A stretch of DNA of 64,000 nucleotides, taken from positions 744,001 to 808,000 of the forward strand of contig NZ_CP014841.1 in the NCBI RefSeq assembly GCF_001641285.1, written 5' to 3'. The notes below the pieces were generated by a model. The model searched no databases, was not told the origin of the DNA, and worked only from the letters and a program-made list of their open reading frames with translations. The DNA comes from Dyella thiooxydans. Its GTDB lineage: Bacteria > Pseudomonadota > Gammaproteobacteria > Xanthomonadales > Rhodanobacteraceae. The position numbers and the translations under genes were made by a program. Below, in pieces: positions 1-64,000 of this stretch (position 1 is its first letter; every line of letters begins with the position of its first letter).

Positions 1-22
1 TTACCTGTTCAAGCTGATCCCG

Positions 23-376
23 TCAGAACTGAATGTTCTGTTCATTGTCCGTATGGTTGAGATAGTGCCCGTTGGAATCGAAGATCAGGGCCAGGTACTG
101 GGTATGGCTTTTCGGACCATGACCGACGAAGGTGCCTACAATCGGAATGAACGACTTGGGGTCCATCTTTTCACTTGAATATTCGTAGAAAAGTTGGGTT
201 GTGCCGTCGGTGTTATGCGTGGTGCTCATCGGCTGCCCGAAGATCCGTTCTGCATCCGTGATCGTGCTCACGCCAGGCCTGAGCTGCTTGACTTGGGCGA
301 CGTCGATGGGCTTGCCTGCCGTTGCGCATGCGGCCAAGACGCAGGTTGCGAGAGCGCCAAAGATCATCTTTCTCAT
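23..376 (-). CDS. Small SmpA/OmlA-like lipoprotein
   Basis: The protein has 117 residues. A lipoprotein signal peptide ends in LAAC, with Cys16 as the acylation site, so it should be a membrane-anchored lipoprotein. The mature part begins with a segment (about residues 24-55) resembling the BamE/SmpA/OmlA fold: a helix with a GVST-type turn and an FGQP motif, then a strand region with LFYEY. It lacks the length of true OmlA and sits beside mobile genes, so it is probably an accessory relative and not the Bam-complex subunit. The gene reads toward the window edge; its partner genes, if any, are outside. The lipoprotein call is firm and the function is not known. Confidence 0.75.
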   Translation of the reverse strand: MRKMIFGALATCVLAACATAGKPIDVAQVKQLRPGVSTITDAERIFGQPMSTTHNTDGTTQLFYEYSSEKMDPKSFIPIVGTFVGHGPKSHTQYLALIFDSNGHYLNHTDNEQNIQF

Positions 377-504
377 GCTGTTCCCCTGTTGGTATGCCTA
401 AGCTCCCAGCCCTCTTGATGGCGGCGGCAGCTTTAGAGAAAGATGGGGTATAGGCGCCTCAGCGCGCATCATCAAAAGTGATGAAAGAACGGCACGGAGA
501 TGGC

Positions 505-1671
505 ATGGAAGCAGTTGATGCACTCATCGCAAAGGTTTACGGATCTGTCTTGGAGCCGGGATCGTTCCTTCCGACGTTGTCGGACATCAACCAGCACTTG
601 GATTGCGACGGTGTCCACGTTGTAGGCTGGGACCGTCACGCCAATCAGATGATTGTGAGCATGCTGGTGGGCGACCATCTTCGCTCTGTGGAGGAGCGCT
701 ATCGCTCGTCACCCCACTACCAGCGTATCGATCCTAGAACTGCCCTGACCTTGGCCAAATCGCCGGGTGTGGCACTGGCGTGTCACGATTTCTTCGACGA
801 CGCTTATGTGGCGAAAAGCGAGTTCTACCAAGACCTTCTGATTCCGGGTGGGGCGCGTTACGTGCTCGGTGGAAACATCTTTCACGATGACCACCGGGAT
901 ATTGTCATCGCCTTCAACCACCTGGTAGGGCGGCCCCAGTTCTCGACGCGCCAGAGGCGAATCGCGGAGCGTATCCTCCCCCACCTTCACCAGTGGACGA
1001 TGATGATGCAGCAGGCGTCATCGCTCAGAATGGCCTTGGCTACGGGATTCCATGCCCTGGAACAACTCACCCAAGGAGTGGTTGCGCTTGATGGAAGGCT
1101 AAGGGTGCTCTACGCGAACCCTGTGGCCCAGAGAGTCCTTGGTGCCGGCCTTATGCGGCCTGGACTTGGGCTTACCGCGACTCATCCTTTGGGTAGGGAT
1201 GGCAGTGATTTTCTGAGGGAAGCCAACTCATCCCGGCAGTCGAAGACGTTCCTTGCTCAAAGTAAGCGAGGGGTTACCTCTCTAGCAGTCACTGCCTTTG
1301 CAGTACCGGTGGAAACGTCAGGGGACGGTCACAACACACCAGTTGGGCTTCAAGGATTGGGGGGCAGCGAAATCGCAACTACGGGGGAGTCGCTCTTTCA
1401 TGCGGTACGCCGGCCGAGCCTGGTGGTGCTCATTCGAAGCACGGAGCAGGCCAGTCCCATCGGAGAAGCTCAGCTCCGCGAGATTTTTGGTCTCACCCGC
1501 TCGGAAGCTCGCCTAGCCTTCGCTCTATGCGATGGTCAAGAGCCAAAGTCATTCGCAGAGCAGCACCAGGTAAGCATCAACACCGTTCGCACCCAAGTCC
1601 GAGCACTACTCCATAAGACAGGTGCTCGGTCACTCCGTGACCTTGTTCGTTTGCTTGCGAGCTTCTCTTAG
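505..1671 (+). CDS. LuxR-type regulator with PAS-like sensor region
   Basis: The protein has about 388 residues. The last 65 residues form a LuxR/GerE-type helix-turn-helix: an LTRSEARLAFALCDGQ segment, then the recognition helix SINTVRTQVRALLHKTG, ending in RSLRDLVRLL. Residues about 190-230 resemble a PAS sensor core (GVVALDGRLRVLYANPVAQ). The N-terminal 170 residues are unassigned. It probably acts as a single-component transcriptional regulator that senses a ligand. The ATG at 505 was preferred because a GGAG lies 6-9 bases upstream; GTG 478 and ATG 481 are in-frame alternatives. It diverges from the small lipoprotein gene across about 100 bases, so the two may share a control region. The target is unknown. 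Confidence 0.8.
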   Translation: MEAVDALIAKVYGSVLEPGSFLPTLSDINQHLDCDGVHVVGWDRHANQMIVSMLVGDHLRSVEERYRSSPHYQRIDPRTALTLAKSPGVALACHDFFDDAYVAKSEFYQDLLIPGGARYVLGGNIFHDDHRDIVIAFNHLVGRPQFSTRQRRIAERILPHLHQWTMMMQQASSLRMALATGFHALEQLTQGVVALDGRLRVLYANPVAQRVLGAGLMRPGLGLTATHPLGRDGSDFLREANSSRQSKTFLAQSKRGVTSLAVTAFAVPVETSGDGHNTPVGLQGLGGSEIATTGESLFHAVRRPSLVVLIRSTEQASPIGEAQLREIFGLTRSEARLAFALCDGQEPKSFAEQHQVSINTVRTQVRALLHKTGARSLRDLVRLLASFS

Positions 1672-1947
1672 CCGAGGGCGAAGTCGTCCCGAATGGCGGA
1701 CAAGAAAAACCCCAACGTCGGTTCCACCTGACTTACATGTCGGCTCACTAACGCCAGACAATCCGTCGGTTCGGGCCAGACGATGGGGCAGGGTCAGACT
1801 ACGAGATGGCGCTGCTGGATGTCACCAGGACACTCGTCGTTCTTGCGTCGGTAAGTGCTGACTAGGGCGTGGGTGACGAACCAAGGAGAAGCTCAGCGGT
1901 TTGGCGGTAGATACGCCGTCAGCGTGACCGAGGTTTGGACTGTAATG
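1672..1947. other. Intergenic stretch without a recognisable gene
   Basis: This region separates two convergent genes. I found no credible frame, tRNA or strong terminator hairpin in it. Short open frames here have no Shine-Dalgarno and no plausible protein character. Confidence 0.5.
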
Positions 1948-2331
1948 TCACGTCTCTTCTTCGACTGTTCGTGTGCGCCAACGACCTGTCGAGATCCATC
2001 GAAGGACAAAGAAGAGCGGCCAAACGGCGAGAGCTACCAGAAGCAAAAGGACCCCAAGTCCCTGGGTCCGATAGTCGTTGTCAATGCTTTCTTGCATCGA
2101 CCTCAGCTGAAAGGGATTTAGTTCGAACTGATCCTCGCATGAGATAGTGCGGAAGTAGCGTTGTGGGTCTGCTTGGCACGCCTGCAAGTCTTGATTGTGT
2201 TTGGCAACCGTCGCGTCACGGAATCCCTCATCACCTTTGGCGCCGAGGGTCCCAAGTAAAGTTGCCCAGCCCCCTGCGAGGACGAGTATCACAGTCAGAA
2301 CGATCAAAGAGCGCCGAATCACCTGTTCCAT
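1948..2331 (-). CDS. Small two-helix membrane protein
   Basis: Starting at the ATG at 2331 (preceded by GATGGGAAA), the protein has 127 residues. Transmembrane segments are predicted at about residues 6-27 and 92-115, with a soluble loop of about 65 residues between them that holds two Cys (QACQADPQR and ISCEDQ). The C-terminus is basic (RWRTRTVEEET). I do not recognise the family. It follows the broken ATPase gene on the same strand by about 40 bases and may have been the last gene of that locus. Membrane effectors often accompany ATPase sensors in defence loci, but no effector signature is visible here. Confidence 0.6.
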   Translation of the reverse strand: MEQVIRRSLIVLTVILVLAGGWATLLGTLGAKGDEGFRDATVAKHNQDLQACQADPQRYFRTISCEDQFELNPFQLRSMQESIDNDYRTQGLGVLLLLVALAVWPLFFVLRWISTGRWRTRTVEEET

Positions 2332-2372
2332 TTTCCCATCCCCATTAGTGGTTAGGAGGCCTTGGGCCATCT

Positions 2373-3762
2373 CTACTTGTGAGCGTTCGTCCACGCCTTG
2401 GTCAGCGAAGCGAACACGTGCGCCATCTCACCTTCGAACTGCTCCTTCGAAATGTTGGCTCCGACTTCCTTAGCAAGTGCAGTCTTCTCGCCACTCTTCA
2501 TGGTCTTCACCTGTTCCGCTGTCTTCCGCCAGGGTTCGGGGTAGCACTCTTCGAGAGACCCGAACGGGCTCTCTACGAATTGCCCTCGCTGAAAAAAATC
2601 CTGGTAGTTGCGCTTGAAGACTTCGAAGTCTGCTTGCTTTTCTGGCGATGGCTTATCGCAGAGCACCACGAGCTGGTTGCGGTATACCGGGGTGTGGGCG
2701 AGAGGGACGAACACACGATTGATGGCCTCCATCGAGCGTCCCTGGGTCTTGTGGTCGCCCTCGGAACGAATGAGTTTGACGTGGGGCTTGTCGGCATAGA
2801 AGCGGCGCATGACCAAACCAAGGAACAGGTCCTCGGAGGCACCTTCAACGATAATGAAATTCTGCGGGAAGAGGAGGTCGGCAGGAGATCCACCCAGCAG
2901 CTCGTATACGAGATCCGGCTTGTCTTGCTCGGTGATGGGGCGAATCTGTGTGGCTCCATCCTTCTTCTCGACACGCCAGAGCGTCTGTTGGTTGTGGTCG
3001 TCGGTCACCAAGACGGAAGAGTGCGTGTTGATGAACACCTGGTCGCCGTTGGCCACAAGCTCCATGAGTGCCTGTTTGAGCTGTCGCTGGGCAGTGGGGT
3101 GGAGGTGGAGTTCTGCTTCATCGATGAGGAAGAGGAAGCACTTGCCGCCATCATCACTCTCACGTCGATGGTCCGAGTAGGCCTTCAAGATGGCAAGCAT
3201 AAGGGCTCGCTGCATGCCGTCGCCTTTTTCCTCGGCCGACGTCTCGATTCCATCGTTCACCGACGTCTCAAAGGACTTCAAAAGCTCATCGAACATCGGC
3301 GGCTTCACCCCGAAGCCCACCTTGCTGCATTCGGGGAACTGCTGCTCCAAGTGTTCACGCACCTTGCCTGCTAAGCGGTCAAGCTCCTGCTTCACTTCCG
3401 ACTTGTCATGCGTGAACAGCTCGTCGAACTTCTCCTTGAACTCGCGATATTTTTCGCTCTTCTCGAGGATGGCGTTGAGCACCCCTGACAACATCTCACC
3501 GATGGGTGTCTTCTTCCCCCACTTGGAGACTTCGTTGAGCGAAGTCCGTGTCGATACGTATTGAAGGCGTGGGACACAATCGTTGAAGGCTTTGTCGAAG
3601 CCTGCGAAGTTTTTCTGAGTCCATTGTTCCTTCTTCTCGTCCCATAGCTGACGCTTCGAGGGGTCCTCTGCCGTGGTCCGCCTTACCTTGATGACATCTT
3701 GCCCATCGGCAAATTTTTCGAACTTCGCCTTCGTCCCTTCGTTGACAACGAGCGTGTGCAGA
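2373..3762 (-). pseudogene. AAA/OLD-like ATPase, N-terminus lost to an IS insertion
   Basis: The minus-strand frame stays open from the stop at 2373 up to the IS end at 3762, well upstream of the first ATG (3494). About 462 residues remain. A Walker B/ABC-type segment is visible (FLFLIDEAELHLHP, then a D-loop-like STAHSS-type stretch, here INTHSSVLV). A Toprim-like segment follows (FIIVEGASEDLFL, later LVVLCDKPSPE), as in OLD-family nucleases. The Walker A motif is absent because the N-terminus has been removed at the IS boundary. The surviving part cannot bind ATP normally and is probably non-functional. It lies downstream of a truncated Mod-type methyltransferase, suggesting both came from one phage-defence or restriction locus. 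Confidence 0.8.
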
Positions 3763-5065
3763 ATTTTGTGTAACCGGGATTCGAGTTACAGCTGAGGGAG
3801 TCGTTCCTCGAACTGGATCGTAAAGCGGTTGAGCGCGGCCTTCCAATCACGGATCGGCAGCGTCCATTTCTTGCTGATGTTGCGCAGGGCCAGATAGAAC
3901 AGCTTCACCAGTGCCTCGTCGCTCGGGAAGGCCCCGCGGTGCTTGGTCAGCTTGCGCAGGCTCATGTTCACCGACTCGATGGCGTTGGTCGTGTAGATCA
4001 CCTTGCGGATCTCTGGCGGGTAGTCGAAGAACGGGATCAGGCGCGGCCAGTTGCGTCGCCAGGACTGCCCGATCGGCAGGTATTCCTTGTCCCAGCGGGC
4101 CTCGAACTCGGCGAGCCGCTGCTCGGCCTCCTCGGCGGTGGCACAGGTGTAGATGCGCTTGAGGTCGGCGGCCACCTCCGGCCGTCGCTTCCACGACACG
4201 TAGTTCAGGCTGTGCCGCACCATGTGTACGAGGCACAACTGCACCGTCGTGTGCGGGAATACGGTCTCGATCGCTTCGGGGAAACCCTTCAGGCCGTCGA
4301 CGCAGGCGATGAAGATGTCCTGCACCCCGCGGTTGCGCAGCTCGGTCACCACCTGCAGCCAGAACTTGGCGCCCTCGGTCTGCGCCAGCCACAGCCCAAG
4401 GACCTCCTTCTCGCCGGCCATGGTGATGCCAATGGCCAGGTAGACCGCCTTCACCCGCACCGCGCCCTCGCGCACCTTCACATGGATGCAGTCCAGGTAG
4501 ACGATCGGATACACCGGATCGAGCGGCCGGCCTTGCCAGGCCTTCACCTCGTCGATCACTGCATCGGTGACCGAGGAGATCAGGCTCGGCGAGACCTCCG
4601 TGCCATACATCTCTTCCAGGTGCGCCTGGATCTCGCGCACCGTCATGCCGCGGGCGTAGAGCGACAGGATCTTGTCGTCGAAGCCGCTCCAGCGAGTCTG
4701 GTGCTTGGGAATCAGCTTCGGCTCGAAGCTGCCGTGCCGGTCGCGCGGGATCTCGATCGGCAGCTCGCCGAACTCGCCCTTGAGCGTCTTGCGGCTGCGG
4801 CCGTTGCGGGTGTTGCCGGCCGGGTTGGCCACCGGCTCGTGCTTATCGTGACCGAGGTGCTCGGTCATCTCCGCATCCAGCGCCTTCTCGACCAGCAGCT
4901 TGGTCAGCTGCTTGAGCAGGCCGTTCTCGCCGATCAGGTCTTCGGGCTTCTTGTAGTTCGCCAACAGGCTGCTAAGCAGCTCGTCGGGCACCTCGTGTTT
5001 GCGTGGACTCATGGTCTCTCCGGGTCTGGCGGCAGTGTCCTGCCTGGGACCCGGTTACACAAAAT
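3763..5065 (-). mobile_element. IS256-family insertion sequence with matching terminal repeats
   Basis: The terminal inverted repeats share 16 identical bases: ATTTTGTGTAACCGGG at 3763-3778 and its complement at 5050-5065. The only gene inside is the transposase. The flanking bases (GTGTGCAGA on the left, CTAGGACAC on the right) show no 8-9 bp target duplication. That absence, with both flanking genes broken at the IS edges, points to an IS-mediated deletion or recombination between two copies and not to a simple insertion. Confidence 0.9.
3786..5012 (-). CDS. IS256-family transposase
   Basis: This DDE transposase of 408 residues has the usual length for the family. It cuts at the IS ends and moves the element by a copy-out or circle pathway. 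The N-terminal part contains LLVEKALDAEMTEHLGHDKH, and the catalytic core has the YLDCIHVKVREG segment (first Asp), IACVDGLKGFPEAI (second Asp) and YTTNAIESVN (catalytic Glu). All three acidic residues are present and the frame is intact, so the enzyme is probably active. The start at 5012 lies about 50 bases inside the right terminal repeat, as expected for this family. Confidence 0.96.
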   Translation of the reverse strand: MSPRKHEVPDELLSSLLANYKKPEDLIGENGLLKQLTKLLVEKALDAEMTEHLGHDKHEPVANPAGNTRNGRSRKTLKGEFGELPIEIPRDRHGSFEPKLIPKHQTRWSGFDDKILSLYARGMTVREIQAHLEEMYGTEVSPSLISSVTDAVIDEVKAWQGRPLDPVYPIVYLDCIHVKVREGAVRVKAVYLAIGITMAGEKEVLGLWLAQTEGAKFWLQVVTELRNRGVQDIFIACVDGLKGFPEAIETVFPHTTVQLCLVHMVRHSLNYVSWKRRPEVAADLKRIYTCATAEEAEQRLAEFEARWDKEYLPIGQSWRRNWPRLIPFFDYPPEIRKVIYTTNAIESVNMSLRKLTKHRGAFPSDEALVKLFYLALRNISKKWTLPIRDWKAALNRFTIQFEERLPQL

Positions 5066-5901
5066 CTAGGACACGCCCGGCGGAATATTTTATTTGGGTC
5101 ATTAAGTGATTGATCAATCATTTGTTGAGCGTCGGCACTGACGCTGTTGTAATCAGGTCTTACAAACTGAGCTACTTGATTCGCGTGTGAAATCACAAAA
5201 TCATTGATGAAATTTTCGAGACCCTCCCCATACTCCTTCTTGAGTTCGGCAGTCTTCATTCCCGTGGTGTTGGAGATTGCGGCAGAGAGGGTGGTGAACT
5301 TCCACTTTTCATGAGATTCATTGGGATTGGTCAAGAATTTCCCATAGCGTTTATCTCTTTCTCGTCCAGTGAATAGTCGATTAGGTTTCCACTGTGACTT
5401 GTTCTTTGAGTAGACAAGCAGGAAGTTAGTGGTGTTGACCATTCCTGGGTTGATGCTTTTGTGTCCCGTTGCCGCCCCTTGTTTGAAAGTGACAATCGCG
5501 ATTCGATTTTTCCTTCCCATGACTTCATCTGCTATGGCTATGAGGTAGCCAAGTTCGTTGTCATCAATGTGAAGGAAAAGAGTTCCGTCTTCGCTTAACA
5601 GCTCACGTTGGAGTGTGAGCGCGGGATATATCATGGAGAGCCATATCGAATGCTCAACATTATCGTCGAAGTCCTTAAAGGCTTGCTTCGTGTTGAATGG
5701 CGGGTCTCCATAGACGCACTTCACCTTTCCCGCATAGTAGGGAAGCAAGGCTTTCAATGCTTCGAGGTTGTCGCCTTCAATGAGCATGTTCTCGGAATCT
5801 TCTCCGTAGCTCATCGACTTGTTTGGAATCATCAAGCGGTAGGGAGCCTTTGCGGCTTCCGTCAATGCTTTGTTCCGTTCATTCCATTCCAACCAAGGCA
5901 T
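5066..5901 (-). pseudogene. Type III Mod-like adenine methyltransferase, C-terminus lost at the IS
   Basis: About 278 residues are left, from the ATG at 5901 (AAGGGG lies 8 bases upstream) to the IS edge at 5066, where the frame runs on into the terminal repeat. The sequence shows the beta-class order of an N6-adenine/N4-cytosine methyltransferase: MLIEGDNLEALKAL, then the catalytic GDPPFNT, then FLHIDDNELGYL. Type III Mod proteins are usually about twice this length, so the AdoMet-binding C-terminal half and probably a Res helicase gene downstream have been deleted. The gene starts 70 bases after the stop of the integrase gene and reads the same way. It is probably inactive. Confidence 0.85.
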
Positions 5902-5971
5902 GTGTGCCCCTTCACTTACGATTTCGGATTGATGGTGGAGCATACCCTACCAAGGGGTTTTCTCTCGGAGG

Positions 5972-7372
5972 TTAAGCGTGTTGAAGCTTCAATGCCTGCG
6001 CTCGGGCCAAGGCTTCAATCATCTTGTCCGGCGACAGTGGTAGCAAGGCTTCGATCGCACGCCCTAAGTCTCCATCATGGACGCGTTCTCCTCGCTTCTC
6101 AGACTCAATCTTGTGGAGCAGGGCGGCTAGGTCTTCGGCGCTGGCGTTGAAGTAGCGCTTTAATACGCCCAAGTCTTCATGGCCTGAGATGGCCGCGACT
6201 TGGAGTGGGTTGTTGAGGGTATGACCCAACTCCGTGATGCGCGTATGCCTTAGATCATGAAGCCGGGCACCTTTGACCTTGGCTTTCGCACAGGCGCGAT
6301 TCCAGGCTTGTGTGAGGGTATCGGCTCCAAGCCTCGTGCCAAGTTGACCCACAAAGACCGGCCCCTTCGCGTCTTTGCCTCCCATGGTGTCCCGAAGCTC
6401 TCGAAGCTTCTTGGCCACGCTCTCGGGAATGGGGATGGAACGATTCTTTGCTTCGGCGCCTTGCTTGTTCTTGTGCTTGCTTTTCGTGTCTCGGAGGAGG
6501 GCAGTGGCATGCTTGCCATCCAAGCTCAGGTCTTCCCAATCGAGCTTGACGACTTCCGCCCTTCGAGCTGCCGTGAAACGTGCGGTGTAGATGGCCACCT
6601 GGGTGCTGGGCCATGCGGAGCCCAAGGCTGCTTCAACGCGTCGCCACTCATCGTCTTTCAAGGTGCGCTCACGCCCTCTGTTGCTGGGCGGTAGGTCCAG
6701 CTCTTTCCATCGGGCAATCGGGTTGGCCACATCAATGGCCCATGCGCTTTTCGCATGCTGAAAGAGCCAGCTCAGGAAGCTCATCAGTCGGCGCACACTG
6801 TCGGCGGGTGCCGGCTTGCCATCCTTGCCTTTCAAGCGCGCCGCCAAGCTCCATGGCGCGTCCTTGCCAGAGAAGTGGGAAGGGTTGAGGCTGGTCACCG
6901 TCTTGGCGCACAGGTCAGGAAATCCTTCGGGGTTGCCCGTGTGTTTCCTGTCGGCCCGACCCAAGAGCATGCGTGCGTAGCTGACCTTCAAGCGTAGGTG
7001 CTTGGTGTTGCCCCCTTCCGCTTCGATGGCTTCGATGGTCGGAGTCAGCTCCTCGATCAGCCTTTCGAGCAAACCACCGAAGGTCCAGGCTTCGGCCAGC
7101 TGTGACCTTGGCTTGTCGTGAAGCCTCAGAGCTGCTCGCTCTTCAATCGCGGCCTTGTTCGCACTGTCGAGCGCGTTCTGGCGCGTGGTGGGTCCAGTCT
7201 TGGCGTTCGGATCGAACGGGAACACGCGGGTCGGCAGATAGGCTCTGGTGCCGTCTTTTTGCGTCCAACGCACTTTCAGCTCATAGCGAGGCCTTCCATC
7301 CTCGCGGAGATACACCCCACGCTCGCGCCTTTCCGTGGTCTTCTTGGTCTTGCCTGCTGCCTTCGTTGCCAT
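5972..7372 (-). CDS. Tyrosine-type site-specific integrase
   Basis: This 466-residue recombinase integrates and excises an element at a tRNA gene. The catalytic C-terminal domain shows FTAARRAEVVKLDWEDL (first Arg), HDLRHTRITELGH (His-x-x-Arg) and GHEDLGVLKRYF (His/Trp position and nucleophile Tyr). The N-terminal Lys/Arg-rich segment and SAM-like core-binding region lie at about residues 1-200. The gene starts 26 bases from the 5' end of tRNA-Arg(CCT) and reads away from it. Tandem ATTTGTCCCAG repeats beyond the tRNA are the likely arm-binding sites. The gene is intact. Confidence 0.95.
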   Translation of the reverse strand: MATKAAGKTKKTTERRERGVYLREDGRPRYELKVRWTQKDGTRAYLPTRVFPFDPNAKTGPTTRQNALDSANKAAIEERAALRLHDKPRSQLAEAWTFGGLLERLIEELTPTIEAIEAEGGNTKHLRLKVSYARMLLGRADRKHTGNPEGFPDLCAKTVTSLNPSHFSGKDAPWSLAARLKGKDGKPAPADSVRRLMSFLSWLFQHAKSAWAIDVANPIARWKELDLPPSNRGRERTLKDDEWRRVEAALGSAWPSTQVAIYTARFTAARRAEVVKLDWEDLSLDGKHATALLRDTKSKHKNKQGAEAKNRSIPIPESVAKKLRELRDTMGGKDAKGPVFVGQLGTRLGADTLTQAWNRACAKAKVKGARLHDLRHTRITELGHTLNNPLQVAAISGHEDLGVLKRYFNASAEDLAALLHKIESEKRGERVHDGDLGRAIEALLPLSPDKMIEALARAQALKLQHA

Positions 7373-7397
7373 CGGTCGGGTATCCTTCTCGGCTCGT

Positions 7398-7474
7398 GGC
7401 CCCGTAGCTCAGCTGGATAGAGCGGTCGCCTCCTAAGCGGCAGGTCGCGCGTTCGAATCGCGCCGGGGTCACCA
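7398..7474 (+). tRNA. tRNA-Arg (anticodon CCT)
   Basis: A full 77-base cloverleaf can be drawn. The acceptor stem is GGCCCCG/CGGGGTC, the anticodon stem GTCGC/GCGGC with loop CTCCTAA (anticodon CCT), and the T arm GCGCG-TTCGAAT-CGCGC. CCA is encoded. It decodes AGG. It may be carried by the neighbouring element, because a second, displaced 3' half of another tRNA-Arg(CCT) lies 84 bases downstream. Confidence 0.97.
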
Positions 7475-7486
7475 CTTTTTTAGCGC

Positions 7487-7508
7487 ATTTGTCCCAGATT
7501 TGTCCCAG
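7487..7508 (+). repeat. Tandem 11-bp repeats, probable integrase arm sites
   Basis: Two adjacent perfect copies of ATTTGTCCCAG lie between the intact tRNA-Arg and the displaced tRNA half. Their position, about 50-70 bases from the likely crossover, fits arm-type binding sites of a tyrosine integrase. Confidence 0.6.
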
Positions 7509-7557
7509 GTATTCTTCGAGGCCTAGTGATTTCAAGGTCTTAGGGGGGATATCAGAA

Positions 7558-7604
7558 CCCTCCTAAGGGGCAGGTCGGACGTTCGAATCGTCTCGAGGGC
7601 ACCA
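7558..7604 (+). pseudogene. Displaced 3' half of a second tRNA-Arg(CCT)
   Basis: This 47-base segment starts in the anticodon loop (CCTCCTAAGG) and runs through a T arm (GGACG-TTCGAAT-CGTCT) to an acceptor 3' strand CGAGGGC-A-CCA. It has no 5' half. Its acceptor and T-stem bases differ from the intact copy upstream, so it comes from a distinct tRNA gene and is not a simple duplication. An imperfect inverted repeat (CTTAGG ... CCTAAG) surrounds the junction. It marks the chromosomal end of an integration event. Confidence 0.8.
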
Positions 7605-7855
7605 TTTTCGAGCATTCCGCCGGGCCGTCCGCGGGTCGCGGCTCTCCGGTAGCCACCACGGCGCCCGCCCCACGCTTCCGCGGCACCTCGTTCCTCGGCA
7701 TCCGGGGACCTCCGGCACCGTCGTTCCCGGGAGAGCGGAAGCGGCGGGGGGCCTGGATGCGGCCTTGCCGGCACGCGGGGCATCCCGGGCGCTCCGATGG
7801 CCTCGTGCAAGGCGCCGACCCAGCCCGGAAGCGGCATCCGGACTATGATCGGACG

Positions 7856-10051
7856 ATGCGCCCGAGCATCCGCATCTCCCTGGTCCTGGCGATCCTGCTG
7901 CTGGTGGCAGCGCCGCTGCATGCGGCCCAGCCGCATTTCGATACCGCGCCGGTGATGGGGGTGCTGCAGCGCCTGCTGCACGAGCGCGCGGCGCGGATCG
8001 AGCTGGGGACCATCGCGGCGAAGGACGGCCATGAGCGTTTCCGGATTTCCCGCGACGGCGGGCGCATCCGCATCCAGGGCAGTACGCCCAGCGCACTGCT
8101 GTTCGGCGCCAACTGGTATCTGAAATACGTCGCGCACGGCCAGGTCTCCACCGACGGCGTGCGACTGGACGCCGGTCCCCTGCCACTGCCGGGCGCCGTC
8201 ATCGAGATGACGACGCCGTACCGCTACCGCTATGCGCTGAACGAAAACGTCGACGGCTACAGCGCCCCGTATTGGGACTGGCCGCGCTGGCAGCACGAGA
8301 TCGACGTGCTGGCGCTGTCCGGCATCAACGCCATGCTGGTCGAGCGCGGCATGGACGAGGTGCTGTACCGCACCTTCCGCGACGCCGGCTATTCCGATGC
8401 CGATATCCGCGCCTGGCTGGCCGCGCCAGCGCATTTCAACTGGCAGCTGATGGGCAACCTGTGCTGCTTCGGCGGACCGGTCAGCCATGAACTGCTCTCG
8501 CGGCGCGTGCGTTCCGCGCAACGCATCGTCGCGCGCCTGCGCGAGCTGGGTATCACGCCGGTGCTGCCGGGGTTCTACGGCATCGTGCCGGCCGACTTTC
8601 CGCGGCGTTATCCGCAGGCGCACGTGGTGCCGCAGGGCGAGTGGGCGGGTTTCACCCGGCCGGGCTGGCTGGATCCGCGCGATCCGCTGTTCGACCGCCT
8701 CGCCGCGGACTTCTACCGGCATCAGCGCGAATTGTTCGGCGACACCTCCATCTACGACATGGAGGTGTTCCAGGAAGGCGGCGACGCCGGCGACGTGCCG
8801 GTGCCGCAGGCCGCGCGCCGGGTGCAGGCGGCGCTGGAGAAAGCGCATCCGGGCGCGAAGTGGATGATGCTGGCCTGGCAGGGCAATCCCACCCAGGCGT
8901 TGCTGTCCGGGGTGGATCGCCAGCGCCTGCTGGTGATCGACATCGATCACGACCGCGTGCCACGCGACGACCGCGCGAAGGATTTCCAGGGCGCGCCTTT
9001 CCTGTTCGGCGGCATCTGGGCCTTCGGCGGACGCACCACGCTGGGCACGCGCATCGACAACTACGCCGAACGCCTGCCGCGGATGGGCCGCGACAACGCC
9101 AACATGGCCGGCACCGCGGTGTTCCCGGAAGGACTGGACACCAACCCGTTCGCCTTCGACCTGTTCACCGAGATGGCCTGGCGCAACGCACCGGTGGACA
9201 TGGCATCGTGGACCCGCCAGTACGTGCGTCGCCGCTACGGTGCGGACGATCCGCACGCGCAGGCGGCATGGCGGATCCTGCTGCACACGGCGTACGGCAT
9301 CCGCCTCGACGCGGTGCCTTTCAACAGCGAGCGCGACGCCGCGCAGGAGTCCTTGTTCGACGCCCAGCCCGACCTCGACGCGAACCGCGCCTCGCACTGG
9401 TCGCCCGAAGGCCTGCGCTACGACGCGACGGCGTTCCGCCGGGCGCTGACCGAACTGCTGCAGGTTGCTCCCGCGCTGCGGACCAGCGCGACGTATCGCT
9501 ACGACCTGGTCGACGTCGCGCGCCAGGCGCTGGCCAATGAGAGCCGCGCGCTGCTGCCCGAGATCAAGGCTGCCTACGAGGGACATCAACGTGCCGCGTT
9601 CGATGCGCAGACCCGGCGCTGGCTGGCGTTGATGCGCCTGCAGGATCGCCTGCTGGCCAGCAACCCGCATTTCCTGCTCGGCCGCTGGCTCGCAGCGGTG
9701 CCGTCATGGGCGGCCGATGCCGACGAACGCACCCGGCTGGAGTACGACGCGCGCTCGATCCTGACCACCTGGGGCGACCGCAAGGCCAGCGAGGGCGCGA
9801 TGCTGCACGACTACGGCAACAAGGACTGGGCCGGCCTCACGCGCGACTACTACCTGCCACGCTGGCAGCGGTATTTCCGTTCGCTCGATGCCGCGCTCGC
9901 CAGTGGCAAGCCGCCGCAGCCGATCGACTGGTTCGCCTTTGGCGACGCCTGGAACCACGGTCATCAGCACTATGCCACCGAGCCCGAGGGCGACAGCCAT
10001 GCGCTGGCGGCCGAGGTGGCGCGTGCGTTGGGGATCGCTCCGGCGCCGTGA
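7856..10051 (+). CDS. GH89 alpha-N-acetylglucosaminidase
   Basis: This 731-residue secreted protein has a Sec signal peptide (residues 1-23, ending PLHAA). It matches the NAGLU family: an N-terminal small domain to about residue 110, a TIM barrel containing PYRYRYALNENVDGYSAPYW and HFNWQLMGNLCCFGGP, and an all-helical C-terminal domain. The likely catalytic acids are the Glu in YDMEVFQEGG and the Glu in GTAVFPEGLDTNPF, matching the two family glutamates. It releases terminal alpha-linked GlcNAc from glycans in the periplasm or outside. The ATG at 7856 gives the signal peptide directly. No sugar-utilisation genes lie beside it. The esterase gene downstream is convergent. Confidence 0.93.
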   Translation: MRPSIRISLVLAILLLVAAPLHAAQPHFDTAPVMGVLQRLLHERAARIELGTIAAKDGHERFRISRDGGRIRIQGSTPSALLFGANWYLKYVAHGQVSTDGVRLDAGPLPLPGAVIEMTTPYRYRYALNENVDGYSAPYWDWPRWQHEIDVLALSGINAMLVERGMDEVLYRTFRDAGYSDADIRAWLAAPAHFNWQLMGNLCCFGGPVSHELLSRRVRSAQRIVARLRELGITPVLPGFYGIVPADFPRRYPQAHVVPQGEWAGFTRPGWLDPRDPLFDRLAADFYRHQRELFGDTSIYDMEVFQEGGDAGDVPVPQAARRVQAALEKAHPGAKWMMLAWQGNPTQALLSGVDRQRLLVIDIDHDRVPRDDRAKDFQGAPFLFGGIWAFGGRTTLGTRIDNYAERLPRMGRDNANMAGTAVFPEGLDTNPFAFDLFTEMAWRNAPVDMASWTRQYVRRRYGADDPHAQAAWRILLHTAYGIRLDAVPFNSERDAAQESLFDAQPDLDANRASHWSPEGLRYDATAFRRALTELLQVAPALRTSATYRYDLVDVARQALANESRALLPEIKAAYEGHQRAAFDAQTRRWLALMRLQDRLLASNPHFLLGRWLAAVPSWAADADERTRLEYDARSILTTWGDRKASEGAMLHDYGNKDWAGLTRDYYLPRWQRYFRSLDAALASGKPPQPIDWFAFGDAWNHGHQHYATEPEGDSHALAAEVARALGIAPAP

Positions 10052-10054
10052 GGC

Positions 10055-10981
10055 TCAGCGCGTGCCCATCGGTCGCGGATGACTCACCAGATAGTCGACC
10101 ACGATCGCGCTGGCGTCGATCTGGTGGGTCGTGCGACCGATGAAGCGCTTCGGCAGGTATTGCCAGCCGCCCGGCCAGGTGTGGCCGCCGCCGTCGATGC
10201 GGTAGCGCACCACGGCACCGCCGGTACGGCAGTCGCTCCAGTCCCTCCGGCTCACCTGCGTACCGTCGTTGGTGGTCGAGGGCAGCGGTTGCTCCGGGCT
10301 CGCCGCGTGGCAACCATCGACCTGCACCCAGAAGGCGGTGGTGTCATCCACCGACATCACCACCCCGCCTTCGCCGAGGCCGCCGAAGCTGGCCACGGAG
10401 CCTCCGGCGTAGGGCACGATCGGGTCGTCCGTGCCGTCGAATTGCAGCACGGCGAGTGGGCGGGCAGGGTGGCAATCGGGCCGGTAGTCGCGTGCCAGCG
10501 TGCCGGCCACCGGGGCGATCAGGCTGAAGCGGTCGGCCAGGTCGCAGCCCAGCCGCTCGGCGAAGATGCCGCCGTTGGAGATGCCGGTGACGCCGACCCG
10601 CTGCGGGTCCACCGGCCATTCGTGCTCGACCCGGTCCAGCTCGGCACGGATGAAGGCCACGTCGTCCACCTTGCGCTTGATGGTGGCGCGGCCGTCGTTC
10701 CAGTGCCGGTCCAGGCCCTGCGGATAGACCACGATCACGCCGGCCCGGTCGGCCTGGGCATCCAGCGAGGTCAGCCGGTCCATGCCTTCGGCTCGACCAC
10801 CGCCGCCATGCAGGGCCAGCAGCAGGGGGCGTGGCGTGCCGTCCCCGCCTGGCGGCAGGTGGACCACGAAGCGACGTGCCTGGCCGTCGATGGAGAGGGT
10901 TTCGGTGCGGTCGTGCGCCAGCAGCGGGCATGCGCCGGCGACGAGGCCAAGGCCGAGCACGAGGCGACTCACAAGGTTCAT
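10055..10981 (-). CDS. Secreted PHB-depolymerase/feruloyl-esterase-family hydrolase (LpqC type)
   Basis: This 308-residue alpha/beta hydrolase has a signal peptide (residues 1-22, ending PLLAHD). Motifs are LALHGGGG (oxyanion region), GVTGISNGG (nucleophile Ser), QFDGTDDPIVPY (Asp) and DGGGHTWPGG (His). Two Cys pairs (CDLAD/DCHPAR and DGCHAAS/DCRTGG) suggest disulfides in the periplasm. The start ATG overlaps the stop of the histidine kinase gene as ATGA, so the two are translated together. Its likely substrate is an ester (feruloyl, short-chain polyester or similar). It cannot be called a PHB depolymerase from sequence alone. Confidence 0.88.
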   Translation of the reverse strand: MNLVSRLVLGLGLVAGACPLLAHDRTETLSIDGQARRFVVHLPPGGDGTPRPLLLALHGGGGRAEGMDRLTSLDAQADRAGVIVVYPQGLDRHWNDGRATIKRKVDDVAFIRAELDRVEHEWPVDPQRVGVTGISNGGIFAERLGCDLADRFSLIAPVAGTLARDYRPDCHPARPLAVLQFDGTDDPIVPYAGGSVASFGGLGEGGVVMSVDDTTAFWVQVDGCHAASPEQPLPSTTNDGTQVSRRDWSDCRTGGAVVRYRIDGGGHTWPGGWQYLPKRFIGRTTHQIDASAIVVDYLVSHPRPMGTR

Positions 10982-12279
10982 GCCGAACTCCGTTCGCGGA
11001 CGGCCAGCGGCAGCACCAGCGTGGCGCTGAAGCCGCCGCCGCTGCGGTTGGCCAGTTGCAGGCGACCACCGCTGATCTCGGCCGCCCGCTTGACGATGCT
11101 CAGGCCCAGGCCGGTGCCGCAGGCGCCGGTGCGTGCCGCATTGCCGCGCAGGAAAGGGCGTCCGAGCCGCGCCAGCAGGTCGTCCGGAACGCCGGGGCCG
11201 TGGTCTTCCACGCTGATCGACAGCTCGTTTTCGGCGCGTTGCAGGCGGACGCGGAACGGGGCGGCGCCATAGTGTTCGGCGTTGTCCATCAGGTTGCCCA
11301 GCGCCCGCCGCAGCAGGCTCGGCCGTGCATGCAGGACAGCGTCGTCGTGACCCTCGTAATGCCAGTCGTCCGGCGCGTTGCGCAGCGCCATCAACTGGCC
11401 GAGCAGGGTGGGGACGTCGACTGCTCTTACCGCCTCGTCGCTGCCGTCGCGGACATAGGCCAGGCACTGCGCCAGCGCCTTGTCCAGCTCGTCCAGGTCG
11501 TTGACCATCGCGTCGCGCCGGCCGGGATCGTTCGCATCGCCCAGTTCCAGCGCCAGCCGCAGGCGGGCCAGCGGTGTGCGCAGGTCGTGCGAGATGCCGG
11601 CCAGCATCAGCTCGCGTTCGCGCGCGCTCTGGCGCAGTTCTTCGCCGGCCGCGCCGAGGGCGTCGGCGAGGTCGCGCACTTCGCGCGGGCTGCCGCGCAG
11701 GTGCTGCTGGATCGACTGCCCGCCGAGCAGCGCGGACGCGTGTGCGGCCAGGCGCTCCAGCGGTCGCGTCAGCAGGCGCGCGGCCAGTGCCGCCACGGCC
11801 GCCGCGACCAGCCCGGCGAACAGCATCACCAGCAGCATCGAGCGGATGACCTGGCGGCGGAAGCTCACCGCCTGCATCACGATCCAATGCCCGGGCAGGC
11901 GTTCGCTGCGCACCCAGATCTGCGCTTCGGGCCGCTGCACGACCACCACGCGCGATGGATCGCCGAGCAACTCGCCGGCGACGTGGCCGACTTCCTCCAC
12001 CACCGGCACCACCCGGCGCAGCGACGGCGGTGGCGGTTCGGTGGTGATGCGGATGCCGCTCTGCTGCAGTCGGGCGAGCGTGGCCCGAGCGGCCGGATCG
12101 TCCCTGCTCGCCAGCGCATCGACCGAGGTGGCGGTGGCCACCACCAGCCGTCCATACGAGTCGCCCAGGGCGCGCAGGCCGGCCCGGGTGGAGAGGAACC
12201 CACCCAGGGTGAGCGCCAGCACCAGCGCGGCGACCAGCAGCGCCAGCACCAGCGAGAAGGTGGTCGGTCCTCGCTTCAT
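10978..12279 (-). CDS. EnvZ-type sensor histidine kinase
   Basis: This 433-residue inner-membrane kinase has transmembrane segments at about residues 9-31 and 140-165, enclosing a periplasmic sensor of about 110 residues. A HAMP region (LLTRPLERLAAHASALLGG) is followed by the phospho-acceptor segment MLAGISHDLRTPLARL, the N box LRRALGNLMDNAEHYG and G boxes DHGPGVPDDLL and GTGLGLSIVKRA. All needed residues are present. It overlaps the response regulator by ATGA upstream and the esterase by ATGA downstream, so it is the middle gene of a three-gene operon. The signal sensed is unknown. Confidence 0.94.
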   Translation of the reverse strand: MKRGPTTFSLVLALLVAALVLALTLGGFLSTRAGLRALGDSYGRLVVATATSVDALASRDDPAARATLARLQQSGIRITTEPPPPSLRRVVPVVEEVGHVAGELLGDPSRVVVVQRPEAQIWVRSERLPGHWIVMQAVSFRRQVIRSMLLVMLFAGLVAAAVAALAARLLTRPLERLAAHASALLGGQSIQQHLRGSPREVRDLADALGAAGEELRQSARERELMLAGISHDLRTPLARLRLALELGDANDPGRRDAMVNDLDELDKALAQCLAYVRDGSDEAVRAVDVPTLLGQLMALRNAPDDWHYEGHDDAVLHARPSLLRRALGNLMDNAEHYGAAPFRVRLQRAENELSISVEDHGPGVPDDLLARLGRPFLRGNAARTGACGTGLGLSIVKRAAEISGGRLQLANRSGGGFSATLVLPLAVRERSSA

Positions 12280-12992
12280 GCGCCGTCTCCCTGCGGTACG
12301 AACACGTAGCCTTCGCCCCATACCGTCTGCAGCCAGCGCGGCTGGCGCGGGTCCTCCTCGATGCAGCGGCGCAGGCGCGAGATCATCACGTCGATGCTGC
12401 GGTCGAAGGCGTCGTGCTCGCGGCCGCGGGCCAGCGCGATCAGCCGCTCGCGGCTCAGGGTCTCGAAGGGATGGGCCACCAGCGCGGCCAGCACCGCGAA
12501 CTCGCCACTGGTGAGCTTGACCGGCGTGTCCGCGTCCAGCAGCTGGCGCGTGGCCGGGTCGAAGGTGAAGCGGCCGAAGCGCACGCTGGCCTGCTCGGTC
12601 TGCGGTGCGCCCACCACGGCCTTCGGCTGCCGGCGCAGCACGGCGCGGATGCGGGCGACCAGTTCGCGCGGGTTGCAGGGCTTGCCCAGGTAGTCGTCCG
12701 CGCCGATCTCCAGGCCGACGATGCGGTCCACGTCGTCGCCCTTGGCGGTGAGCATGATGATCGGCGTCTGCACGCCCTCGGCGCGCAGTTCGCGGCACAG
12801 CTGCAGGCCATCGGCGTCGGGCAGCATCAGGTCGAGCACGATCAGGTCGACGTGGTGCGCGGCCAGCTCGCGGCGCATGCCGGCGGCATGGGCGGCGCCG
12901 CGGACGCGGAATCCCTGCTGGTCGAGGTAGCGCTCGAGCAGGTCGCGCAGGCGGAGGTCGTCGTCGACGACGAGGATGTGGGGGGTGTCCAT
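12276..12992 (-). CDS. OmpR-family response regulator
   Basis: This 238-residue regulator has a receiver domain at about residues 5-120, with acidic pocket DDD, phospho-acceptor Asp in LIVLDLMLPD, Thr in MLTAKGD and Lys in YLGKPCNPREL. A winged-helix DNA-binding domain follows (about 140-235, ending RRCIEEDPRQPRWLQTVWGEGYVF). It is the partner of the kinase it overlaps. The start at 12992 (MDTPHILVVDDD) was chosen because it begins just before the receiver; the longer frame adds a nonsensical Pro/Arg tail. It is first in the operon, so the promoter lies between 12993 and the divergent gene at 13190. Confidence 0.95.
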   Translation of the reverse strand: MDTPHILVVDDDLRLRDLLERYLDQQGFRVRGAAHAAGMRRELAAHHVDLIVLDLMLPDADGLQLCRELRAEGVQTPIIMLTAKGDDVDRIVGLEIGADDYLGKPCNPRELVARIRAVLRRQPKAVVGAPQTEQASVRFGRFTFDPATRQLLDADTPVKLTSGEFAVLAALVAHPFETLSRERLIALARGREHDAFDRSIDVMISRLRRCIEEDPRQPRWLQTVWGEGYVFVPQGDGA

Positions 12993-13189
12993 GGGGCGAC
13001 TATGTCGTGCGCCCGGGGGCCTCACAAGCGCCCGGCGCGGTCAATTGCAAGCAAATGTTTCCGGCCGGAGAAGCGGCAACATCCGCTCACATCCGGCGGA
13101 TTTCGGACACACCTGCGCACCGGCGTCGGCGTGAGAGTGGCCCCACCGCAGCGGCAACGCGGTCGACCTCTTCCCGACTGGAGCCTGTC

Positions 13190-13810
13190 ATGAGCCTGTC
13201 CACCTCCCTCCGCATCGCTTCCCTGGCGCTGGCCTGCGCGACCGCTGCCTCCTTCGCCTCCCCGGCCGACGCCCAGCGCACCGGCCGCTTCCACGCCCGC
13301 GGCACCTTCGCCAACGGCCAGGGCGGCATCACCCACGTGCGCGGCACGGCGGCCTCCGGCGCCCGCGGCTCGGTGGTACGCGGCGGCTACACCGCCACCG
13401 GCGCCGACGGCAGCGTGCAGCACCGCGCAGGCCGTGCCGTCCAGGGCGCCAACGGCGGCAGCTACACCGGCAGCAACGGATACACGCGCAACGCCGACGG
13501 CTCGGCCAGCCGCTGGCACAACGGTTCGGGCACCACCGCCGCCGGCGGCACGGTAAGCACCAGCGGCGCGTATTCGCGCGGCGCCGACGGCAGCGTCAGT
13601 GGCAGCTCGCAGACCAGCGCCAGCGGTCCGCGCGGCAGCTACGACGCCGGCACCACCACCGCCAACGGCGTGACCCAGCACACCACCTCGGCGACCAATG
13701 CCGCGGGCGACAGCTACAACGGCCAGACCACCTACACCAAGGGGCAGGGCGTCTCGCACAGCGGCAGCTGCACCGACGCCTCCGGCAACGTGATCGCCTG
13801 CGGCCACTGA
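13190..13810 (+). CDS. Secreted Gly/Ser/Thr-rich low-complexity protein
   Basis: The protein has 206 residues with a Sec signal peptide (about 1-28, ending ADAQ). The mature part is rich in Gly, Ser, Thr and Ala. It has a loose repeat built on (G/N)ADGS plus nearby GxY or SxxG turns (GADGSVQH, NADGSASR, GADGSVSG). The C-terminus holds a likely disulfide (SGSCTDASGNVIACGH). It lacks large hydrophobic segments after the signal, so it is periplasmic or extracellular. I do not recognise a named family. A GGAG lies upstream of the ATG. It heads a plus-strand set with the EF-hand protein, a hydroxylase and a hydrolase, all closely spaced. Confidence 0.75.
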   Translation: MSLSTSLRIASLALACATAASFASPADAQRTGRFHARGTFANGQGGITHVRGTAASGARGSVVRGGYTATGADGSVQHRAGRAVQGANGGSYTGSNGYTRNADGSASRWHNGSGTTAAGGTVSTSGAYSRGADGSVSGSSQTSASGPRGSYDAGTTTANGVTQHTTSATNAAGDSYNGQTTYTKGQGVSHSGSCTDASGNVIACGH

Positions 13811-13836
13811 CCTCTGCGACAACCTGGAGTCCGATC

Positions 13837-14283
13837 ATGCGACACCTGATCTGCCTGTTCGTACTGGGAACGCTGGCCGTCACCGCGACCGGCGCCCGGG
13901 CCCAGATGGGCCGCCCCGATCCCGCCCAGCGCTTTGCCGAGGCGGACACCAACCATGACGGCCAGGTCAGCCTGGCCGAGTTCCAGGCGGCGCGTGCCGC
14001 GCGCTTCGCCAAGGCCGACCGCAACGGCGACGGTGTGCTCAGCGACGACGACCTGCCGCGCTTTGCCCGCAACAATCCGGCGATGCTGGCGAAGATCCAT
14101 GCGTTGCAGCAGGCCGCAGACACGGATGGCGATGGCCGCGTGACCCGCGAGGAGTTCGACGCCGCCGGCAATCACCTGTTCGCGCTGGCCGATGCCAACC
14201 ATGACGGTGTGGTGGATGCCAGCGAGATGAAGCAGATCGCCCAGCGCATGCAGTCGCTCGCGGCACAGCGGAGCGCGCCGTGA
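13837..14283 (+). CDS. Secreted EF-hand calcium-binding protein
   Basis: This 148-residue protein has a signal peptide (about 1-23, ending ARAQ). Four EF-hand loops are visible in order: DTNHDGQVSLAEF, DRNGDGVLSDDDL, DTDGDGRVTREEF and DANHDGVVDASEM. Each has acidic residues at positions 1, 3, 5 and 12 or a close equivalent. It should bind calcium outside the cytoplasm. Its stop overlaps the next start (TGATG), which implies translational coupling to the hydroxylase gene. The partner or process it senses is not apparent. Confidence 0.92.
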   Translation: MRHLICLFVLGTLAVTATGARAQMGRPDPAQRFAEADTNHDGQVSLAEFQAARAARFAKADRNGDGVLSDDDLPRFARNNPAMLAKIHALQQAADTDGDGRVTREEFDAAGNHLFALADANHDGVVDASEMKQIAQRMQSLAAQRSAP

Positions 14284-15098
14284 TGCGACATGCCGCCCGC
14301 TCGCCACTGCTTGCGCTGGTGATGGTGGCACTGGTGCTGGCCGAGTGGCTCTGGCGCCGCCGCTCGGCCGGGACCGGCTACGACAGCCGGGGAGCGCTGG
14401 CTTCCCTGGCGGTCGGGGCCGGGCATCTGGTATCCGGCGTGCTGCCGGCGCTGGTACTGGGCGGCCTGTTCGCCTGGGCCGCGCGCTGGGCGCCGGTGCA
14501 CTGGCCGGCAGGTGACTGGCGCACCTGGCTGGCGGCGTTCTTCGCGGTGGAGCTGGCGTACTACGCGTTCCACCGGATCAGCCACGAAGTGCGCTGGCTG
14601 TGGACCACCCACGCCGTGCACCACACACCGGAGGAGATGACTCTGCTGTCGTCGATCCGCCTGGGATGGACCAGCCTGCTCTCGTTCGGCTGGGTCTGTT
14701 ACCTGCCGCTGGTGCTGGCCGGCTTCGACCCGCGCATGGTGTTCGCCCTGCTGGCCTTCAACCTGCACTACCAGTTCTTCCTGCACACCGAGGCGGTGGG
14801 GCGGCTGGGGCCGTTGGAGTGGGTGCTGAACACGCCGTCGCACCATCGGGTGCACCACGGCTCGAACGCAGCCTACCTGGATTGCAACTACGGCGGTGTG
14901 CTGATCGTGTTCGACCGCCTGTTCGGCACGCTGCGCACCGAACGCGCCGATGAACCCGTACGCTACGGCCTGGCGCACCCGCTGGGCACGCAGAACCCGC
15001 TCAAGCTGGTGTTCCTGCCGTGGCTGAGGCTGATGTCCGACATGCGCGCTGCCGGCAGCCTCGGCGGCGCATTGCGAGTGGCACTGGGGAGGCCGTGA
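14283..15098 (+). CDS. Sterol-desaturase/fatty-acid-hydroxylase family membrane protein
   Basis: This 271-residue integral membrane protein has several hydrophobic segments and the di-iron histidine clusters of its superfamily: HRISHE (HxxxH), HAVHH (HxxHH) and HHRVHH near the C-terminal third. It should use O2 and a di-iron centre to hydroxylate or desaturate a lipid. The substrate cannot be told from sequence; bacterial members act on fatty acids, carotenoids or sterol-like lipids. ATG 14283 overlaps the EF-hand stop, and its own stop overlaps the following start (TGATG). The tight coupling suggests the four genes of this set serve one envelope or lipid function. Confidence 0.88.
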   Translation: MRHAARSPLLALVMVALVLAEWLWRRRSAGTGYDSRGALASLAVGAGHLVSGVLPALVLGGLFAWAARWAPVHWPAGDWRTWLAAFFAVELAYYAFHRISHEVRWLWTTHAVHHTPEEMTLLSSIRLGWTSLLSFGWVCYLPLVLAGFDPRMVFALLAFNLHYQFFLHTEAVGRLGPLEWVLNTPSHHRVHHGSNAAYLDCNYGGVLIVFDRLFGTLRTERADEPVRYGLAHPLGTQNPLKLVFLPWLRLMSDMRAAGSLGGALRVALGRP

Positions 15099-15997
15099 TG
15101 AACCGCAGGATCGTCATTTGGTGGCTGGGTGTGTGCGTGCTGGCGATGACCGGCAGCGCGTGTGCGCAGATGCGCGGCGGGCTGCTCCAGCGCTGGCGCG
15201 AGCGCCAGGCCGACGCCACCCCCGCCGCACCGCTGCCGGCAGGTACTCGGGTGATACGCGACATCGCCTACGGCAGCGATCCGAACCAGCGCTTCGATGT
15301 CTATGCGCCGGCCCAGGCGCACGACGCACCGGTCATCTTCATGGTGCACGGGGGCGGCTGGCGGCGTGGCGACAAGGCCATGTCGAACGTGGTGGCGAAC
15401 AAGGTGGCCTACTGGGTGCCGCGCGGCGTGGTGGTGATTTCCACCGACTACCGGATGTTGCCTGACAACCCTCCGCTTGGGCAGGCACAGGACGTGGCCC
15501 GGGCACTTGCAGCCGCGCAGCGCCGCGCGGCGGAGTGGGGCGGCGATCCGGATCGCTTCGTGCTGATGGGACATTCCGCCGGCGCACACCTAGTCAGCCT
15601 GCTGGCTGCCGAGCCGCAGCTGGCCCGGGAGCAGGGCGCCCGCCCGTGGCGCGGCACCGTCTCGCTCGACAGCGCCAGCCTCGACGTGGTGCAGACCATG
15701 AACGGCCGCCATTTCCGCCTCTACGACGAGGCCTTCGGCAGCAACCCGGCCGACTGGCTGGCCGCCTCGCCGCTGCAGCAGATGCATGCCGCCCCTGCGC
15801 CGTTCCTGGCGGTGTGCTCCAGCCGCCGCCAGGACTCCTGCCCGCAGGCGCATGCCTTCGTCGGCAAGGTCCGCTCGCTCGGCGGGCGCGGCGAGGTGCT
15901 GGAAGAGGACCTCTCGCACAGCGAGATCAACAAGGATCTGGGCGCGCCATCGGACTACACCACCCAGGTGGATGCGTTCCTGCGCTCGGTGTTCTGA
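15098..15997 (+). CDS. Secreted alpha/beta hydrolase (carboxylesterase, BD-FAE/HSL-like)
   Basis: This 299-residue protein has a signal peptide (about 1-23, ending ACAQ). Esterase motifs are IFMVHGGGWRRGD (oxyanion hole), VLMGHSAGAHL (nucleophile Ser) and DLSHSEINKDLG (catalytic His). The Asp is probably in the SSRRQDSCPQ region. The family hydrolyses small esters. It is the last gene of the four-gene set, overlapping the hydroxylase stop by TGATG. A strong hairpin follows 35 bases downstream. Confidence 0.88.
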   Translation: MNRRIVIWWLGVCVLAMTGSACAQMRGGLLQRWRERQADATPAAPLPAGTRVIRDIAYGSDPNQRFDVYAPAQAHDAPVIFMVHGGGWRRGDKAMSNVVANKVAYWVPRGVVVISTDYRMLPDNPPLGQAQDVARALAAAQRRAAEWGGDPDRFVLMGHSAGAHLVSLLAAEPQLAREQGARPWRGTVSLDSASLDVVQTMNGRHFRLYDEAFGSNPADWLAASPLQQMHAAPAPFLAVCSSRRQDSCPQAHAFVGKVRSLGGRGEVLEEDLSHSEINKDLGAPSDYTTQVDAFLRSVF

Positions 15998-16032
15998 GCA
16001 TCGCCCGGGCGTCGCCGATGCCTGAAAAAGCG

Positions 16033-16060
16033 GAGGCCGGGACGCGAACGTCCCGGCCTC
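16033..16060 (-). terminator. Strong hairpin terminator
   Basis: GAGGCCGGGACG and CGTCCCGGCCTC pair perfectly over 12 bp around a CGAA loop. On the minus strand a T-rich run (CGCTTTTTC) follows, so it mainly ends transcription from the cassette array side. The stem may also stop the plus-strand four-gene set. Confidence 0.8.
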
Positions 16061-16247
16061 TGAATTTGGGGAAGCTCACCGGCCTCTTTGGGGTGCCTGT
16101 GATGATGGGGTAGAACCCGGAAGGGGGATTGGATTCCAAACCTCGGCGCTACTCAAAAGTTGGGGGGGCGTCGCTGCTCAACAAGCGCTAGCGCGCCGGT
16201 AGGGTAATCAGCTAGAGATTACCGGCCGGAACCGGCCAGAAGCGGAC

Positions 16248-16305
16248 GTCCAACATTGCCGGTCAGCCGGCGCCTTTGGCGGTCGGCTGCTCCGGCTTGT
16301 TAGCC
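16248..16305 (-). repeat. attC site 3 (last cassette end)
   Basis: Read on the minus strand, it runs from GGCTAAC (R'') to GTTGGAC (R', a perfect GTTRRRY). Between them GCCGG, CAGCCG and CGCC pair with GGCG, CGGCTG and CCGGC around an AAA loop, leaving unpaired AG, AC, C and A. The last 13 codons of the preceding gene are encoded inside it. Confidence 0.72.
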
Positions 16306-16907
16306 GTAACGCCTTGAGTGGAAAACAATGAACTCATAAGGAATAAGCCGCCTACAGCAAGTGCCACAATCAAGATGCTCGCTGCTATGTAGCGAGTAGT
16401 CCTGAAAACGGGTTCGCCGTCTTTAACACGATCCCACTCTAATTTGAGTATTGGCCGCGCCTTAATTTCCAATTGATCCGCCAATTCACGGGCTTCGTCA
16501 TATTTATCCTCTCGTACGTGCTGCCGAACGGTGCTTAGCGTTGCCAGAAAATCTCTATTTAGTTCTTTTAGATTCTTGTTCTTGTCGTCTGGGTTCACAC
16601 GGAGCATGATCATTGTATAAGCCCGGGAGGCCTTTTCAAAAGATGGCTCCATGGCTTTTGCATGCTCGTGCCATGAAAGTGTCTTCCGCGCTTCTTCATC
16701 CAACATTGAGTTCGCGTTCGACAAGAACGAAATTGCAGACACGAACTGTGAAATATCTTCCCGGAGAGCATCAATCCAAACTTGTCTAAATTCGGATATT
16801 TTCTGATCTTTTGAGATGACCAAGTTTAGGTATGAGAAAGCTCCGGCAATGATGGCCGCTGAAATCGCACCTATGGCAACTAGTGCTTGTGCAGGGACTT
16901 GCTCCAT
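16263..16907 (-). CDS. Cassette gene: two-helix membrane protein with coiled middle
   Basis: The protein has 214 residues. A transmembrane helix lies at about 8-29 and another at about 172-195, separated by a charged, helical, probably coiled segment with few Gly or Pro (SEFRQVWIDALREDISQFV and KARPILKLEWDRVKDG). A perfect AGGAGG stands 9 bases before the ATG, only 10 bases after the attC end of the previous cassette. The C-terminal tail (NKPEQPTAKGAG) is encoded by the attC site itself, which is common in integron cassettes. I do not recognise the family. The layout resembles small bitopic sensors or effectors. Its AT content is clearly higher than in the neighbouring chromosome. Confidence 0.85.
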   Translation of the reverse strand: MEQVPAQALVAIGAISAAIIAGAFSYLNLVISKDQKISEFRQVWIDALREDISQFVSAISFLSNANSMLDEEARKTLSWHEHAKAMEPSFEKASRAYTMIMLRVNPDDKNKNLKELNRDFLATLSTVRQHVREDKYDEARELADQLEIKARPILKLEWDRVKDGEPVFRTTRYIAASILIVALAVGGLFLMSSLFSTQGVTANKPEQPTAKGAG

Positions 16908-16923
16908 GAAGCTTCCTCCTAAG

Positions 16924-16980
16924 GGCTAACGCTTGAGTTGAGCGGCGGCGGAGCCGTCCGCCTCGAACGAATTGATAGAA
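16924..16980 (-). repeat. attC site 2
   Basis: On the minus strand it runs from TTCTATC (a degenerate R'') through AATTCGTTCGAGGCGG to CTCAACTCAAGCGTTAGCC. GAG-G-CGG pairs with CCGCTC leaving one bulged G, then CGG pairs with CCG around a CTCCG loop. The outer segments AATTCGTTC and CTCAAGCGTTAG are typical of class-1-like attC sites. Confidence 0.82.
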
Positions 16981-16981
16981 C

Positions 16982-17287
16982 TCATAGCTCGATGAACTCC
17001 GCCGCTTCGGCGTCGTAAAAGCGAGCATCTAGTGCGCTGCATAGCTCCCGAAGCACAGCGGACTCGCGCGGCCCCCAAACCCCTGATACGGAAATTGCTC
17101 TCGGGTCCTCATTCTCGTCGGGCTCCTCCACCTTGAGGGCGAGAGACAAAGAATTGTCGTGCTCAGGAATGCAGCGCTGGATTGCCGCGAGAACGTCGGC
17201 TCTTGAGCCGAGCGGCTGCGGCACCCAATCGTGCGACAGTTCTGCAAGCTCTTGAGTGGTGCGAACGATTATTCCGATGCTGGCCAT
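16982..17287 (-). CDS. Cassette gene: small acidic protein
   Basis: The protein has 101 residues, starting MASIGIIVRTTQELAE. The start at 17287 was chosen because it lies 3 bases beyond the GTTAGAA end of the upstream attC site; the longer frame would be read through the attC. The protein is acidic (EEPDENEDPR), has no transmembrane segment or Cys pair, and could be an alpha/beta fold (VSGVWGPRESAVLRELCSALDARFYDAEAAEFIEL). I recognise no family. The stop is immediately followed by attC site 2. No promoter is evident inside the cassette, so expression probably depends on transcription from the array's upstream side. Confidence 0.8.
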   Translation of the reverse strand: MASIGIIVRTTQELAELSHDWVPQPLGSRADVLAAIQRCIPEHDNSLSLALKVEEPDENEDPRAISVSGVWGPRESAVLRELCSALDARFYDAEAAEFIEL

Positions 17288-17290
17288 GAG

Positions 17291-17350
17291 TTCTAACGCT
17301 GGAGTTAAGCGGCGCGCGGTACGCGCGTCCACTTGGACGACTGGTTAGAG
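17291..17350 (-). repeat. attC site 1
   Basis: On the minus strand it begins CTCTAAC and ends CTTAACTCCAGCGTTAGAA. AAGTGG pairs with CCGCTT (one wobble), an unpaired A follows, and CGCGCG pairs with CGCGCG around a TAC loop. The stop codon of the preceding gene lies inside the R'' box, a classic cassette feature. This is the cleanest attC of the array. Confidence 0.88.
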
Positions 17351-17578
17351 GTTGCCCCGATAGTTGGGGTTTGGCTTGAACTCGCCGGTGAGCTTGCCGT
17401 TGCTGTCCACTTTGAAAGCACCCTTTATCGCTTCAGGCGGAACACGGTCTTGTGGCCCGAAGTTGCCAGCAATTTGGTAGACCCAACCGCCGGGATTGCG
17501 CGCGGCCTCCTCGATCATCTCGGGGCTTGGCGGGAACTCTGTTGTCTTAGCTTCCTGCGCAGACTTGAAGGGCCACAT
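17345..17578 (-). CDS. Cassette gene: small conserved-type protein
   Basis: The protein has 77 residues, starting MWPFKSAQEAKTTEF. The ATG at 17578 has GAGGTG 8 bases upstream and lies just past a GTTAGAG box, matching the other two cassettes; a GTG at 17692 would extend it by 38 residues. The segment GGWVYQIAG...VPPEAIKGAFKVDSNGKLTGEFKPNPNY reads as a compact beta-rich domain of a kind often seen in cassette-borne proteins, from memory and not from a search. The TAA stop falls inside attC site 1. No catalytic motif is visible. Confidence 0.78.
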   Translation of the reverse strand: MWPFKSAQEAKTTEFPPSPEMIEEAARNPGGWVYQIAGNFGPQDRVPPEAIKGAFKVDSNGKLTGEFKPNPNYRGNL

Positions 17579-17586
17579 GCTTGCAC

Positions 17587-17640
17587 CTCTAACTATTGAA
17601 TATACGGACCCGCCGGCCCGGTTATACGTCCCCAGCGTCG
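17587..17640 (-). repeat. Degenerate attC or attI-like boundary
   Basis: GTTAGAG at 17587-17593 (minus strand) precedes the first cassette gene as expected for a recombination point. Upstream, CGGGCC pairs with GGTCCG around GGCG, preceded by GTATAAC. The stem is shorter than in a normal attC. Another GTTAGCC at 17699-17705 could be an older boundary. The call is tentative. Confidence 0.4.
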
Positions 17641-17988
17641 CAACGAAATCCTTGCGCAACTCATTGTTCTTTCGGAAGCTTATCTCTGCCACGTCCGGCT
17701 AACAACTGAGAGCAACGCCGGACAGATAGGCCCAGCCTTGGAACGGCGGCTTAGGATCGGAAGCTGCCTGCCGAGGATGCCGATGGGACGCCTGGCTGCT
17801 GGAAATTTGCAGCAGGTGGTCGGTGCCAGCTGAGATGTTCAGCGCATACCGGAACCGATGTTCAGACGGTCCAGAATTCGTACCCGGGATGAGGGCGGAG
17901 CGGGCTGGGGCATATTGGGGGCAATCCCGTTGCAGCGCCCTGTAACGCCTAGTCACGCGCTGTGACAAATCGGGGACAAAGAAAGCAA

Positions 17989-18018
17989 AAAGGCCGAGGA
18001 TTCGCATCCTTGGCCTTT
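17989..18018 (-). terminator. Hairpin terminator, probably original to tRNA-Ala
   Basis: AAAGGCCGAGGA pairs with TCCTTGGCCTTT across a 6-base loop with one G-T pair, with T- and A-rich ends on both sides. It lies just downstream of the displaced tRNA-Ala 3' end, where the tRNA terminator would have stood before integration. Confidence 0.7.
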
Positions 18019-18030
18019 CTGTAAACGCTT

Positions 18031-18058
18031 GGTTTTGGTGGGCGGAGGGCAATCGAAC
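18031..18058 (-). repeat. Diverged copy of tRNA-Ala 3' end (attR-like)
   Basis: Read on the minus strand: GTTCGATTGCCCTCCGC then CCACCAAAA. The intact tRNA at 24024-24099 has GTTCGATCCTCCTCCGC, a T, then CCACCAAAA. The match is strong at the CCA end and weak in the T stem. This points to an old or heterologous attachment site. Confidence 0.55.
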
Positions 18059-18212
18059 AATTACGCTCAACTCTTGTTATATCGACGTATAAGAAAGCTA
18101 CGTTGAAGAAATGCCCCCAAATATGCCCCCGAAGCCATCGGGGTGGACCGTTGGGTGTGTCCCACATTGGCAGCCATGCCCGAGCAACATTGAGGCTAGA
18201 CCGCTTTCCGCG

Positions 18213-19250
18213 TCACCAATCGTGCGCAGTTTTTCCTTTTATCTCCTGCCTGCTCAGTCGGCGCAAAGGCGTCCACACAGCACCATCCTGTTCGATGACT
18301 CGATCTACTAGAGGAGCAATCGGGATTGGCCAAACCGTGCCGGCATCGGCGGCTCTTTCTAAAGCTCCGCGAAGCTCGCGAGCGCTTATAGCGCCGCCTT
18401 TCATCAGGCTGCACGCGGACCACATCTTTTCGAGCAATTGCAGAACCTTGACTTTCGCGTTTCGCTCTTGACCTCGCATTTTGAATCGCATGGCAATGTA
18501 TCGAAGCAGCCACCAGATGCGTGACAAGGCGAAAAATCCGGCGTACCACAGCAACCCAATCGCAAGGTGATGGCTAATCTGAGTGTCTGGATTCTTGGCT
18601 ACATAGAATCCAATCGCCAGCGGTATGCCAATGAAAATTGCGGCCTTGGTAAGCCAGGCCTGCAACTTTGCAAGCGCCTGATCTTTAAGCATTTTATCTA
18701 GATCGCCTTGATGCTTCTTATAGGATTCTATTGCCCAAATTGAAAAGAACGAAAAATTCACCCAGAGTTGTCGCTTCATTTCTTCGCCAAACTCTGTAAC
18801 TTCATTGACCATCATCGCGTCAACTAAAACCCAATCCAAATATTCGTGGCGTAGCCAAGGGATATTCAAATATTGATCGGATACGCGAACTAGTTCTTGA
18901 GGATCAAGGCGGATGTATTCATTGCTATTCAAACCACGTTGAAAGGATGCCTTTGGGTCGCGGTGTCGCCAAAGCCAGGGCGTTACGTGTGGCTCGCCTA
19001 TATCCTCAAACCAATTTCCATGATAGCGCTGCTTATACCAGCTTGGAGACAGGACATTATGCAGGTCTTGCACAAAGTTCGATGCCGTAAAGACGAAATT
19101 ATCAAGCGGCTTTCCTGTGCGTATCGCCTCTGCTTCGCACAGAGGCAGCAAAAGCAACTGGAGCTGGTGAGCCTCAGAGGCACCCACGCCCTCACAGCCG
19201 TACTCCTCGACAACTGTAAGGGCAAGCTCAGGGTTGCCAGTCGTATCCAT
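18213..19250 (-). CDS. Membrane protein of unknown function, element cargo
   Basis: The protein has 345 residues. The N-terminal 190 residues are soluble and rich in Trp and aromatic residues (WYKQRYHGNWFEDIGEPH, DQYLNIPWLRHEYLDWVLVDAMM). Two or three transmembrane segments follow at about 200-222 and 232-258. The C-terminal 80 residues are charged and end in a winged-helix-like stretch (VLQLLEKMWSACSLMKGGAISARELRGAL). GAGGAG stands 9 bases before the ATG. AT content is high compared with the chromosome. I recognise no family. Position at the far end of the element, away from the integrase, is where satellites and islands usually keep cargo such as defence genes, but no defence motif is visible. 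Confidence 0.75.
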   Translation of the reverse strand: MDTTGNPELALTVVEEYGCEGVGASEAHQLQLLLLPLCEAEAIRTGKPLDNFVFTASNFVQDLHNVLSPSWYKQRYHGNWFEDIGEPHVTPWLWRHRDPKASFQRGLNSNEYIRLDPQELVRVSDQYLNIPWLRHEYLDWVLVDAMMVNEVTEFGEEMKRQLWVNFSFFSIWAIESYKKHQGDLDKMLKDQALAKLQAWLTKAAIFIGIPLAIGFYVAKNPDTQISHHLAIGLLWYAGFFALSRIWWLLRYIAMRFKMRGQERNAKVKVLQLLEKMWSACSLMKGGAISARELRGALERAADAGTVWPIPIAPLVDRVIEQDGAVWTPLRRLSRQEIKGKTAHDW

Positions 19251-19377
19251 GTTCGCCGCTCCTCATTCATGCCGGCCAGGTCGTCTATCAGCCTGTCTCT
19301 AAGGAGGATATCGCTTTGCGGCGAGGGGCGTTCGCCTCACACAATTTTCGTTGCCTAAATTCATAGGCATAACTGGG

Positions 19378-19992
19378 TTAGTCCAACAGCGGGAAACGTC
19401 TCAGGAAGCGGCATAGGTAGGCATCTTCGGCCGCGGCAAGTTCGGCATCGCGTCGAGCGTAACGCTCAAAGGTGCGCCAGTGCATGCGCAATGGCTTACA
19501 TGGTTCGCTAAATAAGTCACTGAAGGTGTCCCGCAGCTTGCGACGGATTGCCCAACGCTGCTCGATGATGCGGTGTGCCCCGCTGCTGCGCTGGCTGGAG
19601 TAGGTGGGCAGGGGGCGGATTGCGGTGCGCGCGCAGAACTTCTCCACGCTGCCGAACTTGTACAGTTTCAGCACGCGTCGCCCGGTGTAGGGGCAGTGCA
19701 TGTACCAACGTCGCCCCCCGAAGTGGAGGGGGAGCGAAGACAGTCGGATCAGGCACTTTACGTCTCGCGGTTCGCCGTCGCGTGTCCAGGAATAGGCGAG
19801 GCGAAGCTCGCCACTCTCGGCTTCCAGCGTGGCTGTGTAGCGAATGCTCGCCACCTTCTTGCCGTCGCTGTGCCATTGCCAGCCGCCTGATGTATTGGCA
19901 TTCGCTCGCAGGGCGCCGGCCTTGAACAGGCTGCCCACGCTCAGGGACAACGCCGATTCGATGTGGGGACGCCAGCCGCCCGCGCCGCTCAT
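19378..19992 (-). CDS. Element-borne protein of unknown function
   Basis: The protein has 204 residues, starting MSGAGGWRPHIESALSLSV. The middle (WQWHSDGKKVASIRYTATLE ... LRLAYSWTRDG, then RRWYMHCPYTGRRVLKLYKFG) reads like a beta-rich domain followed by a reduced zinc-ribbon segment in which only one Cys pair position survives. The C-terminal 90 residues are basic and helical. Similar proteins are common beside primase genes in integrative elements, from memory only. Its start overlaps the stop of the small upstream gene as ATGA, so they are co-translated. Confidence 0.7.
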   Translation of the reverse strand: MSGAGGWRPHIESALSLSVGSLFKAGALRANANTSGGWQWHSDGKKVASIRYTATLEAESGELRLAYSWTRDGEPRDVKCLIRLSSLPLHFGGRRWYMHCPYTGRRVLKLYKFGSVEKFCARTAIRPLPTYSSQRSSGAHRIIEQRWAIRRKLRDTFSDLFSEPCKPLRMHWRTFERYARRDAELAAAEDAYLCRFLRRFPLLD

Positions 19993-20207
19993 GTTGGCCC
20001 CGCGATGCCGTTTCGCTCGTTCCACCAGGCGTCCGCGCGCTTTTCCCTGCGTCGGTAGGCCCAACGTCGGAAGGGCACCACGTAAAGCGTGCAGGCCTCT
20101 AGTTCGAAGCGTTTGACCGTTGGTGGTCGGCTGTTCCAGCCCGGCGAGCGGCGGGCGGCGGCGAGTGCCGTGCGCAGGTCGTCAGATAGGCCGGGCTTTT
20201 GCTTCAT
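19989..20207 (-). CDS. Small basic element protein
   Basis: The protein has 72 residues, starting MKQKPGLSDDLRTALAAARR. It is basic and rich in Arg and Trp (FRRWAYRRREKRADAWWNERNG), which suggests nucleic-acid contact. It is not of a family I recognise. The stop overlaps the next start by ATGA, and 39 bases separate it from the primase gene upstream, so it belongs to the same transcription unit. Confidence 0.6.
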   Translation of the reverse strand: MKQKPGLSDDLRTALAAARRSPGWNSRPPTVKRFELEACTLYVVPFRRWAYRRREKRADAWWNERNGIAGPT

Positions 20208-20245
20208 CGGGCTTGGCTCCGGGTAGGTGGCGCAAGGGCAGGGCA

Positions 20246-21448
20246 TCAAAAATCATTCACCGTGCTTATATTCTTAGGTACACGCTCAGGGTTGCTTGCG
20301 CTTGGTGCACTACGCGTATCTAGCCAAGCCGGTAGGAGCTCCGTTGCGATGGCGAAGCGCGCCGGCTTCTTGCCCTGCTGAGTGATTTCGCCGGCCTCGG
20401 TCTGTATTAGCACTCCCGCATCCACGGCAAGCGCGCGAAACCGATAGAACGTGGCTGGGCGCTCCAGCCCGTTTTGGTCTTTGAAGTCGCACCATGGCAA
20501 AGCGATCTTGCCGTTGTTGTTTAGGTTCAATTGCCGATAGGCACCCACCACGATGGACTGGCTGCGGGTAGGCAGCGCCTTCCAGGCGGGTGAGTCCAGC
20601 AGGGCATGAGGAAGCATGGCGAAGCCTTGGGAGCCGCGAGCGCTCGCACTCGCGGCGATGTGGTCGACCTCGCTTGCACACAGCGGAGGTGTGCATCGCT
20701 CGGCGTTGATCTTCTGCAGTCGCTGGGCCACCACCGCAGGTGACAGGCCTTCGTAGACTAGACCCCTTGCAAGCCTGAAAAGGGTGTCGTTGCGTTGGCC
20801 CTCCGGAATCGCCCCGGAAAGGCTTCTGGGCGCCGGCGAGGATGCGTTTGTGGCGGTGCTTAGCCCCAGAGCGTCGGCCAGCTCGTCGCGGAGATATGGC
20901 GGCCTCTCGTGGTGACTCACGATGCGGGACCGGAACGGCTCGCGCTTGTTGTGAAAAAAGCCCGGCACACGCATCACGCGCGGAAGGTCGCACACCTTTG
21001 GGTCAGCGTTGAACCGTTGGGCGATGGCCTGTTGTATCTGCCTGAAGTTTTCTAGAGGCACGTCCGCCACCAGCCAGTAGGCATGCCAACGACCGGGGGA
21101 TGACTCCACCACTATGTGCGGGGGTAAGTGAAAGGCAGACACTGGTTCCAATGGCGCTCCGTCTAGGTCGGCAAAGCACGCGCGCACCTTCTGCACGTTG
21201 TCGGCCCTCCTGCCTTTGCAGTCCCCGGCGTTCACCATGACGAAGACGCCCGCGCCCGCGGCGTTCAAGCGCGCCAGCATATCGCCGTACTTAGCCAGGT
21301 TACCGTGGAGGATTCTGGCTCGGTGGCGTCTATGCTTTTGCCCGTCGCCGAACGTCTGGAACGTGTGGAACGTGCCCAGCCGCTCCAGGAAGGCCCGCGC
21401 CTGGGCCAGGTCCACCGTAGGCTCCCTGATGCACTCAGCGGCGTTCAT
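20246..21448 (-). CDS. RepB-like primase/replication protein of the element
   Basis: The protein has 400 residues. Residues about 40-170 resemble the RepB primase (archaeo-eukaryotic primase-like) domain: VFVMVNAGDCKGRRADNVQKVRACFADLDGAPL, where the DLD carries the catalytic acids, then PHIVVESSPGRWHAYWLV and the helical DPKVCDLPRVMRVPGFFHNK. A PriCT-like helical part follows (GQRNDTLFRLARGLVYEGL). The last 110 residues resemble a winged helix that could bind the origin. It should prime replication of the excised circle. ATG 21448 overlaps the AlpA stop as ATGA. No separate helicase gene is present, so the host or a helper would supply it. Confidence 0.85.
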   Translation of the reverse strand: MNAAECIREPTVDLAQARAFLERLGTFHTFQTFGDGQKHRRHRARILHGNLAKYGDMLARLNAAGAGVFVMVNAGDCKGRRADNVQKVRACFADLDGAPLEPVSAFHLPPHIVVESSPGRWHAYWLVADVPLENFRQIQQAIAQRFNADPKVCDLPRVMRVPGFFHNKREPFRSRIVSHHERPPYLRDELADALGLSTATNASSPAPRSLSGAIPEGQRNDTLFRLARGLVYEGLSPAVVAQRLQKINAERCTPPLCASEVDHIAASASARGSQGFAMLPHALLDSPAWKALPTRSQSIVVGAYRQLNLNNNGKIALPWCDFKDQNGLERPATFYRFRALAVDAGVLIQTEAGEITQQGKKPARFAIATELLPAWLDTRSAPSASNPERVPKNISTVNDF

Positions 21449-21672
21449 GCGGCCACCTGCTCGATCAGTGCGCGGATGTCCTCCACCCGCCAGGCGGTGA
21501 TGCGTTCGCCCAGCTTGACGGGTTGCGGATAGCGGCCTGACTTCACGCCGGCCCACCAGGTAGATCGGCAGACGGGGAACAGGGCGGGAATCGCCGGATC
21601 TTTGTTAGTGGCAGGCTTGCCGAGAATCTGCGGCAACCGCAAGTAGCCGGTTTCGGGGAGTGGTGCTGCCAT
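21445..21672 (-). CDS. AlpA-family regulator/excisionase-like protein
   Basis: The protein has 75 residues and is a small MerR-like winged helix: GYLRLPQILG, then FPVCRSTWWAGVKSGRYPQPVKLGERITAWRVEDIRALIEQ. The pattern STWW-xxVKxGxYPxPVKLGxRxxAWxxxDIxxL is the AlpA signature. Such proteins switch on integrase or excision and element genes. ATG 21672 has AAGGAA 7 bases upstream; the longer frame from 21711 has no good ribosome site. It overlaps the primase gene by ATGA and probably heads the replication operon. Confidence 0.9.
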   Translation of the reverse strand: MAAPLPETGYLRLPQILGKPATNKDPAIPALFPVCRSTWWAGVKSGRYPQPVKLGERITAWRVEDIRALIEQVAA

Positions 21673-21834
21673 GTTGCTTTCCTTCGGCCCTGTGCGGCCG
21701 TTGTTGAACATGGCTACCTATCATTGTCATGAGCGGCCCGTTGAATAGTGGGGCAGGTTCAAATAACCCCCACCCCCAAATTTCCGAACCTACACCACCC
21801 CAAGGCGCGAACTTACCCCACCCAGCCGGAGCGC

Positions 21835-22485
21835 TTACTCGCCAGGGGTCTTTGGTGCGCCACCGGCACGTTGCCAATTCGCAACGCTGGCTATCCGCTC
21901 CCGCGCATTTCCAGTTAGCTCAGGTTTGTTTGCTTCGAGCCATGTTTCCAGCGCCTGCTTGGCACTCTTGCCAGCCGTGGCCTTTGGATCGTTGCGAACG
22001 GCATCAAACGCTTCAATTGCCGCGCGTAACTCTTCCGGGAATCGACTCAAATCGGGCTTTCGCGCTGACTGCTCGCTAGCACCAGCAGGCCAGCCATGCG
22101 GGATTCCACAGGCAGTGGCCCACTGCACCAAGTCGGCCACATGAACGGTTGTATCGCTACACAGCTCATCGCTCGCGCTATCGCAGGGCACTGTCCATTG
22201 ATCGTAACCGTTGGCTTCCCAGGCTAGCGGATTTGCTGCGCGCACTCTGCCGCTCTGCACGGCGCGGATCAGCGCAATCTCGTAGGCGTCCGCGCTGGCG
22301 GCTTTTGCTTTGTCGGAATCAATGCGATTCGTTGAGGGCTTGGGATTCAGTCCGGCGAGAAGGCGCGCCGCTTCGCGAATGCCCAACGGGTCGACAATTT
22401 TCCAAATCTTCCAGTGGTCGAGACCCTGCGCCCCAATTTCCGGCAACGCGTCGTCTGTCCAGCCAAAGAGCGGGTCATCCGTCAT
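21835..22485 (-). CDS. Element-borne protein of unknown function
   Basis: The protein has 216 residues, starting MTDDPLFGWTDDALPEIGAQ. It is acidic and soluble. The first 110 residues (HWKIWKIVDPLGIREAARLLAGLNPKP, then AYEIALIRAVQSGRV) look like a helical domain that recurs in element-encoded proteins between integrase and AlpA genes, from memory. The C-terminal third (RKPDLSRFPEELRAAIEAFDAVRNDPKATAGKSAKQALETWLEANKP, here shortened in description) resembles a HTH-flanked region of mobile-element proteins. The ATG at 22485 is preferred over a TTG at 22524. No enzyme motif is visible. Confidence 0.7.
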   Translation of the reverse strand: MTDDPLFGWTDDALPEIGAQGLDHWKIWKIVDPLGIREAARLLAGLNPKPSTNRIDSDKAKAASADAYEIALIRAVQSGRVRAANPLAWEANGYDQWTVPCDSASDELCSDTTVHVADLVQWATACGIPHGWPAGASEQSARKPDLSRFPEELRAAIEAFDAVRNDPKATAGKSAKQALETWLEANKPELTGNARERIASVANWQRAGGAPKTPGE

Positions 22486-22640
22486 TGCGCACACCTCTGC
22501 GCCCTCCAAGGGGTGCCGCGCCAACCGGGGAAGGTGCCCGGCTTTCGGGGATCAGCCTAGGCGCGGCGTAAATCTTGTGCCATGCAGTGTCGTCTAGTCT
22601 CGTCGCATGGTGTGCAACTTTGGATGGGGTGGACGGTGGC

Positions 22641-23858
22641 TCAGGCGCGCGCGCGTCCCATCGGCACCACGTTGCCGCCCTCCTTGAGGGTGTCTAGGTA
22701 GTCAGCCCATTGCTGCATCATGGCGCGACGTTCGGGCAAGTGTGCGGTGCGGTTGTAGGCGCGGCCGTTGGGGTCGCGCACGGCGTGGGCTAGCTGGTGC
22801 TCGATGTAGTCCGGTCGGACGTGCAGCACCTCGTCCAGAATGGTGCGGGCCATGGCGCGGAAGCCGTGACCGCTCATTTGGTCCTTTTCGTAGCCCATGC
22901 GCCGCAGGGCGAGGCGCACGGCGTTGTTACTCATTGCGGTGCGCTGGGTTCGGCCGGGGAAGACGTGGGGGCCGGTGCCGGTGAGGGCGTGCAGATCGCG
23001 CAGGATCGCCACGGCTTGCGTGGACAGGGGCACCAAATGCGGTTCGCGCATCTTCATCCGCTCGGCCGGGATGTTCCACTGTGCGGCATCGAGGTCGATT
23101 TCGGCCCATTTGGCCTCGCGCAGTTCGCCGGGGCGCACGAATAACAGTGGCGCCAGCCGCAGGGCGGACTTGACGATCAGGCCGGCGCGCACGGTATCCA
23201 TGGCGCGCAGTAGCTCGCCCACCTTGACCGGATCGGTGATGCTGGCGAAGTGGACCGGCTTCCAGGGGGTGAGGGCGCCGCGCAGGTCGGCAGCGGGGTC
23301 ACGTTCGGCGCGACCGGTTTGGATGGCGTAGCGGAATATCTGCCCGCAGTTCTGCACGGCACGGTGGGCGGTTTCCAGTGCGCCGCGATCCTCGATCCGT
23401 CGCAGCACCTTCAGCAGCTCCGGGGCAGTGATTTCGGCAATAGGGCGGACGCCAAGCCAAGGGAACAGGTCGCGCTCCAGGCGGGCAATGATCTTGCCGG
23501 CGTGGTTGGGTGCCCACTGTGTGGATTGCTTGGCGAACCATTCGCGGGCGACCGCCTCAAAGCCGTTGGACGCGCGCTCGCTCCCGGCCGCTTTCTCGGC
23601 CTTGCGCTGCTCGCTGGGGTCCACGCCCGCGTCCAGCAGCTTGCGCGCCTTGTCGCGCTTGTCGCGCGCGTCCTTCAGTCCGATGACCGGATATGCCCCC
23701 AGGGCCAGGCGCTTTTCCTTGCCCCCAAACCGGTACTTGAGGCGCCACAGCTTGCCCCCGGCTGGGGACACTTCCAGGTACAGCCCTCCCGCATCGAACA
23801 AGCGGCGAGGCTTGCCGGATGGCTTGGCACTGCGGATCGCCGAGTCAGAGAGGGGCAT
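22641..23858 (-). CDS. P4-type tyrosine integrase
   Basis: The protein has 405 residues, the usual length. The N-terminal DUF4102 domain (LSDSAIRSAKPSGKPRRLFD, then GLYLEVSPAGGKLWRLKYRF) recognises arm sites. The catalytic domain shows LLFVRPGELREAKW (first Arg), GHGFRAMARTIL (His-x-x-Arg) and GRAYNRTAHLPERRAMMQQWADYL (nucleophile Tyr). This family integrates into the 3' ends of tRNA genes; the gene lies 165 bases from tRNA-Ala(CGC) and reads away from it. TGCCCCC repeats between the gene and the tRNA are plausible arm sites. Intact and probably active. Confidence 0.96.
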   Translation of the reverse strand: MPLSDSAIRSAKPSGKPRRLFDAGGLYLEVSPAGGKLWRLKYRFGGKEKRLALGAYPVIGLKDARDKRDKARKLLDAGVDPSEQRKAEKAAGSERASNGFEAVAREWFAKQSTQWAPNHAGKIIARLERDLFPWLGVRPIAEITAPELLKVLRRIEDRGALETAHRAVQNCGQIFRYAIQTGRAERDPAADLRGALTPWKPVHFASITDPVKVGELLRAMDTVRAGLIVKSALRLAPLLFVRPGELREAKWAEIDLDAAQWNIPAERMKMREPHLVPLSTQAVAILRDLHALTGTGPHVFPGRTQRTAMSNNAVRLALRRMGYEKDQMSGHGFRAMARTILDEVLHVRPDYIEHQLAHAVRDPNGRAYNRTAHLPERRAMMQQWADYLDTLKEGGNVVPMGRARA

Positions 23859-23867
23859 TTGGGGGCA

Positions 23868-23923
23868 TCCTCAGTGCGGCCGGTGGCCTATGCCCCCGAT
23901 CATGCCCCCGGCTGGGGGCAGAT
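23868..23923. repeat. TGCCCCC/GGGGGCA repeats, probable integrase arm sites
   Basis: ATTTGGGGGCAT, TATGCCCCC, CATGCCCCC and CTGGGGGCAG occur within about 55 bases just upstream of the integrase start. The same word recurs beside the diverged attachment site near 18112-18130 and 17905-17923. Repetition at both element ends is what arm-type binding sites should look like. Confidence 0.5.
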
Positions 23924-23959
23924 TACAACGCACGTCGTTGGACGCTATCGGGCACAAAA

Positions 23960-23998
23960 AAGGCCGGAAGCCTTGATGTTACAAGCTTTGCCGGCCTT
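23960..23998. terminator. Bidirectional hairpin terminator next to attL
   Basis: AAGGCCGG and CCGGCCTT pair perfectly around a 23-base loop that itself can pair AAGC with GCTT. An A run precedes it and a T-rich run follows. It insulates tRNA-Ala from the integrase gene and would end the tRNA transcript. Confidence 0.7.
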
Positions 23999-24023
23999 CT
24001 TTGGATGTCGCTGGACTAACTTT

Positions 24024-24099
<76 letters not shown>

Positions 24100-24403
24100 A
24101 CGTGAGCTGCGCATGTTAGCAGCGGCCGGGCGGCTCGCCAATACCCGGGGCGTGCCGGTGGGCAGGTGGCCGGGGGTATCCGACGTTGCCCCCGCTTCGC
24201 GCGAAGCGATACCATCGACGCGAGACGGGGGAGCGATCGAGCCACGCGGCATGCCGCAATGGCGCTGGTGTTTCCGGCTGGCGGAAACGCGCATTTCCTT
24301 GGTACCCCCAGGGTGGAATCACTCCGGTCGACCCGCAGGGTCGGCGAGGCCAGCGGGTGCCCAAGGTGGTCTCGGATATGGACTGGCGTCGGTTGCAGCG
24401 CTC

Positions 24404-26047
24404 GTGGAGCGCCTGAAGCCCATCGTGCGAAGCATTGCCCTGTCGCGCCAGGTCGGCGTGGCAGTGGTCTATTGCGCATCGGTGGCATTGCTCGACCACC
24501 TGTCCATGTCGCACTGGATCGTGCTGACCGGCTTGCACCTGGGGGCCCTGCTGCTGGTGGACTACCGCTACTGGCCGGCACTGTTCGCCGGTGACGTGGC
24601 ATGGCTGGGCTACCTCAGCCTCACTTCCTACGCGCAGCTCGGCACGCTGTGGGCGTTGGTCAACCTGATCCCTCCCATCGCCTGGTACGCCCCGCTGGTG
24701 CTGATGTTCCGCGAGCACTGGGGGCTCGACCCGGCCCGCGGTTCCACCCACATGCCGACGCTGATGGTCTGCGCGGTGGCCGTGTCCGGCATCGCCACGC
24801 TGATCGCGATCGGCCAGTTGCAGGTGGTGCCGCTGCCGACGGGCAGCTCGCTGCACTACAACGAAACCCTTCCGCGGCTGGTGCTCGGCAACCTTCTGGG
24901 CGTCCTCACGGTGACACCCGTGCTGCTGGTGTGGCAGCAGGGCCTGGCTGCGACCGGCTGGCGCTGGCTCAGCTGGATGCGCCAGTGCACCGAGAGCCGC
25001 CTGGCCATCGAATCGGGCTTTGCCGTGGTGCCGTTCATCGGCGCCCTGTGCTGGCTGGGAGGACGCCACGGCGAGATGCGCGACGTGATCCAGCTGGCCA
25101 TGTTCGTGCCGGTGGTGATCCTGGCCATGCGGCACGGTTGGCGCGGCGCCGCGATCGGGGGGATGCTGGCGACGGGCGGGGTCATGACCCTGATGCCGGT
25201 GCACGACGACGCGACCACCCTGCATGCGGAGGCGATGATGGCCGTCGCGATGGCCACCATGCTGGTGATCGGTGCACGCATCACCTACCTGAATGGCCGC
25301 GCCGAGCGCGAGCAGTCGCAGATGCGCGCGGTGTTGAACCAGACCCAGCGGCAGATCGTCGAGGACGAGGCGGAGCTGCGCGTCATGGCCCGTGCACTGG
25401 AGGAGTTCCGGGAGTCGTTCCAGGGCGTGCTGCACCAGATGCTGGGGCGGGCCGGTGGCGCCGCAGACGTTCGGGCCCTGCAGCGGAGCGCGTTGCGGGA
25501 CAGCCTGCCGGCAGCACTGCCGGAATCGACGGTCGATTCGCTGCACCCGTCCATGCTGGCGCGGTCGGGACTGCCGGGTGTGCTGGGCAAGGAGGGGCTT
25601 GCCCGGCTGCTGCAGGACGCGGGAGTGGACTATGCCTGGGACCTGCGCGGCCCGGTCAGCCTGCTGCGGCAGGGGACCAGTCTCGCGCTCTATCGCATCG
25701 TGCTGGAAGCCCTGGCCGACGCCTGTTCGCGACGGGACGTGGCTGCCGTGCGGATCCGCCTGCGCTGTGGCGAGCAGCGGCGATCCTGGGCGGTTGCGGT
25801 GATCGATATCCAATGCGACCCCGAGCGCGCCGCCCGGGTCGACTGGGGGCGGCTGGTGCCCCGGCTGCAGCTTCGCGCCAGCGGGCTCGGTCGCCGGGCG
25901 ATCGAGGACCAGGCCGCCCTGTTCGAGGGCGCCGTGCGCGAACGGCCGACACCCCATGGCCAGCGGGTCACCGTGGGGCTGCTGCAGTCGGCTTCGCTGC
26001 TTGCCGGCGAGCTCGACGACCAGGCCTCGAAGCTTCGCCAGGCCTGA
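24404..26047 (+). CDS. MASE1-type membrane sensor with degenerate kinase domain
   Basis: About 547 residues from a GTG at 24404; the true start is uncertain and the frame is open from 24113. The first 280 residues hold 7-8 transmembrane segments of the MASE1 type (VAVVYCASVALLDHLS, WIVLTGLHLGALLLVDYRYWPALFAG, NLLGVLTVTPVLLVW). A coiled linker follows (RAEREQSQMRAVLNQTQRQIVEDEAELR). The C-terminus has the outline of a UhpB/NarX-type ATPase domain, but the H box lacks a clear His-Asp pair and the N box reads RIVLEALADACSR, without the usual Asn. It is probably a non-catalytic sensor or a diverged kinase. No response regulator is adjacent. Confidence 0.78.
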   Translation: MERLKPIVRSIALSRQVGVAVVYCASVALLDHLSMSHWIVLTGLHLGALLLVDYRYWPALFAGDVAWLGYLSLTSYAQLGTLWALVNLIPPIAWYAPLVLMFREHWGLDPARGSTHMPTLMVCAVAVSGIATLIAIGQLQVVPLPTGSSLHYNETLPRLVLGNLLGVLTVTPVLLVWQQGLAATGWRWLSWMRQCTESRLAIESGFAVVPFIGALCWLGGRHGEMRDVIQLAMFVPVVILAMRHGWRGAAIGGMLATGGVMTLMPVHDDATTLHAEAMMAVAMATMLVIGARITYLNGRAEREQSQMRAVLNQTQRQIVEDEAELRVMARALEEFRESFQGVLHQMLGRAGGAADVRALQRSALRDSLPAALPESTVDSLHPSMLARSGLPGVLGKEGLARLLQDAGVDYAWDLRGPVSLLRQGTSLALYRIVLEALADACSRRDVAAVRIRLRCGEQRRSWAVAVIDIQCDPERAARVDWGRLVPRLQLRASGLGRRAIEDQAALFEGAVRERPTPHGQRVTVGLLQSASLLAGELDDQASKLRQA

Positions 26048-26064
26048 GTCGCGCCGCGGCGGTC

Positions 26065-27183
26065 TCAGCCGGGAAGCAGGGCCGGTAGCGGGCCGCCCAG
26101 CAGTTCGCCGCGCCAGCCGTCGAGGAAATCCGGCCACTCGCCGGAGCTCACGTATTCCTCCAGCACCTTGCGGGGACACAGCAGGCCGCTGGGCAGATCG
26201 AGTTCGGTGGCGAGGGCATCGACGCAATCCTTCATTGCGCCGAGGGCCTTCTTCGCCTCGCCCTGAAGCGGATGAGCCACCGGTGCGGTGGCCGCGATCT
26301 CCGCCTCGTCGACGGGATCGCGCAGCAGATCGAACAGTTCCCCGCGTTGCGCGCTGCGCAGTGCACGCTGGCCGCGGCTGCGCTGGTCCAGCTCGGCCTG
26401 GGTGGATGGCGGCTGCTGCACCAGACTCATCGCCAGGGCATCTTCGAGCAGCCACGGACGGGGTTTGTCCAGCGCGCGCGCTGTGCGATCGCGCCAGCGC
26501 AGCAGGCGACGCAGGAGAGCCTGCTTCGCGCGCGGCCAATCGGCGGCGCCGCGCAGGCCGCGCTGGGGCTGCGTGTCGCCCTCGGCGGCGGCAGCGCGAT
26601 GCTTCAGGCGTTCGCAATCCTCCGCGTGCCAGTTCGCACGGCCGCGCTGTTCGAGGCGGCTGGCCAACTGGTCGTGGATGCTCTCCAGGTAGACCACGTC
26701 GAGCGCGGCGTAGAGCCGCTGCGAGTCGGTCAGCGGTCGCTGCATCCAGTCCGATCGTGTCTCGCCCTTGTCCAGCTCCACCTGGCACAACTCGGCCACC
26801 AGTGCGCGATAGCTGATGCCCAGGCCCATGCCGACGAAGGCGGCGGCGATCTGGGTGTCGAACAGCGCGCGCGGTCCACCCGGCAGGAACGGGGCCAGGG
26901 TCTCCAGGTCCTCGCCGGCGCTGTGCATGACGGTGACCGCATCGCCGCCATGCAGCTGCGGCTTGAGCGCATCGCCGATGTCGAACGCCAGCGGATCGAC
27001 CAGCGCGTAGCGGCCGTCCCAGCCCAGTTGCAGCAGCGCCAGTTGCGGATGGAAGGTGTTGCGCCGCATGAACTCCGTATCCAGTCCCACCCGCGCGTCG
27101 GCGGGCAGGTCGGCGAGCCATCGGTCGAGCGCATCGCGGCGATCGATCCAGACAGCGTCGGAGGGCAGGGCGGGCAACGGCAT
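26065..27183 (-). CDS. rnd: Ribonuclease D
   Basis: The protein has 372 residues, near the usual length. The DEDDy 3'-5' exonuclease motifs are present: VGLDTEFMRR (Asp, Glu), VMHSAGEDLETL (Asp) and YAALDVVYLESIH (Tyr, Asp). An HRDC domain follows in the C-terminal half (ALDKPRPWLLEDALAMSLVQQPP). It trims the 3' ends of tRNA precursors and other structured RNAs in the cytoplasm. The start at 27183 (MPLPALPSDAVWIDRRD) is the family-like start; it diverges from the FGE-fold gene across 118 bases. Confidence 0.95.
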   Translation of the reverse strand: MPLPALPSDAVWIDRRDALDRWLADLPADARVGLDTEFMRRNTFHPQLALLQLGWDGRYALVDPLAFDIGDALKPQLHGGDAVTVMHSAGEDLETLAPFLPGGPRALFDTQIAAAFVGMGLGISYRALVAELCQVELDKGETRSDWMQRPLTDSQRLYAALDVVYLESIHDQLASRLEQRGRANWHAEDCERLKHRAAAAEGDTQPQRGLRGAADWPRAKQALLRRLLRWRDRTARALDKPRPWLLEDALAMSLVQQPPSTQAELDQRSRGQRALRSAQRGELFDLLRDPVDEAEIAATAPVAHPLQGEAKKALGAMKDCVDALATELDLPSGLLCPRKVLEEYVSSGEWPDFLDGWRGELLGGPLPALLPG

Positions 27184-27301
27184 GCGGAGGGATCCTCGGG
27201 TCGTGAACGGCGGCTCCTGGAGGCCGCGCAAGGGAGCGCAGGAAGGTCGATTGCCTGCGGTCGGCATGGCACGATAGCAGCCCCTACGAGGACGCCCCAA
27301 G

Positions 27302-29245
27302 ATGCCCAAAGGATCGAACATCGACCGACAGCGCGCGCTTGGCGGCGCGCTCGGCGTGGTCGTGCTGGGCTTTGCGCTGACTTACCACTTCTTTCCGAGG
27401 GTATTCCACGTCAATCCCGAGGACGTGGCGCCGCGCCGTTCGATGTCGCTCGGCGTGGCGCAGCCGGCGCGAACGGCCAGCGCGCCGATGGTGGTGGACC
27501 GCGGCGAGATCGATGCCGGCCCGCCGCTGACGCTGGCGCCGGCCGCGGTGATCGCCGCGCGGACGCATCGCGTCGATGCCGCCTTGCCTGCGCAGAAGGG
27601 AGAGGACCCGCCGGAAGTGGTGGCCCTGCTGGATCGCGCGGACAAGGCCCTGCATGCCGGGCAGGTGGCGGGTGCCCCCGACAGTGCCGCCTCGCTCTAC
27701 CAGCAGGCGCTCAAGATCACTCCGGACAGCCACCGCGCCCTGCAGGGGCTCGACGAGGCGCGTGCACGGCTGGTGGCGGCGATCGGCCAGGACATCGCAC
27801 TGGGCGACGCCGATGCGGCCGGTGACCTGATCGAGTCGCTGCGCACGCTTCCGGGCAGCGAGGCCGACGTCAAGACACTCGACACCAGCCTCGGCACCCT
27901 GTTGAAGGTGCGACCGATGCTGGCCAAGGCCGCTGCGCTGCTTGGCGCGGGCAAGGTCGACGGCCCGGGCGAGGACAATGCGCTGGCCGGCTATCGGCAG
28001 GTATTGGCCATCGATCCGCAGAACGCGGTGGCGCAGCAGGGGCTGTTGCAGGTGCAGCGCGCGGTGCTGGACCGGGCGCTGGCGGCGGTGGCGCAGAACG
28101 ACTTCGACGCGGCGGACAAGGCGCTCGGCGAGGCCCAGGCCATTCAGCCGGATTCCCCGGCCATGCGGGACGCGACCGCGCGTGTGGCCGGCATGCGCGA
28201 CCAGCGCGCCAGCGGCCTGCTGGCCCAGGCCCGCACCGCGCTTGATGCGGGCAACCTCGCGCTGGCGCAGAAATTCGCCGCACAGGCAGCCGCGGTGAAA
28301 CCGGACCTGGCCGGGCTGGACGAATTCCACGAGCGGCTGGTCAACGCCCGCCTGTATGCCAGCTACCGGCCGGGGCAGGTCTTCACCGACAGCTACGTCG
28401 ATCTGCCGGGCAAGGCGCCGTCGATGGTGGTGATCCCCACCGGCAGCTTCATGATGGGGGCCGCCGATGCCGAGCCGGGCCACAGCGACACCGAGACTCC
28501 GCAGCACAAGGTGACCATCGCCAGCGGCGTGGCGATCGGGCGGACCGAGGTGACGGTGGGGCAGTTCCGTGAATTCGTCCGTGCCAGTGGCTACCAGCCG
28601 GATTCGGTGACCAAGGGCGGCTCCAGCATCTACGACGAGCGCGGCGGCGTGGTGCGCGACGATCCCCAGGCGACCTGGGAGGACGACTATGCCGGGCATC
28701 CCGCCGACGACGACATGCCGGTGGTCAACGTCTCCTGGAACGATGCCAAGGCTTATGTGGACTGGCTGGCCAAGCACACCGGCAAGTCCTACCGCCTGCC
28801 CAGCGAAGCCGAGTTCGAGTACGCACTGCGTGGCGGCACCACCACCCGTTACTGGTGGGGCGACGGCACGCCCGACAAGCGGGTGGAAAACCTCACCGGG
28901 GCGCTGGACCGCTCCCGCAACGGCCGGCGCTGGAGCAATGCTTTCCGGGGTTATCGCGATGGTTACTGGGGCCCGGCGCCGGTGATGAGCTTCCTGCCGA
29001 ATCCTTTCGGGCTGTACGACATCAACGGCAACGTGTCCGAGTGGGTCGCCGATTGCTGGCACGACAGCTACCTGCGCGCGCCCCGCGACGGCAGCGCCTG
29101 GATCAATCCGGGCTGCAGCGCCCACGTGGTCCGCGGCGGCTCCTGGGGCAGCGCGCCGGACCAGGACCGTTCGGCCTACCGGCAGGGCGTCGATGCCGAC
29201 GTGCGCAGTGCCCGGGTCGGATTCCGGGTGGCCCGGGAACTCTGA
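27302..29245 (+). CDS. Membrane-anchored protein with TPR-like repeats and FGE/SUMF1-fold domain
   Basis: The protein has 647 residues. An N-terminal anchor lies at about 11-30 (LGGALGVVVLGFALTYHFF). A helical repeat region at about 95-350 is TPR-like (SAASLYQQALKITPDSHRALQGLDEA, ALAGYRQVLAIDPQNAVAQQGLL). The C-terminal 270 residues form an FGE-sulfatase domain: MVVIPTGSFMMGAAD, MPVVNVSWNDAKAYVDWLAK, YRLPSEAEFEYALRGG, GLYDINGNVSEWVADCW and VVRGGSWGSAPDQDRSAYR. The two catalytic Cys of true formylglycine-generating enzymes are missing near RGGSW, so it is more likely a binding or scaffold module. A GAGGA precedes the ATG. It faces the periplasm if the anchor is inserted in the usual way. Confidence 0.9.
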   Translation: MPKGSNIDRQRALGGALGVVVLGFALTYHFFPRVFHVNPEDVAPRRSMSLGVAQPARTASAPMVVDRGEIDAGPPLTLAPAAVIAARTHRVDAALPAQKGEDPPEVVALLDRADKALHAGQVAGAPDSAASLYQQALKITPDSHRALQGLDEARARLVAAIGQDIALGDADAAGDLIESLRTLPGSEADVKTLDTSLGTLLKVRPMLAKAAALLGAGKVDGPGEDNALAGYRQVLAIDPQNAVAQQGLLQVQRAVLDRALAAVAQNDFDAADKALGEAQAIQPDSPAMRDATARVAGMRDQRASGLLAQARTALDAGNLALAQKFAAQAAAVKPDLAGLDEFHERLVNARLYASYRPGQVFTDSYVDLPGKAPSMVVIPTGSFMMGAADAEPGHSDTETPQHKVTIASGVAIGRTEVTVGQFREFVRASGYQPDSVTKGGSSIYDERGGVVRDDPQATWEDDYAGHPADDDMPVVNVSWNDAKAYVDWLAKHTGKSYRLPSEAEFEYALRGGTTTRYWWGDGTPDKRVENLTGALDRSRNGRRWSNAFRGYRDGYWGPAPVMSFLPNPFGLYDINGNVSEWVADCWHDSYLRAPRDGSAWINPGCSAHVVRGGSWGSAPDQDRSAYRQGVDADVRSARVGFRVAREL

Positions 29246-29437
29246 GCGGGTCCTGACTGCCATCGACAGGTTCTTGCGCACCCCCCGGGTGATCGCGCTA
29301 TCTTGACCACTCCGGCGCTGCCGCCCTCGGCCGCGCCCCGAGACAAACGCTCCGTTAGTGCTTATTTCGGGATGCCTCCGGCGCGTTGGGAGGCCCCGGG
29401 CCCTTGGCCACCTCCACCTCACGTCGAGGAGCACGCC

Positions 29438-29674
29438 ATGGAACCGCAACCGGTCCGCCTGTTTGTCCCCTATACCGACGATACCCCCTGGATCGTGCGC
29501 GGCGAGGTCGCGCGCGTCGGAACCTTTGGCAGCCGTGCCGATGCCGTGCGGGCCGCGATGGCCATGCGGGCCAAGCTCGCGCGCGCCTGGGGCGTGTCGC
29601 ACCCGCCGGTGCAGGTGCAGGAATGCGATGGCAGCTGGCACGACGTGGAAGACGAGGAGCCGCTGTTCGGCTGA
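29438..29674 (+). CDS. Small conserved hypothetical protein
   Basis: The protein has 78 residues, starting MEPQPVRLFVPYTDDTPWIV. It has a basic helix (ADAVRAAMAMRAKLARAWGV) between two short strand-like parts and an acidic end (DVEDEEPLFG). A GAGGAGC stands 7 bases upstream of the ATG. I recognise no family. It is a free-standing cytoplasmic protein by its features, followed directly by a strong terminator. Confidence 0.75.
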   Translation: MEPQPVRLFVPYTDDTPWIVRGEVARVGTFGSRADAVRAAMAMRAKLARAWGVSHPPVQVQECDGSWHDVEDEEPLFG

Positions 29675-29705
29675 GCCGGCCGTCGATGACGGACGCGCCA
29701 AAAGG

Positions 29706-29730
29706 AAAACCCCGCCGAGGCGGGGTTTTT
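29706..29730 (+). terminator. Rho-independent terminator
   Basis: AAAACCCCGCC and its partner CGGGGTTTT flank a short GAGG loop and are followed by TTTTT. The A run on the other side makes it bidirectional, serving both the small plus-strand gene and the minus-strand tRNA-Leu. Confidence 0.88.
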
Positions 29731-29736
29731 CATGTC

Positions 29737-29822
29737 TGGTACCGGTGATAGGACTCGAACCTACACGACATCGCTGCCAGCGGATTTTGAGTCCGCCGCG
29801 TCTACCATTCCGCCACACCGGC
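29737..29822 (-). tRNA. tRNA-Leu (anticodon CAA)
   Basis: An 86-base class II tRNA with a long variable arm (TGGCAGCGATGTCGTG). The acceptor is GCCGGTG/CACCGGT, the anticodon loop ACTCAAAAT holds CAA, the T loop is GTTCGAGTCC and CCA is encoded. It decodes TTG. Confidence 0.96.
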
Positions 29823-29850
29823 TTAAGACAAGGACGCAATTATGCCGGCT

Positions 29851-30432
29851 TCAGTGCAGGGGGTCGAGTCCCAGCTGACGGTCGTGGCGCTCGTAACACT
29901 GCGCCTCGGCGGCGGGCTGGAAGATCGCGCAGTGGGTCATCTGGCCCGAGTAGATGTGCAGGCTGACCGCGACCACGTCCTCGCTGGGATTGCGGATGGT
30001 GTGGTACTCGTGCGGCGGGATCAGGCTGCCGGCGGAGCCGGGGCCGGCCTGGATCGAGCCGACCGGCTGGAAACGGCACTGGCCCTGATCGTCGGCCAGG
30101 CGCTCGTACTGGGTGACTTCCAGCTCGCCGCTCCAGACGCCTTCGACGCACCACATGCCGCAGTGGTCGTGGATCGGCGTGCCTTGACCCGGGCCCCAGG
30201 TCATCGCGACCACGCAGTAGCCGTGTTCCTCGCTGCAGTAGAGCTCACGACGGGCATAGCGCCCCTTGGCCGTCTCGTAAACGCAATCGGGGAGCTGCAC
30301 TTCGCGGGCGCGGATCAGCCGGCAGAGGCTGTGCCTCAGCGAATCGGTGATGGCCTGGGTGGACGGTTGGCTGACAGCTTCATCGATGGCATCGATCAGC
30401 TGGCGACAGCCGGGAAATTCCTGGGCAAGCAT
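29851..30432 (-). CDS. Cysteine dioxygenase
   Basis: The protein has 193 residues. The cupin core has PIHDHCGMWCVEG, where the two His bind iron and Glu/Gly continue the motif, and a third His in IPPHEYHTIRNPS. The family adds O2 to cysteine to give cysteine sulfinate, using non-heme Fe(II). The length suits bacterial type I enzymes. It lies alone between tRNA-Leu and the acyltransferase gene, on the same strand as the latter and about 70 bases from it, so sulfur amino acid genes are grouped here. Confidence 0.93.
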   Translation of the reverse strand: MLAQEFPGCRQLIDAIDEAVSQPSTQAITDSLRHSLCRLIRAREVQLPDCVYETAKGRYARRELYCSEEHGYCVVAMTWGPGQGTPIHDHCGMWCVEGVWSGELEVTQYERLADDQGQCRFQPVGSIQAGPGSAGSLIPPHEYHTIRNPSEDVVAVSLHIYSGQMTHCAIFQPAAEAQCYERHDRQLGLDPLH

Positions 30433-30502
30433 GGTGGTCTCGGTACGGCGCTTAACTACCCCATCTTAGCAGCGCCATCGGGTGGCGACAGCGGATGGGG
30501 GC

Positions 30503-31624
30503 TCAGAGCCGCCCCAGGAAGCCGCCGATGGCGCGGCTGTAGCTTTCGATGTCGACCAGGAAGGCGTCGTGGCCCTGCGGCGAGTCCAGCGCGACGAATT
30601 CGACGTCGGCCCCGGCCTCGCGCAGCCCTTCGGCGATCTGCTCCTGCTGCTCCAGCGGGAACAGGATGTCGGTGCTGACGCCGATCACCAGCGCCTGCTC
30701 GATGCAGATCCGGCGCAGGCCCTCGCGGACCGAGCCGTGGCCGTATTCGGCCACGTCGAACCAGTCGCTGGCGCGGGACAGGTAGAGGTAGCTGTTCGGG
30801 TCGAAGGTGCGCACGAAGCGCTCGGCGTGCGCCTGCAGGTAGGACTCGACCTGGAACTCGACGCCGAACGGGTGCTCCTCGCGCTGGTCGGAGTCCAGCC
30901 GGATGCGGGCGAAGCGCCCGTTCCACTCCATCGCCGAGCGATAGGTGATCACGCCCAGCTTGCGGGCGATGCTCATGCCGGCGTCCGGATAGGTGGCGTC
31001 GGCGCGGTCGCCCGGGTGCAGGTCGTACGTCCCCCTGGCCCAGCCCGGATCGAGCCTGATCGCCTCGCGCTGCAGCGAGCGGATCGCGATGGCGAATGGC
31101 TGGGCCTGCGGCGCCGTGTCGACGCTGATGTGGGCGCGCACCGAACCCGGGTGCAGCAGCATGTAGGCGAGCGCACTCATGCCGCCCATCGAGCAGCCGA
31201 CGAGGCAGGCCAGCCGGTCGATGCCGAGCTGGCTCACCGCGACGTGGGCGGCGTTGGCCACGTCTTCCAGCGACAGCTCGGGGAAATCCAGCCGGTACGG
31301 CTCGCCGGTGGCGGGGTTGGTCGAGGCCGGGCAGGTGGAGCCCTTGTCGCTGCCCAGCGAATTGACGCAGATGACGAACCAGCGGTCGGTGTCGATCGCC
31401 TTGCCGGGGCCGATCATCGCTTCCCACCAGCCCGGCGAGGGGTCGTCGGGGCTGGACGCGGCATGGGCGCTGGGCGACAGACCGGTGAGGATCAGCAGCG
31501 CGTTGTCCCGCGCCGGCGCGAGCGCGCCCCAGGTTTCGTAGGCGACGCGGGCACCCGCCAGCGCGCCTCCGCGCTTCATCGGGAATGGCGAGGGCAGGTC
31601 GGCGTAGCGACGCGCGTCGCTCAC
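30503..31624 (-). CDS. metX: Serine/homoserine O-acyltransferase (MetX family)
   Basis: The protein has 373 residues with an alpha/beta hydrolase fold. Motifs are VAYETWGAL, LLILTGLSPSAHA, CVNSLGSDKGSTCP, VGCSMGGMSALAY (nucleophile Ser), GVSTDILFPLEQQ (Asp) and DSPQGHDAFLVD (His). MetX enzymes acylate homoserine for methionine synthesis. In Xanthomonadales a closely similar group uses succinyl-CoA and L-serine for cysteine synthesis, so the substrate cannot be fixed from sequence alone. The ATG overlaps the ccmI stop by ATGA, which makes it the last gene of the cytochrome c maturation operon. Confidence 0.93.
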   Translation of the reverse strand: MSDARRYADLPSPFPMKRGGALAGARVAYETWGALAPARDNALLILTGLSPSAHAASSPDDPSPGWWEAMIGPGKAIDTDRWFVICVNSLGSDKGSTCPASTNPATGEPYRLDFPELSLEDVANAAHVAVSQLGIDRLACLVGCSMGGMSALAYMLLHPGSVRAHISVDTAPQAQPFAIAIRSLQREAIRLDPGWARGTYDLHPGDRADATYPDAGMSIARKLGVITYRSAMEWNGRFARIRLDSDQREEHPFGVEFQVESYLQAHAERFVRTFDPNSYLYLSRASDWFDVAEYGHGSVREGLRRICIEQALVIGVSTDILFPLEQQEQIAEGLREAGADVEFVALDSPQGHDAFLVDIESYSRAIGGFLGRL

Positions 31625-32676
31625 GGATGCACCTTGTCGATGACCACCGCGACCGGCTCGTGGCGGCGGGTCGGCACCACGCCGGCGGTGCCTTCCAGGT
31701 CGCCCGGCTGGCCGATCGCCTGGCCGCTATGGCTGATGCGTGCACCGACGACCACGGACGACGCCGAGGACAGGTCCACCGACGGCGCCATCGCCATCGC
31801 GTCGGTGAGCTCCACCGTGGCCGGCAGCCGGGAGGCGTCCAGACGCGCCACCGCCAGCGGCATCGGCGGGCCGTGCTCGGCGCGGGCATAGACGAACAGG
31901 GTGTCGCCGGGGCGGACCTTGTCGCGCAGCGCCGGGGCCAGGCTCACCTGCACGGTCAGCTTCGGCGCGCTGGCGTTGGCCGCCTGTGCGTTGCTGCTTG
32001 CCGCGGGGGCGGGCGCACCGCCGGCGCGCGCGTCGGCCACCGCGATCTGCTGGGCCACCGCCTTGGCCACGCTGGACCCCGGGGTGAGCAGCGGCTGCAG
32101 CTGGCGCCAGGTGGCAGCGGCCTCGGCGAAATGCTCGAGCTGGAAGTCGCTGATGCCGAGCAGCCACAGTGCGCGCTGGTTGTCCGGGGCGAGCTTCACC
32201 GCCTGCAGCAGCAGCTCGCGCGCGCGACCGTCGATGCGGTGGTCTGGGCGCGCCATGGAATCGGCCTCGGCCCAGCCGATCATCGGCAGCGGATCGTTCG
32301 GCAGCAGTCGCAGCAGCTGGCCATAGGCGTCGCGCGCCTCGGCGTTCTGGCCCAGCGTCGCCGTGGTCTGCGCCAGCAGCATCCAGCCCTGGCTGTCGTC
32401 CGGCGCTTCCTTGAGGTGGGCGCGCAGCTGGGTCAGCGCCTGGTTCACGTCCATGGGTGGGGCCTGCTTCGCCACGCCGTCGAGCGCGACCGGGGTGCCC
32501 ACCGTGAGGTAAAGGCTGGCCGCAGCCAGAGGCAGCGCGAAGGCGATGCCGAGTGCGAGGACGAAGACCCCGCGCGAACGCCCCTGGGCGCGCCCGTGCC
32601 TGATCAGCGGCCACAGCAGCAACAGCAGGCTCGCCGCGATCATGATCGCGGCGATGATGTAGAACAGGATCTTCAC
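31621..32676 (-). CDS. ccmI: Cytochrome c maturation protein CcmI
   Basis: The protein has 351 residues. Two N-terminal transmembrane helices (about 3-22 and 36-55) are followed by a TPR domain (QALTQLRAHLKEAPDDSQGW, AEARDAYGQLLRLLPNDP) and a periplasmic C-terminal domain. CcmI chaperones apocytochrome c to the CcmFH ligase. The GTG at 32676 overlaps the ccmH stop as GTGA, which fixes the start. The following gene overlaps its stop by ATGA. Confidence 0.93.
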   Translation of the reverse strand: MKILFYIIAAIMIAASLLLLLWPLIRHGRAQGRSRGVFVLALGIAFALPLAAASLYLTVGTPVALDGVAKQAPPMDVNQALTQLRAHLKEAPDDSQGWMLLAQTTATLGQNAEARDAYGQLLRLLPNDPLPMIGWAEADSMARPDHRIDGRARELLLQAVKLAPDNQRALWLLGISDFQLEHFAEAAATWRQLQPLLTPGSSVAKAVAQQIAVADARAGGAPAPAASSNAQAANASAPKLTVQVSLAPALRDKVRPGDTLFVYARAEHGPPMPLAVARLDASRLPATVELTDAMAMAPSVDLSSASSVVVGARISHSGQAIGQPGDLEGTAGVVPTRRHEPVAVVIDKVHP

Positions 32677-33113
32677 CAGTCGTCCCCGTGGTCGATGGTC
32701 GGCGGCGGCGCGCCGGAGCGAGAGCGTTTGCGGATGGTCACCACCACGACGACGGCGCCGGCCAGCAGGATCAGCAGCGGTCCGAACCACAGCACCCAGG
32801 TGGTGGGATTCACCGGCGGGTCGTAGAGCACGTAGTCCGAATAGCGGGCGACCAGGTATTGCTTGATCTGGTCGTCGGTGCGGCCCTCCTGCATCAAGCG
32901 GAACACCTCATGGCGCAGGTCGCGGGCGATCGGTGCGTTGGAGTCGGCCAGCGTCTCGTTCTGGCACATCGGGCAACGCAGTTGCGCGGTCAGGTGCTGG
33001 AAGCGCAGCTCCTGCGCATGGTCCTTGAACGGCATCGGCTCGATCGCCTGCGCGCCGGCGAGTCCGGCGAACAACAGCAGGCCGATGGCCAGCAGTACGA
33101 CCAGGCGCCTCAT
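32673..33113 (-). CDS. ccmH: Cytochrome c maturation protein CcmH
   Basis: The protein has 146 residues with a signal peptide (about 1-22, ending AGAQA), the redox motif LRCPMCQNETL and a C-terminal transmembrane helix at about 105-127 (WVLWFGPLLILLAGAVVVVV). It keeps apocytochrome c cysteines reduced for heme attachment in the periplasm. It has the short form, with the TPR part supplied by the separate ccmI gene. The start overlaps the ccmG stop by ATGA. Confidence 0.96.
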   Translation of the reverse strand: MRRLVVLLAIGLLLFAGLAGAQAIEPMPFKDHAQELRFQHLTAQLRCPMCQNETLADSNAPIARDLRHEVFRLMQEGRTDDQIKQYLVARYSDYVLYDPPVNPTTWVLWFGPLLILLAGAVVVVVTIRKRSRSGAPPPTIDHGDDW

Positions 33114-33652
33114 CGCGACTCCTTGGCCAGCGCGGCAATCGCCGGTTTGAGCTCCTTCTCGATCACCTCGGGGGTGAACGGCCCGATGCGCTTGTAGCGG
33201 ATCACGCCCTTGGCATCGACGAGGAAGGTCTCCGGGGCCGCGTAGACGCCGAAGTCGATCGCGGTCTGGCCGCTGACGTCGGCCATCAGCACCTGGTACG
33301 GATTGCCGTGGCGGGCCAGCCAGGCCTTGGCGTCGTCGGGCTGGTCCTTGTAGTTGTAGCCCACCAGTTCGACGCCCAGGGTCGGTCCTTCGGCCTCGAG
33401 CAGCGGATGTTCCACCGCGCACTCCACGCACCAGCTGGCGAACACGTTGAGCAGGTAGGGCTTGCCCAGCAGATCCTTCTTGGTGACCATCTTGGCCGGG
33501 TCGTACAGCTCGGGCAGGGCGAACTCCGGCGCCGGCTTGTTGATCAACGGGGAGGGGATCGCGGTCTGGTCGTGGTGGCTGTTCCACCAGATGCCGAAGC
33601 CGAACAGGCCGCACAGGGCCAGGAAGGCGAAGAACGGGATCAACCGGCTCAT
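33110..33652 (-). CDS. ccmG: Thiol:disulfide oxidoreductase CcmG/DsbE
   Basis: The protein has 180 residues: an N-terminal membrane anchor (about 4-22) and a periplasmic thioredoxin fold with active site ASWCVECAVEHP and the cis-Pro region VYAAPETFLVD. It reduces CcmH or apocytochrome c. The CVEC motif is typical of CcmG. The start ATG overlaps the ccmF stop by ATGA, and its stop overlaps ccmH by ATGA. Confidence 0.96.
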   Translation of the reverse strand: MSRLIPFFAFLALCGLFGFGIWWNSHHDQTAIPSPLINKPAPEFALPELYDPAKMVTKKDLLGKPYLLNVFASWCVECAVEHPLLEAEGPTLGVELVGYNYKDQPDDAKAWLARHGNPYQVLMADVSGQTAIDFGVYAAPETFLVDAKGVIRYKRIGPFTPEVIEKELKPAIAALAKESR

Positions 33653-35649
33653 GCATGCGACTCCCGCGCGGTGGCCAGCCGCTCGCCGGCGGTCGCCCCC
33701 GTCGGAGCGACGCGTTCACGCTCCGCCACGCGTCTGGCGCGGAAGCGGCGATCCGCCGCGGCGACGAAACCGCCGAGCATCATGAACAGGCCGCCGGTCC
33801 ACAGCCAGCGGATGAACGGCTTGACGTAGAGGCGCATGGCCCATGCGCCACCGAGGTCGTTCGGGTTCATCGGTTCGCCCAGTGCCACGTAGAGGTCTCG
33901 GGTGACGCCCGGATCGATCGCCGACTCGGTCTGCACCTGTTCGCGGGTATAGGTGCGCTTCTGCGGGTGCATCACGCCGACCACCGAGCCGTCCTTCGAG
34001 ACGGTGATCGCGCCCTGGCTGCCTTTCCAGTTCGGGCCGCTGGTCTGCTTCACGCCGTCGAAGCGGAAGCTGTAGCTGCCGATGGTCTGGGTGTCTCCCG
34101 GCGCCATGCGCACGTCGCGGGTGACGCTGAGCGACTCGGACAGCAGCACGCCGGCCAGGAAGATGCCGACGCCGAAGTGCGCCAGCAGCATGCCGGCCAT
34201 CTCGGCCGGATAGCGCCGGCCGGCCGGTGCCTCGCGGTAGCGCTTGTAGACGTAGAGCAGGGTGCCGACCACGCACCAGACGGCGGACGCCACGCCGACC
34301 AGGGCGCGGGCACGGCCGTCGACGAAGAACGCCGCCACGATCGCGCAGGCCACCGCGGCGATGCCGGCGCGCAGTGCGATCGAGCCGATCACACCCGGTT
34401 CGCCGCGGCCCCAGCGCAGGAACGGTCCGAACGGCAGCAGCAGCACCACCGGCGCCATCAGCAGCGGGAACAGGAAGCCGAAGTAGGGCGGACCCACCGA
34501 GATCCGGCCCAGGTTGAACGCGTCGCCGATCAGCGGGAACAGCGTGCCCAGCAGTACCATCGCCGCGGCCACGGTGAACATCAGGTTGCCGACCAGCACC
34601 GCCGTCTCGCGCGAGACCACCGCGAACGACTTGCCACCGGCCACCTTCGGCGCGCGTAGCGCGTACAGCAGCAGCGAGCCGCCCACGACCACTGCCAGGA
34701 AGCCCAGGATGAACAGGCCGCGGCGCGGGTCTGAGGCGAAGGCATGCACCGAGGTCAGCACGCCCGAGCGCACCAGGAAGGTGCCGAGCAGCGACAGCGA
34801 GAAGGCGAAGATCGACAGCAGGATGGTCCAGGCGCGCAGCGAGCCGCGCTTCTCGGTGACCGCCTGCGCGTGGATCAGCGCGGTGCCGACCAGCCAGGGC
34901 ATGAAACTAGCGTTCTCCACCGGATCCCAGAACCACCAGCCGCCCCAGCCCAGCTCGGCGTAGGCCCACCAGCTGCCGGCAACGATGCCCGCGGTGAGGA
35001 AGGCCCATGCCACGTTGGTCCACGAGCGCGCCCAGCGCACCCACGCCTGTTCCATGCCGCCGCCGAGCAGGGCGGCGATGGAGAAGGCGAACGCCACCGA
35101 GAAGCCGACATAGCCCATGTAGATCACGGGCGGATGGAAGGTCATGCCCGGATCCTGCAGCACCGGGTTCAGGTCGCCGCCGTCCGGCGGCATCGGCAGC
35201 AGGCGGGCGAACGGGTTGGAGGTGAACAGGATGAAGGCGAGGAAACCCACCGAGATCATCCCCAGTACGCCCAGCACCCGCGCCACGAAGTCGTCCGGCA
35301 GGTTGCGGCTGAAGGTGGCGACGGCGAGCGTCCACAGGTTGAGGATCAGCACCCACAGCAGCATCGAGCCTTCGTGTGCGCCCCACACCGCGGCGATGCG
35401 GTAGTACCAGGGCAGTGCCAGGTTGGAGTTGTCCGCGACGTAGGCGACCGAGAAGTCGAAGCGCAGGAACGCCCAGACCAGCAGGGCGAAGGCGACGATC
35501 ACGAAAGCGGCCTGCCCGGCCGCGGCCGGTCGAGCGGTAGCGATTAGGGCGCGATTGCCGCGCCAGGCGCCGATCAGCGGGAGGATGCTTTGCGCCAGCG
35601 CCAGCAGCAGGGCGAGGACGAGGGCGAGCTGGCCGAGTTCAGGAGTCAT
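33649..35649 (-). CDS. ccmF: Heme lyase CcmF
   Basis: This 666-residue inner-membrane protein has about 15 transmembrane helices. The tryptophan-rich WWD segment is clear at about 234-251 (GWGGWWFWDPVENASFM). His residues near MTFHPPVIYMGY and in HAQAVTEKRGSL are the likely heme ligands. With CcmH it attaches heme to the CxxCH of apocytochrome c. The length is normal. ccmE ends 34 bases upstream. Confidence 0.97.
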   Translation of the reverse strand: MTPELGQLALVLALLLALAQSILPLIGAWRGNRALIATARPAAAGQAAFVIVAFALLVWAFLRFDFSVAYVADNSNLALPWYYRIAAVWGAHEGSMLLWVLILNLWTLAVATFSRNLPDDFVARVLGVLGMISVGFLAFILFTSNPFARLLPMPPDGGDLNPVLQDPGMTFHPPVIYMGYVGFSVAFAFSIAALLGGGMEQAWVRWARSWTNVAWAFLTAGIVAGSWWAYAELGWGGWWFWDPVENASFMPWLVGTALIHAQAVTEKRGSLRAWTILLSIFAFSLSLLGTFLVRSGVLTSVHAFASDPRRGLFILGFLAVVVGGSLLLYALRAPKVAGGKSFAVVSRETAVLVGNLMFTVAAAMVLLGTLFPLIGDAFNLGRISVGPPYFGFLFPLLMAPVVLLLPFGPFLRWGRGEPGVIGSIALRAGIAAVACAIVAAFFVDGRARALVGVASAVWCVVGTLLYVYKRYREAPAGRRYPAEMAGMLLAHFGVGIFLAGVLLSESLSVTRDVRMAPGDTQTIGSYSFRFDGVKQTSGPNWKGSQGAITVSKDGSVVGVMHPQKRTYTREQVQTESAIDPGVTRDLYVALGEPMNPNDLGGAWAMRLYVKPFIRWLWTGGLFMMLGGFVAAADRRFRARRVAERERVAPTGATAGERLATARESHA

Positions 35650-35683
35650 GGCGTGTTCCGTCGTGGCGGGCGCGTTGGGTCGC

Positions 35684-36160
35684 TCAGGGTTGGGTTGCGG
35701 CAGGTGGCTGGTCGCCGGTCTCGGCGACTTTGCGACCCTTGTGCGCCTTGGCCATGGCGTCCTTCAGTTCCTTCGGCATGTAGGTCTCGTCGTGCTTGGC
35801 CAGGACCTCGGTCGCCACGAAGTGCCCGTTTTCCATGTGGCCGGTGGTGATCACCGACTGGTTGTCGCGGAACAGGTCGGGGAGGATGCCGGTGTATTCC
35901 ACCGGCATGGCGCCGTCGGCGTCGACCACCGTGAAGGTCACTTTCAGCGAGTCGCTGGAGCGCTGGATCGAGCCCTCCTTGACCATGCCGCCGAGGCGGA
36001 AGGTCTTGTAGTCGCGCGCCTGGCCTTCCTGCACCTGGCTGGGAGTGAACAGGTAGTTCATGTTCTGCTGCAGGGCGAACACGGTCAGGCCGCCGGCGAT
36101 CGCCGCGGCGATCAGGACCATGACGACGATGATGAGCCGGCGCTTGCGGGTGGGGTTCAT
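35684..36160 (-). CDS. ccmE: Heme chaperone CcmE
   Basis: The protein has 158 residues: one N-terminal transmembrane helix (about 8-29), an OB-fold periplasmic domain, and [13 protein letters not shown], where the His binds heme covalently and the Tyr stabilises it. It receives heme from CcmC and passes it to CcmF. The tail is flexible ([16 protein letters not shown]). It starts 18 bases after the ccmD stop. Confidence 0.97.
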
Positions 36161-36178
36161 GCGGGGATTCCGTGGCGA

Positions 36179-36373
36179 TCAGGCGTCGGTGGCGGTGTCG
36201 GCGCGGCGCTGCTGGCGCGCGCTCTGGCGGGCGAGGCGGCCGCGCAGTTCGCGCAGCACGCGGCGTCGGCGCAATACCGGCGCCAGTGCATCGGCAAGCA
36301 GCACGACGAGGAAGATCGCGTACGCCGGCCACACATAGACGGCATAACCGCCCATGGCGAGGAACTGGTTCAT
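36179..36373 (-). CDS. ccmD: Heme exporter subunit CcmD
   Basis: The protein has 64 residues, one transmembrane helix (about 8-30, YAVYVWPAYAIFLVVLLADAL) and a very basic cytoplasmic tail (RRRRVLRELRGRLARQSARQ). It helps release holo-CcmE from the CcmABC complex. The gene is easily missed because it is short. Its ATG overlaps the ccmC stop by ATGA. Confidence 0.93.
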   Translation of the reverse strand: MNQFLAMGGYAVYVWPAYAIFLVVLLADALAPVLRRRRVLRELRGRLARQSARQQRRADTATDA

Positions 36374-37128
36374 CGGGCGGTTTCCCCCGCGGCGATCTGG
36401 CGGACCCAGTCCTTGCCGCTTTCCAGCGCCAGCAGGTCGGCGCGCACGCGCGAGCAAAGGCTGAACACGTAGTAGCACTTGGTCGCGACCATCATGGTCA
36501 GCAGCGGCCAGATCATCGAGCCGCTCATGGTGGAAGGGCCGAACAGGCGGATGGTCGAGCCCTGGTGAAGCGTGTTCCACCAGTTCACCGAGAAATGCAC
36601 GATCGGCACGTTGATGATGCCGATCAGGGCGAGGAAGGCGGCGGCACGCGCGCCCTGGCGACGGTCCTCGAACGCGTGGTACAGGCCGATCACACCCAGG
36701 TACAGGAACAGCAGCACCAGCTCGGAGGTGAGCCGTGCATCCCAGGTCCACCACGTGCCCCACATGCGCTCGCCCCACAGCGAGCCGGTGGTCAGGGTGA
36801 TCAGGGTGAACGCCGCGCCGATCGGGGCGGACTCCATCGCCACCACCTCGGCCAGCTTGATCCGCCAGACCAGTGCGATGAACGCCGATACGGCCATCAC
36901 GCCGTAGATGAACAGCCCCATCCAGGCGCTGGGCACGTGCACGAAGATGATGCGGTAGTCGTCACCCTGCTGGTAATCCGGCGGGGCGAGCACCAGGCCG
37001 CCGTAGAGCGCGACGAGCCCCAGCACGATGGCAAGAGCGAGCATCCAGGGGCGCAGCTTGCCGGCGAAGCGGTAGAAGGTCGGCGGCGAGCCGAGCTTGT
37101 GCAACCAGAGCGGAATCCAGCTGGACAT
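36370..37128 (-). CDS. ccmC: Heme transporter subunit CcmC
   Basis: The protein has 252 residues and six transmembrane helices. It carries the WWD domain GTWWTWDARLTSELVL and the flanking His in HVPSAWMGLF and HFSVNWWNTLHQG. It transfers heme to CcmE. The start at 37128 (MSSWIPLWLHKLGSPPTFYR) is the family start; the longer frame adds a Pro/Trp-rich stretch out of register with ccmB. Four bases separate it from the ccmB stop. Confidence 0.96.
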   Translation of the reverse strand: MSSWIPLWLHKLGSPPTFYRFAGKLRPWMLALAIVLGLVALYGGLVLAPPDYQQGDDYRIIFVHVPSAWMGLFIYGVMAVSAFIALVWRIKLAEVVAMESAPIGAAFTLITLTTGSLWGERMWGTWWTWDARLTSELVLLFLYLGVIGLYHAFEDRRQGARAAAFLALIGIINVPIVHFSVNWWNTLHQGSTIRLFGPSTMSGSMIWPLLTMMVATKCYYVFSLCSRVRADLLALESGKDWVRQIAAGETAR

Positions 37129-37132
37129 GGGT

Positions 37133-37819
37133 TCAGGCGTCCAAGGCAATGCGGAGGGCGGCGGCGCAGGCCAGTGGGGCCAGCACCAGGGCCAGCGCCA
37201 GGGCGGCGCCCAGCCATGCGATCGGGGCAATCCACGGCAGGCCCTGCTGGGCTGCGGCCAACGCACCGGCGGCGAAGATCACCACGGGAACGCACAGCGG
37301 CAACAGCATCAGGGCGAGCAGCATACCAGAGCGTCGGGTGCCGGCTGTCAGCGCCACGAGCACCGCGCCGAGCAGGCTCAGCATCGGCGTGGCCAGCGCC
37401 AGCGCCAGCAGCAGTACGGGCATGACCGCCACCGGCAACTGCAGCATGCTGGCCAGCATCGGCGCGATCACGATCAGCGGCAGCGCGGTGGTGAGCCAGT
37501 GGGCGAGGATCTTCATGCCCAGCATCAGCGCAAGAGGTTGCGGCGCCAGCACCAGTTGCTCCAGCGAACCATCCTCGATGTCGCTTCGGAACATGCCGTC
37601 CAGCGCCAGCAGCATCGCCAGCAGCACGGTGACCAGCACCGCGCCGCCGGCGATGCGCTGCAGCAGTGCGTTCTCCGGACCCAGCGCGAAGGGGAACAGG
37701 GTGGTGACGATCAGCGCGTAGAGCACCGGCATGGCGATGTCGCCACGGCGGCGCCAGGCGAGGGTGAGATCACGTCGGAGGACGGCGGCGCAGGCGCGTC
37801 CGAGCGGAGCCTGGTTCAT
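37133..37819 (-). CDS. ccmB: Heme exporter permease CcmB
   Basis: The protein has 228 residues with six transmembrane helices, starting [28 protein letters not shown]. The signature [22 protein letters not shown] is typical. It is the membrane partner of the ATPase CcmA. Its ATG overlaps the ccmA stop by ATGA. Confidence 0.96.
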
Positions 37820-38445
37820 GCATGCATCCGGATGCGCTGAGGCTCGCCGCCGTGGAAACTTACGGCGCCATGGCTGGTGACCAGCGCGGCACCGCCCGCG
37901 GCGACGTGGCCCTCGAGCAGGCGGTTGACCAGCGCGATGCCGTGGCGGTCGAGATTGGCGTAAGGCTCGTCGAGCAGCCACAGCGCGGCGGGCACCAGCA
38001 GCAGGCGTGCCAGCGCCGCCCGCTTCTTCTGCCCGGCGGAAAGCCGCCGCACCGGCTCGTCCTCGTAGCCGGCCAGTCCGACGTCGAGCAGCGCGCGGGC
38101 CGGATCCATGCCATCGCGTGCGCCATGAAGACCGGCGGCGATGTGCAGGTTCTCGCGCGGACTGAGGTCGCCCTTGAGTCCGAGCTGGTGGCCGAGAAAG
38201 ACGATTTCGGCGGCACAGTGATCGCGCCGCAGCGGCTCGCCGCGCCAGCTCAGATGGCCTTCGTCCACGTGCAGCAGGCCGGCGAGCACGCGCAGCAGCG
38301 TGGTCTTGCCGCTGCCGTTGTCCCCCTCCACCAGCGCGAGCTGGCCGGGATGCAGCTCGAACTGCAGCGGGCCGAACACGGGTTCGTCCTGGCGGTAAAA
38401 GCTCAAGGCAGAGGCCGCGAGCAGGGGCGGGGGTGCGACGGTCAT
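37816..38445 (-). CDS. ccmA: Heme exporter ATPase CcmA
   Basis: The protein has 209 residues. Walker A is [13 protein letters not shown], the signature [18 protein letters not shown], and Walker [13 protein letters not shown], followed by the His switch VTSHG. It powers release of holo-CcmE. The ATG at 38445 is closest to the family start; a TTG at 38463 is an alternative. It is the first gene of the ccm operon and starts 42 bases after the DUF3293 stop, so it may share the upstream kmo transcript. Confidence 0.95.
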
Positions 38446-38487
38446 CCTCGGGATTGTCCGCAATGCCCGCGGGGCTTGTCCATGTGG

Positions 38488-38925
38488 TCAGCTGTCGCCG
38501 TTGACCCAGGTCAGCTGCGGCGTCCAGACCAGTCGCGCCAGACCTTGCCCGCTGCCGGCGAGAAACGCTCGTTGGCCGAACGCCGCGGCCAACCGCTCCA
38601 GCACGACGTGTGGTGTGCCGATCGCGAACAGGCTGGGTTCGCGCCAGCCATCCGCGCCCACGCCGACGGCGGCGAGGATCGCCCGGGTGGCTGGGTCCGC
38701 GAGCAGTTCGGCGAGCAGCCGCCGTTGCGCCTGGCGGTTGGTGTCTCGCGGTGCGCGACGCGAGCCGGGGTGCCACGCGGTGATGAAGCCCCAGGGCGAG
38801 GTGCCGACCAGTGCATGCAGCGTGGCCGGCACCGGGGTATCGACGTGCAGGCTGGTCGTGCCGCCGCCCGGCAGGCGCACCCTGTAGTCGGTACGCCGGT
38901 AGGCAACGAGCAGGCGCTCATCCAT
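38488..38925 (-). CDS. DUF3293-domain protein
   Basis: The protein has 145 residues, starting MDERLLVAYRRTDYRVRLPG. The DUF3293 pattern is visible: TPWGFITAWHPGSRRAPRDTN-like and a C-terminal SLFAIGTPHVVLERLAAAFGQ. It is a small cytoplasmic protein of unknown function. The start overlaps the kmo stop by 8 bases, so it is translationally coupled to kynurenine monooxygenase. Confidence 0.85.
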   Translation of the reverse strand: MDERLLVAYRRTDYRVRLPGGGTTSLHVDTPVPATLHALVGTSPWGFITAWHPGSRRAPRDTNRQAQRRLLAELLADPATRAILAAVGVGADGWREPSLFAIGTPHVVLERLAAAFGQRAFLAGSGQGLARLVWTPQLTWVNGDS

Positions 38926-40354
38926 GCGGCAGGTCGGGTAGTGGCTCCAGCCGGTTGCGGAACAGGGCGACAGCTTCGTCCAGCACCACCGCCTGTGGGT
39001 CGCCGCCGGTCGTGGCGAGCAATTCGTCGAGCAGGGCATCCTGCGCCTTGCCACGCTGGTACGCGAAGGCATAGGGCAGGCGGGTGAAGGTGACCATGCG
39101 GTAGCGCGCCATGAAGTGCGACGGCACGGCTTCGGCCAGGCGCAGGCCGAGCGCCCGCTTGGCTAGGTAACGCGGGTCGGCGACCGAGTCGCGCATCTCC
39201 ACGTAGTTCTCCAGCGCCATCGCAGCGATCGCATCGGCGTTCGGTTTGCGCCGGCGCTGGAACTCGGCGAACACCCCTGCAGGGTCGGTCGGACTCCCGG
39301 CCAGCAGTGCGGCCAGTTCCACGGCGTCCTCCAGCCCGCAGTTCATGCCCTGGCCGTGGAACGGCACCATGGCGTGCGCGGCGTCGCCCAGCAGCACGGC
39401 GCGACCGTCCAGGTGCCAGCGGTCGAGATAGAGCGTGTACAGGCTCGGCGCCGGATGCGCCTGGAAATCTTCCGCGAAGCGCGGCATCAACGGCAGCAGG
39501 TCCGGGAACTGGGTGTCGAAGAAATCTGCCGCGTGCTCCGCGTCCGGCAGGGTGGCGAAGCTGGGGTAGGGGCCTACGCCCGGCAGGAACAACGTGACCG
39601 TGAAGCTGCCTTCCGGATTCGGTAGCGCGATGCACATGTAACCGCCGCGCGGCCAGATGTGCAGGGCATGCGGTTCGATGGCGAAGCGCGCCTCGCCGTT
39701 CTCCGGGCGGGGGGGGATCTCCAGCTCCTTGTAGGCGTGGCCCAGTGCCTCGACCCGTTCGCCGAGGGGATCCACGTGGTGCATCGCCGCTCGCACGGCC
39801 GAGCCGGCGCCATCGGCACCCAGCATCAACTCGAAGCGATGTTCCCGTTGCACACCCGCGACGTCGCGCAGGCACAACCGTCGGGCGTCGAAGTCGATGC
39901 GCTCGACCATGTGCCCGAAGTGGAAACGCACGCCGGCCATCTCGGCCGCGTCGAGCATCAGCTTGTTCAGTTCACCCCGCGAGACCGACCAGATCACCTC
40001 GCGATCGTCGACGCCGTAACGCTGCAATACCGGGGGCGCCGAACCGGCATGCACCATCCGGCCGCGCATCATCACCGCCAGCGACAGCACGCGTTCGGCC
40101 AGGCCGGCGGTGCGCAAGGCATGCAGGCCACGTTCGGCCAGCGCCAGGTTGATCGAGCGCCCGGCCTCGTAGCCGGCGGTGCGCGGATCCGGCCGCTTTT
40201 CGAACACGTCCACCGTGAAGCCGCGCAGGGCGAGCAGGTGCGCGAGCAGGGCGCCGACCGGACCGCCGCCGGCGAGGGTGATGTTTGGCAGGGGCAAGGC
40301 CGGTTCCGGTGGTGCGGGATCGATGCATACGCGACCGTGAGGTCGCGTATGCAT
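38918..40354 (-). CDS. kmo: Kynurenine 3-monooxygenase
   Basis: The protein has 478 residues, typical for the family. An FAD-binding fold begins ITLAGGGPVGALLAHLLALRG, with GRSINLALAERG, the GD motif LMLGADGAGSAVR, and the C-terminal VLLGDAAHAMVPFHGQGMNCGLED. It hydroxylates L-kynurenine to 3-hydroxykynurenine with NADPH and O2 in tryptophan degradation or NAD synthesis. No other kynurenine genes are in the window. The only in-frame ATG near the family start is at 40354, inside a 16-bp perfect hairpin; a TTG 19 codons later is the alternative. Confidence 0.95.
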   Translation of the reverse strand: MHTRPHGRVCIDPAPPEPALPLPNITLAGGGPVGALLAHLLALRGFTVDVFEKRPDPRTAGYEAGRSINLALAERGLHALRTAGLAERVLSLAVMMRGRMVHAGSAPPVLQRYGVDDREVIWSVSRGELNKLMLDAAEMAGVRFHFGHMVERIDFDARRLCLRDVAGVQREHRFELMLGADGAGSAVRAAMHHVDPLGERVEALGHAYKELEIPPRPENGEARFAIEPHALHIWPRGGYMCIALPNPEGSFTVTLFLPGVGPYPSFATLPDAEHAADFFDTQFPDLLPLMPRFAEDFQAHPAPSLYTLYLDRWHLDGRAVLLGDAAHAMVPFHGQGMNCGLEDAVELAALLAGSPTDPAGVFAEFQRRRKPNADAIAAMALENYVEMRDSVADPRYLAKRALGLRLAEAVPSHFMARYRMVTFTRLPYAFAYQRGKAQDALLDELLATTGGDPQAVVLDEAVALFRNRLEPLPDLPHG

Positions 40355-40356
40355 CG
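40321..40356. promoter_or_regulatory. Perfect 16-bp inverted repeat at the kmo start
   Basis: The arms CGATGCATACGCGACC and GGTCGCGTATGCATCG surround GTGA. On the minus strand it starts one base after the phaB stop and covers the kmo start codon. No T run follows, so it is either a Rho-assisted terminator of phaB, a mRNA structure covering the kmo start, or a protein-binding palindrome. Confidence 0.65.
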
Positions 40357-40357
40357 G

Positions 40358-41104
40358 TCAGAAGCTCATGAAGTATCCGCCGTTCACCGGCAGGTTGGCA
40401 CCGGTGATGTAGCCGGCGTCGTCCGCTGCCAGGAATGCCACGGCGCGGGCGATGTCGGCCGGCGAGCCGAGGCGGCCCACAGGAATGCCGGCGATGATCT
40501 GCTCGCGCACTGCAGGCGCCACCGCGGCCACCATCGGTGTATCGCAGTAGCCGGGGGAGACGGTGTTCACCGTCACCCCCTTGCGCGCGGTCTCACGGGC
40601 AAGCGCCATGGTGAAGCCGTGCACGCCGGCCTTGGCGGCGGAGTAGTTGGTCTGGCCGAATTGCCCGGTCTGGCCGTTGACCGAGCTGAGGTTGACGATG
40701 CGACCGAAACCGCGCTCGCACATGCCCTCGACGACCTGGCGGCAGGTATTGAAGACGCCGTCGAGGTTCACCCGCATCAGCTGGTGCCATTGCTCCGGCG
40801 TCATCTTGCGCAAACTGGTGTCGCGGGTGATGCCGGCGGCATTGACCAGCACGTCAACGGCGCCATGCGCAGCTTCGATGCCTTCGACCAGGGCGCGGCA
40901 ACTGTCGAAATCGCTGACGTCGGCAGGTTCGAAGTCGATCGCGCCATCGAAGGGCGCGACCTCTTCGCGGAAGGCTTCGATTCGCTCCTGCCGGGTCGGG
41001 AGGTCGATGGCGATGACTTGACGCCCATCACGGGCGAGGTGGCGGCAGATCTCGGTGCCGAGGCCGCCTATGCCGCCGGTGACGACGGCCAATCGCTTGC
41101 TCAT
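40358..41104 (-). CDS. phaB: Acetoacetyl-CoA reductase
   Basis: The protein has 248 residues and is an SDR enzyme. It has VTGGIGGLGTEICRHLA (cofactor loop), NAAGITRD, the catalytic IVNLSSVNGQTGQFGQTNYSAAK with Ser, Tyr and Lys, and VSPGYCDTPMV. It reduces acetoacetyl-CoA to (R)-3-hydroxybutyryl-CoA for polyhydroxyalkanoate synthesis. The MTPEQWHQLMRVNLDGVFNTCR segment is characteristic of PhaB as opposed to FabG. The neighbouring phaR gene supports the PHA role. Confidence 0.94.
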   Translation of the reverse strand: MSKRLAVVTGGIGGLGTEICRHLARDGRQVIAIDLPTRQERIEAFREEVAPFDGAIDFEPADVSDFDSCRALVEGIEAAHGAVDVLVNAAGITRDTSLRKMTPEQWHQLMRVNLDGVFNTCRQVVEGMCERGFGRIVNLSSVNGQTGQFGQTNYSAAKAGVHGFTMALARETARKGVTVNTVSPGYCDTPMVAAVAPAVREQIIAGIPVGRLGSPADIARAVAFLAADDAGYITGANLPVNGGYFMSF

Positions 41105-41170
41105 GCGCGCTACTCATATTGCCGCACGGCAGCACGTGCTGTGCTGCAGCGGTCAAAGGCTCAAAACGAA

Positions 41171-41193
41171 CGGGGCAGCCTTAGGCTGCCCCG
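41171..41193 (-). terminator. Terminator after phaR
   Basis: CGGGGCAGCC pairs with GGCTGCCCCG across TTA, and on the minus strand the sequence continues into GTTCGTTTTGAG. It lies 12-34 bases downstream of the phaR stop and upstream of phaB, so the two have separate transcripts or a partial read-through. Confidence 0.8.
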
Positions 41194-41204
41194 GATGGGA
41201 TCGG

Positions 41205-41714
41205 TCAGGACTTCTTGCCGCCGCGGCCTGTGCCGCTGGTGCCAGCGGGACTGGCGGCGGGGCGCGACTGGGAGGCGGCGTCGAGGAAGCCTCGCTGCAT
41301 GGACTTCCAGGCGTCCATGTTGCGCTCGGTCAGCTCGTTGAGCATCGACCAGGGCGTCTGGCCCATCAGGTTGTTGAGCTGGTTGCGGAATTGCTGCTGC
41401 TGGTCCAGGAAGACCTGCAGGCTGCGCTCCAGATAAGGGCCCATGAAGCCCTGCAGCGAATCCCCGTAGAACCGGATGATCTGGCTCAGCAGCTGCGGAG
41501 AGAGCATGGGCTGCCCCTTCTCCTCGTGCTCGGAGATGATCTGCAGCAGCACCGAACGGGTGAGGTCTTCACCCGACTTGGCGTCGCGCACTTCAAAGGT
41601 TTCGCCGTCCAGCACCAGCTGACGGATCTCTTCCAGCGTGATGTAGCTGGAGATCTCCGTGTCGTAGAGCCGACGGTTCGGATACTTCTTGATGATGCGG
41701 ATTGTTTGTGCCAT
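41205..41714 (-). CDS. phaR: Polyhydroxyalkanoate synthesis repressor PhaR
   Basis: The protein has 169 residues, starting MAQTIRIIKKYPNRRLYDTE, the family hallmark. The PHB/PHA accumulation regulator DNA-binding domain covers about residues 5-65, followed by the PHB-accumulation domain (FYGDSLQGFMGPYLERSLQVFLDQQQQF) and a low-complexity tail. PhaR binds both DNA and polymer and represses phasin and its own gene. The start is at 41714. Confidence 0.96.
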   Translation of the reverse strand: MAQTIRIIKKYPNRRLYDTEISSYITLEEIRQLVLDGETFEVRDAKSGEDLTRSVLLQIISEHEEKGQPMLSPQLLSQIIRFYGDSLQGFMGPYLERSLQVFLDQQQQFRNQLNNLMGQTPWSMLNELTERNMDAWKSMQRGFLDAASQSRPAASPAGTSGTGRGGKKS

Positions 41715-41803
41715 GCGGCGAACGCTAGCAGAAGGTATTGCGCCGCACCAGTCACCTTGCTGCACTTCGGAGTGCAGCAGAAATCTGCTAATGGGCTGGC
41801 CGA

Positions 41804-43357
41804 TCAATGGCCTACGGCACCGCCGGCGCTTCCGAACGGCGGCCTGGCCAGCCACAGCACCGGGATCAGCAGCACGAACAACACCGCGCAGGCGAGGAAC
41901 ACGTCATTCACCGCCAGGGTCAGCGCCTCGCGCGTGAGGATACGGTCCACCAGTCCAAGCCCTTCCCTGTGCGCGAAGCCGGCATGGGAGAGCTGCCCCA
42001 GGAAATGCGTGGCGGCCGGATGGTCGGGCGTGATCGATTCGGTCAGCGTGGCGTGATGGAACTCCCCGCGGTGCTGCCAAAGCGTCACGCTGACCGCAGT
42101 CGATACGCTCGAGCCCAGCGTGCGGCAGAAATTGGCCAGTCCGGAGGCACTGGCGATCTCGGAGGCGGGCAGCCCGGACAGGTAGACCTGGTTCAGCGGG
42201 ATGAAGAAGCAGGGGATGGCGATGCCCATCACGAACCGCGGTAGCACCAGCGCGGAGAACGACGCCCCACTGTCGAAGGTGGAGAACCAGTACGAGGTGG
42301 TGGCGAACATCACGAAGGCGAAGGTCACCACGGCACGCAGATCCAGCCGATGCAGGTTGCGCCCGAGGATCGGGGCGACCAGGAACGCCAGGATGCCGAC
42401 CGGCGCGGTAGCCAGTCCGGCCCAGGTGGCGGTATAGCCCAGCGTGGTCTGCAGCCATAGCGGGAAGACCACGTTGATGCCGAAGAAGGCCATCATGCCG
42501 AGCGACAGCCCGGTGACTCCGACCGTGAAATTGCGCTGGCGGAACAGCGACAGGTCCACCACCGGGTGTTTGGCATGCAGTTCCCAGACGATCAGGAAGG
42601 TGAGGCAGACCAGTGCGATGATGCCGAGCGTGGTGATCATCGGCGAGGAGAACCAGTCGTGGTCGTTGCCGTTGTCGAGCATGAACTGCAACGCTCCGAC
42701 GCCGACCACCAGCAACACCAGGCCGATCACGTCGATCGGCATGTTGAAGGTCTTCGTCTCCCGCTTGTGCAGCAGCGCCCAGGTGATTATCGCGGCCGCC
42801 AGACCCACCGGCAGGTTGATGTAGAAGATCCACGGCCAGGAGAAGTTGTCAGTGAGGTAGCCGCCGAGGATCGGTCCGAAGATGGGCGCCACCACCACGG
42901 TCATGGCCCACAGCGCCAGCGCAATGCCCTGCCGTTCCTTCGGATAGCTCGACAACAGCAGTGTCATCGACAACGCCACCATCGGGCCGGAGCCGGCACC
43001 CTGCATCAGGCGGGCGATCACCAGCATCGGCATGGAAGTCGCCAAACCGCACATCATCGAAAACACGACGAACAGCAGTACCGAGGCGACGAAGGTGCGG
43101 ACTTCGCCGAAGCGTTTTGCGAGCCATCCGGTCAGCGGCTGCATGATCGCGCTGGCCAGGGCGTACGAGCTGATCGTCCAGGTGCCTTCGCTGGGGCTCA
43201 CGCCGAGGCTGCCCGCGATGTGCGGTACCGCGACGTTCACGATGGTCATGTCCAGCACCTCCATGAAGGTGCTCAACGCGACGGCGGCGGTGAGAAGTAC
43301 CAGTGCGCCGCCGTGCAACGGCTTCAGCGGCGCGGCGGCGTCGGACGTGGCGGCCAT
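41804..43357 (-). CDS. emrB: EmrB/QacA-type MFS drug efflux pump
   Basis: The protein has 517 residues and about 14 transmembrane helices (DHA2 family). Signatures are ALSTFMEVLDMTIVNVAVPHIAG (motif D), GWLAKRFGEVRTF (motif A) and ILGGYLTDNFSWPWIFYINLPVG (motif C region). It uses the proton gradient to export drugs, working with EmrA and an outer-membrane channel. It is the third gene of the operon and begins 8 bases after the emrA stop. Confidence 0.95.
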   Translation of the reverse strand: MAATSDAAAPLKPLHGGALVLLTAAVALSTFMEVLDMTIVNVAVPHIAGSLGVSPSEGTWTISSYALASAIMQPLTGWLAKRFGEVRTFVASVLLFVVFSMMCGLATSMPMLVIARLMQGAGSGPMVALSMTLLLSSYPKERQGIALALWAMTVVVAPIFGPILGGYLTDNFSWPWIFYINLPVGLAAAIITWALLHKRETKTFNMPIDVIGLVLLVVGVGALQFMLDNGNDHDWFSSPMITTLGIIALVCLTFLIVWELHAKHPVVDLSLFRQRNFTVGVTGLSLGMMAFFGINVVFPLWLQTTLGYTATWAGLATAPVGILAFLVAPILGRNLHRLDLRAVVTFAFVMFATTSYWFSTFDSGASFSALVLPRFVMGIAIPCFFIPLNQVYLSGLPASEIASASGLANFCRTLGSSVSTAVSVTLWQHRGEFHHATLTESITPDHPAATHFLGQLSHAGFAHREGLGLVDRILTREALTLAVNDVFLACAVLFVLLIPVLWLARPPFGSAGGAVGH

Positions 43358-43365
43358 GGCTCGAC

Positions 43366-44571
43366 TCAGCGGTGGGCGGGGAGATTGGCCTGGATGATGC
43401 GGTCGGCCTCGGCATCGGCCTGCGCGCCCATCCGGTCGTACACGTCGGTGCTTGCCATCGGTTGGGATACCGGTGCCTGGGCCAGCACCTTGCCGTGATC
43501 GTCGCTGATATCCACGGTCACATCGGTGGAAAGGCCGATGCGCAGCGGATGCTTGTCCAGCTCGGCGTTGTCCAGGCTGATCCGCACCGGCACGCGCTGC
43601 ACGACCTTGATCCAGTTGCCGGTCGCATTCTGGGCAGGCAGCAGCGAGAACACGCTGCCGGTGCCCGCGCCGATGCCCTCGACCTTGCCGTGGTATTCGA
43701 CGCTGCTGCCGTAGATGTCCGCTTCGATCTTCACCGGCTGGCCGATGCGGATATGCCGCAGCTGGCCCTCCTTGAAGTTGGCGTCGATCCACAGGTTGTG
43801 CAGCGGCACGACGGTCATCAGCTGCTGCCCGGGCTGCACACTGTTGCCCAGCTGGACGCTGCGCTGAGCCACGTAGCCGGATACGGGGGCATAGATCGCG
43901 TTGCGCTGCCGGGCGATCCAGGCGGCACGGAAATTGGCGCGCGCCTGCATGACTGCGGGGTTGTGCGCCACGTCCGTACCCTCGACGGCGGCGCGGGCGG
44001 CGGCGGCCTGGGCCTGGGCGGCATCGAGCGCGGCCTGCGCCTGCGCCACGCCGTCGCGCAGATGCTGGATGATTTCGGGGGACTCGGCCCTGGCCGCGAT
44101 CAGCGGCAGGCGGCGCTTGAGGTCGGCCCGGGCCTTTTCCAGCTCGAGCTTTCTCGCTGCCACCTGGGCTTCGGCGCCGCTGACGTTTTCGGTCTGCTGG
44201 CGGACGCCCCGTACGGCTTGTGCCAGCGCGGCCCGGGCCTGCTGCAGGCGGACGTCGGCATCGGTGCTGTCCAACTTCACGAGCACCTGTCCGGCATCGA
44301 CCTTCTGCGTATCGTCGGCCATGATCGCCACGACCGTGCCGGGCACCTGGGCGGAGATCGCCACCTGGTTGCCGCCGACATAGGCGTTGTCGGTCTTTTC
44401 GCGCCTGGACAGCACCAGCAGCCACAGCAGGAACCAGCCCAGCGCAGCCAGTACGAACACGGTTGCGACGATGGCGAGTGCCCGCCGACGCTTGGCCGGG
44501 TCCTTTGCGGCCATGCCGCTTTCGTTGGCTTCCTTGGGAGTGTCGGCCGTTTGGGAGTCGTTGGCGCTCAT
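43366..44571 (-). CDS. emrA: EmrA-type membrane fusion protein
   Basis: The protein has 401 residues. An N-terminal membrane anchor (about 31-53) is followed by a biotinyl-lipoyl half (NAYVGGNQVAISAQVPGTVVAI), a long coiled hairpin rich in Ala and Gln (about 110-215), and the matching half IYAPVSGYVAQRSVQLGNSVQPGQQL. A beta-barrel domain follows. It bridges the pump and the outer-membrane factor across the periplasm. Its ATG overlaps the upstream gene's stop by 4 bases. Confidence 0.95.
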   Translation of the reverse strand: MSANDSQTADTPKEANESGMAAKDPAKRRRALAIVATVFVLAALGWFLLWLLVLSRREKTDNAYVGGNQVAISAQVPGTVVAIMADDTQKVDAGQVLVKLDSTDADVRLQQARAALAQAVRGVRQQTENVSGAEAQVAARKLELEKARADLKRRLPLIAARAESPEIIQHLRDGVAQAQAALDAAQAQAAAARAAVEGTDVAHNPAVMQARANFRAAWIARQRNAIYAPVSGYVAQRSVQLGNSVQPGQQLMTVVPLHNLWIDANFKEGQLRHIRIGQPVKIEADIYGSSVEYHGKVEGIGAGTGSVFSLLPAQNATGNWIKVVQRVPVRISLDNAELDKHPLRIGLSTDVTVDISDDHGKVLAQAPVSQPMASTDVYDRMGAQADAEADRIIQANLPAHR

Positions 44572-46049
44572 CGTGAGTGGGCTCCGGAAGAGGCGTTGGC
44601 AGAATTCGTGGAGGTGGTCGAAGCAGGTGCTTCGGGCATGCGATAGCCGCCCCCCAGTGCTTTGATCAGGGCGAGGTCGGTGCTGACGGCCTGGGCCTGC
44701 AACTGGGCGGCTGCGTCCTGTTGCTGCAGCAGTTGGGCCTCTGCCGCCAGTGACTCGCGGGCATCGCGTACACCCTGGTGCGCGCGGGCCTCCGCGGCGC
44801 GGAGGATCTGCCGGTCGGCCGCGATCTGCGTCTGCTGCTGCTCGCGACGGTCGGCCAGCATCTCGGCAGTGAGCGCCTGGGTCGACACGTCACGGGCGGC
44901 CTGCAGCACCACGCTGCAGTACTGCGCGATGGCGCCATCCAGCTGCGCCCTGCTCAGCCCGTAATTTGCCTGCAGCAGGCCGCTGTTGAAGAGCGGTAGA
45001 TGCAGGGCAGGAGTCACGGCGAAGGTGCGGCTGCTGGCGGAGAACAGCTTGCCAAGGTCGATGCTCGACAGCCCGGCCAGTGCGCTCAGACTGAGATCGG
45101 GCAGGAACTGGGCGCGCGCGACGTCGGTCTGGCGCAACGCGGCCTCGACCTGCCAGCGGCTGGCCGCGATATCCGGACGGCGCGCGATGAGGTCCAGGCC
45201 GGCATCCGCGGGCAGGCCGTGCGACACATTCGGCAGAGGTTTCGGCTGCAGCTTGGGCAGGTCGGCCGGGGCGACCCCGACCAGCGAGGCCAGGGCGGCG
45301 AGTCGGATCTGTCCAGAGCGATCGATGGCGATCTTCATCTCCCGCGCCGCGGCGAGCTGGGCCTGCGCGCGCGAGGCTTCGTCCGGCAGGTCGACACCCT
45401 GGCCGACGCGCAGCTGGGCGATCCTGGTCAGGCGTTCCTGGACCGCCAACTGCCGCTGCGCGAGTGCCAGCCGGGCCTGATCGGCCTGCCAGCCGAAATA
45501 GGTATCGGCCACCGCGTACTGCAACGCGAGCGCTGCGGCGCTGCGCTGCGCCTGGGCGGCGTGTGCCTGGTCGACCGCGGATTCGACCGCGGCCCGGGTC
45601 TTGCCCCACCAATCGAAGTCGTATTGCAGTTGCACCCCGAGATCGGCCTGGTTGTACCAGGTGAATCCCAGGAAGCGAGCAGGGATGAGTCCATGCTCGC
45701 TCAGTCTTTGCCGGGCGACCTGGGCGTTTCCGTTGATGCTCAGTCCGGCCTGTGCAGCCGCCGCCCGTATCGACTGTTCAGCGCTGCCCACGCGGCTCTG
45801 TGCGATGGCGAGATCGGGGGCCTGGTCCATCGCCATCGCGACAAGCCTGTCCAACTGGTCGTCGTGGTAGGCCTTCCACCATTCGGCCGCCGGCCAGCCT
45901 GCGCGGGCGGGGACATCCAGGCCCGCCAACGGGACGTTGTCGCTGAGCCTGGGCGGATCGAGGCGATGGGGGGGCATCGCGCATGCCGTCAGTGCGAGCG
46001 CTAATGCCGACACGGCCAGCGGGCGCATGGCGCGGTAGACGTGTTTCAT
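44568..46049 (-). CDS. NodT-family outer-membrane efflux lipoprotein
   Basis: The protein has 493 residues. A lipoprotein signal peptide ends LTACAM (Cys about 23). Two TolC-like OEP domains follow (about 60-270 and 270-480), with repeated coiled segments such as ALAQRQLAVQERLTRIAQLRVGQGVDLPDEASRAQAQL. It forms the outer-membrane channel of the EmrAB pump. The ATG at 46049 sits 27 bases downstream of the marR stop, so it is co-transcribed with marR. Confidence 0.93.
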   Translation of the reverse strand: MKHVYRAMRPLAVSALALALTACAMPPHRLDPPRLSDNVPLAGLDVPARAGWPAAEWWKAYHDDQLDRLVAMAMDQAPDLAIAQSRVGSAEQSIRAAAAQAGLSINGNAQVARQRLSEHGLIPARFLGFTWYNQADLGVQLQYDFDWWGKTRAAVESAVDQAHAAQAQRSAAALALQYAVADTYFGWQADQARLALAQRQLAVQERLTRIAQLRVGQGVDLPDEASRAQAQLAAAREMKIAIDRSGQIRLAALASLVGVAPADLPKLQPKPLPNVSHGLPADAGLDLIARRPDIAASRWQVEAALRQTDVARAQFLPDLSLSALAGLSSIDLGKLFSASSRTFAVTPALHLPLFNSGLLQANYGLSRAQLDGAIAQYCSVVLQAARDVSTQALTAEMLADRREQQQTQIAADRQILRAAEARAHQGVRDARESLAAEAQLLQQQDAAAQLQAQAVSTDLALIKALGGGYRMPEAPASTTSTNSANASSGAHSR

Positions 46050-46075
46050 CTGGGCATCCTTATCGGGCAGGGCCT

Positions 46076-46600
46076 TCAACGGTCGATCTCCTCGTCCAGC
46101 CGGTCGAGGTTGTCCGCCAGCTTGCGCAGCAGGCGCCCGAGCTGGCGGCGGTCGTTCTCGCCGAAGCCGTCGAACATCGCGCTGAGGCGGGGGAACAGGG
46201 TCGGCAGCATCTTCTGGACGAAGCGACGTCCGCTGGGCGTGATGCCCATGCGCACGCGTCGACGATCCTGTTCGCTCGCCGCGCGTACGACCAGGCCGCG
46301 TCCGACCAGCGCATTGCCGATGCGGGTCATGTTGGTCGCGCCCTGGGATGTGTAGTCGCAAAGCTCACCCGGCGTCGAGCTTCCGTCTGGGCTGCTGTAG
46401 AGGATCATCAGCGTGAGGAATTCGCTGTGGTTGAGCCGGTACGGTTTGAGCGTGTGCTCCAGTTCTTCCTGCATGCGACTGCCCACCATCAACATGAGTC
46501 GACTGAGCTTGGCTTTGTCGGCCGGAAGTCCGGGTAGGGCTTCGCCGAGGCGATCGACGCCCTCGTCCATCATGCAGATGCAGTTGCCGAGGCTGGCCAT
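46076..46600 (-). CDS. MarR-family repressor of the efflux operon
   Basis: The protein has 174 residues. The winged helix lies at about 60-130: LNHSEFLTLMILYSSPDG, CDYTSQGATNMTRIGNALVGRGLV (recognition helix) and EQDRRRVRMGITPSGR (wing). It is the first gene of the operon and precedes OMF-emrA-emrB on the same strand, the usual arrangement for an autoregulated drug-sensing repressor (EmrR/MprA type). A palindrome just upstream of the start is the likely operator. Confidence 0.93.
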   Translation of the reverse strand: MASLGNCICMMDEGVDRLGEALPGLPADKAKLSRLMLMVGSRMQEELEHTLKPYRLNHSEFLTLMILYSSPDGSSTPGELCDYTSQGATNMTRIGNALVGRGLVVRAASEQDRRRVRMGITPSGRRFVQKMLPTLFPRLSAMFDGFGENDRRQLGRLLRKLADNLDRLDEEIDR

Positions 46601-46627
46601 TTCACTGGCTCATATTTCACTGGTGAA
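46601..46627 (-). promoter_or_regulatory. Probable MarR operator
   Basis: TTCAC-TG-GTGAA at 46616-46627 is a perfect short palindrome. The word TTCACTGG recurs in direct orientation at 46601-46608, immediately before the start codon of the MarR gene. MarR proteins bind short palindromes at their own promoters, so this is the best candidate for autorepression. Confidence 0.6.
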
Positions 46628-46683
46628 CTAAAAAGGTAGCAGTCATGCGTATCTGCCGGCAAGCATCCTCCGGCGCACGGGCC

Positions 46684-47463
46684 TCAGCGGGCAGGGGTGC
46701 CGAGGTCGAAGAGCCGTCGAGCGTTTTCGGTGGTGGCTGCGGCGAGCTGCTCGACGTGCTCGCCCCGGAGAGCGGCAAGGTCCGCGAGGGTTTCGGTAAT
46801 CGCCGAAGGCTCGTTGCGCTGTCCGCGGCGCATGATGCCGGGCTGGTCCGGGGCGTCGCTTTCCAGCAGCAACTGCTCTGCTGGGAGTTCGGCGACGACG
46901 CGCCTGAGCCGCTGCGCCCGGGGGTAGGTCACGGGGCCACCGATGCCGACCAGGAAGTCCTGCTTGAATAGCTGCGCCGCCTGCTCGGCGCTTCCGGAAA
47001 AGCTGTGAACGACGCCCCTTGTCCCCGGATGGCGGCGGATTGCGGCGATCACGGCATCGACGGCTCGGCGGGCATGGATGATCACGGGCAGGCGGTGATT
47101 CACCGCGACGGACAGTTGCCTGTCGAACAGGACCTGCTGCCGATCCCGGTCGAGGCCTTCGACGAAGTAGTCCAGGCCGATTTCACCAACCGCTACCGCC
47201 CGGTGCGTATCGAGCCATTGGTCGAGCAGGTCGCAATCGGTGAGGCGGTGCCGCGGCAGGAACATCGGGTGCATGCCGTATGCGGGAAAGACGTCGCCGT
47301 GCTCCTTCGCCAGGTCTGCAAGGGCTTCCCAACCAGGTGCGGCAATGGCCGGCACGATCATCGCCCCGACGCCGGCATCTCGCGCGCGCTCCAGCACCCG
47401 ATCGCGATCCACGTCGAATCGGGCGTCATCGAGGTGTACGTGGCTGTCGACGAGAGGTGTCAT
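46684..47463 (-). CDS. tatD: TatD-family metal-dependent DNase
   Basis: The protein has 259 residues with a TIM-barrel amidohydrolase fold. Metal ligands are in LVDSHVHLDD (HxH), VAVGEIGLDYF (Glu), LPVIIHARRA (His), GVVHSFSGS (His) and LLLESDAPDQPG (Asp). TatD family enzymes are 3'-5' exonucleases with roles in DNA repair and apoptosis-like breakdown. The length is normal. It stands alone; no operon partner is evident. Confidence 0.93.
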   Translation of the reverse strand: MTPLVDSHVHLDDARFDVDRDRVLERARDAGVGAMIVPAIAAPGWEALADLAKEHGDVFPAYGMHPMFLPRHRLTDCDLLDQWLDTHRAVAVGEIGLDYFVEGLDRDRQQVLFDRQLSVAVNHRLPVIIHARRAVDAVIAAIRRHPGTRGVVHSFSGSAEQAAQLFKQDFLVGIGGPVTYPRAQRLRRVVAELPAEQLLLESDAPDQPGIMRRGQRNEPSAITETLADLAALRGEHVEQLAAATTENARRLFDLGTPAR

Positions 47464-47643
47464 GATGGATGGCGGCCACTTTCCGATGGGGTGTACGACT
47501 CCGATCCGTGTCTTCGATCACGTGAAGGAAAAATGACGAGTCGGAGCTAGGTCGTATTCAGTTGTGCAGGGTTTCAATGAACAGGCGAAACGCGAGGGGC
47601 GCAGATCGCGTTGCTCGCGGGGAATCCAAAAAGGAGAGATCTG

Positions 47644-48213
47644 ATGAAACGGTTGATGGTCAACGTGCTTCACGTGTGTGTGGCGGCTGCGCTGGCGGCC
47701 AGTGTATCGGCTTGCAATCGTGATGCGAGTGCGGACGCCGGTGTAGCGACAGGTGCCGCAGCCAACGGCCCGAAGTACGCCAAGGTTGTGAGCGTTGATC
47801 CGGTTCGGAAGACCACCAGCACCCCGAAGCAGGTCTGCCACGACGAGGTGGTCAATACCACCACGCCACCGAAGGATCAGCACCAGATCGCGGGCACTGC
47901 GATCGGCGCCGTGGTCGGCGGCGTACTCGGCCACCAGGTGGGTGGTGGCAAGGGCAAGACGCTCGCGACGGTGGCCGGTGCGCTCGGCGGTGGCTACGCG
48001 GGCAAGAAGATCGAAGAGAGTCGCCAGCATGCGAACACCACGTCCTCGGTCCAGCGCCGGTGCACCACAGTGAACGACAGCACCACCAAGATCGTCGGCT
48101 ATGACGTCCGTTACGAATACAACGGGGTCACGCGCACGGTGCGGATGGATCACGATCCCGGCGACCGCGTGCAGGTCCAGGAAGGCGTGACGGCGGTTTC
48201 CGACGCGCGCTGA
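47644..48213 (+). CDS. Glycine-zipper lipoprotein-like protein
   Basis: The protein has 189 residues. The signal peptide ends SVSACN (Cys about 24), a probable lipoprotein site. A glycine-zipper 2TM segment (AGTAIGAVVGGVLGHQVGGG and ATVAGALGGGYAGKKIE) lies at about 81-119. The C-terminal part (VQRRCTTVNDSTTKIVGYDVRYEYNGVTRTVRMDHDPG) has the layout of the SlyB/YcfJ type. AAGGAG precedes the ATG by 8 bases. It is a likely outer-membrane-associated stress protein. Confidence 0.88.
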   Translation: MKRLMVNVLHVCVAAALAASVSACNRDASADAGVATGAAANGPKYAKVVSVDPVRKTTSTPKQVCHDEVVNTTTPPKDQHQIAGTAIGAVVGGVLGHQVGGGKGKTLATVAGALGGGYAGKKIEESRQHANTTSSVQRRCTTVNDSTTKIVGYDVRYEYNGVTRTVRMDHDPGDRVQVQEGVTAVSDAR

Positions 48214-48242
48214 TTTTCCACCATCCAGTCGAGGAGGAGCCC

Positions 48243-48722
48243 ATGTCGCCCACTTCACGCAGGATTCCACTGCTGATCGCCGCAGCTCTCGCGAGCATTG
48301 CACTCGCGGGGTGCGAAACCACGCCCTACAACAACGGGGGGTACAGTCGGCCCGCTCCGGTCTACGACAGCCGGCCCGCGCGATGCGACAACTGCGGCGT
48401 GGTCAAGGAGGTGCAGCAGGTCTACGTCGAGCGCAAGAGCAACGGGACGCTTGGTGCCGTGATCGGCGCGGTCGCCGGCGGCCTTCTCGGCAATACGGTG
48501 GGCAAGGGGGATGGCCGCAAGGCTGCCACCGTTGCTGGTGCGGTGGCCGGCGGTGTGGTCGGCAACAAGGTGGCCACGGCCAACAGTGGGACCGACGTGG
48601 CCTGGCAGGTCACCGTGCGATTGGACGGGGGCCGGTACGTCACCGTGACCCAGCGCGATGATCCCCGGGTGCGCGAGGGTGATTACGTGCAGGTGCAGGG
48701 CGATCACGTCTATCCGCGCTAG
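48243..48722 (+). CDS. Glycine-zipper 2TM lipoprotein
   Basis: The protein has 159 residues. The signal peptide ends ALAGCE (Cys about 23). The zipper GTLGAVIGAVAGGLLGNTVGKGDG and ATVAGAVAGGVVGNKVA lies in the middle, and the C-terminal domain (WQVTVRLDGGRYVTVTQRDDPRVREGDYVQVQ) matches its neighbour in layout. It is a paralogue-like tandem partner of the preceding gene, 29 bases apart. CDNCG near residue 49 may form a disulfide. Confidence 0.9.
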   Translation: MSPTSRRIPLLIAAALASIALAGCETTPYNNGGYSRPAPVYDSRPARCDNCGVVKEVQQVYVERKSNGTLGAVIGAVAGGLLGNTVGKGDGRKAATVAGAVAGGVVGNKVATANSGTDVAWQVTVRLDGGRYVTVTQRDDPRVREGDYVQVQGDHVYPR

Positions 48723-48750
48723 TCCACTTTGCTCTTTGGACGTCCAAAAA

Positions 48751-48774
48751 AAAGCCCTCCGAAAGGAGGGCTTT
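48751..48774. terminator. Bidirectional terminator
   Basis: AAAGCCCTCC pairs with GGAGGGCTTT around GAAA, with eight As upstream and TTCTTTTC downstream. It serves both the glycine-zipper gene and the convergent hydrolase gene. Confidence 0.93.
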
Positions 48775-48799
48775 TTCTTTTCTGCGCGATACGGGTTCG

Positions 48800-49234
48800 T
48801 TAGTTCACGGCGTAGAAACGATGCTCGCCGATGGTGCGGCCGGTGCGGTTGATCGACCAAGCCGGAGTGATCGCCACGGTAGCGAAATGGTCCGCATGTG
48901 GAACGACCAGATGGCGTTCGGCGAGCGGCAGCTCCCAGTTCGTCATCGACTCGCCGGCGATCTTCCAGGCTTTGGCGAAGGCGACCGGGTTGGTGATGTC
49001 GAACGAGCCCGGTGTGGTGGTGGTGGCGAACTGGTGCGGTGCGGTCACGACCTTGCACACGGTATCGCCCCACTGGCCGCGGTCGCGACGCCGTAGCGCC
49101 ACTTCGGCAACCGCCAGCTGCCCCATCGTCGGTTCGCTGCGGGCTTCCAGGTAGACGGTCGTCGCCAGACAGGTCTGGTCGGCCACCGGCTGGGGCAGCA
49201 ACGAGGCCATCCACAGCAATACGGAAAGTTTCAT
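48800..49234 (-). CDS. SleB-type cell wall hydrolase
   Basis: The protein has 144 residues, starting MKLSVLLWMASLLPQPVADQ (signal peptide). The catalytic SleB-like segment is CLATTVYLEARSEPTMGQLAVAEVALRR, with Glu as the likely catalytic acid, followed by VCKVVTAPHQFATTTTPGSF. The family acts on peptidoglycan as a lytic or hydrolytic enzyme. It is a compact version without extra binding domains. Nothing in the neighbourhood suggests a specific process. Confidence 0.85.
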   Translation of the reverse strand: MKLSVLLWMASLLPQPVADQTCLATTVYLEARSEPTMGQLAVAEVALRRRDRGQWGDTVCKVVTAPHQFATTTTPGSFDITNPVAFAKAWKIAGESMTNWELPLAERHLVVPHADHFATVAITPAWSINRTGRTIGEHRFYAVN

Positions 49235-49672
49235 AGTCTGCCTCCAACGTGCTGTACGCATGGCCGGAAGGAAACCGGTTCTCAGGCGCCATTGCGGTGG
49301 ACGGGCGGGCAGGCCGTTCCACCTGGATTGATGACACCGGATCGAAACTTTGGGATCGCGGATGTCCTTGCCACGGGATTGTGGCGAGTCAGTTCGACGT
49401 CTGTGCCAGATCTGACCAGAGTCGCAGCCAGCCACCATCGAATGGTCCAGGGCATCTGCGACATCTCCGCCTCGTATGGCGGCAATTCTCTCCGGCATTT
49501 CTGCCGGGTCGCGCCGATCCGGACTCCTCCGGTTCGTCGCGTGCTCGAGCCACTGCGGTAGGAGTGGCCGGCCAAAAATTTTCGCGGAGCCTAGTGGCGG
49601 CCTCCGGGGATGGCAAGTGCCATGGTCATGGAATTCACGCGGCACTCACTTTTGCGGCATGGCAACATGCGG
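49235..49672. other. Intergenic stretch of about 440 bases without a clear gene
   Basis: Neither strand offers a frame with good start context or protein character; the longer open frames here are Arg/Ser-rich and lack family features. I see no tRNA or strong hairpin. It may hold the promoter of the hydrolase gene and a decayed gene. Confidence 0.5.
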
Positions 49673-50485
49673 CTATTCGCCCCATGATTCGACGATCCGT
49701 GCGCGTGCGCCGCACGTAAGCAGTGCATCATGACTGTCCTGCGAAGCGATCAGCCAGTCCTCGTGCGCAACGGCGAGTCCCGTCACGCCCGAGTCTCCAC
49801 CCACGGCATCGAGCAGATGCAGCTCTGCGCCATCACCCACACGTTTCAGCCGCGTGTCCGGCGCGACCGCCTGCGACAGCATGACGCGGCAAAGCCTGCG
49901 CTTGTTTCCTCCTCGATAGTGCAGTCGCGCCACGATCTCCTGGCCCGGATAGCAACCCTTGTCGAGCGCGACGGCGCCGAGGTGATGAAGGCCGAGCGAC
50001 GCGGCGTTGTACTGGCCGATCGCTCCGGCGGGCAGCCATGGCCAGCCCTCGCGGATCTGCATCGCACGCAGATCGTCGCCGGGGGCCTCGGCTGCGATGA
50101 CGATCGAGTGATCGCCGCAGCCGACATGCAGGATTCCTTCGGCTTCTTCTGTCGCATGAAGCGCCATCGCCGGTCCTGCGGTCAGCAGACCGACTGGCTG
50201 CACCAGCAGTTCGACCCGGGCGCGGAACACGAAGCGCGAAAGTTCGTTCTTCAGGTCCCCGGCCTGTCCTCCTCGCAGCAGCAGCACCCAGCGTTGGTCG
50301 GCAAGCCGTGCAAGATGAAACAGTGCGCGGACACGCCCCGTCGCATCCAGCCAGGCGCTGAACTGCCACGATCCCACGGACAGCGCGAGTACCGGCGAAG
50401 TGAACTGGCCATGCATGAACTGCGCGGCATCGGGGCCCTCGATGACGAGGGTTTCGGCGGGCAGGGTGGGGGCGGTTGGGGACAT
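49673..50485 (-). CDS. ygfZ: YgfZ/GcvT-like folate-binding protein
   Basis: The protein has 270 residues. The signature KGCYPGQEIVARLHYRGGNKRRL marks the YgfZ/CAF17 family, which uses tetrahydrofolate to help assemble iron-sulfur enzymes. The N-terminal MHGQFTSPVLAL segment and GREPxxxLPAGAIGQYN-like region match the folate-binding fold. The start at 50485 (MSPTAPTLPAE) is preferred. It diverges from the succinate dehydrogenase cluster by 104 bases; SdhB is an Fe-S protein, so the pairing may be meaningful. Confidence 0.92.
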   Translation of the reverse strand: MSPTAPTLPAETLVIEGPDAAQFMHGQFTSPVLALSVGSWQFSAWLDATGRVRALFHLARLADQRWVLLLRGGQAGDLKNELSRFVFRARVELLVQPVGLLTAGPAMALHATEEAEGILHVGCGDHSIVIAAEAPGDDLRAMQIREGWPWLPAGAIGQYNAASLGLHHLGAVALDKGCYPGQEIVARLHYRGGNKRRLCRVMLSQAVAPDTRLKRVGDGAELHLLDAVGGDSGVTGLAVAHEDWLIASQDSHDALLTCGARARIVESWGE

Positions 50486-50588
50486 GGTTTTCGTTACTGG
50501 GGACGAAGGCGTTTCAGGCAAGGGGCACGGTCCCCTCAGGTTGTACCGGCAGGGCACAAGTATTACGCTTGTTCAGCTAACAAGAACC

Positions 50589-50756
50589 ATGTCCGACACA
50601 CGCTCCCCTCCCGAATCGAAGCAGCCGGCCGCTCCAGCGGCGGGGGCCGTTTTGCCGTTCGGAAACGATCGGCCAGACCCGGCAGAGGAGCGTCCTGCGC
50701 CCGACCCCACGCGCTACGGCGACTGGGAAAAGAATGGGCGCTGCATCGACTTCTGA
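50589..50756 (+). CDS. DUF1674 protein, SdhAF4-like assembly factor
   Basis: The protein has 55 residues. The DUF1674 hallmark EERPAPDPTRYGDWEKNGRCIDF fills the C-terminus. The eukaryotic homologue SdhAF4 binds flavinylated SdhA before complex II assembly. The ATG at 50589 follows a CAAGAACC leader and lies 70 bases before sdhC. Placement at the head of the sdh cluster fits an assembly role. Confidence 0.92.
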   Translation: MSDTRSPPESKQPAAPAAGAVLPFGNDRPDPAEERPAPDPTRYGDWEKNGRCIDF

Positions 50757-50826
50757 CGCTTCGCGCTGGCGGACGCTCGGAGTCGGCCGGCATGGGCAAA
50801 AGCGATTCCACACCAGGATAGCCAAC

Positions 50827-51222
50827 ATGGCAGACACATCACGACCGCTCTCACCGCACCTGCAGATCTACAAGTGGCAGGTGCAGATGTTGACCTCGAT
50901 CCTGCATCGCGCGACCGGCATCGTGCTTGCCATCGGCAGCCTGATCGTCCTCTGGGGGCTGCTGGCCCTGGCTGGCGGCAGCGAGGCATTCGCGCAGTTC
51001 ACCAGCTGCGTCGGCAGTCCGCTCGGCATGGTGGTCATGTTCGGCTGGACCTGGGCGTTCGCTTACCACCTGTGCAACGGCATCCGTCATCTCGTGCAGG
51101 ACGCTGGCGCGGGCTATGCCATCGCGCAGTTCGTCCGCTCGAGCTGGCTGTCGATCATCGGCAGCTTCGTGATCACCCTGCTGGTCTGGGCTTTCGTGCT
51201 GACCTCCGGAGGTGCGGCATGA
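50827..51222 (+). CDS. sdhC: Succinate dehydrogenase cytochrome b556 subunit
   Basis: The protein has 131 residues and three transmembrane helices. The family motif SPHLQIYKWQVQMLTSILHRATGI and the heme-ligand His in FAYHLCNGIRHLVQD are present. With SdhD it anchors complex II and binds heme b and ubiquinone. The stop overlaps the sdhD start by ATGA. Confidence 0.97.
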   Translation: MADTSRPLSPHLQIYKWQVQMLTSILHRATGIVLAIGSLIVLWGLLALAGGSEAFAQFTSCVGSPLGMVVMFGWTWAFAYHLCNGIRHLVQDAGAGYAIAQFVRSSWLSIIGSFVITLLVWAFVLTSGGAA

Positions 51223-51608
51223 GCGCCAAGGATCTGCGCCATCCGATCAAGCGTGCCCGTGGCTTGGGCTCGGCCCAGTCCGGTGTCGGACACTGGTGGA
51301 CCCAGCGCGTGACCGCTGCCGCGCTCGTCGTACTCGGCCTGTGGTTCCTGGCGACGGTGCTGCGTCTGGTGCACGCCGATTACGCGACTGCGCACGCGGT
51401 GGTGGCCCGCCCGTGGAACGCGGTCCTGCTGATCGCTTTCGTGATCGCCATGTTCTGGCACGCCGTGCTCGGCCTGCAGGTGGTGATCGAAGATTACGTG
51501 CACACCCGCTGGAAGGAAGTTTCCCTGCTGGTGCTGGTGAAATTCCTCGCGGTGCTGGGCGCGCTGGCAAGCGTGCTGGCTGTGCTGCGCATCGCCCTGG
51601 GAGCCTGA
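51219..51608 (+). CDS. sdhD: Succinate dehydrogenase membrane anchor subunit
   Basis: The protein has 129 residues and three transmembrane helices, starting [20 protein letters not shown]. The [15 protein letters not shown] segment carries the likely heme His and quinone-site Tyr. It completes the membrane domain with SdhC. The sdhA start follows 2 bases after its stop. Confidence 0.96.
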
Positions 51609-51609
51609 C

Positions 51610-53397
51610 GTGGAAAGCTACAAGATCCAACAGCACAAGTATGACGTGATCGTGGTGGGCGCCGGCGGTGCCGGCCTGCGTGCCACCTTCGGCCTTGCCG
51701 AGAAGGGCCTGAAGGCTGCGTGCATCACGAAGGTGTTCCCGACCCGCTCGCACACGGTGGCGGCGCAGGGCGGCATTTCCGCCGCGCTCGGCAACATGGG
51801 CGAGGACGACTGGCGCTTCCACTTCTACGACACCATCAAGGGCTCCGACTGGCTCGGTGACCAGGACGCCATCGAGTACATGTGCCGCGAGGCGATCCCG
51901 GCGATCATCGAGCTGGAGCACTACGGCGTGCCGTTCTCGCGCACGGCTGAAGGCAAGATCTACCAGCGCCCGTTCGGCGGCATGACCACGCACTACGGCA
52001 AGGGCACCGCCCAGCGCACCTGCGCCGCGGCCGACCGCACCGGTCATGCGATCCTGCACACGCTGTACCAGCAGGCGCTGGCGCACGATGCCTCGTTCTT
52101 CATCGAGTACTTCGCGATCGACCTGATCTTCGACGAGGAAGGTGTGTGTCGCGGCGTGCTGGCGCTGGACATGAACGAGGGCACGCTGCACTTCTTCCGT
52201 GGCCAGGCGGTGGTGCTGGCGACCGGCGGCTACGGTCGCGCGTACTTCAGCGCCACTTCGGCACACACCTGTACGGGCGACGGCGGCGGCATGGTGTTGC
52301 GTGCCGGCCTGCCGCTGCAGGACATGGAGTTCGTGCAGTTCCATCCGACCGGCATCTACGGCGCGGGCTGCCTGATCACCGAGGGTGTGCGTGGCGAGGG
52401 TGGTTACCTCACCAACTCCGAGGGCGAGCGCTTCATGGAGCGCTATGCCCCGAACGCGAAGGATCTGGCCTCCCGCGACGTGGTCAGCCGTGCGATGACG
52501 ATCGAGATCCGCGAAGGTCGCGGCGTCGGCGAGCACAAGGATCACATCCACCTGAATCTGATGCATCTCGGCGCCGAGGTGATCCACGAGCGGCTGCCGG
52601 GCATCGCCGAGTCGGCGCGCATCTTCGCCGGCGTGGACGTGACCAAGGAGCCGATCCCGGTACTGCCGACCGTGCACTACAACATGGGCGGCATTCCGAC
52701 CAACTACCACGGCGAAGTGGTGCAGCTGAAGGACGGCAACCCGGATTCGGTGGTGCCGGGCCTGTTCGCCATCGGCGAGGCGGCCTGCGTGTCGGTGCAT
52801 GGCGCCAACCGCCTGGGCTCCAATTCGCTGCTCGACCTGGTCGTGTTCGGCCGCGCAGTGGCCAACCGTTGCGCCGAAGTGATCAAGCCGGGCGCGGCGC
52901 ACAAGGACCTGCCGGCCAGCGCGCTGGACAAGGCACTGACCCGCTTCGACGGTCTGCGCAATGCCAGCGGCAGCACGCCGACGGCGAAGATCCGCGCGGA
53001 AATGCAGCGCACCATGCAGAGCGATGCGGCGGTGTTCCGCACCGGCGACACGCTCAAGGAAGGCAAGCGCAAGATCTCCGAGGTCTACGACTCGTTCAAG
53101 GACGTCAAGGTTTCCGATCGCTCGTTGGTCTGGAACTCCGACCTGATCGAGACGCTGGAGCTGTCCAACCTGCTGGCGCAGGCGGTGGCGACCATGCACT
53201 CGGCCGAGCAGCGCCCGGAAAGCCGCGGCGCACATGCCCGCGAGGACTTCCCGGACCGCAACGACGAGCAGTGGATGAAGCACACCCTGGTCAAGGTGGA
53301 CCAGGCCGGCAAGAGCAGCTTCGAGTTCCGTCCGGTGCACATGTACACGATGACCGACGAGGTCGAGGTGGTGCCGCCGAAGAAGCGCGTCTACTGA
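51610..53397 (+). CDS. sdhA: Succinate dehydrogenase flavoprotein subunit
   Basis: The protein has 595 residues. FAD-binding [19 protein letters not shown], the FAD-linked His in [16 protein letters not shown], substrate-site [14 protein letters not shown] and [15 protein letters not shown] are all present. It oxidises succinate to fumarate in the TCA cycle and respiratory chain. It starts with GTG at 51610. The length is normal. Confidence 0.98.
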
Positions 53398-53404
53398 TTC
53401 GGCA

Positions 53405-53432
53405 GGTACCGGCGATGCGTATCGCCGGTACC
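53405..53432 (+). promoter_or_regulatory. Perfect 12-bp hairpin between sdhA and sdhB
   Basis: GGTACCGGCGAT pairs with ATCGCCGGTACC around GCGT. No T run follows, and transcription must pass for sdhB to be made. It is likely an mRNA-stability or processing hairpin, not a terminator. Confidence 0.7.
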
Positions 53433-53495
53433 GCCCGCGCATCGCAGGTGGTCGGGGCCGTCAGGCCCTCCTAACGAGATTGAAGGGTTCCGCAC

Positions 53496-54278
53496 ATGGC
53501 AGAGTTCACCCTCCCGAAGAATTCGAAGATCCAGCCGGGCAAGCATTTCCCCGCCCAGGGCGCGAAAAAGCCGCGCACATTCCGCATCTATCGCTGGTCG
53601 CCGGACGACGGCCAGAACCCGCGCATCGACACCTACGAGGTGGATCTTGCCGCGTGCGGTCCGATGGTTCTGGACGCGCTGCTGAAGATCAAGAACGAGA
53701 TCGATCCGACGCTGACGCTGCGCCGCTCGTGCCGCGAGGGCATCTGTGGCTCGTGCGCGATGAACATCGACGGCACCAACACGCTGGCCTGCACCCGTGC
53801 CATCGAGGAGTGCGCCTCGGGCGACGTCAAGATCTACCCGCTGCCGCACATGCCGGTGGTCAAGGATCTGGTCCCGGACCTCACCCACTTCTATGCGCAG
53901 TTCGCCTCGATCAAGCCTTGGCTGCGGACGCAGAGCCCGGCGCCCGACCGCGAGCGCCTGCAGTCGCCGGAAGACCGCAAGCATCTCGACGGCCTGTACG
54001 AGTGCATCCTGTGCGCCTGCTGCTCGACCAGCTGCCCGAGCTACTGGTGGAACGGCGACAAGTACCTCGGCCCGGCGATCCTGCTGCAGGCCTACCGCTG
54101 GATCGTCGATTCGCGCGACGAGGACACCGGTGCCCGCCTGGACGACCTGGAAGATCCGTTCAAGCTGTACCGCTGCCACACCATCATGAACTGCGCGCGC
54201 ACCTGCCCGAAGGGGCTGAACCCGGCCAAGGCGATCGCGGAGATCAAGAAGCTGATCGTGCAGCGCCGCGCGGCCTGA
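53496..54278 (+). CDS. sdhB: Succinate dehydrogenase iron-sulfur subunit
   Basis: The protein has 260 residues. The [2Fe-2S] ligands are in [18 protein letters not shown] and TLACTRAI. The [4Fe-4S] and [3Fe-4S] ligands are in [16 protein letters not shown] and [12 protein letters not shown]. It passes electrons from FAD to quinone. A 98-base gap with a hairpin separates it from sdhA, which is wider than usual. The length is normal. Confidence 0.98.
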
Positions 54279-54303
54279 GCGATGGGCTGACGTCGTTTTT
54301 CGT

Positions 54304-54327
54304 GCGGGCTGCCCCAGGGCAGCCCGC
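54304..54327 (+). terminator. GC-rich hairpin after sdhB
   Basis: GCGGGCTGCC and GGCAGCCCGC form a perfect stem with a small CCAG loop, 26 bases after the sdhB stop. No T run follows, so read-through into sdhE is likely, and the site probably attenuates. Confidence 0.6.
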
Positions 54328-54350
54328 ATGCGTTGGAGGCTCGAGGAATC

Positions 54351-54599
54351 GTGGAAGAAGCCCGGATCAAACGACTGCGCTGGCGCACCCGCCGCGGCAC
54401 CCGCGAGCTGGATGCGCTGTTCGGCGGCTGGCTGGACGAGCGGTTCGCCGCGGCGGACGAATCCGCGCGAATGGCTTTCGACGAGCTGCTCGACGTGCAG
54501 GACCCCGACCTGTGGGACTGGGTGATGGGGCATGCTCGCGCACCACGCGAGGACTGGCAGGCGATCATCGATGACATCCGCGCCCGCCATCGGCTTTGA
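54351..54599 (+). CDS. sdhE: FAD assembly factor SdhE
   Basis: The protein has 82 residues. The RGTRELDALFGGWLDERF segment carries the RGxxELD motif needed for covalent flavinylation of SdhA. The GTG at 54351 has GAGG 6 bases upstream; a TTG at 54333 would add six residues. It lies directly after sdhB, the usual place, and overlaps the next gene by 29 bases. Confidence 0.93.
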   Translation: MEEARIKRLRWRTRRGTRELDALFGGWLDERFAAADESARMAFDELLDVQDPDLWDWVMGHARAPREDWQAIIDDIRARHRL

Positions 54600-55002
54600 A
54601 TACCGGCCATCGCGGGGGCTCGCGCTCGGCCTGATCGGTATGCTGGCGCTGGCGATGCTCTCGGTTGCGCTCAGTGGGCTGCCGGGCTGGGGCAAGCTGG
54701 TGCTCGCGAGCGCGGCGATGGCCCTCGTGCTGGCGAGCCGCATGCGGCAGACCACGCCGCCGGCCTCGGTCGGCTGGAGTCCCGATGCGGGCTGGCTGCT
54801 GCTCGGACGGGATGGGGTCGAAACCCCGGCCGTGTTGGCATCCCATCGCATGCTGGCCGGCTGTCTGGTGCTGGAACTGCGCGTCGGCGAGCGCCGGCAG
54901 GTGCTCTGGCTGCTGCCGGACAACAGCGATCCCGATACCCGGCGTCGCCTGCGCATGCGGCTCGCGGCCGGGCAGGGCGTGCCGTCCCCGCCAGCCATCT
55001 GA
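54571..55002 (+). CDS. YgfX-like membrane protein
   Basis: The protein has 143 residues. Two transmembrane helices lie at about 16-36 and 39-57 (LALGLIGMLALAMLSVALSG, GKLVLASAAMALVLASRM), followed by a soluble beta-rich part (WLLLGRDGVETPAVLASHRML). It overlaps sdhE, as ygfX does in enterobacteria, where the pair is called CptAB/YgfXY. The YgfX role is disputed (toxin or assembly helper), so only the family is claimed. Confidence 0.75.
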   Translation: MTSAPAIGFEYRPSRGLALGLIGMLALAMLSVALSGLPGWGKLVLASAAMALVLASRMRQTTPPASVGWSPDAGWLLLGRDGVETPAVLASHRMLAGCLVLELRVGERRQVLWLLPDNSDPDTRRRLRMRLAAGQGVPSPPAI

Positions 55003-55122
55003 GCCGGTTGTACCCCGCCGGCGCATCGGGCACTCTGGCGCGCTTGCGCGGTCCCAAAGGACGACCTGAGCGATCAGGCCTCTCTGCCGGCCGCCTGGCC
55101 GGCCCCCACAGATCAGGTTGCC

Positions 55123-56367
55123 ATGTTCCGACCGCTCGAACTCTTCATCGGCCTGCGCTACTCGCGCGCCAAACGCCGCAACCAGTTCATCTCGTTCATC
55201 TCCACCGTGTCGATCATCTGCATCACGATCAGCGTGATGGCGCTGATCACCGTGATGTCGGTGATGAACGGGTTCGACAACGAACTGCGCTCGCGCATTC
55301 TCGGTGCGGTCTCGCACGCCACCATCGCCGGCGTGGGCGAGAGCATCCACGACTGGCAGGGCACGGTGAAGCAGGCCGAGGCCAACCCGCACGTGCGCGG
55401 TGCGGCGCCCTATGTCGACCTGCAGGCATTCCTGCAGGGCACCTACGGCTCCACCGGCACCATGGTCCGCGGCATCGAGCCGTCGCTGGAGCCGAAGGCC
55501 TCGGATATCGACAAGCACATGGTGCAGGGTCGCTGGGATTCACTCACCCCGGGCAGCTGGAACATCATCCTGGGCAAGGAGCTGGCGATGCAGCTCGGCG
55601 TCACCGTGGGCGACCACGTGACGATGTTCGTGCCGCAGTTCCGGGCCACGCCGCTGGGTGCTGTGCCGCGGATCCGCGGCTTCCGCGTGTCCGGGGTGTT
55701 CGAGATGGGCATGCAGCAGTACGACTCGGGCCTGGCCCTGGTCAACATGACCGATGCCGAAAAGCTCGGCGAGTTGTCCGGCCCCACCGGCATCCGCCTG
55801 CGCCTGGACGACCTGTGGAACGCCGGCCCGGTGTCCCGCGAGCTGAGTCGCGACCTCGGCCAGCTCTACAGCGTGCGCACCTGGATGCAGGAGAACAGCA
55901 ACTTCTTCTCGGCGATCTCGATGGAGAAGAAGGTGATGGGCATCATCCTGTCGCTGATCGTGCTGGTGGCGGTGATCAACCTGATCTCGATGCTGATGAT
56001 GCTGGTCACCGACAAGCAGGCGGATATCGCCATCCTGCGGACGCTCGGCGCCACGCCGCGCAGCATCATGGCCACCTTCATGGTGCAGGGCGTGCTGGTC
56101 GGCTTCGTCGGTATCGGCCTGGGCGTGGGGTTGGGCTCGCTGCTGTCGTGGCAGTTGCCGAACATCGTGGACTGGATCCAGAATGTGTTTCACGTGCAGT
56201 TCCTGTCGCCGGACGTCTATTACATCTCCAACGTGCCGAGCAAGCTGGAAGCGGTGGACGTGGGCTGGATTTCCCTGGTTACTTTCCTCTTCTCGCTGCT
56301 GGCCACCCTCTATCCCGCCTGGCGCGCCTCGCGCACCCAGCCGGCCCAGGCGCTGCGCTATGAATAA
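55123..56367 (+). CDS. lolC: Lipoprotein-releasing ABC transporter permease LolC
   Basis: The protein has 414 residues with one transmembrane helix near 20-45, a large periplasmic domain, and three helices from about 270 on. The signatures are [38 protein letters not shown] and [28 protein letters not shown]. It releases mature lipoproteins from the inner membrane to LolA. lolD overlaps its 3' end by 8 bases. Only one permease gene is present, so it may act as a LolF-like homodimer. Confidence 0.95.
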
Positions 56368-57097
56368 GCCGATGAATGCACGCAACGACGTGGTACTGCG
56401 CGCCAGCCACGTCGCCAAGAGCTACGAGGACGGCGAGCTGCGCACCGACGTGCTCACCGACGTGAGCTTCGAGCTGAAGCGCGGCGAGACGGCGGCCATC
56501 GTCGGCGCGTCGGGTTCGGGCAAGAGCACGCTGATGCACATCCTTGGCGGGCTGGACACGCTGAGCGCCGGCGAAGTGGAAGTGGATGGCCAGCGGTTGT
56601 CCTCGTTGTCCGACGCCGACCGCGGTCGTGTGCGCAACCGTTCGCTCGGTTTCATCTACCAGTTCCACCATCTGCTGCCCGAGTTCACCGCGCTGGAGAA
56701 CGTATGCATGCCGCTGCTTATCCGGGGCGAGTCGATCGCCAAGGCGCAGCGTGCTGCTACCGAACTGCTCGGCCGGGTCGGGCTTTCGGCGCGGCTCGGG
56801 CACAAGCCCTCCGAGCTGTCCGGCGGCGAGCGCCAGCGCTGTGCGGTGGCCCGTGCGCTGGTGACCCGGCCAGCCTGCGTGCTGGGCGACGAGCCGACCG
56901 GCAACCTCGATGAGGCCAATGCGGCACAGGTCTATGCACTGATGCTCGAACTCAACCGGGAGATCGGCACCAGCTTCATCCTGGTCACCCACGATACCCG
57001 GCTGGCGGCGCGCATGGACCGCACCCTGGTGCTGCACAACGGGGTATTGAACGAGCAGGTGCGGAACGATCCGGCCTCGCTGGTTGGCGAGATCTGA
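56360..57097 (+). CDS. lolD: Lipoprotein-releasing ATPase LolD
   Basis: The protein has 245 residues. Walker A is [18 protein letters not shown], the signature [17 protein letters not shown], Walker [13 protein letters not shown], and the switch His VTHD. The family motif [20 protein letters not shown] is clear. It powers LolC. Start at 56360 overlaps lolC by 8 bases. Confidence 0.96.
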
Positions 57098-57099
57098 TT

Positions 57100-57116
57100 C
57101 CCCGATGACATCGGGG
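57100..57116 (+). terminator. Hairpin after lolD
   Basis: CCCCGA and TCGGGG flank TGACA just after the lolD stop. The stem is short and no T run follows, so it is a weak or Rho-assisted stop before comEC. Confidence 0.5.
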
Positions 57117-57224
57117 TGGTTGCCGCGCGTCGTGCGACGGCCCTCGCCTACGCTCGTTTCGTCCTGACGATCCCCCGTCCGACGCTAGCCTTGGAGGCAG
57201 GTTCGGGCGCAGGGGACATGGACG

Positions 57225-59543
57225 TTGCCGCAACGATCGCTCAAGGCCGGCGTTCCGCTGGCCAGTGTCGCGCTGCTGCTCGGCGTGCTGGTCGTGCAGG
57301 TGTTTCCCGCGCTGCCGCGCGGCCTCGTGCTCTCGCTGGCCGTGACAGGACTTGGAGCCGGAGCGACGGCTTGCTGGCTGTCGCGCCGGGCGCGCAGTCT
57401 CGGTTGGATCCTGTTTGGCGTGGCATGGGCCATGTGGCGTGGTGCAGCGGCGATGGATGCACGCCTGCCGCATGCGCTGGAGGGCGAGGTTCTGCTGGTG
57501 ACCGGGCAACTGCTCGACCTGCCGGACCCACGCGCTGACGGTACGCGATTTGCGTTCCGGATCGACTCGGCCCGGCTCGATGGACGTCAGGTGGCGTGGC
57601 ATGGGCGGGTTCGACTGGCCTGGTACGACCCTTCCCGCGTGTTGCGTCCCTGCGAGCGCTGGCAGTTGCGGGTGCGCCTGAGGCGGCCGCGGGGGATGAT
57701 CGATCCAGGTGGCGCCGATACCGAGCGCACCGCATTGGAGCGCCGGATCGATGCGGTGGGCTACGTTCGCGAAGGCGGTGACAACCGGCGGCTGGGTGCA
57801 TCGGCCTGTGTCGACCGCCTGCGCCTGCACCTGGCAGCGTCGATCGACGCCCGGATGGCCGATCCGCACGACGCGGCACTGCTGCGTGCACTCGCGGTCG
57901 GCGATACGCGTGGACTCGACCCCGACGATTGGGCGGTGGCGAGGGCTACCGGCGTCTCCCACCTGCTGGCCATTTCCGGCTTCCATGTAGGCGTGGCCGC
58001 GGCGTTCGGGGTCGGGCTGGTCTGGCCGATCTATGCACTGTTTCCCGGGCTCGGGTTGAGATGTCCACGATCCCGCGCGCAAGCGGCTGCGGCGCTGGTC
58101 GCGGCCCTGGCCTATGGCCTGCTCGCGGGCATGGGCCTGCCGACACTGCGCACCCTGCTGATGATCGCGGTGGCGGTGGTTGCGCGCAGTCGCCGGCGGC
58201 ATCTGGATGGGCGCCATGCGCTGGCGATGGCGCTGCTGGTGATGCTGCTGGTGGATCCGCTGTCGGTGCTCGCGGCCGGCTTCTGGCTGTCGTTCGTCGG
58301 AGTGGCATTCCTGATGCTCTGCCTTGGCGTGCAGGGCCGCAGCTGGCGGACGTTCGCCCGCGAGCTGGTACGCGGTCAGTGGGTGATGAGCATTGCGCTG
58401 CTGCCGTTGACGCTCTGGTTCTTCGGGCAGGCCTCGCTGGTCGGGGCGCTGTCCAACCTGGTCGCGGTGCCGGTGGTCAGCCTGCTGATGGTGCCGGCCA
58501 CCCTGCTGGCCGTGCTCGCGCTGCTGCTGTGTCCACCGCTGGCTGCGCCAATGCTGGCTCTGGCTGCCGCCACCGGCCACGCGCTCTGGTGGTTGCTGGC
58601 GCGCATGGCTTCGTGGCCCGGAGCGGCGTGGTACCTGCCGGCGGTTACTCCGTGGGCTTTGGGGCTGGCGATGCTCGGCGCGCTCTGGATGTTGGCGCCG
58701 CGCGGGACGCCGTGCCGCTGGCTCGGCGGCCTGTTGTTCCTGCCGCTGCTGCTGCCTGCGCGGCCACCGATCCCTGCGGGTGGCTTCCAGGCTTGGGTAT
58801 TCGACGTGGGGCAGGGGCTGTCGGTACTGGTGCGGACGCATCGCCATGCCATGCTCTACGACGCCGGTGCCCGCTATCCGTCAGGCTTCGACGTCGGGGC
58901 GGCGGCCGTGGTGCCTTCGTTGCGGGCACTCGGCGTGCGCCGGCTGGATCTGCTGATGATCAGCCATGGCGACAATGATCATGCGGGCGGTGCTGGCGCC
59001 GTGCTGGAGGCGTTTCACGTCCCGCGCCGACTGGCTGGCGAGCCCTCGCGGATGCCGATGCCGATGGCGCCATGCGTGGCGGGTCAGTCCTGGCATTGGG
59101 ACGGCGTGACTTTCCGTGTGCTCAATCCGCACGGGCGGCCGTCGCACGACAACGACCGTTCCTGCGTGCTGCTGGTCGAGGGTGGCGGCGATCGCCTGCT
59201 GCTTACCGGGGACATCACCCGACGGGTGGAGGGGGACGTCGCTGCGGGCGTGCCTTCCGGCCGGCCGGTGGCGATGACGGTGCCACACCATGGCAGCGAA
59301 ACCTCGTCCGGCGCGGCTTTCATCGCTGCGCTGCATCCCGCATTGGCGATGGTTTCGGCCGGATGGCACAACCGCTTTGGTCATCCTCGCCCGGCGGTGG
59401 TGGCCCGCTACCGGGCCGCGGGCGTGCCGTTGCTCAATACGGCGAGCGAGGGTGCGCTGCGGTTGGATTTTCCGGTCGATGCCCCGGTCCGTGCCTGGCC
59501 TGGAGAGCGGCTTCGGCAAAGCCGCTACTGGCGCGAGCGCTAG
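57225..59543 (+). CDS. comEC: ComEC/Rec2 DNA uptake channel protein
   Basis: The protein has 772 residues. An N-terminal DUF4131 region with transmembrane helices is followed by the competence domain (GISHLLAISGFHVG-type, here VSHLLAISGFHVGVAAAFGVGLVW) with many helices. The C-terminal metallo-beta-lactamase domain has VFDVGQGLSVLVRT, SHGDNDHAGGAGAVL and VPHHGSETSSGA. It carries single-stranded DNA across the inner membrane in natural transformation. It starts with TTG at 57225, with AGGGGA upstream. Length is full. Confidence 0.95.
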   Translation: MPQRSLKAGVPLASVALLLGVLVVQVFPALPRGLVLSLAVTGLGAGATACWLSRRARSLGWILFGVAWAMWRGAAAMDARLPHALEGEVLLVTGQLLDLPDPRADGTRFAFRIDSARLDGRQVAWHGRVRLAWYDPSRVLRPCERWQLRVRLRRPRGMIDPGGADTERTALERRIDAVGYVREGGDNRRLGASACVDRLRLHLAASIDARMADPHDAALLRALAVGDTRGLDPDDWAVARATGVSHLLAISGFHVGVAAAFGVGLVWPIYALFPGLGLRCPRSRAQAAAALVAALAYGLLAGMGLPTLRTLLMIAVAVVARSRRRHLDGRHALAMALLVMLLVDPLSVLAAGFWLSFVGVAFLMLCLGVQGRSWRTFARELVRGQWVMSIALLPLTLWFFGQASLVGALSNLVAVPVVSLLMVPATLLAVLALLLCPPLAAPMLALAAATGHALWWLLARMASWPGAAWYLPAVTPWALGLAMLGALWMLAPRGTPCRWLGGLLFLPLLLPARPPIPAGGFQAWVFDVGQGLSVLVRTHRHAMLYDAGARYPSGFDVGAAAVVPSLRALGVRRLDLLMISHGDNDHAGGAGAVLEAFHVPRRLAGEPSRMPMPMAPCVAGQSWHWDGVTFRVLNPHGRPSHDNDRSCVLLVEGGGDRLLLTGDITRRVEGDVAAGVPSGRPVAMTVPHHGSETSSGAAFIAALHPALAMVSAGWHNRFGHPRPAVVARYRAAGVPLLNTASEGALRLDFPVDAPVRAWPGERLRQSRYWRER

Positions 59544-59645
59544 CATCACGAGCCGGCTTTCGGCAGCCGGACGCAGCCCACGGAACGCGCGGTTCGGACT
59601 GGTATGATGCCGGCTTCGTTCTGCTTTGCATCCTGCGGGGGCGTT

Positions 59646-60299
59646 GTGCTGGAAATCCTGATGGCTGGCGGTTGGGCGATGGCGCCCATCCTGTTTTGTT
59701 CGGCGATCGCCCTGGCGATCGTGCTGGAGCGTTTCTGGACGCTGCGCCGTTCGTCCGTGCTCCCGCCCGGGCTGGGACAGGAAGTGCGTGACTGGGCCCG
59801 CAAGGGCCAGCTCGATCCCAAGCACCTGGAAACCCTGGCCAGCGGCTCCCCGCTGGGCGAACTGCTGGCCTCGGCCCTGGTCGTGCGCGACCGCTCGCGC
59901 GACATCATCAAGGAGCGCCTGGAGGACACCGGCCGCCATGTGGCGCATCGGATGGAGCGTTACCTCAACACGCTAGGCACGATCGCGCTGATCGGTCCGC
60001 TGCTGGGACTGTTCGGCACGGTGATCGGCCTGATCCGCATGTTCCTCGACGTCATGCGTGGCGGCGTGGGCGACCCGATGAAGATGGCCGGCGGCATCGG
60101 CGAGGCACTGATCTGCACGGCCACGGGTCTGGTGGTGGCGATCCCGGCCTATGTGCTGCATCGCTACTTCCGCAGCAAGGTGGCCGGATACTGCGTCGAC
60201 ATGGAGAAGGAGGCGATCGCCCTGCTGGACGATCTCACCTTCGGCACGCCGGGTGCACCGGCGACGCCGCGCCCGCGCCGCACCCCGGCGGCAGGCTGA
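59646..60299 (+). CDS. exbB: ExbB/TolQ-type proton channel protein
   Basis: The protein has 217 residues and three transmembrane helices (about 11-27, 110-133, 152-175). The motor signature GTIALIGPLLGLFGTVIGLIRMF and the conserved ALICTATGLVVAIPAYVLH are present. It forms a proton-driven motor with the following ExbD-type gene, for outer-membrane energy transfer. It starts with GTG at 59646. No TonB gene is adjacent, so its energised partner is unknown. Confidence 0.93.
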   Translation: MLEILMAGGWAMAPILFCSAIALAIVLERFWTLRRSSVLPPGLGQEVRDWARKGQLDPKHLETLASGSPLGELLASALVVRDRSRDIIKERLEDTGRHVAHRMERYLNTLGTIALIGPLLGLFGTVIGLIRMFLDVMRGGVGDPMKMAGGIGEALICTATGLVVAIPAYVLHRYFRSKVAGYCVDMEKEAIALLDDLTFGTPGAPATPRPRRTPAAG

Positions 60300-60304
60300 A
60301 ACCG

Positions 60305-60736
60305 ATGCGTATCGGTTCGGACCGTCGTCGCGACGACTTCGAGATCAACGTGATCCCGTTGATCGACGTGCTGCTGACGCTGCTGATGTTCTTCGTGCTC
60401 ACCACCACGTTCATCCAGCACTCGCGCATGCAGGTGACCCTGCCCAAGGCCAGCGCCGAGGAGCGCGACGTGCAGGCGCCGCTGCTCACGGTGATGATCG
60501 ACAAGGATGGCCGCTATTACGTAGGTAGCGACGAGGTGCTTGGCGAAGGCATCGAGCCGCTCAAGCAGATGCTGGAACAGAACTCCGGCGGCCGGCGAGA
60601 CGGCCAGGTCGTGATCCGCGCCGACGCGATGACGCCGCACCAGTACGTGGTGACCGCGATGGATGCGCTGGGGCAACTGGGCTTCACCCGATTGTCGATC
60701 GCTACCACGCCGGAGAAGCCGGGGGCGGAGCGGTGA
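60305..60736 (+). CDS. exbD: ExbD/TolR-type protein
   Basis: The protein has 143 residues, one transmembrane helix (about 18-37) with the essential Asp in NVIPLIDVLLTLLMFF, and a periplasmic C-terminal domain. It completes the ExbB motor. The ATG follows 5 bases after exbB and lies inside a small ACCGAT-GCGT-ATCGGT hairpin. The stop overlaps the msbA start by GTGA. Confidence 0.95.
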   Translation: MRIGSDRRRDDFEINVIPLIDVLLTLLMFFVLTTTFIQHSRMQVTLPKASAEERDVQAPLLTVMIDKDGRYYVGSDEVLGEGIEPLKQMLEQNSGGRRDGQVVIRADAMTPHQYVVTAMDALGQLGFTRLSIATTPEKPGAER

Positions 60737-62508
60737 ATGCCGCGGAGCGACGAGGAGTCTGGGACGCCAAGACCTGGGAGGTCTACAAGCGCCTGTTCGG
60801 ATACACCCGCCGGTACCGGACGGTCGGGCTGCTCGCGATTCTCGGCATGGCGATCGATGGCGGTGCGCTGGCCGTGTTCACCAACTTGCTCAGGCCGCTG
60901 TTCGACGACCTGTTCAAGAACAAGGATCCGCATCTGATCTTCTGGATGCCGATCTGGATCATGATCATCTTCGCCGTGCGCGGCATCGGCACCTTCCTCA
61001 GCAGCTACGGCATCTCCTACATCGGCCGCCACGTCGTGCAGGCGATGCAGATGGATGTGTTCGGGTCCTACCTGAAGCTGCCGGCGACCTTCTTTGGCGC
61101 GGAGCCGTCCGGCCAGCAGATCTCGCGCATCACCTACACCAGCGAGCAGGTGGCGTCGGCGTCGACCGATGCGATCAAGATCGCGGTGACCGAAGGCGTC
61201 ACCGTGGTGAGCATGCTGTACGTCATGCTGCACAACAGTGCCTACCTCACGCTGGCCCTGCTGGTGATGGTGCCGGCCGTGGCGCTGATCGCCACCGTGG
61301 TCAGCCGCCGCTACCGCAGCATCAGCCGGCGTATCCAGGGGTCGATGGGCTCGGTCACCGGCACGGTCGAGGAATCGGTGGGCGCCTACCGCGAAGTCCG
61401 CATCTACGGCGGCCAGCCCCACGAGGGCGCGCGGTTCGACGAGGTCACCCGGCGCGCGCGGCGGCTCAACCTGAAGATCGCCTTGACCAGCGCCTCGTCC
61501 AGCACGGCGATCCAGACGGTCGCCGCGTTTGCGCTGGCCGTGCTGGTCTTCCTGGGCACGCGGGCTGACGTGATCGACCACATCACCTCGGGCGTGTTCA
61601 TCACCGTGCTCACCGCGATGGGCGCGATGATTCCCTCGCTGAAGCGACTGACCAACGTGCAGTCGAACATCCAGCGCGGCATGTCGGCGGCGGAAGATCT
61701 GTTCGACGTGATGGACATGGCGCCGGAAGGGGATCATGGCCGGATCGAGCTGGATCGCACCCGCGGCGATCTCGTGTTCGAGGGCATCCGCCTGCGCTAT
61801 CCACGCAGTGAGGCAGAGGCCCTGCGCGGGGTGGACCTGCGCTGTCCGCCCGGCACCGTGACCGCGCTGGTCGGCCGCTCGGGCAGCGGCAAGAGCACCC
61901 TGGTCAGTCTGCTGCCGCGGTTCTACGAGCCCAGCGCCGGCCGGATCGTGCTCGACGGCGAGGATTACCTCGACTACACCCTGGCCTCGCTACGCCGGCA
62001 AATCGCCTGGGTGGGGCAGAGCGTCGTGCTGTTCGACGGCACGGTGGCCGAGAACATCGCCTACGGCGAACTGTCCGGCGCCAGCGAGGCCGAGATCGTC
62101 GCCGCGGCCGAGGCGGCCAACGCGATGGAGTTCATCGGCCGCATGCCGCAGGGACTGCAAAGCCAGATCGGTCAGGGCGGAGGCATGCTCTCCGGAGGCC
62201 AGCGCCAGCGCATCGCGATTGCCCGGGCGATCCTGAAGAACGCGCCGATCCTGGTGCTGGACGAGGCCACCAGCGCGCTCGATACCGAATCCGAGCGGCT
62301 GATCCAGAACGCACTGCAGCGCCTCATGGAGCACCGCACGACGCTGGTGATCGCGCATCGGCTGTCGACCATCGAGGGGGCGGACCAGATCGCCGTGATG
62401 GACCACGGTCGCATCGTGGAGCAAGGCACCCACGCCGAACTGCTGGCGCTGCAGGGCCACTACGCCGCGCTCCACCGCATGCAGTTCCAGGCGCCGGCGG
62501 GCGACTGA
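60733..62508 (+). CDS. msbA: Lipid A flippase MsbA
   Basis: The protein has 591 residues. An N-terminal ABC transmembrane domain of six helices (about 25-315) is followed by the nucleotide-binding domain: Walker [20 protein letters not shown], the signature MLSGGQRQRIAIARAIL, and Walker B ILVLDEATSALD. It flips core-lipid A across the inner membrane. It starts with GTG at 60733, overlapping exbD. lpxK follows by 6 bases. Confidence 0.96.
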   Translation: MNAAERRGVWDAKTWEVYKRLFGYTRRYRTVGLLAILGMAIDGGALAVFTNLLRPLFDDLFKNKDPHLIFWMPIWIMIIFAVRGIGTFLSSYGISYIGRHVVQAMQMDVFGSYLKLPATFFGAEPSGQQISRITYTSEQVASASTDAIKIAVTEGVTVVSMLYVMLHNSAYLTLALLVMVPAVALIATVVSRRYRSISRRIQGSMGSVTGTVEESVGAYREVRIYGGQPHEGARFDEVTRRARRLNLKIALTSASSSTAIQTVAAFALAVLVFLGTRADVIDHITSGVFITVLTAMGAMIPSLKRLTNVQSNIQRGMSAAEDLFDVMDMAPEGDHGRIELDRTRGDLVFEGIRLRYPRSEAEALRGVDLRCPPGTVTALVGRSGSGKSTLVSLLPRFYEPSAGRIVLDGEDYLDYTLASLRRQIAWVGQSVVLFDGTVAENIAYGELSGASEAEIVAAAEAANAMEFIGRMPQGLQSQIGQGGGMLSGGQRQRIAIARAILKNAPILVLDEATSALDTESERLIQNALQRLMEHRTTLVIAHRLSTIEGADQIAVMDHGRIVEQGTHAELLALQGHYAALHRMQFQAPAGD

Positions 62509-62514
62509 CGCGCC

Positions 62515-63504
62515 ATGGCGCTGGCCGACGAGCTGCAGGCGAGCTGGTACGGCGATCGACGCCCGCAGGCCTGGACGTTTCCGCTGGCCGCGCTCTACGG
62601 CAGCCTCGCCGCCCTGCGGCGGATGCTGTACCGCGCTGGCATCCTGCATCGTGTCCGCCTGCCCGTGCCGGTGGTGGTGGTCGGCAACCTCACAGCCGGC
62701 GGCACCGGCAAGACGCCGCTGACCCTGGCGCTGGTCGATGCGCTGCGTCGGCGCGGCTGGCGGCCCGGCGTGGTCAGTCGTGGCTATGGTGGCACCCAGC
62801 GCGAGCCGGCGTTGCTGGACGCGCAGCCCGATCCGGCGACATTCGGCGACGAGCCCTGCCTGATCCGCGCCGGCGGCACGCCGGTGGCGGTGGGGCGGGA
62901 CCGACCCGCCGCCGCCGCGCTGCTGATTGAGGCCGGTTGCGACATGGTGATCGCCGACGATGGCCTGCAGCACTACCGCCTTGCGCGTGATGTCGAGATC
63001 TGCGTGGTCGACGGCGCGCGGCGTTTCGGCAACGGCCGGCTGCTGCCGGCCGGGCCGCTGCGCGAGCCGCTGTCGCGGCTGCGACGGGTCGATTTCCGCG
63101 TCGCCAACGGTGCCGCAGGGCCCGATGAGTTCCCGATGCGACTGGTCGGCGGCACCGCGGTTGCGCTGCTCGACGGCGAGGAGCGCCCGCTGGCCAGCTT
63201 CGCCGGTACGCCGGTGGCCGCGGTGGCCGCCATCGGCCACCCGGACCGCTTCTTCGAAAGCCTGCGTACGCAGGGGTTGGAGGTGGACGGCCATGCTTTT
63301 CCGGACCACCACGCGTTCCGCGCGTCGGAACTGGCATTCGCCGGTGCGCGCCCGTTGCTGATGACCGACAAGGACGCCATCAAGTGCGTCCGCTTCGCCC
63401 GCCCGGGCTGGTGGCGGGCGCCGATCCGGGCCGAGTTGCCCGAGGCGTTCCTCGATGCGCTCGACCGGCGCCTGCAGCAGGCGCGCTCCCACCGGGATCG
63501 CTGA
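62515..63504 (+). CDS. lpxK: Tetraacyldisaccharide 4'-kinase LpxK
   Basis: The protein has 329 residues. The P-loop is VGNLTAGGTGKTPLTLALV, followed by GVVSRGYGG, the MVIADDGLQHYRLARD motif and LLMTDKDAIKC. It adds the 4' phosphate to lipid A in the last cytosolic step. Placement next to msbA is common in proteobacteria, and the start at 62515 follows msbA by 6 bases. Confidence 0.96.
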   Translation: MALADELQASWYGDRRPQAWTFPLAALYGSLAALRRMLYRAGILHRVRLPVPVVVVGNLTAGGTGKTPLTLALVDALRRRGWRPGVVSRGYGGTQREPALLDAQPDPATFGDEPCLIRAGGTPVAVGRDRPAAAALLIEAGCDMVIADDGLQHYRLARDVEICVVDGARRFGNGRLLPAGPLREPLSRLRRVDFRVANGAAGPDEFPMRLVGGTAVALLDGEERPLASFAGTPVAAVAAIGHPDRFFESLRTQGLEVDGHAFPDHHAFRASELAFAGARPLLMTDKDAIKCVRFARPGWWRAPIRAELPEAFLDALDRRLQQARSHRDR

Positions 63505-63602
63505 CGGCTCTCCCTGGGCGGCAGCACTTCGCTCCGCCGATCCACACGAAAACCCGGCCTCCGGGAGCGGGCGCTCGACAGGCGCAGGACGGCTCGCTAG
63601 AC
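63505..63602. other. Short intergenic stretch before the YerC operator
   Basis: No gene is present. The DNA becomes AT-richer only in its last 30 bases, where the operator-like palindrome and the start of the next gene lie. A promoter for the regulator and the his operon is probably here. Confidence 0.4.
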
Positions 63603-63630
63603 TGTGCAAATGTATTAACGCATTAGCACA
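63603..63630 (+). promoter_or_regulatory. 28-bp palindromic operator-like site upstream of yerC/hisG
   Basis: The left half TGTGCAAATGTATTAA matches the reverse complement of the right half TTAACGCATTAGCACA at 12 of 14 positions: TGTGC, AATG, TTAA, CATT and GCACA are symmetric. It ends 2 bases before the start codon of the TrpR/YerC-like gene, so binding would block transcription start or translation. TrpR proteins bind dyads of similar length. No Shine-Dalgarno remains between it and the ATG. Confidence 0.7.
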
Positions 63631-63632
63631 TT

Positions 63633-63968
63633 ATGAAGCGCCGTTCCGTCGACCCCGAAACCCCCGCCGAGTCCGCCGAGCTGAGCCTCTGCGAGGCTTT
63701 GCTGTCGCTGAAGAACGCCGGGGAGATGTCGGCGTTCCTGCACGACCTGTGCACGCCGGCGGAGCTGGAGGTGCTGGTCGACCGCTGGCGGGTGGTTCCG
63801 TATCTGCTCGAGGGCGTCTCCTACCGGGAGATCCACGAGCGGACCGCGGTCAGCATCACCACGATCGGACGGGTGGCCCGGTATCTCAACCAGGGCAGTG
63901 GCGGCTACCTGGCGGCGGCCGCGCGCGCGGCCCGGCGCCGCACGAACCAGAAAAAGGACAAGGCATGA
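63633..63968 (+). CDS. TrpR/YerC-YecD-family regulator
   Basis: The protein has 111 residues with a TrpR-like helix-turn-helix: CTPAELEVLVDRWRVVPYLLEGVSYREIHERTAVSITTIGRVARYLNQG, here the helix pair around SYREIHERTAVSITTIGRV. The YerC/YecD family controls his or trp genes in several bacteria. Its stop overlaps the hisG start by ATGA, so it leads the histidine operon. The palindrome upstream is the likely autoregulatory site. Confidence 0.9.
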   Translation: MKRRSVDPETPAESAELSLCEALLSLKNAGEMSAFLHDLCTPAELEVLVDRWRVVPYLLEGVSYREIHERTAVSITTIGRVARYLNQGSGGYLAAAARAARRRTNQKKDKA

Positions 63969-64000
63969 AGACGCGCGATCGCCTGCGCATTGCGATGCAG
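63965..64000 (+). CDS. hisG: ATP phosphoribosyltransferase HisG, first 12 codons
   Basis: Twelve codons are present, MKTRDRLRIAMQ, then the window ends. The RDRLRIAxQK start is that of HisG, the first enzyme of histidine synthesis, and the gene overlaps the TrpR/YerC stop by ATGA. The identification rests on this short stretch and on context. Confidence 0.75.
   Translation, partial: MKTRDRLRIAMQ

Follow-up and report, generated by a model that had tools for sequence, protein, structure and literature searches.

A conserved 20-bp palindrome preceding hisR-hisG in Dyella thiooxydans is a predicted operator of HisR

Our analysis indicates that the 20-bp sequence at positions 63611-63630 of the window (the whole 64,000-nucleotide stretch of D. 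thiooxydans DNA that was analyzed) is, with high probability, the operator of HisR, the product of the next gene, and that HisR would repress its own his operon through this site when histidine is available. HisR is a YerC-type regulator of the TrpR family, and the parts of Ashniev et al. (2022, PMC9413887) used here predicted a site immediately upstream of hisR-his in Proteobacteria, with the Xanthomonadales among the carriers. The same parts describe histidine-dependent DNA binding by a HisR homologue of Ruminococcus gnavus, with histidine as corepressor (PMC9413887), which argues for the HisR operator here. We infer that binding, corepression by histidine and repression operate at this locus in a similar way. 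With ample histidine, histidine-bound HisR would occupy the operator, whose left edge coincides with the predicted transcription start or adjoins it. Bound there, HisR would stop synthesis of the hisR-hisGDCBHAFIE mRNA at initiation or early in elongation, and a drop in histidine would make HisR release the operator. Within the genus of this bacterium, the sequence to the left of the operator may admit a second HisR dimer, placed 8 bp farther upstream and reaching over the edge of the -10 element.

Table 1. Features at the start of the hisR-his operon, in window coordinates.
Feature	Coordinates	Strand	Description or basis
Predicted -35 hexamer TCGACA	63575..63580	+	Promoter scan; relatives have a TTGC-type -35 at the same place
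Predicted -10 hexamer TAGACT	63598..63603	+	Promoter scan
Left arm TGTGCAAA	63603..63610	.	Possible half-site for an additional HisR dimer bound 8 bp farther upstream
Predicted HisR operator TGTATTAACGCATTAGCACA, 20 bp	63611..63630	.	Conservation, shuffles, genome uniqueness
hisR ORF	63633..63968	+	111-aa TrpR/YerC-family protein; PF01371, TIGR02531
hisG start	63965..64000	+	Overlaps the hisR stop; continues beyond the window end

The gene behind the operator had been called TrpR/YerC-like and placed at the head of hisG from sequence alone, and both statements were confirmed. Its product matched the Pfam family PF01371 (Trp_repressor) at 82.1 bits, with a cut-off of 27, and the NCBIfam YerC/YecD model TIGR02531 at 58.2 bits, above the cut-off of 42.2; it remained under the TrpR equivalog cut-off (29.3 vs 67.25 bits). 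The 4.2-Mb genome contains a single PF01371 match, hisR itself, and a single-copy family gene beside the site favors HisR as its ligand. The nearest named relatives in the GTDB collection were Dyella lutea and D. ginsengisoli, with 99% and 98% protein identity, respectively. The stop of hisR is overlapped by the start of hisG, which in locus L140 is followed by hisD, C, B, H, A, F and IE; hisR thus heads hisGDCBHAFIE. Upstream of the ATG at 63633, the reading frame runs into a TAG at 63624-63626. One feature of the protein counts against the HisR operator. TrpR contacts DNA through Ala80, Thr81 and Arg84, and Ala80 is retained in most HisR proteins according to the parts of PMC9413887 used here. 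The product of hisR retains Thr81 and Arg84 and has Thr at the position of Ala80, as do 121 of the 124 distinct loci described below (VSITTIGRVA in 98 and VSVTTIGRVA in 23; the other 3 were missed by the text match).

Conservation of the site was determined in 60 genomes, that of D. thiooxydans included, 57 with hisR and 3 without (G029, G043 and G053). The 57 hisR loci were combined with 80 GTDB loci (80 kept of 140 found), and removal of 13 repeats from the resulting 137 left 124 distinct loci. The region searched in each ran from 200 bp before the tblastn match to ~50 bp inside it, and the better strand was counted. The consensus TGTANTAAYGCRTTANYACA was found near hisR within 3 mismatches in all 124 loci, which come mostly from one family and are far from independent; there were 0 mismatches in 60 loci, 1 in 49, 2 in 12 and 3 in 3. 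Because the consensus had been derived from part of the loci that were later counted, the shuffle control is important, and none of 2480 mononucleotide-shuffled regions reached 3 or fewer mismatches. Site 63611-63630 itself matches the consensus exactly and is the sole match in the genome at 3 mismatches, a level at which a control pattern also gave one match. Both the shuffle result and this uniqueness argue for a HisR operator, as does the distribution of the site with hisR: it lies beside the gene with 2 or fewer mismatches in 54 of the 57 hisR-bearing genomes, that of D. thiooxydans included, genome-wide scans found no site in the hisR-less G029 and G053, and the single match in G043 lies elsewhere, the control pattern likewise giving one match there. 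Agreement with the published motif adds to this evidence. Counted by eye, 12 of the 14 informative positions of the proteobacterial HisR motif agree with 63611-63630, and our consensus is sharper than the printed motif, TGTAnTArnnnnyTnTTACA (PMC9413887, in the parts used here). The operator lies 2 nt from the ATG in 97 of the 124 loci, the window's among them; in the remaining 27, for which the start codon was chosen mechanically, it lies between -1 and 97 nt from the start codon.

The sequence-only reading had proposed autoregulation of the his operon through a near-perfect 28-bp dyad overlapping the start of the gene. Autoregulation agrees with the conservation and with the published HisR prediction, but the conserved unit is the 20-mer, which has its own symmetry center at 63620/63621, unlike the 28-bp dyad. 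A dyad does exist at 63603-63630 (TGTGCAAATGTATTAACGCATTAGCACA, center 63616/63617), but it is imperfect, with 11 of 14 positions pairing, and its extent was misread. It ends 2 bases before the ATG, as had been noted, and it stops before the start codon instead of overlapping it. Symmetry alone is a weak argument, because the window contains 20 28-mers with at least 11 pairs, 63603-63630 included (9 with at least 12); five mononucleotide shuffles gave 6, 9, 11, 8 and 3 28-mers with at least 11 pairs. When the 128-bp intergenic stretch was shuffled 5000 times, its best dyad was matched in 0.84% of the shuffles. We consider it highly improbable that the operator spans all 28 bp of the dyad, even in the genus alone. 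The 11 pairs and the retention of the arm in all 4 loci of the genus are in its favor, but those 4 loci are closely related (98-100% identical in protein), so that the identity of the arm carries little weight, and two 20-bp sites overlapping at an 8-bp shift would yield the same 28 bp. Furthermore, loci outside the genus do not keep the 28-bp symmetry: of 14 possible pairs in that frame, they had a mean of 7.14 (93 loci with 2-nt spacing) or 6.48 (27 others), while the 20-bp frame retained 7.72 and 7.44 of 10, respectively.

What lies to the left of the operator was compared in the same loci. The left arm is common to the 4 loci of the genus, with one varying base. Among the 93 loci outside the genus with 2-nt spacing, the arm positions are moderately conserved with the majority CGATCCAT (A and C about equally common at the third place), and the window's arm agrees with the majority base at 3 of 8 positions; conservation of the dyad in relatives thus holds for the 20-mer (124/124) and fails for the left arm. 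Since the arm differs in these relatives and the operator is kept, the dyad first drawn combines, on this comparison, the conserved operator with an arm specific to the genus. A 20-bp site placed 8 bp farther upstream scored 13.3 bits in the window, a value reached by none of 200 random flanks, and 16.7 bits in L004; outside the genus, it scored 25.6 bits in L042, 18.8 in L098, 13.9 in L044 and 13.3 in L096. Copies shifted by 8 bp recur, and by these scores the arm is not haphazard. The best shift was +8 or -8 in all 124 loci, a result largely due to the likeness of the core to itself at lag 8 (10 of 15 positions), and flank-only scores were used instead. In the 27 loci without 2-nt spacing, the mean z was 1.97 at -8 and 2.12 at +8, with none of the other shifts tried above 0.95, and TAA was favored on the left and TTA or TTG on the right. 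The picture in all 124 loci was less clean (2.07 at +8, 1.56 at -8, 1.46 at +5 and 1.13 at +7); in that set the right flank is constrained by the start codon. This flank pattern is compatible with dimers bound in tandem and equally with a single dimer that has a longer footprint. Loci L042, L044, L045, L049 and L098 carry high-scoring overlapping operator copies shifted by 8 bp and are the clearest candidates for tandem binding.

A predicted promoter is located upstream of the operator. TCGACA-17-TAGACT (63575-63603), of the sigma-70 type, has 9 of 12 consensus matches with a 17-nt spacer, as scored with hexamer weights, and is the only promoter-like site on either strand of 63400-64000 (shuffle mean 0.0). 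Its -10 element ends 7 nt before the operator and ~29 nt before the ATG. Among the 97 loci with 2-nt spacing, this distance to the operator was 5-13 nt in 94 and exactly 9 nt in 67, and the best promoter exceeded the 95% point of shuffles in 87; the conserved position of the promoter also argues for the HisR operator. Transcription usually starts 6-8 nt past the -10 element, and here it would start at ~63609-63611, near the left edge of the operator. The predicted leader would be ~22-24 nt long, nearly all of it operator, and would lack a Shine-Dalgarno sequence. Should the transcript begin at 63610 or upstream of it, the leader would also hold a two-codon frame, ATG TAT TAA (63610-63618); the A that precedes TGTA is mostly missing outside the genus, where it was found in 12 of 93 loci.

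The lack of a Shine-Dalgarno sequence, claimed earlier, held throughout the 97 loci with 2-nt spacing, the window's included, none of which has a Shine-Dalgarno-like 4-mer at -20 to -4; such a 4-mer was found in 2 of the 27 loci without that spacing. This lack, with a site ending 2 nt before the ATG, is what speaks for a leaderless hisR mRNA starting at or near 63633, which had also been suggested. We find this very unlikely, as the best -10 element ends at 63603, its place is kept in 94 of 97 loci, and no other promoter was predicted on either strand of 63400-64000. For several of the 27 loci without 2-nt spacing, the best predicted promoter overlaps the operator; in L037 and L054, the operator has TTGACA or TTGCCA on one side and, on the other, a TACATT that covers its right edge. 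It seems that the operator stayed in place while the promoter shifted around it, a view based on promoter predictions that include weak ones (the lowest scored 3.8, under the shuffle mean).

These displaced sites also bear on whether the 20-mer works in the leader RNA, as a hairpin, an attenuator or a means of translation control, instead of as a DNA operator. In the loci with 2-nt spacing, the 20-mer makes up almost the entire predicted leader before the ATG, as such a role would have it. Nevertheless, 27 of 124 loci have the site at a different distance from the start codon, several with the site overlapping the best predicted promoter, strong copies also occur after gyrB, ~23 nt would leave scant space for a leader peptide, and there was no Rfam match in 60000-64000 at E up to 1. 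A function in RNA is therefore extremely unlikely in our view, and the DNA operator remains our preferred reading.

HisR-like sites were also found away from hisR in relatives. One 20-bp site lies between gyrB and a tetratricopeptide-repeat (TPR) gene, 228-320 bp upstream of the TPR-gene ATG and apart from a conserved block adjoining that ATG; the genes were named by Pfam in L145 (gyrB and TPR) and L141 (TPR). Among 30 loci examined, of 59 genomes matching the TPR protein, the site was strong (21.7-33.3 bits) in 6 (L153, L155, L156, L158, L159 and L160), weak (9.9-11.9 bits) in 3 (L154, L161 and L164) and negative in 21, the 4 loci of the genus among them. The weak sites may be chance occurrences, because shuffles of the gyrB-TPR stretch score up to 12.2 bits. 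The shuffle control ran on the right strand for only some loci, with a result of 0 in 100 for each of L156, L158, L159, L160 and L161. In L182 (genome G033), an operator-like site of 27.7 bits lies ~108 bp upstream of gltB (glutamate synthase). We rejected this as a conserved HisR target, since of 30 gltB loci (from 48 genomes with a match) it was strong in G033 only and 28 were negative; the second-best score, 13.7 bits, came from G010, of the same genus, just within the gene.

The strong extra site in some relatives counts against the proposal insofar as the regulon is then not fully explained. These copies, in 6 of 30 loci, also suit another regulator binding the site, its nearness to hisR being incidental, and HisR binding here is itself a prediction. 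Against this, the site stands beside hisR in every distinct locus, no matching site was in view at his when the 3 hisR-less genomes were scanned, and it agrees with the HisR motif printed in the parts of PMC9413887 used here. A different regulator accordingly has very little probability, and HisR remains by far the better candidate.

The arrangement resembles known systems in several respects. It shares with the HisR regulon the gene family, the hisR-his order and a 20-bp palindrome immediately upstream (PMC9413887, in the parts used here), and the window's site very probably belongs to this already predicted arrangement and is largely ordinary. With E. coli TrpR and its trp operators it shares the protein family PF01371, the half-site and 8-bp spacer layout (PMC9413887) and autoregulation (PMC5343134), each in the parts used here; it differs in its target, his, and in falling short of the TrpR equivalog score. 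The enteric attenuator also ties the his operon to histidine supply (PMC9413887, same parts), but none was detected here by the Rfam search. The passages of PMC5343134 used here do not mention HisR, those of PMC8163980 and PMC7518442 give no usable account of tandem trp repressor binding, and our searches of the open literature listed no paper that deals with this site in Dyella or in the family to which it belongs. Some trp operators are known to take tandem TrpR dimers. We tentatively propose, as a possibility that falls somewhat short of even chances, that in this order the 8-bp-repeat operator may take tandem HisR dimers, with the array of the genus reaching one half-site farther, into the -10 element; that in the window's family the operator, almost the whole leader and 2 nt from the ATG, may double as a Shine-Dalgarno-free start; and that some relatives may use the gyrB site outside histidine synthesis.

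The new details are the fixed 2-nt spacing between operator and ATG (97 of 124 loci), the 8-bp repeat within the operator and the HisR-like gyrB site in some relatives; the main-text parts of PMC9413887 used here contain none of these, nor the promoter position. The genome of D. thiooxydans fits the published HisR prediction, and the extent of the operator, now corrected, is the basis for any gel-shift or reporter design. With its operator, leader and start codon predicted to be fused, and with the 8-bp repeat, this locus may offer a simple system in which to study tandem binding by a TrpR-family repressor outside tryptophan metabolism.
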